A program made the translations under genes and the position numbers. The notes under the pieces are model-generated. The model saw only the letters and a program-made list of their open reading frames with translations. It was not told where the DNA came from and searched no databases. 64,000 nucleotides of DNA. It comes from Phorcus lineatus. Lineage: Eukaryota; Mollusca; Gastropoda; Trochida; Trochidae. The stretch is taken from positions 35,834,054 to 35,898,053 of the forward strand of contig OV121094.1 of assembly GCA_921293015.1 (NCBI GenBank). The letters run 5' to 3'. Positions 1-64,000 of the stretch are shown in pieces (positions within the stretch are counted from its first letter, which is position 1; each line of letters begins with the position of its first letter).

Positions 1-536
1 TTTGAATTATACTCTTTATTAGCTATTTTCTCAAGGATATTTTTCATCCATTCACTCTCAACGGTCAACCATACCACGGTGTGCTGGTGTACAGATAATG
101 CCCTTGACTTGATCCTTGGAATTCCAACGATAAATCTTACACTGTACACTCACAGAAACGCCTTTGCCAGAACGTACAATCAGAATACTTCTGCATGCAG
201 GCAGTTTTACGGGTCAGTAACACGACAAATAAAGTGATATCCCTAAAACGTAAATGATGTTTCAATTTCGAAGACAGTGTCAATACTAGTAGATTTATTT
301 GTTTCCAAGTTTTTAATTTATCATATATTAACTTTTTCCCTTTATGACATAGATAAGCTGTTAAAACAAGTTTATTTTGTTTTGAGGTACATGTATTCCG
401 AATGCATATCATGTAATGGCACCAAGATACATGTTCATGGGTGGAATTCCTCTTGATAAATGACACAACTTTATTTCTTCCGGGTCAATATTACAAATTT
501 TTATGTAGGGAATTTCTCCTTGAGGCGGGAATCATT
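1..536. other. non-coding, nothing recognised
   Basis: AT-rich sequence without a convincing open frame, splice-flanked exon or repeat. The longest open frame, on the minus strand at 137-466, has no recognisable motif or family resemblance. Confidence 0.5.
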
Positions 537-665
537 CATCCTGCTACATAAGCGTATTGAATCCGCTGATCGAGCTCCTTCCACAAACCCTGATCTCTTT
601 CGAGCCAAATCCCTCGTATGGCTGGCGCGGCTTGAATTTCTTAGCTGTACTCACCTGTTATTGTT
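537..665 (+). mobile_element. MITE fragment, left half (copy 1)
   Basis: This stretch matches the left end and left inner part of the complete MITE at 43182-43519. Shared landmarks are the terminal ATCCTGCT and GAATCCGCTGATCGAGCTCC segments, then CCCTCGTATGGCTGGCG and TCACCTGTTATTG. The match stops at about 665, and no right terminal inverted repeat follows, so this is a truncated copy. Confidence 0.7.
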
Positions 666-3600
666 GATTTTGTACAGATACAACTTTATCATAGAATTAT
701 TAAAACAATTGAATATTGTAAAAAAAGGAGGAAAACTACTTTTTCAGGAATACTATCTCCTGAAATAAGGTTTTCTAACAAGATAGCTTATAGCGTATCA
801 TCTCCACACTTACATGCAAATGTGCTCGTTTTCCTCCGTGCATTGAACCCTGTAGACCAGATTAATTTGATTTTCGTTACTTATTTTACGACGTGTGCCC
901 TGAAGTAAGAAAATATGCAAGGCCAAATCACAGACAACTAGAATGCATTCCTACATGTGTCATACACAATAACTATTACGTTCTATTAACTGTGAAGAGT
1001 GAATTTATCGATGTGATGGTGCGACTCATTGTAGAGTGCTATATTCTGCGGCATGCCAAGACGTTTTCAATAATATGCTTGTGATGTATAACTGACATGC
1101 GAGAGGTTCTTTGCAGTCTGTTTCAAAATTTACCTCTCAACAATTTACCCCAGTGCTTTGTGTCCAAGTTCACAGTCCTTCTATTTAGATCACATAATCT
1201 AGGCCATGGTTAAATCCCTATTCTTCAAAAGAAACTGTTATGATTTTGAGGTACGCAAATCTGTGTCATATCCATTTGAACAGATTGATTATACAGAAAA
1301 GTTTGTAACAGTTCACATTAAAAAATATAACTTTTAGATAAAAATAAGAACAACATGTGTATCTGATTAAAACACACCCTCTGGCAAATTGCTTTAATGG
1401 GACATCTGAGTGTAGTTACCAAAAATCGAATAGCCTAAGTCCGATATTCGTATGGAAAATATTTCGTTTAAAAACCTAGTTAGCGTTCCGGAAAATAACG
1501 TCTCGAGTTTCATAAGATTCCAAACACATCTCTCGGTGTTGTTTAACTTGTATTTGTGTGGGATGAAATACACATTAGATCTGAGTTCCATTTGAAGAAA
1601 GCAAAGTTTCAACACACTTGTTTCACAGAACACACCTTACTTTTCAATGATTGTGAGAAACAACGAGGAATATATTATGTTTACTTCAAATAAAATCATG
1701 TTTAAAAACTTTTAAGATTCTCAGTATCGATACATGGAACTCATGTACATCTGAAAGACCAGATTAACGAATAATTGATTATAACATTCACGGCGTTTCG
1801 GATTATATGTAGAAATAAGCATATACTCACAAGAAATTTACAAGAATTTTACAATAGAGAAGCCGTTATCCAGAAAATCTTTCCATATGTACATCACTTC
1901 TGACTACCCTTCAGAGACTCTTAAATAGGTTCTTTTAACGCGAAAGTGTAAAAAATGTAACACAAATTAAAAGAAAAAGAGAGAACCATCAACCGATTAT
2001 ATATGTGAATAGGTTACAACGTTCCTGTTGGTACTATTATTTAACATATAGATATGCACCTTCTCTGAAATATACTTCTCAATCAACGTTTAGACTCACT
2101 ATCAACGTAAGTCGTCCTTAGCGTATGATAGCAAACTTGAACCGTGAAAAAATGTGCATCATGAAACTGAAACAAAAATGCTGAGGAAAGATCAGTAACC
2201 TTCGCTGAAGATGTGATCGCTCTTAACACGTTATGAATACGACCTCAATACCAGTGTGGAACAGGGACACTTTTACATTATAGTGAACCAATGAACTTTT
2301 TCAGGTTTCTTTACATCATTGTTACTGCATTCATACTAAGAGAAGTAAATCAGAGTCACTATAGTTCTTATGTAATTTGCGCTAGAAACTATGACATTAC
2401 ATTCAGCTCTGAGTCTTAACTATTGTCGAGTGGTAATTTTAGTATCCCTGTGGTCTTGAAGACGTTATCAACCGGTAAAACAGATTTTGAACCGCGTAGT
2501 TCTTATGCGTTAGTTGTTGGGATCTTCAATACGATGATTATGTCTCTAAATAAGATATTTGTTCAAGTAAAGTTGAAAATCTTGACAACATTTACTTCCT
2601 CTAAAAACATGATTTTAATTTTCAATATTTGCGTTTTACGATATATTTTGTTTTTGGAACGTGCAAATAGGATCAAAACAGTCCTTGGTATTTTGTCAAC
2701 TATGGTTTCAATCAAAACCTTTGGGAAATACGATATGAAAACAAGCAATTATTTTCTACAATTTCTACTTTTTTTATCTAATCACTTTCGTAGAAAAGAA
2801 AAGCCTCATCTGCTTAACGAAGTCACTTCATCAGCAGAGTGGAACACAGATTACTAGTGCTTCTGATTGACCTCATCGAAATATTTTTTAAATCTGAAAT
2901 TGAAACGAAGCATGCGATATACTTCATATGACGCACGTTCACGTTTAAGCTTCATTTGATTTCTCTCTAGTCCGACAATTTGTCCCGCTGTTTAAAAAAC
3001 GAGGATTTCAATGTATAGAGAGATTTAAAGAGCTAGCCATTACTGTTGAAAGACGCATGCAGCAATATCAGTCAACTATCGCTGCAATTATAGGCATTGT
3101 CAATCTATTTGTATTGGAAAGGTCTTGTGTGCTTATCGAACACTTGATCGCGCGTATTGACAGACGGAGCAAGCACTGAATTAACCCTATTTGTTGTGGC
3201 GTGACTATGGTCACATACTGAACTCGAGTCCAACTGTACGGGACATCACATCAGCCAAATCTTGCCAATCAAATAATGTCTCTTGAATCTGCGCTAAATT
3301 TAGTGGTATTGCTTAGCACAACTGGGAATTCGCTAATTGCAATGATCTTACTATTGCGTGCAGTGACATTGACACACGCTTTAACCTTAACAAATGTTAC
3401 GTGTTGCGCCGTTATGTTATGTCATGGCATGAACGCGATAACTTTGTATTTATTTTTTTTTAAATATTTAGAAATAAGCGATTTTTTTATTGCTTTGTCG
3501 GGGCTTTTATGTTCAGTTGAGCGCCCTTGTTAAATTGTAATTTATTGATGGTTATCGATGGTCAATAATCTAACTTTTTGTTTACACCAAGTTATAATAT

Positions 3601-4860
3601 AACAAGTTCTTATATGCTTACTAAAACTAAAAGGGTTATATATTTTGTAAATTACAGCCCTGTAGTGTAGGATTTTAATTGTATAATGCTAGAATCTCCA
3701 GTTTGATATTATTTCCTGTGTCGTAGTCGGCTTTGATCCAATTTCTATGCAAATTCGTTGAGCCTTGTGCCAAAGTTGGAAAACTGTTGAAGAAAAATAG
3801 GTAGATTACACTTTTGTCATGTTCAGTCATAACGTTTGGGGTTGAAATGCTGTGATTATTGATGGTAGATTATATAGAAACAAAACCTGAAATAAATGTA
3901 ACATGTAAAATAATTTAACATGTTTTTATGATTTATCAAAATGTTCATACTTGCGAAAATTATCAAAGCAATAAAAACGAAAATAATTGATGCAGAATTG
4001 ATTGTGCAATTTTTTCAAAGGAATTTTATCATTTTTTAGAAATAAATTAGAACGAAACTATCCTGAAACAGATAATTCATTTTCACAAGCATTCATACGT
4101 TTAGAAATAAATTAGATTAACTAAAAATTGATTGCTAACAAAAACACTATTGTGGCAGCGTCACTATGCATATGTGACGAACGAAATTGCACGCGAAAGG
4201 CAATCATTCCTGCAAACTGGAGGAGTGAGCATTAGATTTTACACATGAATTCTCTTGCAATCAGTCCAACACTCATACCATTTTTACAAATATTTGTGAG
4301 GTCCAATCTGCCTTTGTCAAATCGTTACGATTTAAAAAAATACTTGTTTCAATAAAGAAAACTAAAATTATATCATTTAACATGGTTTAGGGGATGTTTC
4401 AGTAGATTTGTTGTTGCTTTAACTGTAGGTATTCCATTAAGAACAAAATCTTAATCTCAGGAAAGTTACACACATGATAAATCGTAACACTGTGATTGTA
4501 GTGAGAGGTATTCTGTCAACGCTACAGTCAGTCCATGTAGCTATGCTATGCCAGTAGTTAATTCGGTCGATTTCCAGTTGTAATATTTGATTTGATTCGC
4601 TAAGGTATTAGCTTTTAACACAATAGATGTTAACTAAATGTCTCATTACAACCGTTGTCTGCTATCTTTTGTCTGCTTTAGATATACTGTTGACAACCCA
4701 TATTACTTTGATTTCCTTTCACATCTCCTGTGGAAATGACCAGGGGTTTTCTGCTATTTTATCACATTTCTATTATGGTATTGTGGATTTTTCCCTGTTG
4801 AAATATAGACCATTGCAATACCAGCTAAATTTTTGTGAAAGCTTACATGAGTGTAACTTA
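666..4860. other. non-coding, nothing recognised
   Basis: About 4.2 kb of AT-rich DNA with scattered short open frames. A hydrophobic frame at 3276-3533 (85 codons) and one at 2423-2857 (144 codons) show no domain, no conserved motif and no splice context. I see no repeat family or RNA gene. Confidence 0.45.
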
Positions 4861-5218
4861 ACTCGATCAACACCCTCTCAACCAACCACATCGCACTATT
4901 TAAATACATCATACAGTCTCTCACCAAATAAATCCTGATCAAACCACCTCACGTTACCACACAACGCCTTACTCCATCTCACACAACCTCGAAAACCTCC
5001 ATCACCTCACCTCAAAACACATTCAAACACCCAATATCATACCATCACATCACCGACAACCATCTAAAGCACCTTTAAACACCCCAAAACACTTCTCCTC
5101 GCATCCACCTTATCTCACATCGCCTCAACGCACACGGACTCAACACAAACTCATCCACATTAACCCGACACATAAAAGCTCACTCGACCTCTCTAACGCT
5201 TCACCACACTTCATTTCA
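4861..5218. other. G-poor, C-rich strand-skewed leader
   Basis: The plus strand is composed almost wholly of A, C and T, with only scattered G. The same skew continues into the 39-bp minisatellite that follows. No repeat period is obvious here. It may be an old, decayed extension of the array or a region with strong strand-biased mutation; that is inference. Confidence 0.6.
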
Positions 5219-6254
5219 ACTCACACCCCCTTACATCTTGCACCTGACACCAAGATAACTCACACCCCCTTACATCTTACACCTGACGCCATGATAACTC
5301 ATACCACCTTACATCTTGCACATGACACCATAATAACTCACACCCCCTTACATCTTACACCTGACACCATGATAACTCAAACCCCTCGACATCTTACACC
5401 TGACACCATGGTAACTCACACCACCTCACATCTTACACCCGACACCATGATAACTCAAACCCCCTTACATCTTGCACCTGACACCAAGATAACTCACACC
5501 CCCTTACATCTTACACCTGACATCATGGTAACTCATACCACCTTACATCTTGCACATGACACCATAATAACTCACACCCCCTTACATCTTACACCTGACA
5601 CCATGATAACTCAAACCCCTCGACATCTTACACCTGACACCATGGTAACTCACACCACCTCACATCTTACACCCGACACCATGATAACTCAAACCCCCTT
5701 ACATCTTACACCCGACACCATGATAACTCATACCACCTTACATCTTACACCTGACATCATGATAACTCAAACCCCCTTACATCTTACACCTGACATCATG
5801 GTAACTCACACCACCTCACATCTTACACCCGACACCATGATAACTCACACCACCTCACATCTTACACCCGACACCATGATAACTCAAACCCCCTTACATC
5901 TTATACCTGATACCATGGTAACTCACACCACCTCACATCTTACACCTGACACCATGATAACTCAAACACCCCTACATCTTACACCTGACACCATGATAAC
6001 TCAAACCCCTCGACATCTTACACCTGACACCATGATAACTCAAACCCCCTTACATCTTACACCTGACACCATGATAACTCAAACCCCCTTACATCTTACA
6101 CCTGACACCATGATAACTCAAACACCCCTACATCTTACACCTGACACCATGATAACTCAAACCCCTCGACCTCTTACACCTGACACCATGATAACTCAAA
6201 CACCTCGACCTCTTACACCTGACACCATGATAACTCAAACCCCTCTACCTCTTC
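5219..6254. repeat. 39-bp minisatellite, about 26 units
   Basis: Tandem units of 39 bp built on ACACCCCCTTACATCTTACA followed by CCTGACACCATGATAACTCA. Variants alternate (CTCGAC for CTTACAT, ATGGTAACT for ATGATAACT, and others). A higher-order period of six units (234 bp) is visible: the block starting at 5291 recurs at 5525. Because 39 is divisible by three, one frame stays open for 349 codons (5291-6340, ATG start), giving a Thr/Pro/His/Leu-rich 13-residue repeat (MITQTPLHLTPDT). Units differ often at non-synonymous positions, and there is no signal peptide or domain, so I treat the frame as a by-product of the repeat rather than a gene. Confidence 0.9.
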
Positions 6255-6340
6255 ACACACCTCCTCGCCTCCTCACCCTACAACACCTTATAACATCTTA
6301 TACCACGCAGAACCCAACTTACTGTAAGTCGACTTCATGA

Positions 6341-8746
6341 TCCTGTGCCCAAAGAGTCGACGATTAATACACTTATTTGTTTTGAAAATCAGAGACGGCT
6401 GATAAGCGTCCATTTTTTATGACATGCCCCCTTCCAAAATGAGGTTACAACAACATCATGAAAATACGTTATTATTTACTTAATCAAAAGATGAAAGCTT
6501 CTTTTTTATCACTGGCTTCTTGGTTAGCTGAAAGAGTTTTTGGAATTGTTATTGGCGAATCTAATTACTTTTATGAAGTAAAGCATTAAAGATTTCTATA
6601 ATAAGGTCGCCAGCGCCCTATAATTATTGTCATTCAATATCAGATCAATTTGAAATATCAGGCTCTCATACTAATAGAGATGCTTTTAGGGAGTGAAAAT
6701 GTAAAAAATATCAGTATATCCTGTCAACAGAGATATAGTTATTCTTTAAGTTGACATCAAAGGATGATTCGAAATGGATAAAGTTCTATGGTTTGCTCTG
6801 TGTTTAGTACATTCCACAAGTTCTTTCGATTATCAATGAAATATCTCATAACAACGTTGCGTTGCCGCTTCAAAGATTAGCCTCTTTGAACAATTACATG
6901 CGAATTATGTTTAAAAAGAGTTTGGATTTTTTTAGGTTTTAATGCGATATTCCAAGCCCCATTTATTTTGAATTCAGTTCATTTTAGTAAAACAACACAT
7001 AAAGGAACAAATCTCATTTACGTCTAGAAATATTGCTGACGTTCATTTATAATGTTTGTAGATGAAATATATGAAAATGGTACTTTGTCCCTAACTGGGT
7101 GATACTTTTCTCTACACATGGAATTAACATTTTAGATTGGGGTCTGTCTTTCTTTGCATCTGGGAAATGTATTACTTTATCAAAGATTTCGATTCAATGT
7201 ACCGTTGAGTTGTGTACATGAATGATTGATTCCAAGTTCAAGGGTTTCACCGCAAAACAATCTTCGACGAGTAAGTTTAATTCTTATTCTTCTTATTTTA
7301 CCGAGTGTAAACTCTCATGTTTCAACAGGGTTACCTTAAAATCATGCACTAATAACATACACGTACATGTATTAACTGAATGTCCCTCTGAATTTCGTTT
7401 CCAAAAAAGTCCCCCTATAGTCTTTTTAAACAATGATGTAGAGTTTTATTATTTGTGTAATGTAATGACAAAGCATGTATGACAACGGGGGTTCGATAGA
7501 CAAGGTATGTGTGCAGCCTTGATGAACGTTAAAAAAAGTCGTGTATAATTGTGTTCTAAATTGTACCGTTCCCTTCAACAAAATATATGGAAGAAAGCAC
7601 CCTGAAGCAATGGACAGAGTTTAGAAATAACTTTGATATAAACAATGTAAGTGCAAATCTTGTTTTCTGGTGACAAGAAGAGATCCGCTTTCTCATAGTT
7701 TGGACACACCTGAGCATGTTTCTCGATCTTGGCATTTACTTCATAAATTGGAAATTGTTTTGATCGATTGGAATAGCAACATTCCTTCAATAGCCTAATT
7801 CATTATCGGAAGTAAAAACATGATTCCCATACAGCTTTTCTTCCTATGATCGCAACTAATCAGGCGTGGAACCTGTAGAATCGTTCTTAACATTCCGCTA
7901 TGAAGAAGCTAAAGGGGTAGTTGCATTTGTGAGCTCAATCATGAATACCCTCGAGGCTGTTTCTTTCATCACACGTCTCTTCAAAGACGTCATTTTCATC
8001 TCCCTAACATAGCTCTATTAGCAAATCGTCAGTGCTTTATTGTAAAAAGGTTTTCGGAAGCATGATAGGATTTCCTCATCATCTTATATCTTCTGAACTA
8101 GTTTAAACGCAAACATATTTCTTAATATATTAATTCTGTATGATTTTCTGTCCGACTTTTATAAATGATAAAAAGATATACATCTAAAAAGAACACAAGA
8201 CATTATTTATTTATCAATAAGTAAACTATAACTATAGAATAATTGCGCTCCGTGTTATTTGTGATGGTGCTGAAGGAAACTCGACTGTCATGTATCCGTA
8301 CCTGAGGGACACGTATCTCTAAAATAGACATGTAAGCCAAAAGAAAAAAATAAATATAAATATTCACATAATACCTTTATCGCAAACACGCATTAACAGT
8401 GATTCATTCATATATTTTTAGGTGTCACTTTGTGTCCCTTGCTCAATAAAGGGCCGATTGTTGGATATGTTGACGATGCACTTTCCGTTGCTGATTCAGC
8501 AATTTTTCTCAAATCATTTACATATGCACATGTTGTATAGGTGGTTTTGAAAGATTAACAGAAGGTAACGGGTGATAATTTTGGCGACAATTCATCTTTG
8601 TGATAAGATAACGATGAACTAAATAATCTTTTCGAATTTTACTTTTGGTCCCTTTTCCAATGAGCATTTTATTCCTGGCTATTTTAATCAACTTGATAAT
8701 TGGTTGCACCGTCGTTTTGCGTTTTCAAATAACTGATTAAATTCGT
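6341..8746. other. non-coding, nothing recognised
   Basis: AT-rich unique-looking sequence. Open frames at 7222-7482 and 7575-7790 are short, lack motifs and have no splice support. Confidence 0.45.
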
Positions 8747-9083
8747 ATCCAGCCTGTTAAATCAGTGTTTATGAATCCGCTATCGCTCCTTCCTAACACC
8801 CTGATCTCCCTCGTACTGAATCCCTCGTATGGCTGGCGGCTTGATATTCGTGGCAATGCTCACCTGTTAATTTTTCAACCAATGAAAGGTCGTTTATTAA
8901 GGAGCTTTAAGTTACTAGCTTGAACTCAACGGACTTTCCCATCCAGGTTGTGCCGCTGTTGCTGAATTCGAGTCGTCTCATTGGCTGGTAAGATAGCTAG
9001 CGATATGAGGGTTTTGGTTTGAAAGAGATCAGAATGCAAGGAAGGAGCGAGAGCGGATTCATAAACGCTGATTTAGCCGGATG
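8747..9083. mobile_element. MITE, full-length copy 2
   Basis: A non-autonomous DNA transposon of about 337 bp with imperfect terminal inverted repeats of roughly 50 bp. The left end carries AAATCAGTGTTTATGAATCC and CGCTCCTTCCTAACACCCTG. The right end carries their complements (GGAAGGAGCGAGAGCGGATT, then CATAAACGCTGATTTAGCCG). The interior (CCCTCGTATGGCTGGC, CTCATTGGCTGGT, GATAGCTAGCGATA) matches the copy at 43182-43519. No coding capacity. A target duplication is not clear for this copy. Confidence 0.8.
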
Positions 9084-11308
9084 TGTGGTATCGTACTAAG
9101 CACATGCTTTATAATTAAAAGATTAACAGTAACATAACAGGTGAGCGTCACGCTGGCATTGATAAAACCAGAAACTCATATTCGCGATAAGAAGAAAGAT
9201 TAGCTAGATAATGGGTAGCATGGCCAAGATTACAAGGCCATTGACGTTACCTTTACGATGAAGGTGTTTAGTTGGTAGTGATGGTGATGAATTGAAATTA
9301 ATAAGCATGGAAGAAATTGGCATATCCCCAGCAGATTATTTATACTTATTGAGTCCTCCGATTCCTTAACATTGTAAAGTAAGGAAAACAAAGTTGCAAA
9401 AGCCAGCTTCGTATCATCTGGCATCGCCGCCTCTGATAGCCGTGTTTGTCACTGATTCACTTCTGGGATTCCTTAATTCGGTGAATGCGGTGGCAGTAGA
9501 GATACAAGAAGCGATGGGATGATTAACGATCGGGTGTATAATTGAAAATCGAAGCAGGAAGCTGGCAGTGATTACGGATACATCTCGATCTCTAACCGTG
9601 ACATTAGTGGAATCCAGTTATTTTCTACTTTCGAGTACAACTACGTCCCTAAAGTTTGTTCACAACCTTTGAAACCTTACACCATCGCACGACCTCTAAC
9701 GGTTCCTTAAGCAATTATTACTAGGAAGTAATCGATTGAATGTTTTACCAATTTACAGCTTGAAACCCTTTGTTTATCACTTATACGCTCGGGGATCATA
9801 CTTCAAACTTGTTTGTCAGTGACTAACATGAGATTGCTAAAAAAGGCATCACAAACAGTAGTTCTGATTTCATTTGATATATACATTACGTAATGAAAAA
9901 TAAGTTGATAGGATTTTTTTTTATCTCTTTGTCCTATTAAATCTTGCAAAATTCGTAACATTTGAAATATTACCTATACGACTAAGAAACTTGAGGGGCG
10001 ATACTTTGTTCCAATGGGGACATGCCTTTTTTCACTAGAATTCAAGAGATTTGAAAACAAATGTAAGGGTTTATGTTAAATGGTTGCAAATATACATGGA
10101 GACGTTTTGGATGCATCTATCTTTAGTCCTGCAGTAATTTGTCATTATCCGATGTTGTTTGGAGTGGGGTACTGTAAGAGAATGCCACATGCCCTTAATG
10201 AGGATATCTTTCCCAAAACATATCCCAATAAACGTTATGATAACGTGCCTCTATGAGCCATAACAAGTGGCCTACATTCAGATATGGGATTCCTTGAAGA
10301 ATATGGGATGAGTTTGAACCATTATTGAACTGATTTATGCCCTCAGCGGTTCTGGTGGTTGGTCTGATTGGTTCCTTATTGAACATGTTAGTTTCATTTC
10401 ATAAATCGATTGAGTATATAACTTCTTGCACTTATGTTGGCTCATTTTCTGACACGAAAAGTCACAAATTGTGATAACGTCTATTAGTTGGTAATGAATT
10501 ATAACGTCCAACCGGCTTTGATAATAATTTTACAATTACCCAACTGTAATTTTATAATTACTTCACGAACGATTAAGGTTGTGTATCGTTTTCATGTAAT
10601 ATTAAATCATGTCAATTAATAAGTGTTAATTAGTGACCTTGATAAAAATGAACAATTTGAAATAAAAACATTGAGAAATTCATCAAATACTGTTCTAAAC
10701 CAAATTAAGTTGTTAAGGTGCAAAACATACGAATGCCATCTTAAGAGCATGTTATAACATCAAGGTTTCACATGTAATGTTTTCGCTTCATTTCAGGCCG
10801 AAATCTATTGTTTTGAAATATTGAAATATGAAATGTTTCCATATTCATATTGTATGCAACGCAACCAATATTTCCATCTATTATTTTCAGTATTTCGATA
10901 TGAAAACACGTGATGTCAGCAATAACAAAATTAAACCATGAACAGGAAAAACCTGGAAACGAGTTCACGTGACAATATATATTTCTTTTTTGACTTACCA
11001 GACGGGACAAGTCGGTCTTTGAGAGACAGGTGGCAAGTCAACGCTTGATTATCAATGACCCTGCTGAAATCGGGTAGACTTGCTTCAGTGTTTTTTTCAT
11101 ATCGACGCCGTCTACCGAACATCCCAGTGGTCTACCACAAGCAGTTTATAGTAGGAAAGTACATTGAATCTTCTATTATCCAACATGTTTCTGCTTAACA
11201 GCTAGTCAGTTAAACCTCTGGTCTGGTTTAGAATATGTCTTAATACACTGGGTAAAACATTTTGGTCTTGTAAGATTATGTGTTATTACATTGTGACAGT
11301 TAATCACC
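9084..11308. other. non-coding, nothing recognised
   Basis: No supported gene. Open frames here are under 81 codons and featureless. Confidence 0.45.
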
Positions 11309-11364
11309 ATCTTGCTAAATCAGCGAATATGAATCCGATCCGCTCCTTCCTAATACCCTGATAA
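11309..11364 (+). mobile_element. MITE terminal fragment (copy 3)
   Basis: Only the left terminal inverted repeat survives: TTGCTAAATCAGCG, TGAATCCG and CGCTCCTTCCTAATACCCTG, closest to the copy at 8747-9083. The homology ends abruptly after the CCCTGAT motif. Confidence 0.6.
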
Positions 11365-11526
11365 TGCAATTGTAGTGAAATAAGTTCAACATCACTCATA
11401 TTACTCCCAACATGATAAATATATGATAACTTCTTGTTTTTTGATGAAAATATTTCTTAAAAGTCTTGTATATGAGCAGAAACCTTTATCACACGTCCAC
11501 TTAACAAGGATACCAGTTATATCACC

Positions 11527-11755
11527 TATCGAATCCCGCTAGGTTCTCCGCAACTTAAACTGCATTGAAGAACTGTTCTAACGCAGTAAGATTTGAATGG
11601 AATGCTGCACTGAGTTTCAGCGCAGTACCACCCATGGTTCGCTAGTTCCAGTTCGCAGGTCTCACCGCACTGGATAGCCACAATGGTGTTGCGGACTTTC
11701 TCCCCGCAATATTACTAGCATCCACGATATAAATGAACCCCAAATCACCTCAACT
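11527..11755 (+). mobile_element. tRNA-derived SINE, 5'-truncated copy
   Basis: The reverse complement of this stretch aligns along its length with the SINE at 46277-46589. Shared blocks include the GGAACTAGCGAACCATG motif, GTGGTACTG, GGGGAGAAAGTCCGCAACA and CCATTGTGGCTAT. The copy begins inside box B (CGAATCCCGC), so most of the tRNA head is missing. The part near its 3' end corresponding to the TTTAACGCCGC block of the other copy is deleted. It is a dead copy on the plus strand. Confidence 0.8.
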
Positions 11756-14245
11756 CAACTATCAAGAACCATGAACTCCTTACTGCCATCCTCACTGCAT
11801 AAGATGATTTTTTAAAATACATGTACGTTAGAAAAACTTCCGATGGTCCAAAGTCACTCACGAAGCGTTTGTTTAAAGCTCTCTGTATTCTTTTATCATG
11901 GCGATTACAGGTCTGTATTACAACTTTATGATATTGTCGTTGCAGAATGTTTTCGTTAAAAATTATTTTTGCAGTGTACAATACATTACTTAAAACGGTT
12001 ATAATGACCAATTGCGAGAACACCTGTGTTGCGTAAAAACAAAAGCTGTCGAATTGACACAATAACGTAAAAAAAAGTTACCATGTTGGGTTCTTTGGTA
12101 CGAATTGCAAAAAAATTCGGTCTCAATATTTCATCAGTAATTACGCAGCTTGAACTATTAAAACAGTCAAACACTTGTTTAAGAACTTGATGTTGCTCTG
12201 ATAGTTTTTTTTAAAATCCTACACCACTTTCGGTCATTTACATTGTTTCAAGCGAAATTTACTTTTAAACCAGGTAACTTCTGTGTGTAGCCATGGTATT
12301 TTAAAAGTCGGTAGGATGAGGAAATACAAATATTATGGATTAATGACTTCTTTATTGCAAGAGATGCGGTGTTTCGGTGTTAGTACTAACCGGACAAGAG
12401 ATACTGAATGTTACATCATTGGGGATATATATATGACAAGGCATGATTTAAAAAATATAAAGGTTGATCTACAAAGTGTTTTTACAATTGATAATATCGT
12501 GATTAAACTAGATCTTACAACAATTAGAATGTGTCGACAGAAACAAAATTTATGTACTTTGCAAACTTTTAGGAATGAAGAAATAGTTCTTTCAACTTGT
12601 ATGCTGTCTTTAGAATGAAGTTCCTAATCCAGGTGTGTCCGTGATGCAAACTTATTTCAATGAAAATGTTGTTCATCAATACGGATATTCTAACTGTTTA
12701 AACCTTTTTTTCAAAAACCTAAAATATTTTCGTGGCTATGTTCACACTCTTCACGTGTTTCATCCGGTAGAAAACACAATGAGACCCATCAAAAAGGATG
12801 TTTAAAAGGAGCTAAAAATCGAAGAAATTGAGTTGTTCCGACGTGTATTCACACGTAGAGATGAGTTAATTCCAAGAGCAGGTGTTTGGTTCAAACAAAC
12901 TTGTTTCCTGGACGAGATGAAGGTGTCTAATACAGATAGCCAAAGCGAATTGTGTATCTGAGGAAATGTCTCGCCCATCTGCAATTAAAGCGTTTCATAA
13001 TTGGAAAATATGATCAGTCGCAACCCCTAACATATGCGTCATGAGCCTGGGGGAAATCAGCAAAACAGACAGTGTCAATGTGATTATGGACCGTTTTATA
13101 CCCACGCTACATGAGTGCTTGTAATGCTTCGATCAGCTGCATCAGCAAATGCTTGCTTATAAGGACAGTTTGGTTTATTTATTTCTTTGAAACAGGTGCA
13201 TTAGTCTTTGTACTGAATTAATGTTTTGCAGAATTTGATTATGGGGTTAGTAGCGTTTCTTTGATCCAGTCGTTTCTGTCATGTTCCTGTAGTAAACCTT
13301 ATCTAATATGAACAGAGGTTTCATTTAGTGTTCAAATGGTTTGATATTGTGGGCACGTACATTACCAATAGACAGCCGTCCATTGATTGATTCGATATTA
13401 ACATGCACGTGATAGACATGGATCCTGAATCTAATTTCCAAAGACTTGAAACAGGAATGCATTAATGTTGTTGATCATGCCCCTACCACTTCTATGCGTG
13501 TGAGTGCGTTTCCTCTGGATCTCAGCATTTACATTGGTCTTCTTTATATTCAACAAGACAAATCAAGGAGTTCATAGTTGGAAAATGGGATTGGTCGACA
13601 ATCTTATTCCTATCTTATACATGTAAGTGTCGGGTGTCTTATTCATAATATATCGTTAATTACAATATAATAACTTTGCATTGGACCTCTAAATCTCATC
13701 AGCTAAGTAGTTGGCATAATACTCTTGGATTAACAAAAAGCATTAAATCCAGTTTCTTATGAATAACCAATAAAGCTTAATTTTGTATACATAATAGCCC
13801 TGAAAATGTCATTAGTAAATGAACCGACACATGACATTTGCTTGTTGAGTACAAAGCTTTCAGCCCTTTTCACTGAAGAGAGACTATCGGCAATAAGGAA
13901 TAATAACTTTTTTTACAAAAGCTTTGTCCGTGCAATAATGACGGAGGTATACAAGTCACGAATACTTAGAATAACAGAATCATTGACAATGCAAGGATAA
14001 AGTTGGTGTCATCACTCTGGAGTAGAGAAGTTCCATGGTTCCATAAAGCATTTACAAATAACTCTAAGGCCACAATCGATTGTAACCAATATTAAATGGA
14101 CTAGCTGCAAGTCATCGTAACCCTACAACTGTTTCATCGGCAGAGGAATCTAACAACCATTAGACAGTAGTGATTGTTGGTAATCACGAAAACTTTGTTC
14201 GAATAGTTGTTGAATATCCGTATCTGTTGTGATTGTCTAGTGAAT
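11756..14245. other. non-coding, nothing recognised
   Basis: AT-rich DNA. The open frame at 12283-12618 (111 codons) has no recognisable domain and no splice or promoter context. Nothing else seen. Confidence 0.45.
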
Positions 14246-14284
14246 GTAGTAATAACAGTAGTAAAAACAGTAGTAGTAGTAGTA

Positions 14285-14318
<34 letters not shown>

Positions 14319-14419
14319 AAGTAGTAGTAGTAGTAGTAGAAGTAGTAGTAGTAGTGGTAGTAGTAGTGGTAGTAGTAGTAGTAGGAGTAGAAGTAGTAGT
14401 AGTAGTGGTGGTAGTAGTG

Positions 14420-14450
<31 letters not shown>

Positions 14451-14514
14451 AAGTAGTAGTAGTAGTAGTGGTATTAGTACTAGTACTAGTGGAAGAAGTA
14501 AAAATAGTAGTAGA
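14246..14514. repeat. AGT trinucleotide microsatellite
   Basis: About 270 bp of interrupted (AGT)n with occasional AGA, GGT and AGG variants. It produces long poly-Ser, poly-Val and poly-Leu frames on both strands that are artefacts of the repeat. Confidence 0.95.
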
Positions 14515-15901
14515 AACACTTAAAACAGGTTTTGAGAATGAGTTATTATTGCACCTGAACCGCTTTGGCTGAGGTCGTTCATTGTTTTATGACGTTTTAC
14601 CTTTAATGGCTGTATCACATTTCAGACAATTGCATATCATCATGGCAGCATGATATGTGTTCTATCTTTGACGCCCGCATGTCGTACAGGTGCAAATATT
14701 CAGATGTATAATCGCAGATGTAATCCTATGCACAGCACTTTTAAAACAAAACTTGATGCAATTACCTCTAATGGGTTTTAATGCTTTCTGGGTAAAGATA
14801 ATCATTACTATGGACTAGGATGTTTGTACCTTAATGGGTCCACGGGACTGACGCACATTTGAGAAAGCTGATTGTTATGTTTGCATTAGTTTCCAATGAG
14901 TCGTGTTTTATGTACATATGTATTTATTATCAAGTCAGTGTTTGATTTATAGGACGAATAGACGTATCGAGAAATACCGTCAACATAATTTAAACGTGTT
15001 AAAGTTTTATCTCTCATGTACGAAAAGTAAGTAAATACTCGAAACATCGATTGGTTTGCAGATATCAATATGTCCTACCAAATACTGACGCAAGGGGCGA
15101 CCTGTCATTAATTGAGATACTAAGGATTGCTTCTAGCTTTAATACTCGTAAACATTTCCCCTATGCCTCAGCTATTGTGAATTGCGGAAGCCTAGGTTAA
15201 GGAGGTGATGCCTTAGGTTTTGAACAACTTGTATCACATCGCCGCTGTTCGCATCGAATTGATTTTGAAAATATTCGAGCTATGTGACGCTGGGACGAAA
15301 GAACTGCACCGTGATTGCAATGTCTTCTGGTTGGTTACAACTTCTTGAATTTATCGTGTCATTATGTAATGATATAAACTCACGGGAAAAAGAAACGCTA
15401 CCACTTTAGATTTAAAATTACGAAAAAAATCAAACTCAGATTCAAAACCGATCGCACGAAAAAACATCGCCCAAATACAACAATGGTTGTTTCATATTTG
15501 AACTGTGGTATCAAACGCATGCTTTTCACAATTTTTGTCAAATTATGGTTTTCACCTTTTTCATAATTAATCGTTATTAATCTGAACTGTTTTCAACACA
15601 CTGAACCTGGATTTCCCTGCACCGTGATCAGTTATAACAGTGAACTTGGACTTTTTGAACCCCAGGTCAGTTTTGGGGACTGTGATACCGGAAGCTGATT
15701 TGTTGCATTTTTTATGAATATGATATCGTCACATGTTCTTGGTGAATAACATTTTGGTTTTTTTAATCTCACTTTGTATTTATTCTGCAATCTTGATGTA
15801 AATACATGGTAGCGGTTTTTTTGCCCGTGAGTTGATCACTTGATATATGATGCTGTCATCTTAAAGATATTGTGTGACTGAGGGGTAAAACTAGAACAGT
15901 A
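14515..15901. other. non-coding, nothing recognised
   Basis: No open frame longer than about 60 codons and no repeat recognised. Confidence 0.45.
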
Positions 15902-15908
15902 CATAGTT

Positions 15909-15910
<2 letters not shown>

Positions 15911-15966
<56 letters not shown>
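15911..15966. repeat. AAT trinucleotide microsatellite
   Basis: About 18 uninterrupted AAT units. They are flanked by inverted 9-10 bp words (CATAGTTTA on the left, TAAACTATG on the right). The tract directly abuts the 3' side of the minus-strand LINE fragment at 15969-16298, so it may represent the element's simple-repeat tail. Confidence 0.9.
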
Positions 15967-15968
<2 letters not shown>

Positions 15969-16298
15969 CTATGCATTTATAAAGCTCAAAAAATATCCAG
16001 GCTTATGTTCATGTACGCTCAGCCATATGCTTATCAAAGAGAATGGTCCTGTAACAGATTTGTGATTGTCCAAAACAAACACCAGGAGCTTGTATATAAT
16101 TCCCTGTCGAACAGGTAGCCAGTGCAAACTCTTCAATACAGGTGTAATGTACTCATGCATCTTCTTGCGTATTAGCAGACTCGCAGCATTATATTGAATC
16201 CGCTGTAATTTATCCAGATGTTGGGCCTGGATTCCAAAAAGCAAAGTGTTGCAATAGTCCAATCGGGAGCTGACAAACGCATGGATTATCATATCACT
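15969..16298 (-). pseudogene. non-LTR retrotransposon ORF2 C-terminal fragment
   Basis: A minus-strand frame of 107 codons carries the signature found downstream of the reverse transcriptase domain in CR1/L2/jockey-like LINEs: FVSSRLDYCN near residues 6-15, LDKLQRIQYNAASLLIR at 27-43 and HWLPVRQGIIYKLL at 58-71. These parts match the family consensus closely. The fragment starts abruptly at about 16298 with no RT domain upstream, and its end runs into the AAT microsatellite. It is a 5'-truncated insertion of roughly 330 bp. The exact LINE clade cannot be decided from this piece. Confidence 0.8.
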
Positions 16299-19171
16299 GT
16301 TTTATTGTCTTTATTTATTTGTAGTGTTAATATCATGCAATCATGCATGTGAAGAGGGCGATCTTTTGAAACCGAAAAGCAATAACAAATAATTTGTGTT
16401 GGTCGATATCACGGTGTACATGTGAATACACCAGTATGATTGTCAAAAGGTTTCATTTACATTCAATAAAGATATTTTATATGACTATCCAGGGCTACGA
16501 ATAATTGTTTTTTCATCATGGTGTAACAGTTTGACGTCGGTGTTTTCTCTCGACTTTCGACAGCCAAGTGGTGACACGAAGACCAATCAGGTGGACAAAG
16601 ATAATAAGTATACTTAGATGCTAAAAAGTAAATTAATATTTAGACACCGTCTCGAGCTAATCAATCATGCAAATCAAGTAAACCCTACGTTTGAAATTGT
16701 TATCATATAAGGTTGTCCAATCAGAATAGGTTAAATCAACAACTGACAGCGTCTGATTGCCAAGGGCAACCATCAGAATGCCGCACTTCTTTAGTCTTTG
16801 TCAAAAAGGCTTTTTGTCAAACAGCGTTAATTCAGTTCCCTTGAAGTGTGCTTTAACAACGATTTAGTACAAGCATGTGTAACAATGTAGTGTTAACAGC
16901 CTTATATGACGAGGGAAAGGAGATCAGATGAAACCGTAATGAAAGAGTATTTCATCTTTTGACTTTGGAAACTATTTCTTTTCATTTGACAATTTTGATG
17001 GAAAGAAAACAAGTTTTTCCTCATTAACGTTCGCTTCATTTTAAAAAGCTTTAATGTTTTATTAAACTTAAACCGATACAAAATATGTCGAACCTGAAAA
17101 GTCGTTTTATCTTTACTTTGAGATCAACCGTTTCCTTGTGAGTTGCAAATCTTAATTAACCTTTGGATATTTTAAGTGCTAACATGCTGTGTTAGAAAAG
17201 CTGGTACAACATGCAAACATTGTATTAAGAAGTGCTCAGTTGTTCTGTAAATCAAAGTAATAAGGGGACTTCCTAGAGCAAAATGCTTTAAAGATTCCTT
17301 TCAGCGCTAACTAAAGAGTGTATAAAATGTTAACTCCCATTACCTAAGAGATGTATATTGCTTTGGTTCCCTGGTCCCCTTCTGATAAACTATCAAGCAC
17401 TTCCGGTATTACCTCCCTTGATTTATCTCACTTCCGATAATACCTTCATTGATGTATTCCACATCCGGTTCATCTGACGTCCCTACACAATTACGTATTT
17501 GTCGTTCCTTTTTAGTGCTTACTTCCCCATTTTACCTTTGATTAATAACACACAGAGAGTTTGTGCACTCGGAGAAGGTTAAGTGTAAACACAAGGTATA
17601 GTTTTAAAACTCGCTTTGATGAACGGGAACACACGATGTGATTATTGTTTCGTATCATTATCAAATGAATGTTTGACAAGAAAAGGACAGGATGTGTTTA
17701 TTTTCAGCAAAGACATCGTTTATCCAGTGAGTAGTCTCAAATTCTTCCTCAGTCAACAAAGCTTTGATAATCCGACCTTCTACATAATTCACGGTGTTGT
17801 GAATCGGCTTACATCCATTAGCGGTACATCATTATTGAAGTTCTGTTCTTTGCAATCCAAATCGTCAGGTCCACAATTCATTGGGTTTTCCGTCAGATAG
17901 CAAGCCTGCCTTTCCGATTATTTTAAAATGTCATGTGGTTGCATAAATTGTATTTTCCTTTAAAAGGTATCGTAGTGTTATCGTAAAGAGGAACGGATGA
18001 TTAAGGTGATTCGTATCAAGATTATGTATTGCGAATGGCATCCCTTTCCAGAATCCTAACCCTAAAGTTGTCGTCAATGAATTCTGGTTTATCTTATTCT
18101 AAATCTAAGATGCAACTTATATATACATCAAAGGTTTAATTAAATGATCTGACGAAGTTCTGTTTACACCCATCCACTGCAATGTACCAACCAAAAGTAA
18201 ACATTTCTTTTAAAACGGCTGAGAGAAAGGGGGTCGTTGAGTGGAAGGTTGGGTCGCACTTAGAACAAGAGAATGTCAACAAGGTTTGTCTCAGAGACAG
18301 TCATTCCAATAGGAGCGTAACATCTTCCAGTGCAAACCAATATAATCAAACAATCCTGAATAGAAATGATCACTTCCACAGAAAACAATGCACTCTACGT
18401 GTCATGTACCCTATAAACCCACGGTAAAATGTGTTTTACTAAAACGAGGACGTCGTCAAAACTGTCGAGAGAGTATCCCAACCACTGTTTTTCTTCAGGT
18501 TGGCTGATTCTTGTAATTATTTCTCTTAATTTGTTTCATTTGTTGCATTGTCTTACGCCAGGGCCAGCTGCCCCATAACGGTTGGGTTTGCATTTATCTA
18601 TTTCTGTCCATGATTGCGGTTGCACACCTTGTAATTAGTGGCACTGAGGACTTAATTGAATACTCTTGTAATTACACTGAACAGGCATTCTCGTTGCCGT
18701 AAGTGACGGCCGCATATGTATTGCATTCTCAAAGCATGGAATCATTTCTCCAAAAGAGAGGAACATCGCCTGACCAGTTATCATTGTATTTTCATCAACC
18801 CTTTTCACGGAAAAGGTTAAATACCTACACGGGGAATGACAACCCTGCAAAGATGAATACATGGTTATAAGGAGAATATTAATATTTTCGTTTCTAAAAT
18901 CAATTTCTCTCATCACGCTAAATGCCCATCAAATGAAATCACACTGTAATTTTAGTTAATAAACCTTCACGACCTATAAGAAAGATATGGATGCTAAATA
19001 TTTGATGCAACTGGCGTAATGAAGTAATAACATATTACAAAACATAAGGCTGTCATTACTACAGAAGGTAATTTACTCTGATAATCTTTAAGGAAGGTCC
19101 AACGGCTTTAACCAATGAAAACGTCTTACAACCTCCGTACAAGCCAAACTTGCTCTTCAAATCAATGGTTA
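16299..19171. other. non-coding; three ETS-like words near 17.4 kb
   Basis: No supported gene. Between 17398 and 17475 three words related to the ETS site occur at roughly 30-bp spacing (ACTTCCGGT, ACTTCCGAT, ACATCCGGT). Open frames at 17616-17900 and 18182-18427 have no recognisable domains. Confidence 0.4.
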
Positions 19172-19249
19172 TGACGTATCGGCTGGGTGTCTAAGGGAGG
19201 CCCTTTTCTCCGCTAACGAGACGCGATTGATATGAGCTTGGTATTTAAG
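19172..19249 (+). promoter_or_regulatory. candidate TATA-type promoter with CRE-like site
   Basis: A CRE-like TGACGTAT at 19172-19179 lies about 60 bp upstream of a TATA-like TATTTAAG at 19242-19249. An initiator-like CTCACCAG follows, and the putative transcript then meets a strong splice donor (GTGAGTAC, from 19337). CRE plus TATA is common in neuroendocrine gene promoters, and the next supported gene on this strand is the neuropeptide precursor at 37.9 kb. The assignment is inferred from motif order only. Confidence 0.35.
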
Positions 19250-19264
19250 CGCCAATAACAACTC

Positions 19265-19336
19265 ACCAGATCTCTCCAGGCAGAAAGATCCAGCATCGAA
19301 AGCAATATAGTTTAACAGTGATTCCCTCCCGATTAT
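19265..19336 (+). other. candidate non-coding first exon
   Basis: Short transcribed segment predicted between the TATA-like box and the donor GATTAT|GTGAGTAC. It has no ATG-initiated frame of note. It could be the 5' UTR exon of the neuropeptide gene, whose coding exon is preceded by a splice acceptor at 37849. That would imply an intron of about 18.5 kb. Other downstream exons are possible. Confidence 0.3.
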
Positions 19337-20493
19337 GTGAGTACATCTTTGTCGACTTATTTGGCTGTTTCAATAACCATTTATTAGTTATTATTTTTTA
19401 TACAACGATTTGATTAAAGTTCACCGAATACTATATTATCTATTTTTAATATCTAAACAATTTATTTTTTTATTATTTTTTTCCTGATGTATTAAAAGCA
19501 ATAATTCATCTTTTATGGAATGTCATTTATAACTCAATAACTTAGTAGACCTTCGAGGACGTTAACAATTTATTGAAAATAGTTTTTTTCTGTTGTTTTA
19601 AGATTTTTAAAAATAATATTGTTTAAGAGAATATGTTTTATGTGTTTATGTAGACGCGAATGAGGGCCAAATGACAAGAGTTTTTTTTCTGATGTCTCAA
19701 GGTTTTTATCCCATTAAAGAAAATTTTGTACATCTTATTTTTTTGTTTAGTTTACTGAATTTGTTGTAAAGGTGAAAAAGAACTATTTATGGGAAAAATA
19801 ATTTCCTACTACTAACCATCTTATGTTCAAGTGTTATTGATTGATGAACACGCCGTGGTTAACAAGTTTCATTTTGTAAAACTGTTTCGTTCCTTCTTTG
19901 TGAATTTTGAGACGAAGATAATATGTTTGAATGAATGTTATACTTCATATGTGAGTAACTATTTTCATATTTGACGTTTTTTTTATCAATTACATGTTCA
20001 ACCAAGTCAGTTTGTGCCAAAACAAATTTTCTTCAGTGATACACTTTCATCTTTTGATGGGATTTTCCAGGGTGCTGTTGTATCGTTTGACTATTTGGTT
20101 AGCATTCAATATATTACAGGTAGTTTCCATCCATTGTAAACAAATATGAATTACTTCAAAGTTCTACTTAAAGTTCTTCAAAATTCAGAATTGACGGATA
20201 CGTCAAAACGTATCATTGCACGTCAATGAAAGGCAAATGGATGTCAGGTTTACCTAATTGATCATCATTTTCAATTCTTCGAAGTTGCTATATTAATGAT
20301 AATCCTGACCTAACTTTTTGTTATGTCATGATGATTTAAAGGCATATTGCCTTTAAACTTAGAATCAAATAAGGAAATCAAGAAATGACAATTACTGCCA
20401 GTCTGTAAACGTTTTGGAAGCATGTGCTTAGTGAATATGCTCCACATGTCCCATGTTGAGTTCCATACATTTGTTCACATACCTGGGTATATT
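19337..20493. other. T-rich non-coding sequence
   Basis: Very T-rich plus strand with many short poly-T runs and no open frame of note. If the exon call at 19265-19336 holds, this is the start of a long intron. Confidence 0.4.
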
Positions 20494-20993
20494 AGTGCAA
20501 ATATCATGTAATTTGGGATGTCTTCGAGATATCGTAGCATTGAGAAAAAGAAACGTATAATGTTGAATTTTCGATACAGATATGCCAATTCATTCTTTTT
20601 TAAAGCATATATTTTTTTCATACCCATCAACTAAAACTAACACTTTTGACAGGTTATTGAAGTGACCAGTGGTCAAAAGTTATCAACTGCTTAAAAAAAT
20701 TAGTCATGTTTGTTCATTTGCACTAAGTCAATGTTATTGTGCTGATTTTATTCTCAGAGAGTCGATACGGAAGATTTTATTTGAAATTTAACGAAACCGA
20801 AATTTCGAAAATATGTCCTGTCTATTTTAACATGCCAAAATTTGAATTTTTGCACGAGAGAACAGACCATCCATAAGTAAGTTCAAGAATGGCCATTTTA
20901 TAAACGGATAATGGCTGATCCTTTCTCGTGTGCTGAACTTACTTTATTGACGTCCAAAATACATGTAAACGCAAATTACATGATATTTGCACT
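20494..20993. mobile_element. 500-bp element with 22-bp terminal inverted repeats
   Basis: AGTGCAAATATCATGTAATT at 20494 is matched by its exact complement ending at 20993, giving 22 bp of perfect terminal inverted repeat. A smaller inner hairpin lies near the right end (AAGTAAGTTCA around 20878 against TGAACTTACTT around 20935). There is no coding capacity and no clear target duplication. A non-autonomous DNA transposon is the simplest reading. Confidence 0.55.
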
Positions 20994-21122
20994 ACAATTC
21001 AGTGGTAAGTGAAAAAAACTTTCGGTGTGCAGTTCTCCTTAAATACAGGCAATCATTTTTACAACCTACCAGTTAGTTCCCATTAGTTTCATGACCAATT
21101 TGCTGATACATACGTTTTCTGA

Positions 21123-21607
21123 TTAAAGAGCCACTCCATGATTTTCATAACATAATATCTACCTTTGATACGAACCTAAATGTTATATGTGGTGATATAA
21201 AATCAAAACATCTTAACTTTTCATGTCCAAAAGACATATATACATATATGACAAATACTGTTTTTCCATGAAAATCTAAAAAAAAAGCCTTATAAATGCA
21301 CAGAGGTGAAGATATCACGTCCAAAATACATGGATACTAGTTATATAACCTAACAAACACTATCAACTGCTAACTGCCCTCCTGGCTGTTGTAGATAAGT
21401 CTCCAAAATTACGTTTGACTATTTGACGCGCGCCTCTGTCCGGTTTTCGATCATAATTTCGACGTTCTACCTTCATATTGTCACTGCACAAAACAAATTA
21501 GCTTTAAAATGTTTCTTTTTGGTAACAGTCGATACTTCGCGATCAAATGACACCATTGGCTACGTTTGGCATATATGACTCTAACAACTCACGTAGTGGC
21601 TCTTTAA
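21123..21607. mobile_element. TTAA-flanked MITE, copy 1
   Basis: 485 bp bounded by TTAA on both sides, with the terminal inverted repeat AGAGCCACT. The left end reads TTAAAGAGCCACTCC and the right end is its complement, GTAGTGGCTCTTTAA. A second copy in the opposite orientation lies at 33453-33925 and is similar throughout (shared words include GATCGAAAACCGGACAG in antisense and CGACGTTCTACCTTCATATT). TTAA target duplication is typical of piggyBac-type elements; assignment rests on that and the symmetry of both copies. No coding capacity. Confidence 0.75.
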
Positions 21608-22170
21608 TTCAAACACATTTGGTGCTTGGAACTCAATAGCATAACAGTTTTTTAATTTTAATCATCTCATATAGTTTAACTATAATATTTTTTCCTAGCA
21701 AGGTTACAAGTATTGACTCAAGTTACTTGAGACCTCTTGTTAGCAAACTAGGCTAATGGCAATATAGGATAATGACTAAATAAAGTGTATGATTCTGTCG
21801 TAAATGAAATATGATGAGGGTCTCTGCCTTTAGCTAAAACTCACTTATTTTGTTATATAATTGTCACATTACCTTAAACACAGGAGGGTCATTTTTTTAA
21901 AAGTTTTTTTCGGAACAAATATTAACATATTGGATTCATGAAAGCCTTTCTAGTAAATCTATTAAATAATCCTTTTCTGGTGTAAATGACATTTTCAAAC
22001 GAGACAAACATGGTATTCGCTTAACACTTGTATAGGAGCTCCAACTGACTTTTTTTATAACAAACCTCAACAAATGGTGACTATAGCCTAAAACCAGAAA
22101 GATCCTTTTGTGAGTTAAGTGAAAAGTGTTCCAACAATTCCCCGTAAATCTAAAGTTTGCAAACAAAGAT
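21608..22170. other. non-coding, nothing recognised
   Basis: Unique-looking AT-rich DNA between two repeats. Confidence 0.4.
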
Positions 22171-22262
22171 ATTATAATAATAAAGTCAATTTATATAGCG
22201 CTATATCCACGTTGAAAGTCATGCTCAAAGCGCTTGACCTAGGACCCAATCCAAGTTTATTA
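22171..22262. repeat. dispersed repeat fragment (TATATAGCGC...AAAGCGCTT)
   Basis: The stretch has an ATAATAATAAA lead, TTTATATAGCGCTATATCC and, about 30 bp later, CATGCTCAAAGCGCTTGACC. This pattern recurs in many marine invertebrate genomes as the tail part of dispersed retroelements. I recognise the pattern but not the exact family, and see no second copy in this window. Confidence 0.45.
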
Positions 22263-23230
22263 ACCCTTAAACCAAAACCATTGTCAGAACACGTTTATGA
22301 ACAGATGAACATGTAAATACTGACCGGTTTTTTCGGTTTTAACATGTACTCGATTGTTTTATGTGTTAACGTGATTTGCAGATTTTTCTTTATTGACTAT
22401 TTCGCTTAAGCAATTTTGCAGAAAGTTGTCATCTTCAAATTACTAACATTTTGAGAAACTCCTATACAGATTTCAGTACATATTCCAGAGGAAAAGTTCC
22501 AGAGGTAATAAAGTGCAAAGCATCGGAACGTTCAGGTCGAGGTAACCGTGGATGTGAGACTTTTAAATGTAGTAAAGGGTTTACGCCAGTTATCAGGGGA
22601 TGTAACTCTACGACGAAAAAATCTTTATTTAGAGTAAGGATAAAGTTTCGCAATATAAAGAGACATGTAACGATGACAAAAGTACAAGTGCATTTACATT
22701 TAAGTCCTCCTAAAGTAATTTATTACTGTACAATTTGATTTTTGAACTTCGAGTCGAGCATTTGTGTAGCTTCCATCAAGGTCAAGGTCATTTGTAAAAT
22801 AAGTTGAGTTTGTCACATGACCTTCCATGTACGGTTTTTATTTAGATGGATGTGAAAATAAATAAGGAAAATTAAGCCATTTTGTTAAGTATAGTAATTC
22901 GATTTCTTTAACAAACAAAGCTCAAATATTGAAAGGTGTTCAATGTATGTCCTTTTAAAGAAATTATGTAAAGTACGACCACTTTCATCACGTAGAAATC
23001 TCATCTTACCCTAATTCAACATTATGCATTTTGTTTTAAATACATGTACGAGAAACATATTATTAACAAAGCGTTCAGCTTTCTTTACTTACTCAACGCT
23101 GCTTGAATATTACCCGTTATTGCTTTCCTGATTTATGGTTTAAAGTCAATGAATCATGATAATAAAGAAAAATCCATTTGTTAAAAAATAGATGATAAGA
23201 GTTACGATATATCTGCTAAAAATGAATTCA
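22263..23230. other. non-coding, nothing recognised
   Basis: No supported gene. The open frame at 22451-22738 is featureless. Confidence 0.4.
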
Positions 23231-24442
23231 CTATCACAGAGCCTGCATCACGTTCACAGAGCCAGATAGATAGTATGTATAGTAACTTGTATTCGGGATA
23301 ATGCCTGCATCACTATCACAGAGCCAGATAGAGAGTATGTATAGTAACTTGTATTCGGGATAATGCTTGCATCACTATCACAGAGCCAGATAGATAGTAT
23401 GTATAGTAACTTGTATTCGTGATAATGCCTGCATCACTATCACAGAGCCAGATAGCGATAGTTTGTACAGTAACTTGTATTCGGGATAATGCCTACATCA
23501 CTATCACAGAGCTAGATAAAGAGTATGTATAGTAACTTGTATTCGGGATAATGCCTGCATCACTATCACAGAGCCAGATAGAGAGTATGTATAGTAACTT
23601 GTATTCGGGATAATGCCTGCATCACTATCACAGAGCCAGATAGAGAGTATGTATAGTAACTTGTATTCGTGATAATGCCTGCATCACTATCACAGAGCCA
23701 GATAGCGATAGTTTGTACAGTAACTTGTATTCGGGATAATGCCTGCATCACTATCACAGAACCAGATAGCGATAGTTTGTATAGTAACTTGTATTCGGGA
23801 TAATGCCTGCATCACTATCACAGAGCCAGATAGCGATAGTTTGTACAGTAATTTGTATTCGTGATAATGCCTGCATCAACATCTTAGAGCCAGATTGATA
23901 GTATGTATATTAACTTGTATTCGTGATAATGACTGGGTCACTATCACAGAGCCAGATAGAGAGTATGTATAGTAACTTGTATTCGTGATAATGCCTGCAT
24001 CACTATCACAGAGCCAGATAGCGATAGTTTGTACAGTAACTTGTATTCGGGATAATGCCTGCATCACTATCACAGAACCAGATAGCGATAGTTTTTACAG
24101 TAATTTGTATTCGTGATAATGCCTGCATCAACATCTTAGAGCCAGATAGATAGTATTATAGTAACTTGTATTCGTGATAATGGCTGCATCACTATCACAG
24201 AGCCAGATAGCGATAGTTTGTATTGTAACTTGTATTCGGGATAATGCCTGCATCACTATCACAGAGCCAGATAGAGAGTATGTATAGTAACTTGTATTCG
24301 GGATAATGCCTGCATCACTTTCACAGAGCCAGATAGATAGTTTGTATTGTAACTTGTATTCGGGATAATGCCTGCATCACTTTCACAGAGCCAGATAGAT
24401 AGTTTTTATTGTAACTTGTATTCGAGATAATGCCTGCATCAT
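23231..24442. repeat. 62-bp minisatellite, about 19 units
   Basis: Tandem units of about 62-64 bp built on GCCTGCATCACTATCACAGA, then a GCCAGATAG segment, then AGTAACTTGTATTCGGGATA. Two subtypes are interspersed: one with GATAGAGAGTATGTATAG and one with GATAGCGATAGTTTGTACAG. Their order is itself repeated (about 23566-23870 and 23876-24110), showing a higher-order period of roughly 310 bp. End units are more diverged. Short open frames read through it are repeat artefacts. Confidence 0.95.
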
Positions 24443-25315
24443 AATGATAACATACATTACATGATCTCAACATACATGTCGTTAACGTCGATGAAGATGA
24501 TCAGTTTTTACAACTAGTGAAGAAACTGCAAAACACTTCTCCCGTAGACTGTCTCTCCTTCAGGTTGCAATGAAAGTTAGGACAATGGGCGTTCTTTTGC
24601 TTCGAATCCTGAAGTCATTTGTTCAAATCTCTCCTTTGCAAAAGAATTATGTTAAGACATGTGATTGCGCGATATGACTTCATTGTACTTTACAATATGA
24701 CTGATGTCTTGCCTCCAATTCTGAACGTGTATTTCAACTCGTGACTCCTTAGTTCCAACCAATCCTGGCAGGTTTTACAGCTAGTAATAACCAAACCACT
24801 AGTGTAGAGTTTCCCGCTACAACATAGCTAGTCTCTGTGTTATAAATAAAATACTCTCGAAAGTTGCGTCAAAGTTCAAAGACCTTCTTTCCACCGTGAG
24901 ACGGCTGTCCATCCGGAGCTATTTTAACTATAAAAACGATCTCCACATTCTATAACGAAGACGGATTCAGAGAGAGCGGTACTCGATTACTAATGTTATT
25001 CTCATTGATCTAGTTCATGATTGATCCTCTACTCGCCGAGAAGAGTCAATATGGATCAACGTTTATTAGACCTCAGGGGATATCTAATATTTAACATTTC
25101 ATTTATCAAGATCCCAATCGAATTGAGTAAAAAGAACTGTCGTTTTGTTGCACATCGCTTTCGATTGTCTCACGCCAGTCCTATGTCATATATTTTTGAC
25201 GATGAAAACAATTATGATAATGATGACATCAAATAGCACTAGTTAATAAATCGGGCGCATTTCTGTATTACATTATCTCATTAACGTCGCTCTCTCACCC
25301 ATAGCAACTTGGATT
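24443..25315. other. non-coding; isolated TATA-like box
   Basis: A TATAAAAA word at 24929-24936 has no supported transcript downstream. Nothing else recognised. Confidence 0.35.
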
Positions 25316-25390
25316 TCCTTGTAGCTCAGGTGATACAGCGCCAAACTGTCACCTAGAAGCCGTGCGTATGGTCTTCTGTGATGATCTCTC
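25316..25390 (+). other. degenerate tRNA-like sequence (SINE head relic)
   Basis: GTAGCTCAGGTGATACAGCG matches a tRNA D-arm and RNA polymerase III box A, followed by AACTGTCACC where an anticodon arm would sit. A clean box B is missing and the arms cannot pair well, so this is not a functional tRNA gene. A decayed tRNA-derived SINE head is likely. Confidence 0.35.
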
Positions 25391-28300
25391 AATCACCACC
25401 GTTATTTAGGCAATGAGATTTATCCTCACAGAATTGGGAATTGTGTTATTAAGTTATTTCTTAGTGTCATACTATTCAAAAGATCCACCAGTGAAAGAAA
25501 ATTTCAGCACTTTTAACGTATCTCTTTGGTATGGTCAACTTTTCTTTGTCTCATTTGCAGTCATAACGTATCTCCTGCGGTTTTAGGTTTATTATTGATA
25601 TTCTTTACGCCTAAATACAATTACATTGTTCTATCAGTGGTCATAATTTGGGTGATTGCTAGTAAAAAATACGATGCAAAAACGAATTCAGAAATGTAAT
25701 CTTGATTGGAAAGATGAATTCAAAATGCGTAAAACGCTCCAATAAAGCTTCTCACGTAATATGGGGAAGGGGTTTTGCACAGAAAATGAAGTATTTTGCC
25801 TCACCTCATCAAATTCATTTCAATTAGACGTGGATCACATTTCCAGTTCCTTCTTTTTCTTTACTGATTGCCTTTTTATCATTTTTCTTGACGAGATTTT
25901 TTATTGGTTAGAGCGTGTCGTAATTATTCTCTCGTTCTAACGGCATGTAAAATTGCAAACCTGGAAATGAAATCATTTGTTTTTGTCAATATGTTAGTTC
26001 TCTTTCATCTATTAAGTTTTCTTGAAAGATGAAAAGTGTCGGAATATTTCAACTTTGCCATTGCCTCAGGTGCATAATAGAAACCTGCACTGTTACAACT
26101 ATAATCCACAATTTCTGATTACAAGCTCAGATTTGATAAACAGTAATAATAAACTCCTCTTTCACAATGATTTCACAAATGTACAACAATGGGTACAAGT
26201 GTAATGCAACTGATTTAAGGTACAACAAATACAACAATAATATTTTTACAATGTATTTCAAAGTACATGTATATTTTTTCGTAGTTGCGCTTGGATTACC
26301 CCCAAATCTTTCTGTTTAAGATATATGCAAACATTCAATACAAAACAAAACTAAACAAAAGTATGCATATATATGGTGGGCGGCTATGGAAAGGACAAGA
26401 TTAGCTAACACTAAATTGTATATATCTTCAAATGGTATTACAGTGATTAGTTTCAAGTGACCCCGCTTTATATCAAATTATACATTTTAAACAGAGATAC
26501 ATGTCACTCACATCTCACAAAGAGCAAACAAATTAGTTCAATCCTACCATCCCATTTATGTTTAAGTATTGTTTAGCGGTCATGGTATATTATATGTATT
26601 TTTATTTTTACCCGAGGAGAAATTCGTTAGCTGTTCACGTATAATCATGAGAAAACAGAGACACCTGCCACATGATAAAATATTCCATGTCGAGCTTTGA
26701 TCCAATGGAAATCATAAATTTGTCAACTACATACAGAGGTAACGAAAATATTGTTTACCCAATGATAAGGGAAGCAGAGATTAATATGACCATGTGTACC
26801 CAAGTAGCATTGTTATTACAGGCATTAATTAGCAAGGCAAAGCTAACTGACCTCATACCAGCTAATATTTGTTTTGTTGGTCATTTATGGCCAGAATTGC
26901 TAGTAAGCAAATTGACATTCATACACCCTACATGCCTTAGGCAACGTGATTACTCCACTAGAGACAAAGCCTGGAGGTATGTTTGATTAAGGGCCAATAA
27001 GTGGAAATGTATAATCAATTCCTTTCATGTGGCATGATTAAGTCCTCCCTGAACCAGGAGCAGCTGGTTTTTTAAAGATTAGTCAAGTATCAGATGCATG
27101 AGTTACTCTCAATAACCATGGTCAGAGCTACTTACTGCGTGTAGGTGTCCTGAGTTTAGCATTGGTGTCTCCCATCAGCCTTATCATAGAAATCGCGATT
27201 TCACAACTAAAATGTTAACCTTAACCAGGAAAGGAGAGAGGGACGCCTTGCTATTAAAGATATTAAGAGAAAAACCAGGAGTGTACGAGAAATACGCACG
27301 AGTTGAAATAATGTTGACGCACGACTGGATATACCTTCTAGGAGTGCATATCTATTTAATCACGCGTGCCAAGTTGGTTATTCTGTATATTACTATAATG
27401 TAATTAAAGTAACCAATTCCAACTGGAAAACTTTGTCATTTAGAAACCGTAGTAATGTTGTTGTAAATGACATCGATCAGCTGATCTGTATTTATGCGCG
27501 TGTAAACTAAACATCCCAAGAAGTAAATCAGTCGAAAACACTACACCACGAAGTTCTCTTGTAAAACGCCATGGCAAGTTTGTCTTTACATTACTTGAGA
27601 CATGTTTTTCAAATTTCATATTTTCATACAAGTAAAGATCATAACAATAAATACCCCTAAAACGTTATTGCATATTACATAATTTGTGCGTATCACGCTC
27701 TACAGCTTAACTGACATGACACGCAAGTGTTGAAACGAAAATTGAAAAAAATCTGTCAATTTCTTTATTTTCAACAGTTAAAAGTGACAATATGTTCAAG
27801 AAAATATATAAAGAAAGCATCGAAACAAGTATGTATGTCAATATTGTCAACTAATCTGTAGTTGGAACAACATCTTTTTCTTGGACAAATCTACGACAAC
27901 AACGAAACAATTGAGCAATCCATTGTGCACTAGCGTTGATCGATTTCAATGGCTCCTGAATGCAGTTACGAACTGCGTGGGAGAGTACGCCCTTGTGCAT
28001 TTATGTGTTTGGAGCGTTCGTGTTGGAACTTGATTGAGACCGTCAAAAGACGTGTCTTTACTGCACGTTTTTGGAGTAACTAGAAATAGTGTATGCTTTG
28101 AACAGCCGTTGCCTTAATGATTTTCTATTTTCTAATGTATAGGTAATATTTATATATAATGTCCATGATTATTTTTATGGCCTCCATCTTTGTTTACAAA
28201 TAACGATTACGTCGATTTTGCGTTGGAAAAATATCAAACAATCTTGTAAATTGAATTGACAATGAAAGACTTGGATGAATTGCCAAATAATGTGTTAGAA

Positions 28301-29001
28301 TTAACACCTGTTATAAATCATAAAAATGTTCATCGATCAACGCTTTTCTTTAAATTGATCTCTTTACCATTGATACGTGAAAAGAGTCCCGTCGACCAGT
28401 CCTATTTCATTCCCTGTGTACCCGACTAATTAACGTCGAGAATGACTGCAGAGGACATGTGCAGATATAAAAAGATATTCACCTCTGTATCGTCGCCCGT
28501 ATGGGTAATATATCATGATAACCCAGTAGTTGGGATAAAGTTACAAACGGATTCGATTATTCAATATTCGACAGGCAAGCTAAATGTTATCACAATGTGA
28601 CACGATAGTAATACAGCTAGGCGTTTCATGTACTAACGATTCACAGCTGATACGAGCTATATTCACCATGATACTACACCTACAGTTCCTTGCTACCATT
28701 CCTGCTAGCCTCGTGCAAGCCTAATTACAGCTCACTGCAGCTAATTTAAGTATGCATGTACTCGTTTACATTGAATCATTTGTATGGTCAAAATTTAATT
28801 ACACGGAAGATCCTATGTAATACTCCATTGATCATTTGTTATCGCAGTGACTGAAATAAGATAAGTCAGATTACCTAGAAAACAGAAAGACAGAGGTGTT
28901 TCCTCTTCTGATAAGCAACCTAAGAGAAACACCTTTATAGAATAGTTCTTTGTGTATCATCTTATAGTTCATCGTTGTCTCTTGTATGATAACTTGCACA
29001 G
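25391..29001. other. non-coding, nothing recognised
   Basis: About 3.6 kb with only short unrecognised open frames (for example 26672-26986 and 27212-27403) and no repeat family identified. Confidence 0.4.
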
Positions 29002-29137
29002 TGAACATTTTAATCGTCTGTATAGGCAACGTTTAGTCATTTAATAATTTCAATAGATTCTAATCTCGTTGTCAAGCAAATCAAGCAACGACAAACGATT
29101 CAATGTCTAAACGTCGCCTATACAGAATAAATGTTCA
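29002..29137. repeat. short inverted-repeat element
   Basis: Two arms of about 36-40 bp: the left arm with TGAACATTT and CTGTATAGGCAACGTTTAG, the right arm complementary with CTAAACGTCGCCTATACAG and AAATGTTCA. About 60 bp separates them. It can fold as a hairpin and is probably a small foldback element. Confidence 0.6.
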
Positions 29138-31357
29138 TTTTTCATTGCTTCAACTTCTGAAATGCAATTCAGAATTTCCTGTTTGCTTTGAATCCTCTTT
29201 TATACTTAAGTTGTAAGGGCAGTTTTGTTACGAGTATGATGTCATGTATGTGAAACCTAAACCAAAGTAGGCGGCACTTGACTTGAGGACTTTGATTTGT
29301 ATTATGATCCCCTGAAAGAGGAAATTACCAGACAGTCATGACCATAAGGCGTGAGTAGATAGGTGGTACTCTAAGGTTGGATCGCTCGGGGATAGACGCC
29401 TTTAATAAGATGTCCATCACTAAAGTAGTGTAACGGAAATGATATCGCTTATAGTAGGTATCATACCAAGCGTGACCCTTCAGTGCCTACCATACCACAG
29501 ACAGTAATATGAAGTAAGATGTTTGATGTGACATCAGTTTAGAAATATGAGTATTTTTTTTTTTATATTTCAGTTTGATGTATCCATTGGACAATTAAGA
29601 TATACAAGTCAGACTAATTGGTTTCTGTTTTAGAATATTTTCAGGTTAAGTCTATTTATTTCAATTTTTCTCAGTAAATAAAAAACATTCATCCAGCAAG
29701 TATTTTGCTAAACAATGTTTTAAGGAAATTGAGAGAATGTATGGACAAATGATGTTTTATGTTCTGCTAATGTTACTGAAATGACCGGATTAAACTTTTT
29801 GAATTTTCTTCCCGGAAAATACTATTAAGCTATTGATTTTGATATTAGTAGTAATTAGTTATCATATTATTTGATATCCTGTCCAGTCGGGACCGATCGT
29901 TCGTGTGTTTCTGAAATGTAGCAATTTTTCTATCATTCACTCTGATCCAACTAATAGAATCTGCTTGGTCTGAGGGCAGCCCCTAAATCAACTGTATTGA
30001 ATTACTTCAATATGAAAACTCATTAGGTCATCAGAATTTTCTATTAAGAAGGAAAACTAGAGCGTTGTCTTGAGAAAGTGATAACATTGACTACACACGC
30101 CATCATGTGCTAATAAGTTGTTGATGAAGATACAAATGAAGTATTTCCTATCAAATTAATGATTAAACTGGTCGGTTGTCATCGCCTCCAGGCCTGAAGA
30201 ACAGAGGCCGTTCATTATGCCGTTCTTCCTGATTCTTAAACTTTGGTTTGAAGGTTGAATCTTGATCAGATCCACTCTCTTACACGTGGTGCAAACTGGT
30301 TTTATTAAGGGTTTTGAAGAACCATTAGGTATATTTCAAAGTGTTGATGATTTCCTTTGTAATGATTCATTGTTAACTCGCAGCTACTAATTGTAAAAAA
30401 CTTGGTTGTCATCTTTGAGAATTTTTTTGGATGTATTGTTGAATTTTTGCGTGTACTGAAATTTACTACTCAGATATATTAAAATCTAGATAATGTTTGA
30501 CCAAATGACAATCATTATTCGACAATTTTTTAATGGAATAAAAAGCAAACCATTTCTACAGATCTTCGAGCCTATCCTTAACATTTCAGCTTTAAACGCT
30601 ATATACTTTCGACGCTGTACGGTATAGGTTATGTAACCACAATGTAAAAAAAGCAGTGTTAATTTATCCGATTTACTATATTTAGTTTGTAAAACATGGT
30701 TTATTCTTCATGTTGTTTTTCAGGGGGAGTCCTATTAGCTTCTTCCCACAAGCAACTTTTCCATCTCAGGTTTCTTACCCTGTTAAGGATGTTAGTCCAA
30801 CTGCCAGCAGCGGTCAAAAAACATGTTTGGTTTCCACGTTTCATGAGGGTCGTTATACTGTTCGAGTCTCCTCTCATACGGCTTCACCGTGTATTATGTT
30901 TTCTTGTTGGCTTCTTCCATTCCACTTGGAAATACATGTTTACTTTACAGTTAAGTAGAAGAGCTTCCTTCATAAAGAATATTCCCGAACAAGCTAACGT
31001 CTACACAGAATATTCATTTAAACTTGTTTCCAAAAGAAATGCTATTAGGTAAAACTGAAACAACTGAAATTTTGTAACATGATATTTCAAAAACAAACTA
31101 ATTTAAATCTATAAATTTTGAAACTTTATCTATCATGTTTGAGAAAAACATGCTTTAAAAACCCGTTCATGTTCATCTCTTTAATTAGGCGAGATAGCAG
31201 AGTGTATTTAAACTCTTTTACTTGTTTAATAACGCTTAGGGCAATGGCAAGTAAACGAATTAATACCAAATGAAAGTGCATTATAAGGACAACATCATTT
31301 ACTTACTGAGTATATGAACAGACTAAAAATCAAAATTTACTATTCCTGAAGAATTAG
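29138..31357. other. non-coding; unrecognised open frame at 30.7 kb
   Basis: A 118-codon frame (30696-31052) overlaps an 82-codon frame (30710-30958). The stretch is preceded by a splice-acceptor-like TTTTTCAG at about 30720, so an exon is conceivable. Neither frame resembles a family I know. Confidence 0.35.
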
Positions 31358-31829
31358 ATTGTGTATGCTTTTTCAAAAGACAAAATCGATCAAGTATACT
31401 CGGTGAAGGATGAAATTGTGTATGCTATTTCACATGACATATGCAACAAGTATACTCAAACAGATTCTCTCAGGTGAATAATGAAATTGTGTATGCTATT
31501 GCACATGACAAATGCAACAAGTATACTCAAACAGATTCCCTCAGGTGAATAATGAATTATGCTATTTCACATGACATACGCTTAACAAATATACTCATAC
31601 CAATCTCTCTGATATGGACTAATGTCAGATTCTCTCAGGTGAATAATGAAATTGTGTATGCATGATCAGCATATGTCTTTATAAATTGTGTATGCTATTG
31701 CACATGACAAATGCAACAAGTATACTCAAACAGATTCTCTCAGGTGAATAATGAATTATGCTATTTCACATGAAATACGCTTAACAAATATAATCATACT
31801 AATTCTCTCTGATATGGAATAATGTCAAG
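31358..31829. repeat. about 70-bp tandem repeat with mixed units
   Basis: Units share ATTGTGTATGCTATTTCACA, TGCAACAAGTATACTCAAAC and AGATTCTCTCAGGTGAATAA. Some units carry an alternative middle (TACGCTTAACAAATATACTC, then CTCTGATATGGA). Two blocks, around 31490-31620 and 31690-31825, repeat the same unit order, giving a higher-order period of about 200 bp. Confidence 0.85.
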
Positions 31830-33452
31830 ATTTGGAAAAATTTGTAGTGTTTCTTTTGGACAAACGTTTGGTATGGTCACCTGTGGTATTTCGGTTCAGA
31901 GAGTTGCGCATGCTCTATAAGGAGGAGTCTCCCAGCCATCTCTCATTAGGCTTATCTCATTGTTATTTTTGTTATCAATGTCTCGGAAATGTTAAAACAT
32001 AATCTGAATTGTGTCATAGTATGACAGATATATGTTTTATTCCTCACGTAAACTTATGATGCCCCTCCTTTTAATGTTTGTACCGTGTATATAAGATACA
32101 ATGTGTTGTAAATGGTAAGTGGAGCACTCACGCATTCGTTTTGATGAATATGTTTGTATCTCAGATAGCAAATTTAGTGAGTACCTGATAGCACATTTTA
32201 GCTGACGTTATAACTCTCCCGTAGAAGTGTGATATGTATACGGCAATTTTAAACAAGTGTAATACCACTGCGCGTATGATATCACAACAGTAATGTAAGC
32301 ATTGCCGTCTTGATGGTAGCCAAAGCAAGGTTATGTATGTTTGGTCACTGTCGCTAGTTGTGGTTTGTGTAGGCGAGTAATAACAAGATTCTAAACCTCT
32401 CTTCCAACTTTCCTCGAATAGCCTTTCACTTTTTTAAATATTTGCTTCGTTAACATTCAATGCCATATTAACCTTAAAACACATTAAACTACTCTGCTTT
32501 GTGTGTTTAATCAGTTTCCGTGCAGATATTTACTGACCTAGAGCTCGTCAGTAATGTTAATTTTGACGGGACATTTTTGAGAGATGATTTTCAATTGAAA
32601 TAATAGTTATCTTAATTATACATCGAAAGTCAATTCGGAAAATATTTCGAATTAACAGAATCGAAGTGAACATATGGATTAAAGAAACTTTTTATAAGTT
32701 AAAATGGTGAAAATTATTTAAATTTCGGCAAAATTACAAATGTCAAATAACCAATTGTGGTTATACGATGCTTCATAATTTGAGGCTTTTGTCCCATATT
32801 GATCAAGGGTTTTGCGATACCATATTGTTGGACATCAAATCAAGGAATGTCTGTCCTTACGTTGTTCTGCATACAAAAGATTGTCGTCATTGGTGCCTCA
32901 GTAGAAAAGTCCCTCATAAACTATGCACGACATAACTCCTACTATATTAACACATCTTAAGCTTGTTTGACGAAACAACCCTTTAAAGGGGATTAACTTA
33001 CTTCTATTTTCTTACATTTCTCAAGCGTACCTAAGTGGATTGCAATATTCTGCTCTAAGACAGGAGTCCCTGAGACTGGTCGAAGGAATTTTGTGAATGA
33101 AAAATCTACCGAATGAAGGTTCTTTTTATGACCGTCTGGTATCCTCAATATAGGCTTGTATGAAGTAGACATTCTGCTTCCGCTAGAATATAATTTTAGC
33201 AGGTATTCGATTACCATTTTATGAAGAAACAATGATTGAGTTAATCATTGTTTTCTTATTATTGCATTATTTCAATCATTGAAGGCGTGTGACAAAAAGT
33301 GACAAAAATAATCCTTTGAATAGCGCAATATCAGTACGAGGCAATCTCGAAACGCGCTGACGTATCCTATATCTGTGATCTGTATAACTCTTCTTATCAG
33401 GAAGGTACAAATAGACAACTGTTGACCTATCAAGGGTGGGCACGTATCACTG
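31830..33452. other. non-coding, nothing recognised
   Basis: No supported gene or repeat. Confidence 0.4.
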
Positions 33453-33925
33453 TTAAAGAGCCACTACGTGAGTTGTTTGAGTCACATATGCCAAACTTAA
33501 TCAATAGTGTCATTTGATCGCGAAGTATCGACTGTTACCAAAAAGACACATTATCAAGCTTAATGGGATTTTTACAGTGACAATATGAAGGTAGAACGTC
33601 GCATATATGATCGAAAACCGGACAGTGGTGCGCATCAAATAGTCAAACGTTTTTTGGAGACATATCTGAAACAGCCAGGAGGTCAGTTAGGAGTTGATAG
33701 TGTTTGTTAGGTTATATAACTAATATCCATGTATATTGGACGTGATATCTACACCTTTGTGTATTTTAAGGTTTTTAGATTTTCATAGAAAACCAGTATT
33801 TGTCATATATTTATCTTTTGGACATGAAAAGTTAAGATATTTTGAATTTATATCACCATATATGACATTTAGGTTCGTGTCAAAGGTAAATAATATGTTA
33901 TGAAAATCACGGAGTGGCTCTTTAA
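33453..33925. mobile_element. TTAA-flanked MITE, copy 2 (inverted relative to copy 1)
   Basis: 473 bp bounded by TTAA, with left end TTAAAGAGCCACTACGTGAG and right end GGAGTGGCTCTTTAA. It aligns over its full length with the reverse complement of 21123-21607, with dispersed substitutions and small indels. No open frame for a transposase. Confidence 0.75.
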
Positions 33926-36432
33926 GTAGGCAATTAGAGGCTGAGAGGACAAAGGTATATCTTGAACTAAACGTCACTTGTCCAGGATGCCGCTACCATT
34001 TTTTGTGAATTGTGATCATGCTTGAGTATTTTGTCATATTCAAGGTATCAAATTCATCTTTGTGCTCCTCTCAATCCGGTAATTAATCATTTCCATTGGT
34101 GTCCTACTTCATTGAAGAAAATATATTGTGATGTATAAGAACTACAAACAGTTAACAGTTAACAGTCAACAGTCAATGTATTCTAAACATTTAGCGTTGT
34201 AATTAATGATTAGATTTACATATCTCAATCTCAATCATACGGTTTAAAAGGAATGCAAGTTTCAACAAATGCTGTATTGATCATAGTTCACGACATTCCG
34301 CTGTTACAGATGCTATGGGGCTTCGAACATGTTGTTCTGGTTGTAGTCTGTGTTTCGTCGTTTTGTTGCTTAATTATGAAACTTGTACATAACACATAAA
34401 ACATGCTTAATTCAAACGATAAAGACAATTGTACAGAAAAAAACGGCATGTGCGATTAAAGGTACGATATACACATTTTGAACCACTTGCCTATTGAAAA
34501 CTATTTCCTACAGCAAAAATGATCACCTCCATTAACGATAGGCACAATTTTAGATTTAAGAGCACAAATTCTATAAGATTAAACACTACCTTAAGCAGTC
34601 CACAAGATATAAAGTGGTAGTTTCCTCTAATCAAATACAGCGTCTAGACGACATGTGGACCAACTCGGGTCCTTTAATCTCGCTCTTGATATATGCCCTG
34701 AGATTTAATTCAGGTCCACACGTTTAGTGTCAGAGGCATTGCTGCTCACGTGTGTTATTTACTCCCCTTTCCTCTGTTGAGGACACATCCATTCAGCACC
34801 GTATATGACCCTTCCTTTCAACGCCTAGGACACTATATTCTCTATATGCAAAGTAGAAATTCGGTATTAACTTTAATGAACCTCAGTAAATATGTCTTTT
34901 TCCTGATCAAGTCTGGTCATGGATTCGACACTATCTGAAGTTTCTGGAACATCGAGTTTCAAATTCAGATAATTCATCAAAAGTGTGCTAAGGGGCCAAT
35001 TTGTGTGTGCTTCCAATGAGCTATCGTTAGCGTGAAGACAAGAATAGTTGTCGTTCTATAGCGAGTAATATTCTTTGGTGTTATCATTTTCCGTCTTACT
35101 GATGAACGAATAATAGGACTTGCCATGTAGACAGTTTAGGTTCATGTTTTAACATCTCCTGGCTACTTTGGTAACTAAATCAAGAAATATAATGTAATAA
35201 TGTAATAAATATAAATATAAAAATTTCCCTTGAAAAATAAGTGGCAGTGTATATAGGTTTTGAGTTCTAAACTTGTACATGTACTGCTATATTCTGGAAA
35301 AGAACAGTCTTCTGAATGATCCATTATTAATTAGGAGCAGTATTTTCATTCAAGTTTTCGTGTCGTGTTAGAGTATTGATTTAAGAACTCAATTTCTGGA
35401 GAATCGTCTTAACCATTCACCATTTGGATAAATTTTATAGGCACCGTTAATTACATTTTGCTATAAGTAAAGTCAATTGTAGGCTTATAAATATATTTAA
35501 TTGAGTATTGATATTTTATTGATTAGCGATGAATAATGCATTGATTCGTTATCAATAGTTTATGATACAGCATTTGCCTCCCCCTTCCTGCTAATGATCA
35601 CAGAGACCGAATCAAACGTCAAAAAGTGATCATTTAATTTTATTTATTTTTGACAAGTCATTTTTAATATTAACCCCATCATTTATCCCTTCTCTTCTCT
35701 ATCCAGTCTCTTAATTGGGATGACTATATCTTGTCTCCTGAACTGAAGGCTTAATATTTTAATGTTGAATATTGAAGTGGTTGTTAATTTTATGGATGAG
35801 ATAATTTTTGCCCTGTGGGGCCATCATCCGAGAAATATACCCCTTCCCCCCTCCCATAAACACAGAAATGTCACGTATGGAAATATAAACCCCCTCATGA
35901 GCAAAGTAGTGTAATATATTCCGAAAACACTACAAAATCTAATCAACCACTGCTATAAGCAAGCACTAGGTTTGACGCTTACAAATCTACTTTGTGAAAG
36001 TTATCCATGGAGAAGGAACGACTATGCAGTTACTGACGGGGAAATTATTTTGTTTTCAAAAAGTGTGTATCATAAAATCACGAGTCGCTGATTGAAAGTA
36101 ACTTTATTGAATTTAGGAAATAAGTTGGTACAACATGAATACTTCACATTATTATTATTTGATCAGTGAATATATACAGTAATTGGGTATTCTAAATATG
36201 AATTTATGAAACGACGTATTTCTTGATTTGTGTGTTCGTGATATTGTATGAATTTTTCCAAAAACGTACTCGGCGTAATAAATGACTGCTAAGCTAATGG
36301 ATTTACTGTATACATTGATTTATACATTAAAGAGACATGAAAAACGGATGACATTATCAGTCTATAAAAGAGTAACTGAATAAACCAAATTGATTTAAAT
36401 GCATTAACCAACCTTAGCACCTTTATATTTAT
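33926..36432. other. non-coding, nothing recognised
   Basis: No supported gene. A few imperfect tandem CAGTTAACAGT words occur around 34147-34175. Confidence 0.4.
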
Positions 36433-36815
36433 GGATTATGATGATGATAAAGATGGTGATTATGATAATGGTGATTGTGATGATTGTGGTGAGAAGTATG
36501 ATAATGATGGTGATGATGATGTTGATGATGATAATGATTACGATGATAGTGATGATAATGAGGAGGAGGCGTACGAGGATGGTGATGATGATTGAGATGA
36601 TATTGATTATGATGGTGATGGTTATATTGGTGGTGATGGTGATAATGTTGATGATAAGGAGGAGGAGGAGGCGTACGAGGATGGTGATGATGATAATGAT
36701 TATGATGGTGATGGTGATAGTGGTGATGATAATGAGGAGAAGGGGAGTACGAGGATGAAGATAATGATAGTGATGGTGATAATGTGATGATTATGCATAT
36801 GATGACGAGGAGTAC
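36433..36815. repeat. GAT-rich degenerate microsatellite
   Basis: Imperfect GAT/GGT trinucleotide repeat of about 380 bp, including repeated GAGGAGGAGGCGTACGAGGA blocks. It gives Met/Ile/Val-rich and His/Tyr-rich frames that are not genes. Confidence 0.9.
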
Positions 36816-36982
36816 GAAGATGATGACCTTTGTGAATAAAACATACTGACAATTCACGACAATGTTTTAGGCTTATCATCTCGAGACAGTCTTATCTTAT
36901 TTTACATATTTTATCCTTGTTCCCATATAAAAGAAGTATGAGTTGAACCTTTTCGCACTTTCTGATGGTTTTACATTGAATA

Positions 36983-37158
36983 ATTAAATGCTTTTGTTCC
37001 ATTAACCCATTTAAGACACTGTTTATGAAAATGTCCCTGTTACAATCAACGTCAAAGGTAACTGAGTAGAACAACGGCTTGAAAGTGAAAATTAAAAAAC
37101 CAACAGCGAGAATAAAAAAGCTTTTTTGTGGTTATTCTTCGTTTAAAAAATATTATTT
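36983..37158 (+). repeat. 176-bp direct repeat, copy 1
   Basis: Identical in register to 37620-37795 except for about two substitutions (TTAAGACACT against TTAATACACT; AAGCTTTTTT against AAGCTCTTTT). No indels, so the duplication is recent. Confidence 0.9.
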
Positions 37159-37364
37159 GAGACTCATTTAATGTTGGTGTATCCATAAACAAAGTTAACG
37201 TCTTAAAACGCCGCTTGCGAACGAAAAAATGATCAGGGGAGTGTTATAAGCAGTAATTCACTCATTCCCCCTAGACTGTTCTTATAATACAATTAGGTAT
37301 ATAAGTTACTACTTAAACAGATAAGCTCGGTATCGTGAATTGCGTTTCAGAATTACACAAAACA

Positions 37365-37420
37365 GGGTTTGAACCACTGACCTTACCCCACTTACAAACC
37401 ATTAAGCTACGCTATCGATG
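37365..37420 (-). other. tRNA-like (pol III box A and box B) on minus strand
   Basis: Read on the minus strand, TAGCTTAATGG (37409-37399) fits box A, and GGTTCAAACCC (37375-37365) fits box B at normal spacing. The intervening arms do not form a convincing functional tRNA, so a tRNA-derived SINE head or a tRNA pseudogene is more likely. It lies between the two 176-bp direct repeats. Confidence 0.5.
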
Positions 37421-37619
37421 AGAACGGATTGAGAGCACAAGTTATTGAAGATTAACACTTCGGGCATGGCTTGTCAACCAACGAGTTTGTTTATGCATTC
37501 AGTGTTGTATTAGAAGCTCAAACAATCCGTTGTTCATAAAATGAAAAATTCCTTCACTCTAGAATTAGAAAGTAACACGCAATATGCCTTTAGCCGTTAT
37601 GCTTTCAACTGGGAGGAAG

Positions 37620-37795
37620 ATTAAATGCTTTTGTTCCATTAACCCATTTAATACACTGTTTATGAAAATGTCCCTGTTACAATCAACGTCAAAGGTAACT
37701 GAGTAGAACAACGGCTTGAAAGTGAAAATTAAAAAACCAACAGCGAGAATAAAAAAGCTCTTTTGTGGTTATTCTTCGTTTAAAAAATATTATTT
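37620..37795 (+). repeat. 176-bp direct repeat, copy 2
   Basis: Second copy of 36983-37158, offset by 637 bp. It ends 54 bp upstream of the splice acceptor (37849) that precedes the neuropeptide start codon, so the duplication sits within the predicted intron next to that exon. Confidence 0.9.
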
Positions 37796-37898
37796 CTCTT
37801 GTCAGAAAAGTGATTAAATGGAAAGCTAAGTGACCAATCTCTATTCTAGAAAGGCAAAACAAGGGAAGGAACCAGACAACAAAGACACAATAAGAGAA

Positions 37899-39457
37899 AT
37901 GGGAGGATTAAGCAGGATGTACTCCATGCTGATGACAGGGGCCATTATCATCTGCCTGATCAATCTGGTTGCTGCGTATCCTGGGCTGAACACAAAGGTA
38001 TATTCTTTAGCCCTTCTTTAATGCTAAAATATGTCCATCGAAGTGATGAAATTCACTACTATTCTAAGAGGCGTTTTGAAAATTTCTTAGAGTAGTGCGA
38101 CAATTTCAAACATCTTTATGTTTTTATCAAACGTCAAGAAAATTCTCATACTAATAGGAAAGTTTCATAAATCCTTAGTTAGAATGTTTGATGAGTTTTT
38201 AGATGCGATAATTCAAGTAACATTTGAAAACTAACAATGGTATTTTTTTACGAACGTGAAATTCATGAATTCAAAAGATAAAGTCATTTAATTCTGAGAA
38301 ACGAAACACCACATATTTTTTTCCATACATTCATTCAAAGATAATCATCAGAAAAAAACCAATTTGACATGCAATCTATCCCTGAAACCTTTTCCAACCT
38401 TTTCGGATAAGTCTTCTAATAGTTTAACTGGAGTAACAATTCAATACTTTTCGATACAGTTTTGAAATATTAATGCTTTATGGTTCTTATTTTACAGATA
38501 CAAATAATTTGGAGGTAACTTTTTAGTTTCAGTGCTAATAATGATTTAGTTTTCCCTTTGGATAATATACAAGACTACACTAGATATACTAGATATTTCG
38601 TCACCTTTCGAATGCTATTTCTCAGACATATAACTAGTGGAATTGACTCGTAATAGCCTCATATGATAATGAGAAGTAAAGTGTTCTTTGGTAGCGACAG
38701 TCTAGTCGGAGACTTGGTGTATATATTTCTGACTATTTCTTTTGAACTCTTACACTTTAAAGTACGACTCGTTGTCACCACTGCTTTCAATGTCACGCAA
38801 CTGTGGCCACTTGGTTGTTTTGCGTATTCATAAGGCACTTTTGATCAAAACATAAAGAGTTTATGCTCTAAATTCAAGGAGACAACCTTTTTCATCATTG
38901 AAAATAAGAGATTATTCAAAGCAATTATCCATGAGACGCCTTTCATATGCCTGACGTTGTTATGTGAACTCTGAAACAAAGCAACACGACATTGCGACAC
39001 CATCACATGCCTTCTTTCTACATTGTAACTAATTAATTACACATGAGAGCCCCTTTTAGGTATTCACGCTGAGTTATATAGTAGCCATTACAGCCTCTTT
39101 ACAAATTAAAGCAGTCTTATGGAATCTTCTTTGATCTACTTTCAGGAAAAGGACTTTGTTCAAGAATCGGACGCTTCTCTCTCAGACGACAAGGATGGCA
39201 GCGAGCAGGATTTAAGGAAACGTATTTTCGACCCCATCGAAGCTGCAAGCAATTTCGGGAGCTTTGGAAAACGTTACAACCCTTACAGAGTCATTGGATA
39301 CAATGGAGGCATGGACAATGGAAAGTCTCTGGACCGGGCTGATATTGCAGACATTCTGAAAAAGGTCCTTGCAATGGCTGTCGCCAGACAAGGAGGTTAC
39401 AAACAGAAGAGGCAATTTGACCCCATCGGATATGGCATGTTTGCACGTTTCGGATAA
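37899..39457 (+). CDS. neuropeptide precursor, orcokinin/pedal-peptide-like (two exons)
   Basis: Secreted prohormone of 136 residues, coded by join(37899-37997, 39146-39457). The first exon follows a TCTATTCTAG acceptor (37849), so non-coding sequence precedes it. The ATG at 37899 has a strong Kozak context. The donor AAG|GTATAT and acceptor CTTTCAG|GAA join in phase 0 across a 1148-bp intron. Residues 1-26 form a signal peptide (GAIIICLINLVAA core, cleavage before YPG). An acidic spacer ends at RKR (57-59). Peptide 1 is IFDPIEAASNFGSF followed by GKR (74-76), so it is predicted to be amidated. A linker (77-120) holds a KK site and ends at KR (121-122). Peptide 2, QFDPIGYGMFARF plus a terminal Gly, may have pyroglutamate and amide ends. 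FD-x-I with a Phe-Gly end recalls orcokinins and pedal peptides. Precursor status is well supported; the family name is a resemblance. Confidence 0.85.
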
Positions 39458-39601
39458 GTTCTTTCGCTGTGCATGGGCAAGCTTCTTGAAGCAGTTTGGT
39501 AAAAAGAGTTTCAAGACATTTTTCAAGATTTCTTTTCAACAAACACTTTGTTTTTCTGTAGGGTCAATATGCAATGGGGGTTTTATAAGTCCAATAAACC
39601 G

Positions 39602-39607
39602 AATAAA
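39602..39607 (+). terminator. polyadenylation signal of the neuropeptide gene
   Basis: AATAAA 145 bp after the stop codon at 39455-39457, followed by another AATAAA-containing stretch near 39664. This is a normal 3' UTR layout for the precursor. Confidence 0.5.
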
Positions 39608-39699
39608 ATACTTGTTTCGATTCCGACGAAAAGCAATAAATTGTCATCACCATTAATAAGGAAAATAAATTTTGTCAACGTTGCTGTTAAGGGATCTGC

Positions 39700-40746
39700 T
39701 TGTTTTATCTTGTATCTTGATTTGATTTGAAGTGTCATCATTAAAGTCAAAAGGAACCTCTCGCCGATACAAATACATCCTCGATATCTGAAGGTATACG
39801 TTCCGATAATCTCCAGTTCCAGTCACAGTTTCTGATATCTATCTGATGTACAAGCTGGTCTCACTACGCCTCTAGAAAGAAGTGGTACCTATTAAAAATG
39901 ATATACTTGAAAGAACCCCTGTCGCAATATAACTGACGAAGCGAAGGAATATGATAATACTTTTAGCATAGTTTAGACACGTGATTTTCAAAGTTTTGAT
40001 AAGTATCATAAAATACCCCGCCAAAGCCGGTGATAAGTCTGGGGTCTGAACGTGTATCATGAGGTATCGAGGTTGGGCTTATAGAAAACAGACTTCAATG
40101 TCGTTTTAAACTGTGTAAAACGACATTCACTATCAATGACCTCATAGATTCGCCATGATTAGTATTCGATGGACGCCAAATTTATATAAAAACAGGAAAT
40201 TCACGTGTCCCTAATGACAACTTACAATATTAATGTGACATATGGTATGGTTTCGTTGTCAAATATGACAAATCGTGTCAATGGTGTTATTTAAATTAAA
40301 TACTGGAAATGACTTCTGTCGAAAAATCATCATTTCAATACTTATTGCTTCATCATAGTGACGATTTTATATTTTCACGTTTGATTTTTGATCGAAAACC
40401 GTACATTTGAGCGCAGACAATGAACATGATTTCGATGGTTAGAGTTTAATAGCCCTGTAACTAGTATCATTTAAGTAAGATGTGTATTTTGACTAATTCG
40501 AAGTCCATAGAAATATTGTTCTTAAAAAGACGAATAATTAGCTATAGTTTTATGTACATACAATTCGAGTGATTCATTTCTATTTGAACTGTGTAGAGAA
40601 CATTTTTGCATTTGGTATTGGTATTTTGGCACATATAAAAATCAAATACGAGTTTATGAAAAAATGACAAAGTCATTAACGTCAGAGATACGATTGAAGT
40701 TATATGAAAACAGGTATGTTCCCGACTTAATAAAATGGTTACCAAA
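39700..40746. other. non-coding, nothing recognised
   Basis: Sequence downstream of the neuropeptide gene with no supported feature. A TATATAAAAA word near 40180 has no transcript evidence. Confidence 0.4.
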
Positions 40747-41025
40747 ACTAGCGCTGTAATTGTTTTGCTTTGGAAAAAGTTGATATAAATCTTGTATCCT
40801 TTGAATGTTAATTCCAAATTATACAATTTGTTCAAATGCTAAGAAGAAACGCAATTCATCTTCTTTATGATAGGATACAATAATAATTTTTCAATAATAT
40901 AACTAGCACTGTAATTGATTTGCTTTGGAAATGGTTGACATAAATCATGTATACTTTGAATTTTCATACCAAATTATACAATTTGTTCAAATGCTACGAA
41001 GAAACGTAATTCATCTTCTTTAATA
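40747..41025. repeat. tandem duplication, two diverged copies
   Basis: A segment of about 125 bp beginning ACTAGCGCTGTAATTG at 40747 recurs from 40902 as ACTAGCACTGTAATTG, offset by 155 bp. Both contain CAAATTATACAATTTGTTCA and then CGAAGAAACG- or AAGAAGAAACG-type words. Confidence 0.8.
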
Positions 41026-43173
41026 ATCAATAATATAAATGAATTCGGGTTTTTTTTACATTTTTTTCTACATCCGGTAGATCATTTATCGTTCAATTTT
41101 ATAGTCATTTTTATGTAGATGTTCCTGCATGCCTTACCACTATAATAAATATGTCTTTGCAAATATGTGTCAGGAAACTAGCAAAAATAGCTAAACTAAA
41201 TAAACCCACCACAGATAGTCATTTACCGACGGATGTGATCCTCCCAAAGGAATAAACTCACGACGACTACATATAGACGTATCTCTTGTGGCGAAACAGG
41301 CGGCAGAAAGTCGCATTTGTTCGGAAAGTCTTATAAACTTACTTATTTCATAATTTGTAAAAGCAAAGCATAAATAGAAAATACATGTATGTAATTTCAA
41401 TACGGAACTTTGATTTTCTTCAAACTTTCTTAATCTAAATTTGAAAAATTTGGAGGAAAGGGAGACATCCGTATGTGTTCAATACTGTTATTCGAACGAC
41501 AACTTTTCATCTCGTAAAGTATGTGCAAGGAATTAACATTTACTGTGGTCATACTTGCAAATTGTGATGTTACCGGGACCTAACCTATGGACATCGCGTT
41601 GGATTCTCGTCCATGAGCTCCCATACAGTCTCAGTGGTTTGTTCAAAGTGTAAATAATTCGAGGACAGATTCTAACCTTGTTTCTTGATATATCAAATGC
41701 GCAAGCAAGAGTTTCTGCACATTCTTGCGCATAATAAAACGTTTACATTCCACTGAATTCGGTTTTCACAAAATCATAAATAATGTAACGAAACGTTTTC
41801 TGCTAGAATATCTGATAACAATCTAATGAAGATGCACATTGATTTTGAATTGATCCAAAAGGTTTAAGAAGACGAGAAACATTTCTATACCTTTGCCTGT
41901 AAATACTAGACTGTGAACACATCTGATTAATGTGAATTATCAAGTATATGTATAGATATTCTAGTGCTTGAAGTTAAATCTAGAGTCCTTTGAATTTGGG
42001 TCTATTTGGACCAGATATACCTATTTTGGTCTTGGACCAGATAAATCTATTTTGGTCAATACAACGCTGGGCCACTGACACAAAATGTTGTTACACATAT
42101 TCGTCAATACAATGACGGTTGAAGATTGAACATTTATACAATAGTTTGCTATCAAGAGATTATAAAGTGACGTATATGCGTCCAACTGGAATTATGATTG
42201 ACATAACATTTATTCAGGGATGTACGCCATATAACCAACAGCAAAGCAATTGATTTTATAGCAGTTGTGCAGTCACACGGACATGATATTACACATCAAT
42301 TTATTTACGTCGTATTTCAAAAATCGTGAGGAATATATGAGATTTCAACGATTTTGTCAATTACATGTAATCTATGTAAATAATTAATTCCATCAAACTA
42401 TTAGAACTAAACATTTACACACACGTTCATTACACACGTACGTGTAAGTAAAAGTATGTTGACGAATAATCCATATATAAACACAAACGTAGAAATATAC
42501 AACTTATGAAATAAAAATATGCCTTGAAGGCTATTCCACTGCAATGTTCCTTTAAGTTGAAAAGTGTAGGAAATAAGAATCAACGTTCATTATTCTTCAA
42601 GGCAGACCTTTTACACCGCAAAGACGGTGGGTCAATCAGCTTACCCTTGTCCAACACTATGGAGTCTCTCTGGTCAACCAGGCAGACGTTGCCAAGGCTA
42701 CTCAGGGTAAGGTTAGAATCGGTCATCAAAGGTAGCCGTCATTAGACCTTGGTGATTTATCTCCGGGATTACTAATGGGTAATTAAGGCCAGACGTTAAG
42801 TTACTAGTAATGTATATCTGCAAATGTCTCTACTTCCACGAAATTCATATTAATTCTTGTAATCGTTTTGACTAAACTTTAATTCAAACATTTTATTTCA
42901 TTCAGCAGTTACTTTCGTAACTCTCCTTTAGAACATCAAACTTACATTAGGCCAGGGAATGGGGAGGATTCCCTGAACTTTTGGTGATCGATGATGTTGC
43001 GAGTTGTATCTTGAACTTGACAGTTAAATTGAGGTAGATATCATCGCGGGTAACCCTTTTGTTACAAAGCTGCCAATTATGTCGCTTCAAGGTCGTTTCT
43101 ATCATAACCTTTACCTTGTACCCAGTTTAAATAATTAGTGAACAGATACACTTTTGGATAGCCCATGGTTACG
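41026..43173. other. non-coding; small repeat and an exon-like stretch
   Basis: A roughly 27-bp unit (GGACCAGATA, then TATTTTGGTC) is tandemly duplicated at about 42002-42058. A stretch at 42580-42726 is open on both strands (48 codons on minus, ATG to TGA) and contains splice-like words; it is not recognised. The rest is featureless. Confidence 0.4.
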
Positions 43174-43181
43174 CTTGTCTC

Positions 43182-43519
43182 CATCCTGCTTCATCAGCGT
43201 AATTGATTCCGCTGCTCGAGCTCCTTCCATATACCCTGATCTCTTTCCAGCCAAATCCCTCGTACGGCTGGCGCGGCTTGATGTTCGTGGCTGTGCTCAC
43301 CTGTTATTGTCTCAGCCAATGAAATGTCGTTATCCAAGGACATTGAAGCTACTCTTTTGAATTTTTCCATCCGGGTTGTGCCGCCCGCTGTTGCTGAATG
43401 CGAGTCATCTCATTGGCTGGTTGGATAGCTAGCGATACGAGGCGTTTGGCCTGAAGGATAACAGGGTATATGGAAGGAGCTTGATCAGCGGATTCAATTA
43501 CGCTGATGTAGCAGGATAA
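43182..43519. mobile_element. MITE, full-length reference copy with 8-bp TSD
   Basis: 338 bp flanked by a perfect 8-bp direct repeat CTTGTCTC (43174-43181 and 43520-43527), as expected for hAT-type transposition. The terminal inverted repeats are about 55 bp: the left end has ATCCTGCTTCATCAGCGTAA and the right end ends CGCTGATGTAGCAGGAT. The interior holds CCCTCGTACGGCTGGCGC and a matching inverted GATAGCTAGCGATACGAGG region. There is no coding capacity. Related copies lie at 537-665, 8747-9083, 11309-11364 and 48656-48707. Confidence 0.85.
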
Positions 43520-43583
43520 CTTGTCTCTCAACTCATACCTCGATGTGTGGCAGGTAATTAGCCTTCAAACTCTGAGACTATCT

Positions 43584-43680
43584 GTCCCCCCCCCTCCCCA
43601 ACATCAACCCCCCTCCCACTACCACCCCCACCCACCCCTCCCACTCCCATCCCCCCTTCCCTCTCCGATGCTCCCCCAAC
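43584..43680. repeat. C-rich polypyrimidine-like tract
   Basis: About 95 bp of C runs (nine C at the left end, then CCCCCCTCCCACT-type blocks), with many G runs on the minus strand. It could form G-quadruplex or triplex structures; that is inference from composition. Confidence 0.85.
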
Positions 43681-46263
43681 TTGATACTGACCGCCATTGA
43701 CATCTATCAGCTGAGTTTGTACAGGGCCATTTACCGCAAAATAACTTTTTTATCGATAGATCAACCATGCATACTATAAAACCGTTGATAAACGGAATCT
43801 AAAACAAAAGTCTTGATAAAACTGTTAAGTTGTAGGGATGGTGCATCAAAAGCCAAACATCTATATGTGCTAAAACCTGTGGTTGACAGAATGTAATATT
43901 GTCTCTCTGTTTCCATCAAGTTTTCATAGCAAAGTCGGCATACGATCCAAAATGCGACATTTTCCAAAAGAATAACGTACAGCAGACTTAATAATTTGTA
44001 GAAAATGAAATCGCAAGTGACATCTACACATAGAATATGTACATGACCTATCAAAAACTTTGTTTGGTTCACCGAAGTTGAGGAAAGTTGACAAAATCGC
44101 AATAGTACATTATCTGTTTTTTCAATTAAAATCGATTTACATTATTATATTGTCATAATGATGAACCGAATAGAATTGAAAGAATGTTCTGAAAACGTAA
44201 GAACTTTCTAAAATGACATCATTTAAAAGGTTTGTCATATGTGAAACCAACAATACTGATAGTCGTACTTCAATTTATATACAAATTGGAAGGCAAACAA
44301 ATTGACGTTCACGTTCAATAGAAACGAGCGTATCTGAAATCAAAATTCTGTTCATTAGCTCTCTGTCCAAATTTTGTTTAATGCACATTTTTGTGTTTTT
44401 GAGGCTCACATTACCTTTGTGACGACAATAACCTCAAACTTACAAACAACCACAAAGGCCGATCGTTGACAGTTACTAGACATCATAATACCTGTTGTAT
44501 GTGACTCTTTAGCTATTAGCTATGTCAGCGATGTCCATCTTGAGTAAATAATCTATCTTGAAAGAGAAAGTTTCAAATCACAAAAAATCACTTTTGGGCT
44601 AAAAAAACGGCCCCGAAATGTCTTTCTCGGGAGAAAATCCAAATAAACATCAAAGATACATGTATGATAGATAAAGAGCTTTTAATTGAGTGGTTTCCTG
44701 ATACGGTTTCTGAATGCTTCGCAAGCACAATACGTTCACCTCTTCACCCCTATGGTTCAATACCAAGCATAAAGACTTTAATCAAACTGCTCTTGCAAAG
44801 CACTTCCTTGGTATTGAGTCACTATAGTAACATTAGCGTAATCTATCAGAACTTGGTAAAGGTAATGGAGTATACAAGACCACCGAAGCTCTGAATAAGG
44901 CGTTGATAGACATGGTGATCTCTTCGTTTAGTGCGCTTAATTTGGGATGTATTTAAGGTCATTTGTTTTGTCACAAATGATAATTCACAACTGATAAGTC
45001 TAAAATTCATAAAATATCCTGTCCTCCCTAATCAATAAAAGCCATATTCCCAACGTGAACATATTGAAATAAATAACCCTTTAAATTGTTTCTATTTCTA
45101 ACTGCGTGACTTAAAAGAACTGTATTTTATTAGATTGTGAAATGTCTCTTGAAAATCTTTAACACTAGTTAAACAGATTTTAACATTATGCATATTTTTT
45201 CAAGTCGAACTTATTAAGTTTTGACCTCACAAACGCTATTGAAGAATCTTAAACGCTCTTACCTTTCTTCAAATGTAATTTACGACTTTCATTCTTATGC
45301 AGAAATTGAAGGAAAGTATTCGACTTTTTTCTCCGGAAACCACTTTTTAACAGTATAACATTACTGGTTCTATTTTTAATTTCGTAACTAATTGTGTTTT
45401 GTTTCATAGAAATACAAAATAAAGTTTCTTGTTTTAAACTTTAACATGATGTATATAACAAATCAGAATTGTAACAGATATCCTAATAAATTTTTTGGCT
45501 CCCAGAAAAAAGTTCAGCTGTAAGTAGCGTAATGTTGGAGTTACTGAAATCAATCATCTTAAATTGATAATTTAGCAAAAGGAATACATTTTCATTGTTT
45601 AGCCTTAATATATGATATTTAGCCTTTTCTTCTTAAGAATATTATTTCAAAAGCAAATTATAGATCACTATTCAAGATTTATATCAAAATATAGCTTCAT
45701 CTAATGAATAGTTTATTGTTCATATCAAAACCTTCAATAGCTCATTGCAGGTTTAAAAGTGACTTACGCAACGGAAATTCGCGATCACTAATCCGGAAGG
45801 AAAACAAATTCCCCTATCATAGGTTATATGTGAATATAAGTATTTAGAATGAGTGATTTTCTTACGTGCAATCTCATTGGCACTGTCAATCAACCTTTCG
45901 AATTTTATCAAGGCTTCATACTGTTATGTATGTCAATCGAAAGGTTTTTTCACATCAGTGAAGTCTTGCTGGTAACATATCAATTGTTTGTGCAAAAAGC
46001 AGTAGACACTCAATTAGCTGCCTTGATGCCATGTATCGCTGGTGGCAACGTGGGTGGTGTAACACGCAATAGCACAGTAAGAGTTCTATCTGAAAGAAAA
46101 TCAACTATGCTCTTTGCCTTTGACTTGGATTTTTTTGTTTTCAAATATCTTGCGAAGTGTTCGTTATTTTCAATTGAATACTAAAGGATAAAAGGAAAGT
46201 CGAATTCATGAGATAAAAAGTTGTTATCGACACGATCTTTTCCACTGCTTTTATATAATCTTT
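43681..46263. other. non-coding, nothing recognised
   Basis: Open frames at 43761-44102 (minus), 44664-44894 and 45849-46184 are without recognisable domains. No repeat identified. Confidence 0.4.
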
Positions 46264-46276
46264 GTTTAGGGAAAGA

Positions 46277-46589
46277 GGTGAGGTGAGTTGGTGTTTAACG
46301 CCGCTTTCAAGATTATTTCACTTATATCGCGGCTGCTAGTATTATTGCAGGGAGAAAGCCCGCAACACTATTGTGGCTATGCATTTCGGTGAAACCTGCG
46401 AGCATCGGCTGGAACTAGCGAACCATGAGTGGTACTGTGCTGAATTTCAGTGTAGCATTGCACCCAAACCTGACTGCGTGTAGAACAGTTCTCTACTGCA
46501 GACAAAGTTGCCTAGCCCCTGGCGGGATTCGAACCACGGACCTCCTGATCCGAAGCCGAACGTGCTTACCACTGCGCTATCCCGCCCCT
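46277..46589 (-). mobile_element. tRNA-Arg-like SINE, full length
   Basis: A minus-strand element of 313 bp. Its 5' head reads as a near-complete tRNA: acceptor GGGCGGG against CCCGCC, box A TAGCGCAGTGG (46579-46569), an anticodon loop CTTCGGA consistent with Arg(UCG), and box B GGTTCGAATCC (46535-46525). A body and a conserved-looking tail (GGCGTTAAACACCAACTCAC on minus) follow. The target-site duplications GTTTAGGGAAAGA (46264-46276) and GTTAAGGGAAAGA (46590-46602) differ by one base change. The tail block resembles central or tail domains of known molluscan SINEs, but I cannot name the family. A second, truncated copy lies at 11527-11755. Confidence 0.9.
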
Positions 46590-46602
46590 GTTAAGGGAAA
46601 GA

Positions 46603-48655
46603 CAGTTCGTAGATGATTCTTGCCAGTTCATTTGGGAAGGGAAGGTGCAGTTATTGGAGTCTGATCAGGAAATCCGGAGTTCGAATCCCTGCAGGGATTC
46701 CCCAAATTAGTCTGCTGAAAACTGCACTCTATGTAGTACGGTTTTGATTAAAAGGTACTTACAGTGAGTTTCAGGTTTCATCAGGATGCATATAAAAATT
46801 GATATTATGGGGGTTGTCCTGTATTATCTTTATGGATTGTATAACACAATGATACTTGAGGTCACCGATTAGTTTGCAACAGTAACTGTATAGCCATAAA
46901 TTCATGACACGTAACTACTACAAACTAAGTCTTATATATATATGCTTGTGTTTGTATATATATTGTAGCTACACAAAGCACACAAGTGCTTAGAAATAAA
47001 CTGAATTTCAGAGAAAAGAACCAACACCCAAACCATTCAAAACCTTTGACAAAGTAGCATTTTTATGTTATCCGTTCCAAATCGTTTATCATTTGCACAT
47101 GAAACTTACAAGGCAGGATATTATTGACATTTAATTCTTGGGACCAAACAAAACACGTTTGTACAGGTTTTTCATGAGCCGATGTACTAATTTGAAAGTG
47201 TTTAGGCAAATACATGCATGTTAAGAACAGTACTGTTTAATCGTAATATTGAATTGCCTTATCACAAAGAGTAACAATTAAATGAATAAAATAACTTTAC
47301 TGAAATATCATGTCAACGCCCATTCGCACAATAGCAGAAATATCGCTATGTCTATTTTGCAATGAGATTATTTCTTCTATATTGTAATATTGTATTTCTG
47401 AAGATAACACACATCATCATCGTTATCCGTTATAATTTTTGTAAGTGTAGGTTTCAGATAACTAAACACACGTGTTTACAATAATACATCGAGTGTAATT
47501 GCAGATACTGTAGCAACTGTCCTCAAAAACAATGTTTCAGTATTGTTTGAAACAAAAAGTACACATAAAGCATAAAGTATTTCTGCACTAATAGAATACT
47601 CAAATTAATCAGGTTTTATATAGTTAAATTTGACGGGTCATATTTATTAAGATATGTTAGTAAAAACGTTCCTTCGTCAACCTTTCAGGAATAACATACA
47701 TTATATCAACTTGTAAGGCAAAATTGTTTGGAATTATAAATTGTGACCTCAAGGAAAATAAACTTTTTACAAAGAAATGTCAATGAATATATTGAACATC
47801 AGCATCGTATAATCATTTGAATTATATGAGAAGCCTAAAGGTATTATCAAAGCCATTTTGCATGTATTCTTTCTGTTTGTAATGCGACAAATACATCCAA
47901 TCATCACATTTTCATTATTTCAACATTCGTGTGAATATACAATGAATTCTAGTTTCCCATATTTTACATGAATAAAGGAAATAACCAAACTTTCTGTGTC
48001 CATCAAAGTCAATTTGGAAAAATATGTTTGCTCCTATATTTTTTAGGGTCAGGTCGTTATAATGTTCAACATCTTCATTCAAGTTATTTATTTTCATATA
48101 TACATTTATTGCAATGACTCATACTGTGACTTCGCATGAAAAGCTAATAATCCACTATATAAATATCTGTAAATGACTGAATGACGATATTTTGTTAATA
48201 AACAAGCATACAATCGAATAGCATTCTCGTTGAACTTGTGGATTAAGTCTTTTTTGCGCCTTACAGATATTCCTGAAAGAACAATATTTTTGTGTAAATA
48301 GCATGTTTGTGACATATTGAAAATACAGAAGGATACAGGTTATCAATTGTGCAAATTTTGATAGGATACACACAGCATTTCCCATATGATAAGCAGAATA
48401 TTCTTTAAAAAGATTAATTTATTTTTGTGGTAAAATGACACGTACGTTCTGTCATTACAAGTCTCTTATTCCAATTATCAAAACAAAATTGCAATGAATC
48501 TCAGCTTTCCTTGGAACCAAGTAATTACACTAACGATGAAAATAACCAATGCTTTTGTGTCCAATTCCGATATCCCCGAAAATGCATTTTAGTTATTTAT
48601 TAGAACAAATAGGGAAATTACAAAATCACTTTTGAAAAATGTGCATGCATTTCAC
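46603..48655. other. non-coding; partial tRNA T-arm-like word
   Basis: Near 46671-46695 AATCCGGAGTTCGAATCCCT resembles a tRNA T-arm with box B, but no D-arm or acceptor pairing is evident. Otherwise AT-rich DNA without supported features. Confidence 0.4.
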
Positions 48656-48707
48656 ATCCTGCTACATCAGCTTTTCTGTATCTCAAAATCTAGTTAAATA
48701 CCCTGAC
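48656..48707 (+). mobile_element. MITE terminal fragment (copy 5)
   Basis: ATCCTGCTACATCAGC and, about 35 bp later, AAATACCCTGA match the left terminal repeat of the MITE at 43182-43519, with diverged sequence between. A short relic. Confidence 0.4.
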
Positions 48708-49399
48708 ATTGATCAGGTCATATGTTTCGTTTTTCAACCTTTATGAATCATTTTACTGGAGAGGTAAATATCAAGTTGATTTTCAGGGTTTTCAGTCTTG
48801 ACAGGAAATTTCCCTTTCACTTTATGATACTAATAAAGTGGAAATGTAGGTAATGTCTTCAACTTTCATGTTTATTTTACAATCTTTCAAATACAGTCTG
48901 TTAATAACAAAAAATAATCTGTTAATTAAAGGGGGATGGGGGATTATATATTATAAAATATAGTAAAATATCCAACTGTATGTTGAGCATAGCTATGAGA
49001 CACTTTTATGCAAATGTTATTACGTCTTTTATACCCGGGTTTGGGAAGACTGCCTGTTCAAAATGGCGTGTCCTTTGACAAAAAGTCCATCGAATGGTGT
49101 GAGGTTTGTTTTGTAGACAAGGGTAAAGAATTTAGTAACTTTTAGATGGCAAAGTCTTCCTATATGCAGTTCCAATGTAAAAGCTAAATTTTGTTTGCGT
49201 TCATTTTATGTCCCCTTTAAACGGGTTTAAAATTTTTGATAATGTAGATAGAGATAAGTGAAGAATCCCAACATACAATATCAAAAGTTATATTTACAAA
49301 ACAATAGCAATGACAGTATTTCTCGTCTATCCTCACCTATAAACATTCTCAGAATTCTAATTATGATCAAATATACAACACTACAAAACCATGAACGCA
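48708..49399. other. non-coding, nothing recognised
   Basis: AT-rich sequence without a supported feature. Confidence 0.4.
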
Positions 49400-50030
49400 C
49401 ACCAAAAACATGTAACAAGTAACCAGGTAGTTATTCAGTATTCTCATAACTATTAACTAATAAGTTGTCATCGTTAACCTGCCTAAAAAAGTTAAAATAA
49501 GATAAGTGAGACTACATCATCCTGAAAAGTAGTTTTAACTGAAATGGTTGAACTGTATGACACTGAGCCTGGGAGAGACGGTTAACGTGAATCACTGTCA
49601 CTAATGCTACATGTACATAAATAAGGATTTAGCTTGATATAAGTTCTTATTTCATTTGAATTTCTCAAAAGTTGCTATGAAGCTCAATTTCTACACTCGT
49701 TCAGCAAATTTCCCTCAAATACGATCACTATGACTGCATCTTTCGGTGTACAAAAGCAATAATCTACATCGCTGCATGACTTGGTTTTAGCCCTATGACA
49801 GCACTTGTGTGAACGAAGTGCTCATGGACAAAGCGTTGTATTTGTGTCTAGAATGAAAAAAAACATGTCTCCTTGACAGGGAATATGTTAGGAAATGAGC
49901 ATGTGAAGTTTGCAATTGCAGGTCGCCTGAACCAGATGGTCTACTTCTAAACTTAGAATACAGCGTTGTAAGGGAATAGAAATCCTTAAGAGAAAATTTA
50001 AAGACACTGGTTTGTTCCCTGAAGGACGCA
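49400..50030 (+). repeat. diverged direct repeat, left copy
   Basis: Aligns in direct orientation, with many substitutions and indels, to 56870-57512. Anchors include AACCTGCCTAAAAAAGTTAA (here) against AACCTGCCTAAGAAAATTGA, ATAAGATAAGT, GTGTACAAAA/CTGTACAAAA, TTTGCAATTG/TCTGCAATTG and GAATAGAAATCC/GAAATAGAAATTCC. At 49899-49979 it holds a frame ending in TAG that matches the ORF at 57364-57489 (CEVCNC and LLLNLEYSVVR), but it is preceded by a TGA. The left copy therefore looks decayed. Confidence 0.75.
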
Positions 50031-50100
50031 TTACTTATTTTATCTCAAACACTAGGGGTATATTCTCCTTTTGGCGGACACAAGGTCATGAAATCTATAG

Positions 50101-50560
50101 GACATAGCTATTTCCTAATTAGGACTTAATTATCTCCTAATAAGTGCATATTATCACCTAATTAGGAGATAATTAAGTCCTAATTACAACTTAGTTACCA
50201 CCTAATTAGGAGATCACTAAGTCGTACTTAGGACATAGCTATTTCCTAATTAGTTGATACTAACTCCTAATTAGGTGATGATTAAGTCCTAGTTAGGTGA
50301 TAGCTATCTCCTAATTAGGACTTAATATAATATCTCCTAATTAAGAGATAGTTTCTCCTAATAAGGTGATAGTTATGTCCTAATTAGGCGATGATTAAGT
50401 CCTTATTAGGTGATAACTATCTCCTAATTATTAGTTAGTATGTCCTAATTAGGACTTAATATCTCTTAATCAGGAGATAGTTTCTCCTAATTAGGTGATA
50501 GTTATGTCCTAATTAGGCAATGATTAAGTCCCAAATAGGTGATGGTATATCCTAGTTTGG
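50101..50560. repeat. array of CCTAATTAGG palindromes
   Basis: About 450 bp densely packed with the 10-bp palindrome. Nine perfect copies start at 50114, 50157, 50201, 50266, 50310, 50379, 50444, 50486 and 50508, plus about ten near matches (CCTAATAAGG, CCTAGTTAGG, CCTTATTAGG, CCTAATTACA and others). Spacers are variations on GTGATAGTTATGT and GATTAAGT. A block including TCTCCTAATAAGGTGATAGT recurs about 129 bp downstream, so amplification was in blocks. Each palindrome contains TAATTA, the core of homeodomain sites. Confidence 0.9.
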
Positions 50561-50678
50561 ATATAAAAACATTTTGACTGTGGCACTAGAATGCTTCCGT
50601 AAATTTCAAATAACGAGTAACATATATAGTTATTTAGTTATGTGTTAATCAAATATATGCCAGTTAACTATCCATTAG

Positions 50679-51222
50679 CACAGGGGCGTGTATCGCTTAG
50701 AAATAGCTTTAGAAAGACATATATACCTATAGACCCTACCCTACTACTATATAAAAGGAAAGGGATGTAACGACCAAACCACCCCATGCTTGAACAAAGT
50801 CAGTTTTCGCATCCAAAATAATTCTTCTGGACAAATTGTTCACTACCATTCGAAAGCTAAATGATTTCCCTACCAAACGAGCTACGGATTGTCAAAATCG
50901 GGAAATTATTTCAAAAGTTACATGCAACGACGCCCCGAAAATCGCTACCGCCAGATTTTCAAGCCAAAATCCCCACTCACGAAAAACAGCAAAAACTCAC
51001 CGTTTAACATCGTTTATTGATTCCAGCAATGTTGACAACACCAATGTAGAGCTCGATTCGATCGGCGACATCGAACTACATGTTCACAATATGAGAACAG
51101 CACCTAATTATTATTTCTACGAGTGCTAGCAGACATTCTATAAAAATTCATCTGCTTTGCTGTCGCCTTGTCGGCCATAGCAGTGGCCTTGACATTCATT
51201 TGACCTCGTAGCCGCAGCAAAT
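50679..51222 (+). repeat. left inverted arm
   Basis: 544 bp, matching 56126-56670 with four substitutions and one single-base indel in an A run. It contains an inward TATA box and a frame open from about 50794 to 51129. That frame has no ATG near its start; translation from the TTG at 50836 would give 97 residues beginning FTTIRKLNDFPTKRA. Three of the four substitutions lie in that 97-codon frame and all three are synonymous (CGG/AGG, TCG/TCA, GGC/GGG). Confidence 0.95.
50748..50758 (+). promoter_or_regulatory. TATA box in left arm, pointing inward
   Basis: TATATAAAAGG is a textbook TATA box about 70 bp from the terminus. A plus-strand transcript would begin around 50780 and enter the arm ORF and the interior. 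Confidence 0.5.
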
Positions 51223-53990
51223 TTAAGAATTATAGGATTTGGTTGAAATTAAAATTGACTATTTTCTATTAAATTCCCTTCTGCAGTCGTGTGTGTTTTA
51301 ATGAGCCCAAAATATTAAATAAACTCGGTCTTTATAACTATGGGTCAAATTATAATTTTTTTTAATGTTCCAGAAATATGTAATTATTCGACTGGCAAAT
51401 GTCAAAATTTCAAACGAATCGTTAGAAAATCGCAACATAACCTTTGATTTAATTGACAATAATTTTTTTTTATAATTTATGTAGAACAATATACTTATTA
51501 GTATGATTTTTCATTTTTTATTAAAGAATATAAACAACTTTTACTCGGTTTACCTAAAAATATTGTTTTGATCTTTTTCTCCAAAAAGTAATGGCATATA
51601 AAATATTAACCTGTTACCTACATTAACTTGATAGATTTCGCTATCCTTCTTAATTAAAGCATATATTTTGAAACTCAGTTATGTTTTATAATTGGAAAAG
51701 AAAATATTCAAAAATAAAAAGAATTTGTAAAGAGGTTAGAATCTCAGAGGCAAATTTGAAAGCAACTCCTAATTCTAGATAATCTACTTCCATGTTGAAT
51801 ATTTGATGTGCAGTTCAGATACATTATTTAATGAAATAATATAAGTTTACCATTAGATTGGTGATTTAATTTTATTTCTTCAAACAATAGTGATATAATT
51901 ATAATGATCAAAACTGTGTTTGACAAAAAAGGGGATATTTATTTTTCAGAGGTCAGACAGAATTATATATTTTTATCAATATTGGCTTGGCTCAGGAGTG
52001 AGATCATGAAAATCATGAAAGATGTGGATAGCAATCATTGATAATGACTTGTATTTTGTAATTCATACTGTTCAACCACCTTGGTGGTTAGGGGCATAAA
52101 TGCAATGCCTCGCTTGGAAGGTTACCTTAGTTTTCTTTATTGGAAGCAATTTTGACTTTCATCATTAAAAGATTAAAACAACAAAAACATATTAAGTTAT
52201 AATATGCTGCATTAAAACTTATTAACAGTTATGTATAATCATATTGAAAAAAATAACTTCTTATAACTCTAGTTGAAAGGTAGTTTTTTTGCCTCATGAA
52301 AAGGTGATTTGATTAAGTTGAGAGCAAATAGTCCTGTTGGCAGAGAGAATGCAATGATAGGTATCTTTTTACTTCAATAAGGCCAGTCTCTCCCCAATAA
52401 AGGAACAAAAATTAACAGTGTGTCCAATAAATAAGAGAAGAAATTTCATTCTTAAAGTAATCAGGTAATCAGTTATAAGGTTGAAAAAAGCATGTCTGAA
52501 GTGACAGATCTCCAGACTGGCACAGTACTTGTATCTTTAATTGCTGTTTTAAATGCAGTAAATCTGATTTAGTTATTTTTTTAGAATATTTGCGTATGAG
52601 GGCATTTTCCCCAAAATGTCCTGAATTTGTTTGCCTTGCAAGCAATAAACTCTTTAGTTTCATAAACATGTCTGTAATGGTTAGAATTGTAATCAAATGA
52701 AGGCTCTACCTTTTTTACACTTCAAAGAAATTAATTATGCTCACTGAAATTAATTTGAGTTGAGCGCGATAAAATAACACAAACCTTAACAGTGATACAC
52801 ACTCAACCTTTTTACAAGGTTCACAGGCTCAGAGGCACATCAGTTCAGTAATATTTTTCTCAGTTTTAAAAGAATAGAGCCATGACCCTGGAACTCATCA
52901 GGCTTTAAAATCTATTATCATTAGGCCATGGTATTATAATACCACTCGCTTACGGAGCATATAAATATTCCATCTTTTTAAGCTTTATTAAGATTATTAA
53001 AGAAGAAGATATTTATAAGGCCATGACCTGTGTGACTTTAGTGAGGGACAAACAAGATATATAAAATATAGTTCAGAATCCTCATTAGAATGTACAAAAA
53101 AATTCAAGTTTCTTCACTATCATCTTCAGGAGAAAAAAAATGAAAATAGGTTTTAGGAGTGGCCCCAGAGGCCTTTCTTAGGTCACCAAATTTATAAATT
53201 TAAATCCTTAGTAGTCAAGGAATTGGTACACAAAAGTATATTGGGACACCATCCCATGTCAGGCTAGATGGGGTGAAAAGTGAAATTGAATCACTTATTT
53301 GCTTGCAGTTTAATTCAATTGGCATAGAATATTTGATGTAGAAATTATAATTGAAAATCTAAAAACACATTCTTTGTACATCATCTGTTATAAAACCAGC
53401 ACGAAACAGACAGATTTGATTTCTAACCCATATTTCACCTAATGTTAAGCACTCATTACAAGTTATGCCAAAATAAACTTTCCTTGCCTATTATTGATGT
53501 GTATATTATAGTCATAAAAGTATTTGTATTCATTATTGAATTTCCTTTAAAATTTACCAACTCAACCTTTTAAATATTCATAAAAACATCATGAGAGGCT
53601 TTTACGAAGTACAACCTACTGATCATCTAAGTTATGCAAAGTGTTAACAATTACTCATGGTTAATGGTATTAAACTAAAACTAAAACTGAAAAGGGAGGT
53701 GTTATCCATAGGTGGCTAGAAATTTATGTATTAAACACATGAAATATCTTACTTTACACTCCTCAAAACACAGGTTGAGTTCTTTGAAGGCTAATGGCAC
53801 CTATAATGATCACATATCAAATAATATGAATCAATTGAATTCAATACAATCAATATAATTTTATATAAGTGATGAAAGTAAATGTATTGTTTTCTTGAGG
53901 ACTCACTTGTATGTCTGTATATATACAAAAACATATTAAAGAATCGTCACAAATAAATTCATTGATAGTCAATTTATTTGTTTTATTTGA
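51223..53990. other. AT-rich interior without recognised gene
   Basis: Interior of the 6.0-kb unit. Only short open frames. A 7-bp-stem hairpin (AACCACCTTGGTGGTT) lies at 52074-52089. Confidence 0.45.
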
Positions 53991-53994
53991 AGAT

Positions 53995-54000
53995 TTTATT
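53995..54000 (-). terminator. poly(A) signal for the candidate spliced gene
   Basis: AATAAA on the minus strand 40 bp after the predicted TAA, a normal distance for a 3' UTR. Confidence 0.4.
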
Positions 54001-54039
54001 GAATTACAGTAGCAGAAAATTTTCAAGAGTGTCCATGTA

Positions 54040-55923
54040 TTAGAAATTCTTTTCCATGTATGCAGCAAGGACATTCTCCAGATTAAACTGTCCCCTCTTG
54101 ATATCCAATCTTGTAACTGAAAATATAAATTGGAACCAAATTATGAGGCAAAAAAAGATTGTTCCATTGTCATTATAGCTCCTTAAGTACTGCAATATTT
54201 ATTGTATTTAATGTTACAAACTAACATTTTAAATAACAAAGTATAGTCAAAGTGGTTGCTCTCATAATTCAAACAATCATGGAACTTAATATTTGGTTAA
54301 TCATAATCTACATTGGTAAAGGTGTGTTGTATAAACATTAATAATTACAACCTTTTGCTTTTAAGATAGCTGAAATAAATAGGTTTTAAATTTAAAAGTT
54401 GGATTTCTTTTGCCTCTTTTACAGAATTACTCAATCAAACTCTAGAAACAAAGTGACACTTTTCACCAATAAAGATTCATACAGCATTAACAACAGCTTG
54501 AGACATAGTACCTAACCAATAACCCCAAAGCCCCCTCCTTATCTCCTTATTTTTCCCCGTGGTTAGGCCCTTCCACTACCTCTCCTCCCATTAAACCTGT
54601 TGTGACAATTGTCTTCCCTTTTCTCACTCATGGTAAACACAACTATTAAATAATATATCTAAAACATTACCCTGAGAAACATATTTCAAATGGATCATGT
54701 CTCAGTGACATATATCTAAAACTCTACATTAACTGCTGAAATACATTAACAAAAAATTTAAAAAATATATCATGCAAAGATCCAAATCTTTAGATTGTGG
54801 CTGTTGTGCTTACCTGAAACTTTCAAATAATGATGGAAAAGTGTCTCCACTCCCTCCTCCTGTATTGAGACACATGCCTGCAAAGAGAGAGAATCTTTTT
54901 GAAAAAACACTTCTATATTATAATCAATGTACATTTCATCCCTTTATTTCTTAAATTAATTTTTTTGGGGGATAATTCTAGGCTACATCATGTATTTGTG
55001 CTTGTCAAATTAAAACCATACTTACTCTGCTACTCTCTTTAGAAACTTTTACCCAAATGAATAGATATGTACATGATCATATATTTGATATTTATTACAA
55101 AAAGCCAGAAGGCTATTTACCAGCTGTCACCATCAGTTTGTAAGTGTAATACGGAAGGCTCAATCTTTAGATTATCTACATGTATAAATATGATATTACA
55201 AAATGGGAATAATTCAGGTATTCTAACAGTCTTGAATAAGAATAAAATATTGAGCAGCTTAGAAATAGAAGTGCTGGTAAATACATTTGATTGTGTTATA
55301 TCAAATTGATAACCAGATCATTAAAATAACATAAATTCTCAATCAAATACTTACTGTTAATAAGTATTCTGTGCCATGCCTTCATCTGAAATCCAAAATA
55401 AAAATCATGACTTAAACTTTTGTTAAAATGGTTTCAAACTTAATTGAACTAAACATTTACCTATTTTAGTTTCACATATATATTTTATAATCATATACAA
55501 ATATAGCACCTTCAAATTTTCAAAAGGCATGCATACCTAATCGATAAAGTCGGTATTATTGTCATATGTTAAAAACATGGCACTTTCATCAAAAATCAAT
55601 AATCAATGAAGCGTGTCTTATTGTTTTTTGTTTTTTTATGGAATATTGGCAAATCAATTAGATTTATAAATAACATTTTAGAGATGTTAAAACAATCACT
55701 AAAGTAAAATGATAAATTGATATTAAAATGATAGATTGATAGCAATTAAAAAAAAATATAATTATCAGTGAAAACATCGTATACGTCGATGCTTACCTGA
55801 TGGAGGCTTGGCAAATTAAAGGCATCGGTCCATTAATTATTCCCAGCACTGCCAGCAGCGGAGAGAAGTGATTCGAAGCGATTGGAGTTGGAGAATCGTT
55901 TTTTCTTTTGCCGATTCAGACAT
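54040..55923 (-). CDS. candidate spliced gene inside the 6.0-kb unit, unknown product
   Basis: Predicted minus-strand exons: exon 1 from upstream of 55900 to the donor at 55797 (CATCAG|GTAAGC); exon 2 from 55379 or 55385 to 55355 (AACA|GTAAGT); exon 3 54877-54814 (TCTCTTTGCAG acceptor, CAG|GTAAGC donor); exon 4 from 54116 (ATTTTCAG acceptor) to a TAA at 54042-54040. With the downstream acceptor for exon 2, one frame is open through all three junctions. It includes LLAVLGIINGPMPLICQ, RHGTEYLLTACVSIQEEG, VETLFHHYLKVS and TRLDIKRGQFNLENVLAAY. The start codon is not settled: an ATG at 55923 (MSESAKEKTILQLQS) is in another frame and stops within exon 1. I recognise no family. Splice signals, frame continuity and the nearby poly(A) signal are the evidence. 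Confidence 0.4.
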
Positions 55924-56125
55924 AAAAGTTTAAACTCCTAGAAAAGGCTCTCTTAAATTACTATATGTGACTAATTTCCACAAAAAAACAGCTCCAGTTT
56001 CTTGTGGTAAGGTGGACACGTCTAACAATCCTAAACGTTTTTCGACCACGTTGTGTTGTTTACAAACATGGTATTGAAAGGACTGTGAGGAGTTCGATCA
56101 GAGTTCGGAGTTCGCTCACTTGCTT

Positions 56126-56670
56126 ATTTGCTGCGGCTACGAGGTCAAATGAATGTCAAGGCCACTGCTATGGCCGACAAGGCGACAGCAAAGCAGATGA
56201 ATTTTTTATAGAATGTCTGCTAGCACTCGTAGAAATAATAATTAGGTGCTGTTCTCATATTGTGAACATGTAGTTCGATGTCCCCGATTGAATCGAGCTC
56301 TACATTGGTGTTGTCAACATTGCTGGAATCAATAAACGATGTTAAACGGTGAGTTTTTGCTGTTTTTCGTGAGTGGGGATTTTGGCTTGAAAATCTGGCG
56401 GTAGCGATTTTCGGGGCGTCGTTGCATGTAACTTTTGAAATAATTTCCCTATTTTGACAATCCGTAGCTCGTTTGGTAGGGAAATCATTTAGCTTTCGAA
56501 TGGTAGTGAACAATTTGTCCAGAAAAATTATTTTGGATGCGAAAACTGACTTTGTTCAAGCATGGGGTGGTTTGGTCGTTACATCCCTTTCCTTTTATAT
56601 AGTAGTAGGGTAGGGTCTATAGGTATATATGTCTTTCTAAAGCTATTTCTAAGCGATACACGCCCCTGTG
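56126..56670 (-). repeat. right inverted arm
   Basis: Inverted copy of 50679-51222. The 97-codon frame (56513-56220, minus) encodes exactly the same residues as in the left arm. Confidence 0.95.
56591..56601 (-). promoter_or_regulatory. TATA box in right arm, pointing inward
   Basis: The same TATATAAAAGG as in the left arm, on the minus strand. It lies about 0.7 kb upstream of predicted exon 1 of the candidate spliced gene and could drive it. Confidence 0.5.
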
Positions 56671-56869
56671 GTTGAAGATACATGGGGTTTTGGGGAGGGG
56701 TTGTGGCTCGGGATGGCATTCTTTTATATCGGAAGGCTTGGAAACTAAGAAGTGTCTCCAATATTAACAGTTAGTGTAAGTGAGACACGCTTGATCCATG
56801 TCCTTCTAACCATCCAATGAATCACCAATGAAGCTCGTCTTACACAATTTGAGTAGTAAATGAGTCAGG

Positions 56870-57512
56870 GGTAACATGTTAGTTATATAGTATAGTTCTT
56901 TGATTCTCTAATATCAGCAAGTTAATCATTCATTATTTGAAAAACGAATAACTAAGTTATTCTTTATTTGAATAATTCATATCTAATAATTTCCCAATTT
57001 CAACCTGCCTAAGAAAATTGAAATAAGATAAGTACGACTGATATTGAAACAGACTACTAACTGAATTATCAGTGTTTATGACACTAACCATGGGAGAAAT
57101 TCTCCATGTACATATAGGTATGTACATATGGTAAAGGCTCCTGGATTCTGTTTGCTATCAGTCTTACTAGTTTTTTAAATCTCTCATAAGTTTTTAGCAT
57201 ATATAACTGCAAATGCGATCACCATTTGAACATTACTCGCTGTACAAAACCACTATAATTAAAACGCTGCAGTAACGATTCCAGGGGGTGAAACCAGTTA
57301 TAGTGCTTTGTCAGAACGAAATGCTAATAGAAAATGTGAATGTAACTAGAGTGAAAAAACACCATGGTTCTGTCCATGCCTTCCTTCACAAGGAAATCTA
57401 ATGTACCGATCTGTGCAGTCTGCAATTGTGAGAAGCCTGATCGAGCTGCTCAACTACTAAATTTAGGATACAGATTTGTAAGGAAATAGAAATTCCTAAG
57501 TGAAAATTTCCA
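56870..57512 (+). repeat. diverged direct repeat, right copy
   Basis: Partner of 49400-50030. Its right end is interrupted by the 3' end of the LINE at 57513. See the left copy for shared anchors. Confidence 0.75.
57364..57489 (+). CDS. short Cys-containing ORF (41 aa), possibly a gene relic
   Basis: The ATG sits in an ideal Kozak context (CACCATGG) and the frame runs 41 codons to TAG. It holds a cysteine cluster, ICAVCNC, then PDRAAQLLNLGYRFVRK. The diverged direct repeat at 49899-49979 keeps the same frame over its last 26 codons, the same Cys spacing (CEVCNC) and the same stop position. The order of Cys residues is faintly reminiscent of the start of a zinc-binding module such as THAP, but His and later residues are absent. 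It may be one exon of a lost gene or a coincidence of an old repeat. Confidence 0.3.
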   Translation: MVLSMPSFTRKSNVPICAVCNCEKPDRAAQLLNLGYRFVRK

Positions 57513-57625
57513 GATGAAGTTGTTTATTTCGGTTGATATTTAGGCCATCGGCCTATAACAACATAGAATACATAAATATTAACAAACATAATGCACATGC
57601 GTATACATCAAGACATATAAGATGT

Positions 57626-58469
57626 TTATGTTATAAATGATTCTCGAAATTCCATAGCATGGTAAATATACATTGCAATGTTTCTAATGCATTTTTCATT
57701 TTTATTTGACATTAATTCAATGAAGTGGTGTTTTGACCTTATTGCAACATTAATGTATTGCTTTCTAATATGTGAAAGTGATTCACAAAGGAGTAGAAAA
57801 TGATACTCATCTTCGATCTCTCCTGATCTACACAATCTGCATATTCTATTTAAACGTTCTACGCCATTCATTCTACCAGTTTCTATTTCAAGTGGGAGGA
57901 CTCCACAACGGAAATTTGCCAAAGCACTTCTAAATTTATTTATTTGAAGTGAATTTATGTAATCTTCGGTTTCAAATCTGAGTTTAAAAGTTTTGTAAAT
58001 TTGAAGTTTGGATATATTCTCTATCGTTGTATACCAATCTGATATAAACACATCTTTTATCCTTTGTCTGAATAAATTTGCCCAAACATACATAAATCCG
58101 TTTAAGCACAAAATGTTCCTAACTCTAGTTTCCCAGTTGACTAAACATTTGTGTCATACAGGAGAGACATTTTGTAGGATTTCTTGGCATATCTATGGTC
58201 AGGCATACTGCTTATCTTGAGCCAAAATTTTACAACTCTGACCATAGTATTAACAAATATTGGGAAACGGCCACATTCACCAAGAACAGCATAATTTGGT
58301 GCTTTAATTGCTAGTTTAAGATATATCTTGCAAGCTGTTATTTGAATTCTCTCTAGTTCATCGTAATTTTTATATCCCCAGATTTCACAGCCATACGTCA
58401 GAATCGGTAATATTTTACAATCAAAGATTTTGAAAAATGTTTGACTTTTTGTAAAGCAATTCATGTTTA
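57626..58469 (-). pseudogene. LINE ORF2 C-terminal region, frameshifted
   Basis: Two frames, 58464-58141 and 58111-57626, continue the LINE after the insertion. The first has CFTKSQTFFKIFDCKILPIL and TYGCEIWGYKNYDELERIQ, a standard post-RT motif. The second starts in another frame near 58130 (NWETRVRNIL just upstream) and carries a zinc-knuckle-like CRLCRSGEIEDEYHFLLLC (Cys-x2-Cys, then His and Cys) close to its end, stopping at 57626. At least one frameshift near 58140 separates the two. Confidence 0.85.
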
Positions 58470-59055
58470 TGTCCGAATTTTCTTGCGATCCGTCATGCGA
58501 TGCGATCCGATGCGTTTGTCATGTACACACTATACGCGATTATATGTACGTTTAGCATTGCGTTTTATCTATGTCTTTACATTAGTTTCAGGAATGGATG
58601 CTTATATAGCCATGTAGTTATTGGAAGAGGAAGAGGAGGAGGAAGAAGAAATAGAGCTCATCAGTTATATCCTAAATGCTAAGGATAATAGTATGTAAAT
58701 AACGACAGAAGCAATATTCAACAGTATGTCAATAATATAATGTGTAGCAAATAGCGTGATTTGGTAATACATATCTAAATATCATTAGCATGGAAGCATG
58801 GTACCTACCTCTATTTCCTAACACGTGGTTTGAATGGAAATGCACGAAATATGACGTCAGAAGGGAATCCTTCATGCGATTCCATTTGCGATGCGTCAAA
58901 ACTAGGTGCAGCACCTATTTTCATCGCATCGGATCGCATCGCATTGACGCATCGGTCGTAGTGTGAGCGCTCTATGAAAAATACACGGTATGCGGTTTTT
59001 TTTACGCATCGCATGACGGATCGCAAGGAAATTCGGACGTAGTGTGTTTCCAGTC
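58470..59055. mobile_element. 586-bp DNA element inserted in the LINE, TTA target duplication
   Basis: Terminal region GTCCGAATTTTCTTGCGATC at 58471 faces its complement ending GGAAATTCGGAC at 59037. The shared inverted part is about 33 bp, extending to TGCGATGCG. The right side has an extra GTAGTGTGTTTCCAGTC. TTA occurs on both flanks (58467-58469 and 59056-59058). Removing the element and one TTA keeps the LINE reading frame in register. A 3-bp TWA-type duplication is characteristic of PIF/Harbinger elements. GATGCGATGCGATCCGATGC-type repeats fill the subterminal regions. No transposase. Confidence 0.7.
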
Positions 59056-60499
59056 TTAGCGTATTGAGTATACAATTCAAAGCTCGTTTACCTTCCATAG
59101 CTCTTTTGTTGATTGCATACTTCCATGATAACTGAGGGGTGAAATATAAACCTAAGTACTTGTAAGTTTTCACAATTTTCAACTCTTCCCCATCAAAATT
59201 CCATTTTTCATCTTTACTTAAAACACCTCCCTTTCTGAATACCATTATATTTGATTTAGCCATATTGACCTTAAGTCCATATTCAATAGAAAATGAAGAG
59301 AGGATGTTCAACTGTTTTTGCAGATCCCTGCACACATTAGAAAACAACACAATATCATCAGCAAACAAAAGTAAATATATATGAACAAGATCCGGCATAA
59401 GTTGTATCCCATAGCAATCTGAACATTCAATACCGGTAGCTAATTCATTATAATAAATTGAAAATATAAGAGGGCTCATTATGCAGCCTTGTTTTAAACC
59501 TATGGGACATTTGAAGAATTCTGAATATATGTTATTGTTTCTTACACAGGCAGTTACATTGTTATAGAGATTTTGTATAATCTTACATAGCTTGCCTTTC
59601 ATTCCAATACGGTTAAATAGATTCCATAACTTAGGACGCCTTACTGTATCAAAAGCTTTTCTAAAATCTATGAACGCAGCATATAATTTACCTCTTTTCC
59701 TTGATATTTGTTTCTCTATTAATGCATTTAAAACAAAAATATTATCAATCGTGGAATAATCATGCCTAAAGCCAGCTTGTGATTCAGCAATCTTATCAAA
59801 TATGTCTGTCCACATTCTCAATCTTTTACATATGATTGACGTAAATATTTTACCGAATATACTTAAAAGAGATATTCCTCTGTAATTATTTGGATCATCT
59901 GCTGGTCCACTTTTATGTAATGGTATAATGATAGCCTTAGACCATTCATCCGGTATACAGCCGGAGTCGAACATTTTATGAAATAACTTATGAAGAGTTG
60001 GAATTAAAACATCAACCCCATATATGAAGAATTCCGCAATTAAATTATCAAGACCGGCGGACTTATTCCTTTTCAGACCGTTTATAGCGTCTCTAATTTC
60101 GGTTTCAGTTATGCCACTGTTTAAAATCATATTAGATATTTCATCGACATCATTATCATCATCAAAAATATCAGAGGACGTATCTTCATTCCCCTCATTA
60201 AACAGGTTACAAAAGTGTTCCTTCCATACATCGATTGAAATGTTATTTTTACGATTGGATGTTTTGCGAGAATTCAAAATGCGGTTAACCGTTTTCCAAA
60301 AGAGATTAGGCTCATTAATATTTTTCATTAAACTGTCAATAGATGCTTCATCGTACTCTTTTTGTTTTTGTTGACAAACAGATCTAAACGCCTGCTTACT
60401 GTCTAGATAAACATTTAAATCATTATCATCATGTGTTTTTCTGAACTTCCTGAGGTTCACATATTTTTTTTCTTTTCGACGTCTGACACTCCCTATCAA
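59056..60499 (-). pseudogene. LINE reverse transcriptase, interrupted
   Basis: Open frame covering the RT domain. Fingers and palm motifs in order: IIIPLHKSG near residue 190, NNYRGISLLS at 204-213, SQAGFRHDYST at 240-250, the first catalytic Asp in AFIDFRKAFDTV (275-286), GLKQGCIMSPLIFSIYYN at 334-351, and the FADD active site in LLLFADDIVLF (376-386). KVNMAKSNIMVF and YKYLG follow. The LINE part ends at about residue 482; codons beyond that belong to the inserted DNA element. The true upstream frame (WFDRECQTSK) is joined only through a frameshift in the A-run near 60470. Without that and the downstream half it cannot make a functional protein. Confidence 0.9.
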
Positions 60500-60595
60500 A
60501 CCAAACAGGTTGTTTTCTTACTCTATTAATTTCCAGACACTGGTTTGATCCTTTGACGACACCTATCTCTTTGTTTTGAAAACACTAGGGATAAG

Positions 60596-61867
60596 ACTGA
60601 AAACATTTAAAACTAAGTTGATTCCTTAACATTGTGTTTATTCAGAAATAATTAACTGCATATATTTATGCATATATAATTAGTAGTTTTCTTTCAGGAT
60701 ATATATATATATAATTATTTCGGGTTAGATCAATGAAATACTGAAAGAAAAGTACCCATTTAAGTTTTTTTGACAATGATTTCATTGATTTACAATTGTC
60801 TTTAGGATAATTTTCGAATCAGATATTGGCTATTGACCTATGATATGAAAGCTTTTGAACATTCCCCGTTAAGTTTGGCTTCAAATGTACAAATGTCCCT
60901 TGTGAATAACGTCTCCGGGTAAAAAAGAGTGGAGGGACGAAAAAGGTTTCCTTGTAGACAAGATGTGGGTTGAAGGCGCCTGACAGTCCAAAAGACTCAT
61001 CACGTAATATACTATGCATATAAATATGTTTGAACATGTCTATAGATCTAGTGTTCTTTATTAATATCTACGGTACTCTGTAGTAAGTTATGTTTCTCTT
61101 TCAGGTACATTTTTGTGATACATTTGTTGATAAAAGTACACTTTGTACAGAATACATAAATACGACATATTTACAAAAATACATGTACATGTGATAAGAT
61201 TTGAAATAAAGAGCACAAATTCTACATTAACTGTGCAAAATACCCAATTCTGATTGGCTGCTGTGAAAATCAGAGGGTGTATAATCTGGTTACACAGTCT
61301 TCTGTTTACTTCGTCTAACGCGAAGGAATTCTCTAGTTGCCTAGCAACAATATTGTCTAAGTACTTGTCCGCCGGACATTTTTACAAAAGATAACATTAT
61401 TGCGATTAATATTTCACGATTGTAAAATTCCAATTTAATAAACGTATGCAACTTCGTAACGCGGTCAAACACGGCGAAACCCCGACAGTTCATGAAGGCA
61501 GGCATTCAATAACACGGCAATTTCATCAAACTTAAAATTGCACTCACCTCATAACTTTATTCAAAACATCAATGCCTTTATACCGACTTAGAAAATTTAA
61601 ATATTGCAGAAAGTATTCCGAACGCTGACGCTGGTCGAGAAATACTAACCTGGACTGAACAGAGAGAGCTCCCTTGAAAGCATTTGGAAATTGTCGGTTA
61701 TGTTCGAGGTTTATTTCAAGTAACGTTATTCGAGATTCCAAAGTACGTCATCTTTGTATCAATGTCAGTCCGTTGAAATCGTGCACGGGCATCGATGACA
61801 CAACACAATCGAGCTAACGCGAAAGAATATAGTTCAAATTTAAATCGTTGTTATGGTAGGATGGAGA
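60596..61867. other. non-coding, nothing recognised
   Basis: A short (AT)n tract lies near 60700. No supported gene. Confidence 0.4.
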
Positions 61868-62026
61868 GAAACATACTGTGTTTGGAAATCAGAGGCATAT
61901 AACTGAATTATAATAGCTCTAAATTATCCATTTAAAGACTCACACTACACGTTCGACTTTTAATTAAATTTAGAGCTATTATAATTTTCTTTATATGCCT
62001 CTGATTTCCAGACACAGTATGTTTAT
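61868..62026. repeat. hairpin element with about 55-bp arms
   Basis: The left arm (AAACATACTGTGTTTGGAAA through GCTCTAAATT) and the right arm (AATTTAGAGC through the complement ending CAGTATGTTT) are near-perfect complements separated by about 40 bp. It is probably a small foldback transposon; no coding capacity. Confidence 0.75.
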
Positions 62027-64000
62027 CTCCTAAATAAATCTCGACACATATTGACAATACAAAGTTTTTGATATTATGAAACGCTAACGATTGGCACTCA
62101 ACATGTTGAACATGTGTGATAAGTGTGCTTTATCAGTTTCCAACCTTGAAAAAGAATTTTAAAACATGATCATAGAAAAAATGATATAAAATAATGATGT
62201 TTCTGTAACCTTAAAAATTCCAAAAACACTTTGAACTATCGATATACAAGAGCATGCCGCTTTCCGGATTAAAACCATAAACAAAATGATAAAGATTGTT
62301 GGTTCTAGTGATTGTATATACAATTTGTAGACACACTACAGTCCATAAGCATGTATCAACTAAGCCAAACCTGTCGCTGAATGGATCTTGCATGTGTCAT
62401 TTTGTGGTGCAGGGGCTGCTATAGCTATATAATATCACACTTGAGAAGTTGAACGCAACCTTTGGCAAAAAAATACTATGTTTTCGTTTCAAAATTAAAA
62501 TTTGATTTCCCAAGTGTACTTTTTAAGTTGTTGTTATAAAACTCGAGTTCTGATTTTCTTAAAATGATTTGTGGTCATCGCTGAAACTTTGTTACTTCAG
62601 AACTGAAGTGATATATGATAATTAGTAGATAAATATCGAATTTTCCTGCCTCTTTGATCTACTGTTCTACTTATCATCCCATTGACAAAAGGCATTTGAT
62701 TAATGCAATTAGATAAAAATGATCTTATCAATTATTCTCGAGTAGCATTTGACTGACAGTTTGATCTGCTTTTAATTCACAATTATGATTCATTTGCTTG
62801 TTTAGTTTTTCTACACTCTTTGGAATCCTTTGTTATTTTATTTTGCAATATACAACGAAATGTCGCCTTCAATGATTATGGCCTTTGAGACAATGACAAC
62901 GATTGCTACAAGAAACAAAAAGAAAAGGATAATTGAAGTGGAAGTCCTTTGAAATATGATGATAATTCAGTTTTTAAACAGGAAGTCAGACATTACCAAT
63001 GCTATTAATTCTTTTACTAATCCAATTAATATCACTAATACACAAATTGTTGCATGTTCAACATTCCTGATTTAAAACAAATGGTTCTACTGCAATACAA
63101 CATTAAACGACCCAGAATCAATATTGATAGACCATATGTCATGTTTAATGATTTCAATAGTCTTTGATGGAAACCAAAACTCCATATTATCACGCAATAT
63201 GCTATGTTTGCCTTTTATTTCTTTGGACATGATCGGTCTGTCAATATTGAACAGACTACTTATTTCAATGTTATTTCAGTTTCACCACTTACGATTTAAA
63301 AGAAAATTAAAGGAAGTCAAAGCATAGTTACTTAAATGTGTCACGCAATTTGTTTATTTCACATGTAAAAATACATAATAGTTTGCACTAATTTCTTGAG
63401 ATGAAAGATTATTGACGGGAAAACACTTTTGCTTCTGGTAACATACCTTATTCACTCATCCATATACGTTAGAAACAGGTTCCTGATAATCATTATTTCA
63501 TATTTATGTTCATGACATTTAGTGTGGATTCATAGTATTGACAAATTTGTATGACAAGCATGAAATTATACAATTAAATATGGGTTGGGTTTTTTTCAAT
63601 TTCAATTGTAATAATGTATCATGCAATGTTTTGAACTATCATATTAACGTATGATAAACAAAATATTGTATTCAATTATTGCATTCAAAATTATCATTAA
63701 TGAACTCGAATTAGTATTTCAGTTTATTGATAATTCAATAATGAAAGTCTAGGTGGAATGATGGCGTTTGGTAAATAGAGTGTTAAAATAGCAAACCAAT
63801 TGATTAGTTGATTTCATCACAGAATCTATTGTTCAAGGAGTTTCTCACTAACAATTAAAGGATACAATTTACGATTTTGCCAAAGATCACACATATTTGA
63901 ACATTTACTTTTTCTCATTCATGTTCAGTTCTTGACATTCCATATCGTAAAAGTGAGATGTGCGATTTTAATATTGTGCACAATGACACCTTATCCTCAA
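62027..64000. other. non-coding, nothing recognised
   Basis: AT-rich sequence to the window end without a supported feature. Confidence 0.4.

Follow-up and report, generated by a model that had tools for sequence, protein, structure and literature searches.

What kind of sequence carries long, nearly identical inverted arms with promoter-like boxes facing inward, encloses a middle with splice signals, and lacks a recognisable transposase? This question is raised by a unit of 5,992 bp at positions 50679..56670 of the window, the stretch of 64,000 nucleotides of the Phorcus lineatus genome analysed here (G000:C29:35834054-35898053; assembly of 958 Mb in 74 contigs). Its left terminal inverted repeat comprises 544 bp (50679..51222, plus strand) and starts with the terminus CACAGGGGCGTGTATCGC, while the right one comprises 545 bp (56126..56670, minus strand). 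As judged from the arm comparison, the two are 99% identical: four substitutions and an indel of a single base separate them, in full agreement with a preliminary description of the locus, which had given their length as about 545 bp. The inward-facing consensus box claimed for each arm is likewise present, as TATATAAAAGG, at 50748-50758 (+) on the left and at 56591-56601 (-) on the right; as sequence features, these promoter-like boxes are right. The interior without recognisable coding sequence (51223..56125) is, like the unit as a whole, assigned to neither strand.

The unit represents one copy of a family of long-TIR elements of about 6 kb and is very probably a non-autonomous cut-and-paste DNA transposon of the TIR order, belonging to a high-copy and recently amplified family. 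This assignment is based on the occurrence of fixed termini at hundreds of dispersed places, on target-site duplications (TSDs) at most of the sampled end pairs, on the lack of a recognisable transposase in those copies whose ORFs were examined, and on short derivatives which are reduced to the outermost ~55-80 bp of the arms and likewise show 8-bp duplications. It would represent a new family within an established type of element.

Copies and target sites of the family

Exact matches to the 29-base terminus number 875 across the genome, 430 and 445 on the two strands, compared with none for its reversed control. When the arm was used as query, the best 40 of 1,132 candidates were scored and proved to be 96-100% identical throughout, and the interior yielded 57 matching pieces from the best 32 of 443 candidates scored. 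Among the first ~100 terminus places listed (contigs C1 and C2), most pair, as judged by eye, at distances of either ~120-210 bp or ~5.5-8.5 kb. All fetched copies of more than 1 kb keep at least parts of the interior of the window unit, some of them with deletions or nested insertions, and CACAGGGGCG also opens the arms of the other fetched copies, except for one arm of L032 that matches only from base 6. The preliminary description had considered that the arms might be unique in the genome, which does not hold in view of these hundreds of dispersed copies. Both features that define the TIR order, namely fixed terminal inverted repeats around many dispersed copies and a target duplication of fixed length (8 bp), are found in the family; the window copy itself is without the second.

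Ten nearly identical copies (L013-L018, L022, L024, L027, and L028) share 98.7-99.8% identity with each other, which shows that the amplification of the family is recent and agrees with the very recent origin proposed before. The window copy is 94.6-94.9% identical to these ten copies and 97.7% identical to L009. A comparison of the arms within and between elements was based on the ten elements remaining from 21 after exclusion of L031, which has a truncated arm, and of the ten near-identical copies. In eight of the ten, each arm has its closest relative in the opposite arm of the same element (L019 and L021 being the exceptions), with a small margin of a single difference in L030 and L032 and of two differences in L009 and L025. 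The mean divergence among independent lineages, as calculated from 28 pairs of eight copies with L031 excluded for its truncated arm, amounts to 3.57% for the arms versus 4.76% for the interior. Taken together, the lower divergence of the arms and their closeness within elements fit a periodic re-equalisation of the arms, either by gene conversion or during transposition.

Many copies contain an insertion of ~400 bp close to window positions 55072-55097, bounded by an overlap of up to ~26 bp, which serves as a subfamily marker and is not present in the window copy. A degenerate-pattern search for arms surrounding a different interior, in which only about a quarter of random interiors pass, so that a few could be missed, gave the single match L061. 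It was rejected as an example of arms with a new interior, being in fact a copy with a nested element of 3.5 kb that belongs to a different long-TIR type. This nested element (L061:1710-5212) is located at the inner edge of the arm and shows inverted ends of 464 bp with 99.8% identity, a 9-bp duplication (GCAGCAAAT), and no large ORF. Another nested element, at L026:3061-8097, codes for reverse transcriptase and RNase H and shows a tyrosine-recombinase match below the cut-off (0.0051); we take it to be a DIRS/Ngaro-like retroelement. In the window itself, a degenerate array of CCTAATTAGG-type palindromic repeats (50098-50570) adjoins the left side of the unit, and the right edge of this array (about 50560-50620) recurs elsewhere in the genome. 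Further features of the window are a 568-aa ORF with a reverse transcriptase domain (58814-60517, minus strand; RVT_1, 2.2e-36), which probably belongs to a non-LTR retrotransposon, and a 37-bp inverted repeat (58468-58504 / 59005-59041).

TSDs of 8 bp with at least seven matching positions are present at 41 of the 55 end pairs, the chance of such a match being ~6e-4 per pair. The first set, for which we chose the top-scoring matches to the arm and the interior along with a few of the listed termini, contributes 20 of 28 pairs, 17 of them perfect, and the second set, taken from the listed exact termini of C1 and C2, contributes 19 perfect duplications in 24 pairs (13 of 16 full-length and 6 of 8 MITE-size pairs); two more are found in three further short elements. 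In the first and second sets together, the 39 TSDs point to a weak preference for nTTnnAAn. Pairs without a TSD at seven of eight positions are those of the window copy, L009, L016, L021, L032, and L035-L037 in the first set, L068/069, L072/073, L094/095, L083, and L085 in the second, and L104 among the further short elements; L032, which is scored as a miss, may hold a TSD behind a small terminal loss. The proportion of 14 of 55 end pairs without duplication indicates that secondary events or another mode of insertion are common.

The flanks of the window copy, TCCATTAG and GTTGAAGA, match at none of the eight positions, and the earlier statement that there is no obvious target duplication is thus correct for this copy but not for its family. 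The missing TSD is explained most simply by a later rearrangement or by loss of a flank. A search for a recombination partner, in which both flank octamers were sought beside the terminus, gave three matches, none of them exact. Joined flanks gave no empty site among the best 40 of 168 candidates scored; in these, the right flank matches only at the window, and the left flank matches elsewhere only within its first ~60 bases, which are a repeat. The lack of a TSD and of an empty site in these searches would suit a one-off inverted duplication or a misassembly, an explanation which is refuted for the family by the 875 exact termini, the copies on many contigs, and the TSDs at most sampled end pairs, and which retains practically no probability for the unit.

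Minimal ends, the TATA block and a sister family

The copies of MITE size are for the most part made up of the outer ~55-81 bp from both arms. In two of them, L082 and L089, the 81 outermost bases of the arm form a palindrome of 162 bp (palindromy 1.00), and the two are inserted at separate sites with different perfect duplications. MITEs are short, internally deleted, non-coding elements which stay below roughly 0.8 kb. The derivatives of 99-206 bp, including the two palindromes, fit this type, whereas the window unit differs from it by its size of about 6 kb, its 545-bp arms, and its long unique middle. The preliminary description had called the layout non-standard for a MITE, which is true with respect to size; the layout as such is known from non-autonomous long-TIR elements such as Galileo-type copies and Mu elements. 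The outer ~55-80 bases seem to be enough for movement, unless the remainder was lost after insertion. A first search pattern for ends with a diverging subterminal part returned five matches, three of which were read. L102 is a diverged MITE of 154 bp with ~88-90% identity to the arm end and a perfect 8-bp duplication, L103, an element of 801 bp, shares the terminus but has a different middle, together with a perfect 8-bp duplication and no transposase seen, and L104 is MITE-like without a TSD. A THAP-domain ORF is located ~2.4 kb from the L103 element.

The TATA block of the left arm extends over 50744..50790 (+). Between 50747 and 50790, 43 of 44 positions are invariant in 41 arms, which makes this stretch the most invariant 44-bp window of the arm, and a value of 43/44 was reached in 0.8% of 20,000 shuffles. 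Invariance within the family was nevertheless rejected as stand-alone evidence, because the interior contains long invariant runs as well (16 runs of at least 21 bp among 18 copies). Another line of evidence comes from the short copies: TATATAAA is missing from four of 14 (L038, L086, L088, and L102), all four of which show perfect duplications, and GGGATGTAACG is found in none of the 14. The perfect TSDs of copies devoid of TATATAAA suggest that the block may represent a promoter rather than a transposase site, although it could also have been dropped from the short copies after insertion. Apparently, the terminus is needed for movement and the TATA block is not.

The least expected result was a sister long-TIR family which shares the terminus and the TATA block. 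It was recovered by a pattern for ends that share positions 12-29 and diverge beyond, which matched at six places, three of them alike; L107, one of these three, was read. Its 18-base pattern match is part of a repeat also present in L108, and another element with the identical 18-bp terminus CACAGGGGCGTGTATCGC starts at L107:121. Over the 400 bases compared, the sole local alignment reported between the sister arm and the window arm is CTACTATATAAATACTAAAGGGATGTAACGCCC, with a score of 44 versus 36 for the best of 300 shuffles. It begins at position 65 of the sister arm and position 66 of the window unit, so that the segment 50744-50775 of the left-arm block matches at nearly the same offset. 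The two families thus have in common the 18-bp terminus and the block from the TATA box to GGGATGTAACG, the rest of the sampled arm having diverged. A 50-bp stretch of the interior (53185-53234) also resembles the interior of the sister family (46.4 bits versus 33.7 for the reversed control). With the 400-bp sister arm as query, the best 40 of 415 candidates were scored, and for 16 of the 23 forward ends among these matches a partner lies within 20 kb. The resulting lengths are 1,145-1,154 bp for 13 pairs, 664 and 762 bp for two others, and 8,834 bp for the remaining one. The ends of the latter copy (C12:28467560-28476393) are inverted over 400 bp or more, and ten ORFs from the first 3.9 kb of the copy gave no Pfam match above cut-off. 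Since the inward TATA block holds its position in a distant sister family, and some short copies with perfect TSDs do without it, it would, in the simplest reading, represent a core promoter derived from a common autonomous ancestor.

Source of the transposase

Searches for an autonomous partner with hAT, P, and KDZ profiles revealed many transposases, none of which is tied to the terminus of the window family. For hAT, the best 150 of 287 genome candidates were scored, and the 3' kilobase beyond the domain was inspected in 18 of the 150 hits without finding CGCCCCTGTG or a CACAGGGGCG end; one of these 18 regions, L055, contains CGCCCCTG within that kilobase, which is the core of the terminus minus its outermost two bases. 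P-type transposases gave 11 genome matches, and two P-element regions of 12 kb and 4 kb, in which the element ends are undefined, contain neither CACAGGGG nor a CACAGGGGCG end. One P-type element carries an 872-aa transposase ORF (L057:1295-3913), with five genome matches of equal score and length, and a convergent ORF of 384 aa (L057:4098-5252); its ends were not found in 12 kb. The KDZ transposase (Zisupton/KDZ) gave 18 genome matches. On contig C1, for which all termini were listed, no scored hAT, P, or KDZ position is located within 10 kb of any 29-bp terminus, as judged by eye, and none of the matches (for hAT, the best 150 of 287 candidates scored) falls into the 8,834-bp sister copy. 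As neither an autonomous partner nor a transposase was identified, mobilisation in trans is something that we infer. Mavericks/Polintons have a protein-primed DNA polymerase, an integrase, and 6-bp TSDs; the family differs from them by its 8-bp TSDs and by the lack of polymerase or integrase domains in the scanned ORFs.

The 8-bp TSD is compatible with hAT elements, for which 8 nt are given (PMC8903248), as well as with P-like and some MULE elements. Long TIRs combined with TSDs of 8-11 bp, the definition of MULEs in PMC6446971, are both present in the window family. In MuDR/Mu, the promoters of the genes lie within the TIRs, as does a binding site for the transposase (PMC3440606), and MuDR/Mu and other MULEs resemble the window family in their long TIRs, which are common to diverse elements, and in their TSDs of 8-11 bp (PMC3440606, PMC6446971). 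Compared with MuDR/Mu, movement in the window family would seem to require no more than the outer ~55-80 bp, judging from the short copies. Long TIRs with promoters fit MULEs, and long TIRs without transposase fit Galileo copies; we assign the family to none of these superfamilies. That the transposase is supplied by a Mutator-like element rather than by hAT or P is a serious candidate explanation, to which we give somewhat less than even chances. Apart from three published MULE features, namely long TIRs, promoters located within them, and TSDs of 8-11 bp (PMC6446971, PMC3440606), it is favoured by the 8-bp TSD of the invertebrate MULE Spectre (PMC6446971) and by the absence of the CACAGGGGCG end from the 3' kilobases of the 18 hAT hits and from the P-element regions read. 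However, the hAT test spans 1 kb past the domain in 18 of 150 scored hits, among which L055 holds CGCCCCTG, the element ends are undefined in both P-element tests, and TSDs of 8 bp are standard for hAT as well (PMC8903248).

Galileo, a member of the P superfamily from Drosophila, provides another close parallel. According to its description (PMC4168063), the TIRs of the most complete copy measure 765 and 757 bp and are 99% alike, a transposase segment is missing from 124 of 191 copies, which consist of the two TIRs, ~89% of the copies with preserved ends have TSDs (7 or 8 bp), and two subfamilies are co-resident. The window family shares with it the long near-identical TIRs, the transposase-less copies, the TSDs in most copies, and the co-resident subfamilies. 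In contrast, the Galileo TSD is mostly of 7 bp with the consensus GTATTAC (PMC4168063), compared to 8 bp with a weak nTTnnAAn preference in the window family, and the terminus of the latter is tied to no P transposase among the P regions read.

The interior and its possible origin

The longest ORFs of the unit are two of 111 aa, both located in the arms, and one copy of the main subfamily contains an ORF of up to 141 aa. None of 14 sequences searched against Pfam, namely ten window ORFs and two ORFs of L014 as single ORFs plus two joined-exon readings, exceeded a family cut-off. The absence of transposase, integrase, and polymerase noted in the preliminary description is thereby borne out, and the unit shows no recognisable transposase of its own, as an autonomous element should have. 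The joined exons matched nothing in Pfam or PDB, and Rfam gave no match across window positions 50000-57500.

Four putative exons can be drawn on the minus strand: the end of exon 1 with a GTAAGC donor and an undefined start (55797..55806), exon 2 (55355..55385; AG..GTAAGT) with indels of 4-5 bp between copies, exon 3 (54814..54877; AG..GTAAGC) with indels of 2 and 6 bp, and exon 4 (53995..54116), drawn to an AATAAA, with a 14-bp deletion in three copies. In 20 aligned copies, the splice dinucleotides are kept except for one lost donor and for L009, from which exon 4 is absent, and the putative exons are no more conserved than their surroundings. A coding cargo was rejected because of the frameshifting indels in exons 2, 3, and 4 among these copies and the lack of exon-specific conservation. 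Of the spliced cargo proposed previously, the retained splice sites therefore remain, while there is no sign of a maintained protein. In the arm read outward, a short ATG-started open frame ending at a GTGAGT donor-like site is discernible by eye at ~51001-51071 (-) and in the right-arm mirror, from which outward splicing into flanking DNA would be conceivable in principle.

The cargo may be either a fragment captured from a gene or what is left of a transposon gene after decay. In the former case, the unit would be a Pack-TYPE element, whose interior derives from a host gene fragment with introns. We regard this as rather unlikely, though worth keeping in mind: a captured genomic fragment would be expected to keep its introns, splice sites, and poly(A) signal while its coding capacity decays, as is seen here, but Pfam and PDB revealed no parent gene for the joined exons, which could equally belong to a decayed transposon gene. 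Pack-TYPE elements are described as found in plants (PMC8903248) and resemble the window unit in being non-autonomous and bounded by TIRs, with an interior that in the window unit is possibly genic with introns; they are defined by captured coding DNA, whereas no parent gene was found in Pfam or PDB for the interior of the window unit. It is improbable that the arms act as two promoters, selected separately from the movement ends in an element without protein, whose working product would be convergent spliced non-coding transcription, for example an RNA that aids the spread of the element or blunts silencing. An autonomous element, in which the spliced minus-strand gene or other small exons encode a divergent transposase missed by Pfam, appears very improbable. 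It would account for the four putative exons, which are well formed with GT-AG sites, and for the AATAAA, all located downstream of the inward TATA box of the right arm, but is at odds with the frameshifts in exons 2, 3, and 4 of the 20 aligned copies, the lack of exon-level conservation, the small size of the ORFs (up to 111 aa for the unit, up to 141 aa for the main-subfamily copy), and the lack of a Pfam match above cut-off for single ORFs and joined exons.

If the unit is a non-autonomous transposon, as preferred here, a transposase made elsewhere would recognise the outer part of the arms, excise or copy the element, and insert it with an 8-bp stagger. The inward TATA block would then be a core promoter inherited from the ancestral element, and the interior with its splice signals a passenger. 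The family was recently active, with coexisting forms of ~6 kb, ~1 kb, and ~0.15 kb, and thereby allows the minimal mobile ends to be estimated from nature, at about 55-80 bp. The promoter-like block kept in place between otherwise diverged arms separates possible needs of transcription from those of transposition. Finally, the hundreds of dispersed, near-identical inverted arms, with 14 of 55 sampled end pairs lacking a TSD, represent possible substrates for rearrangements.
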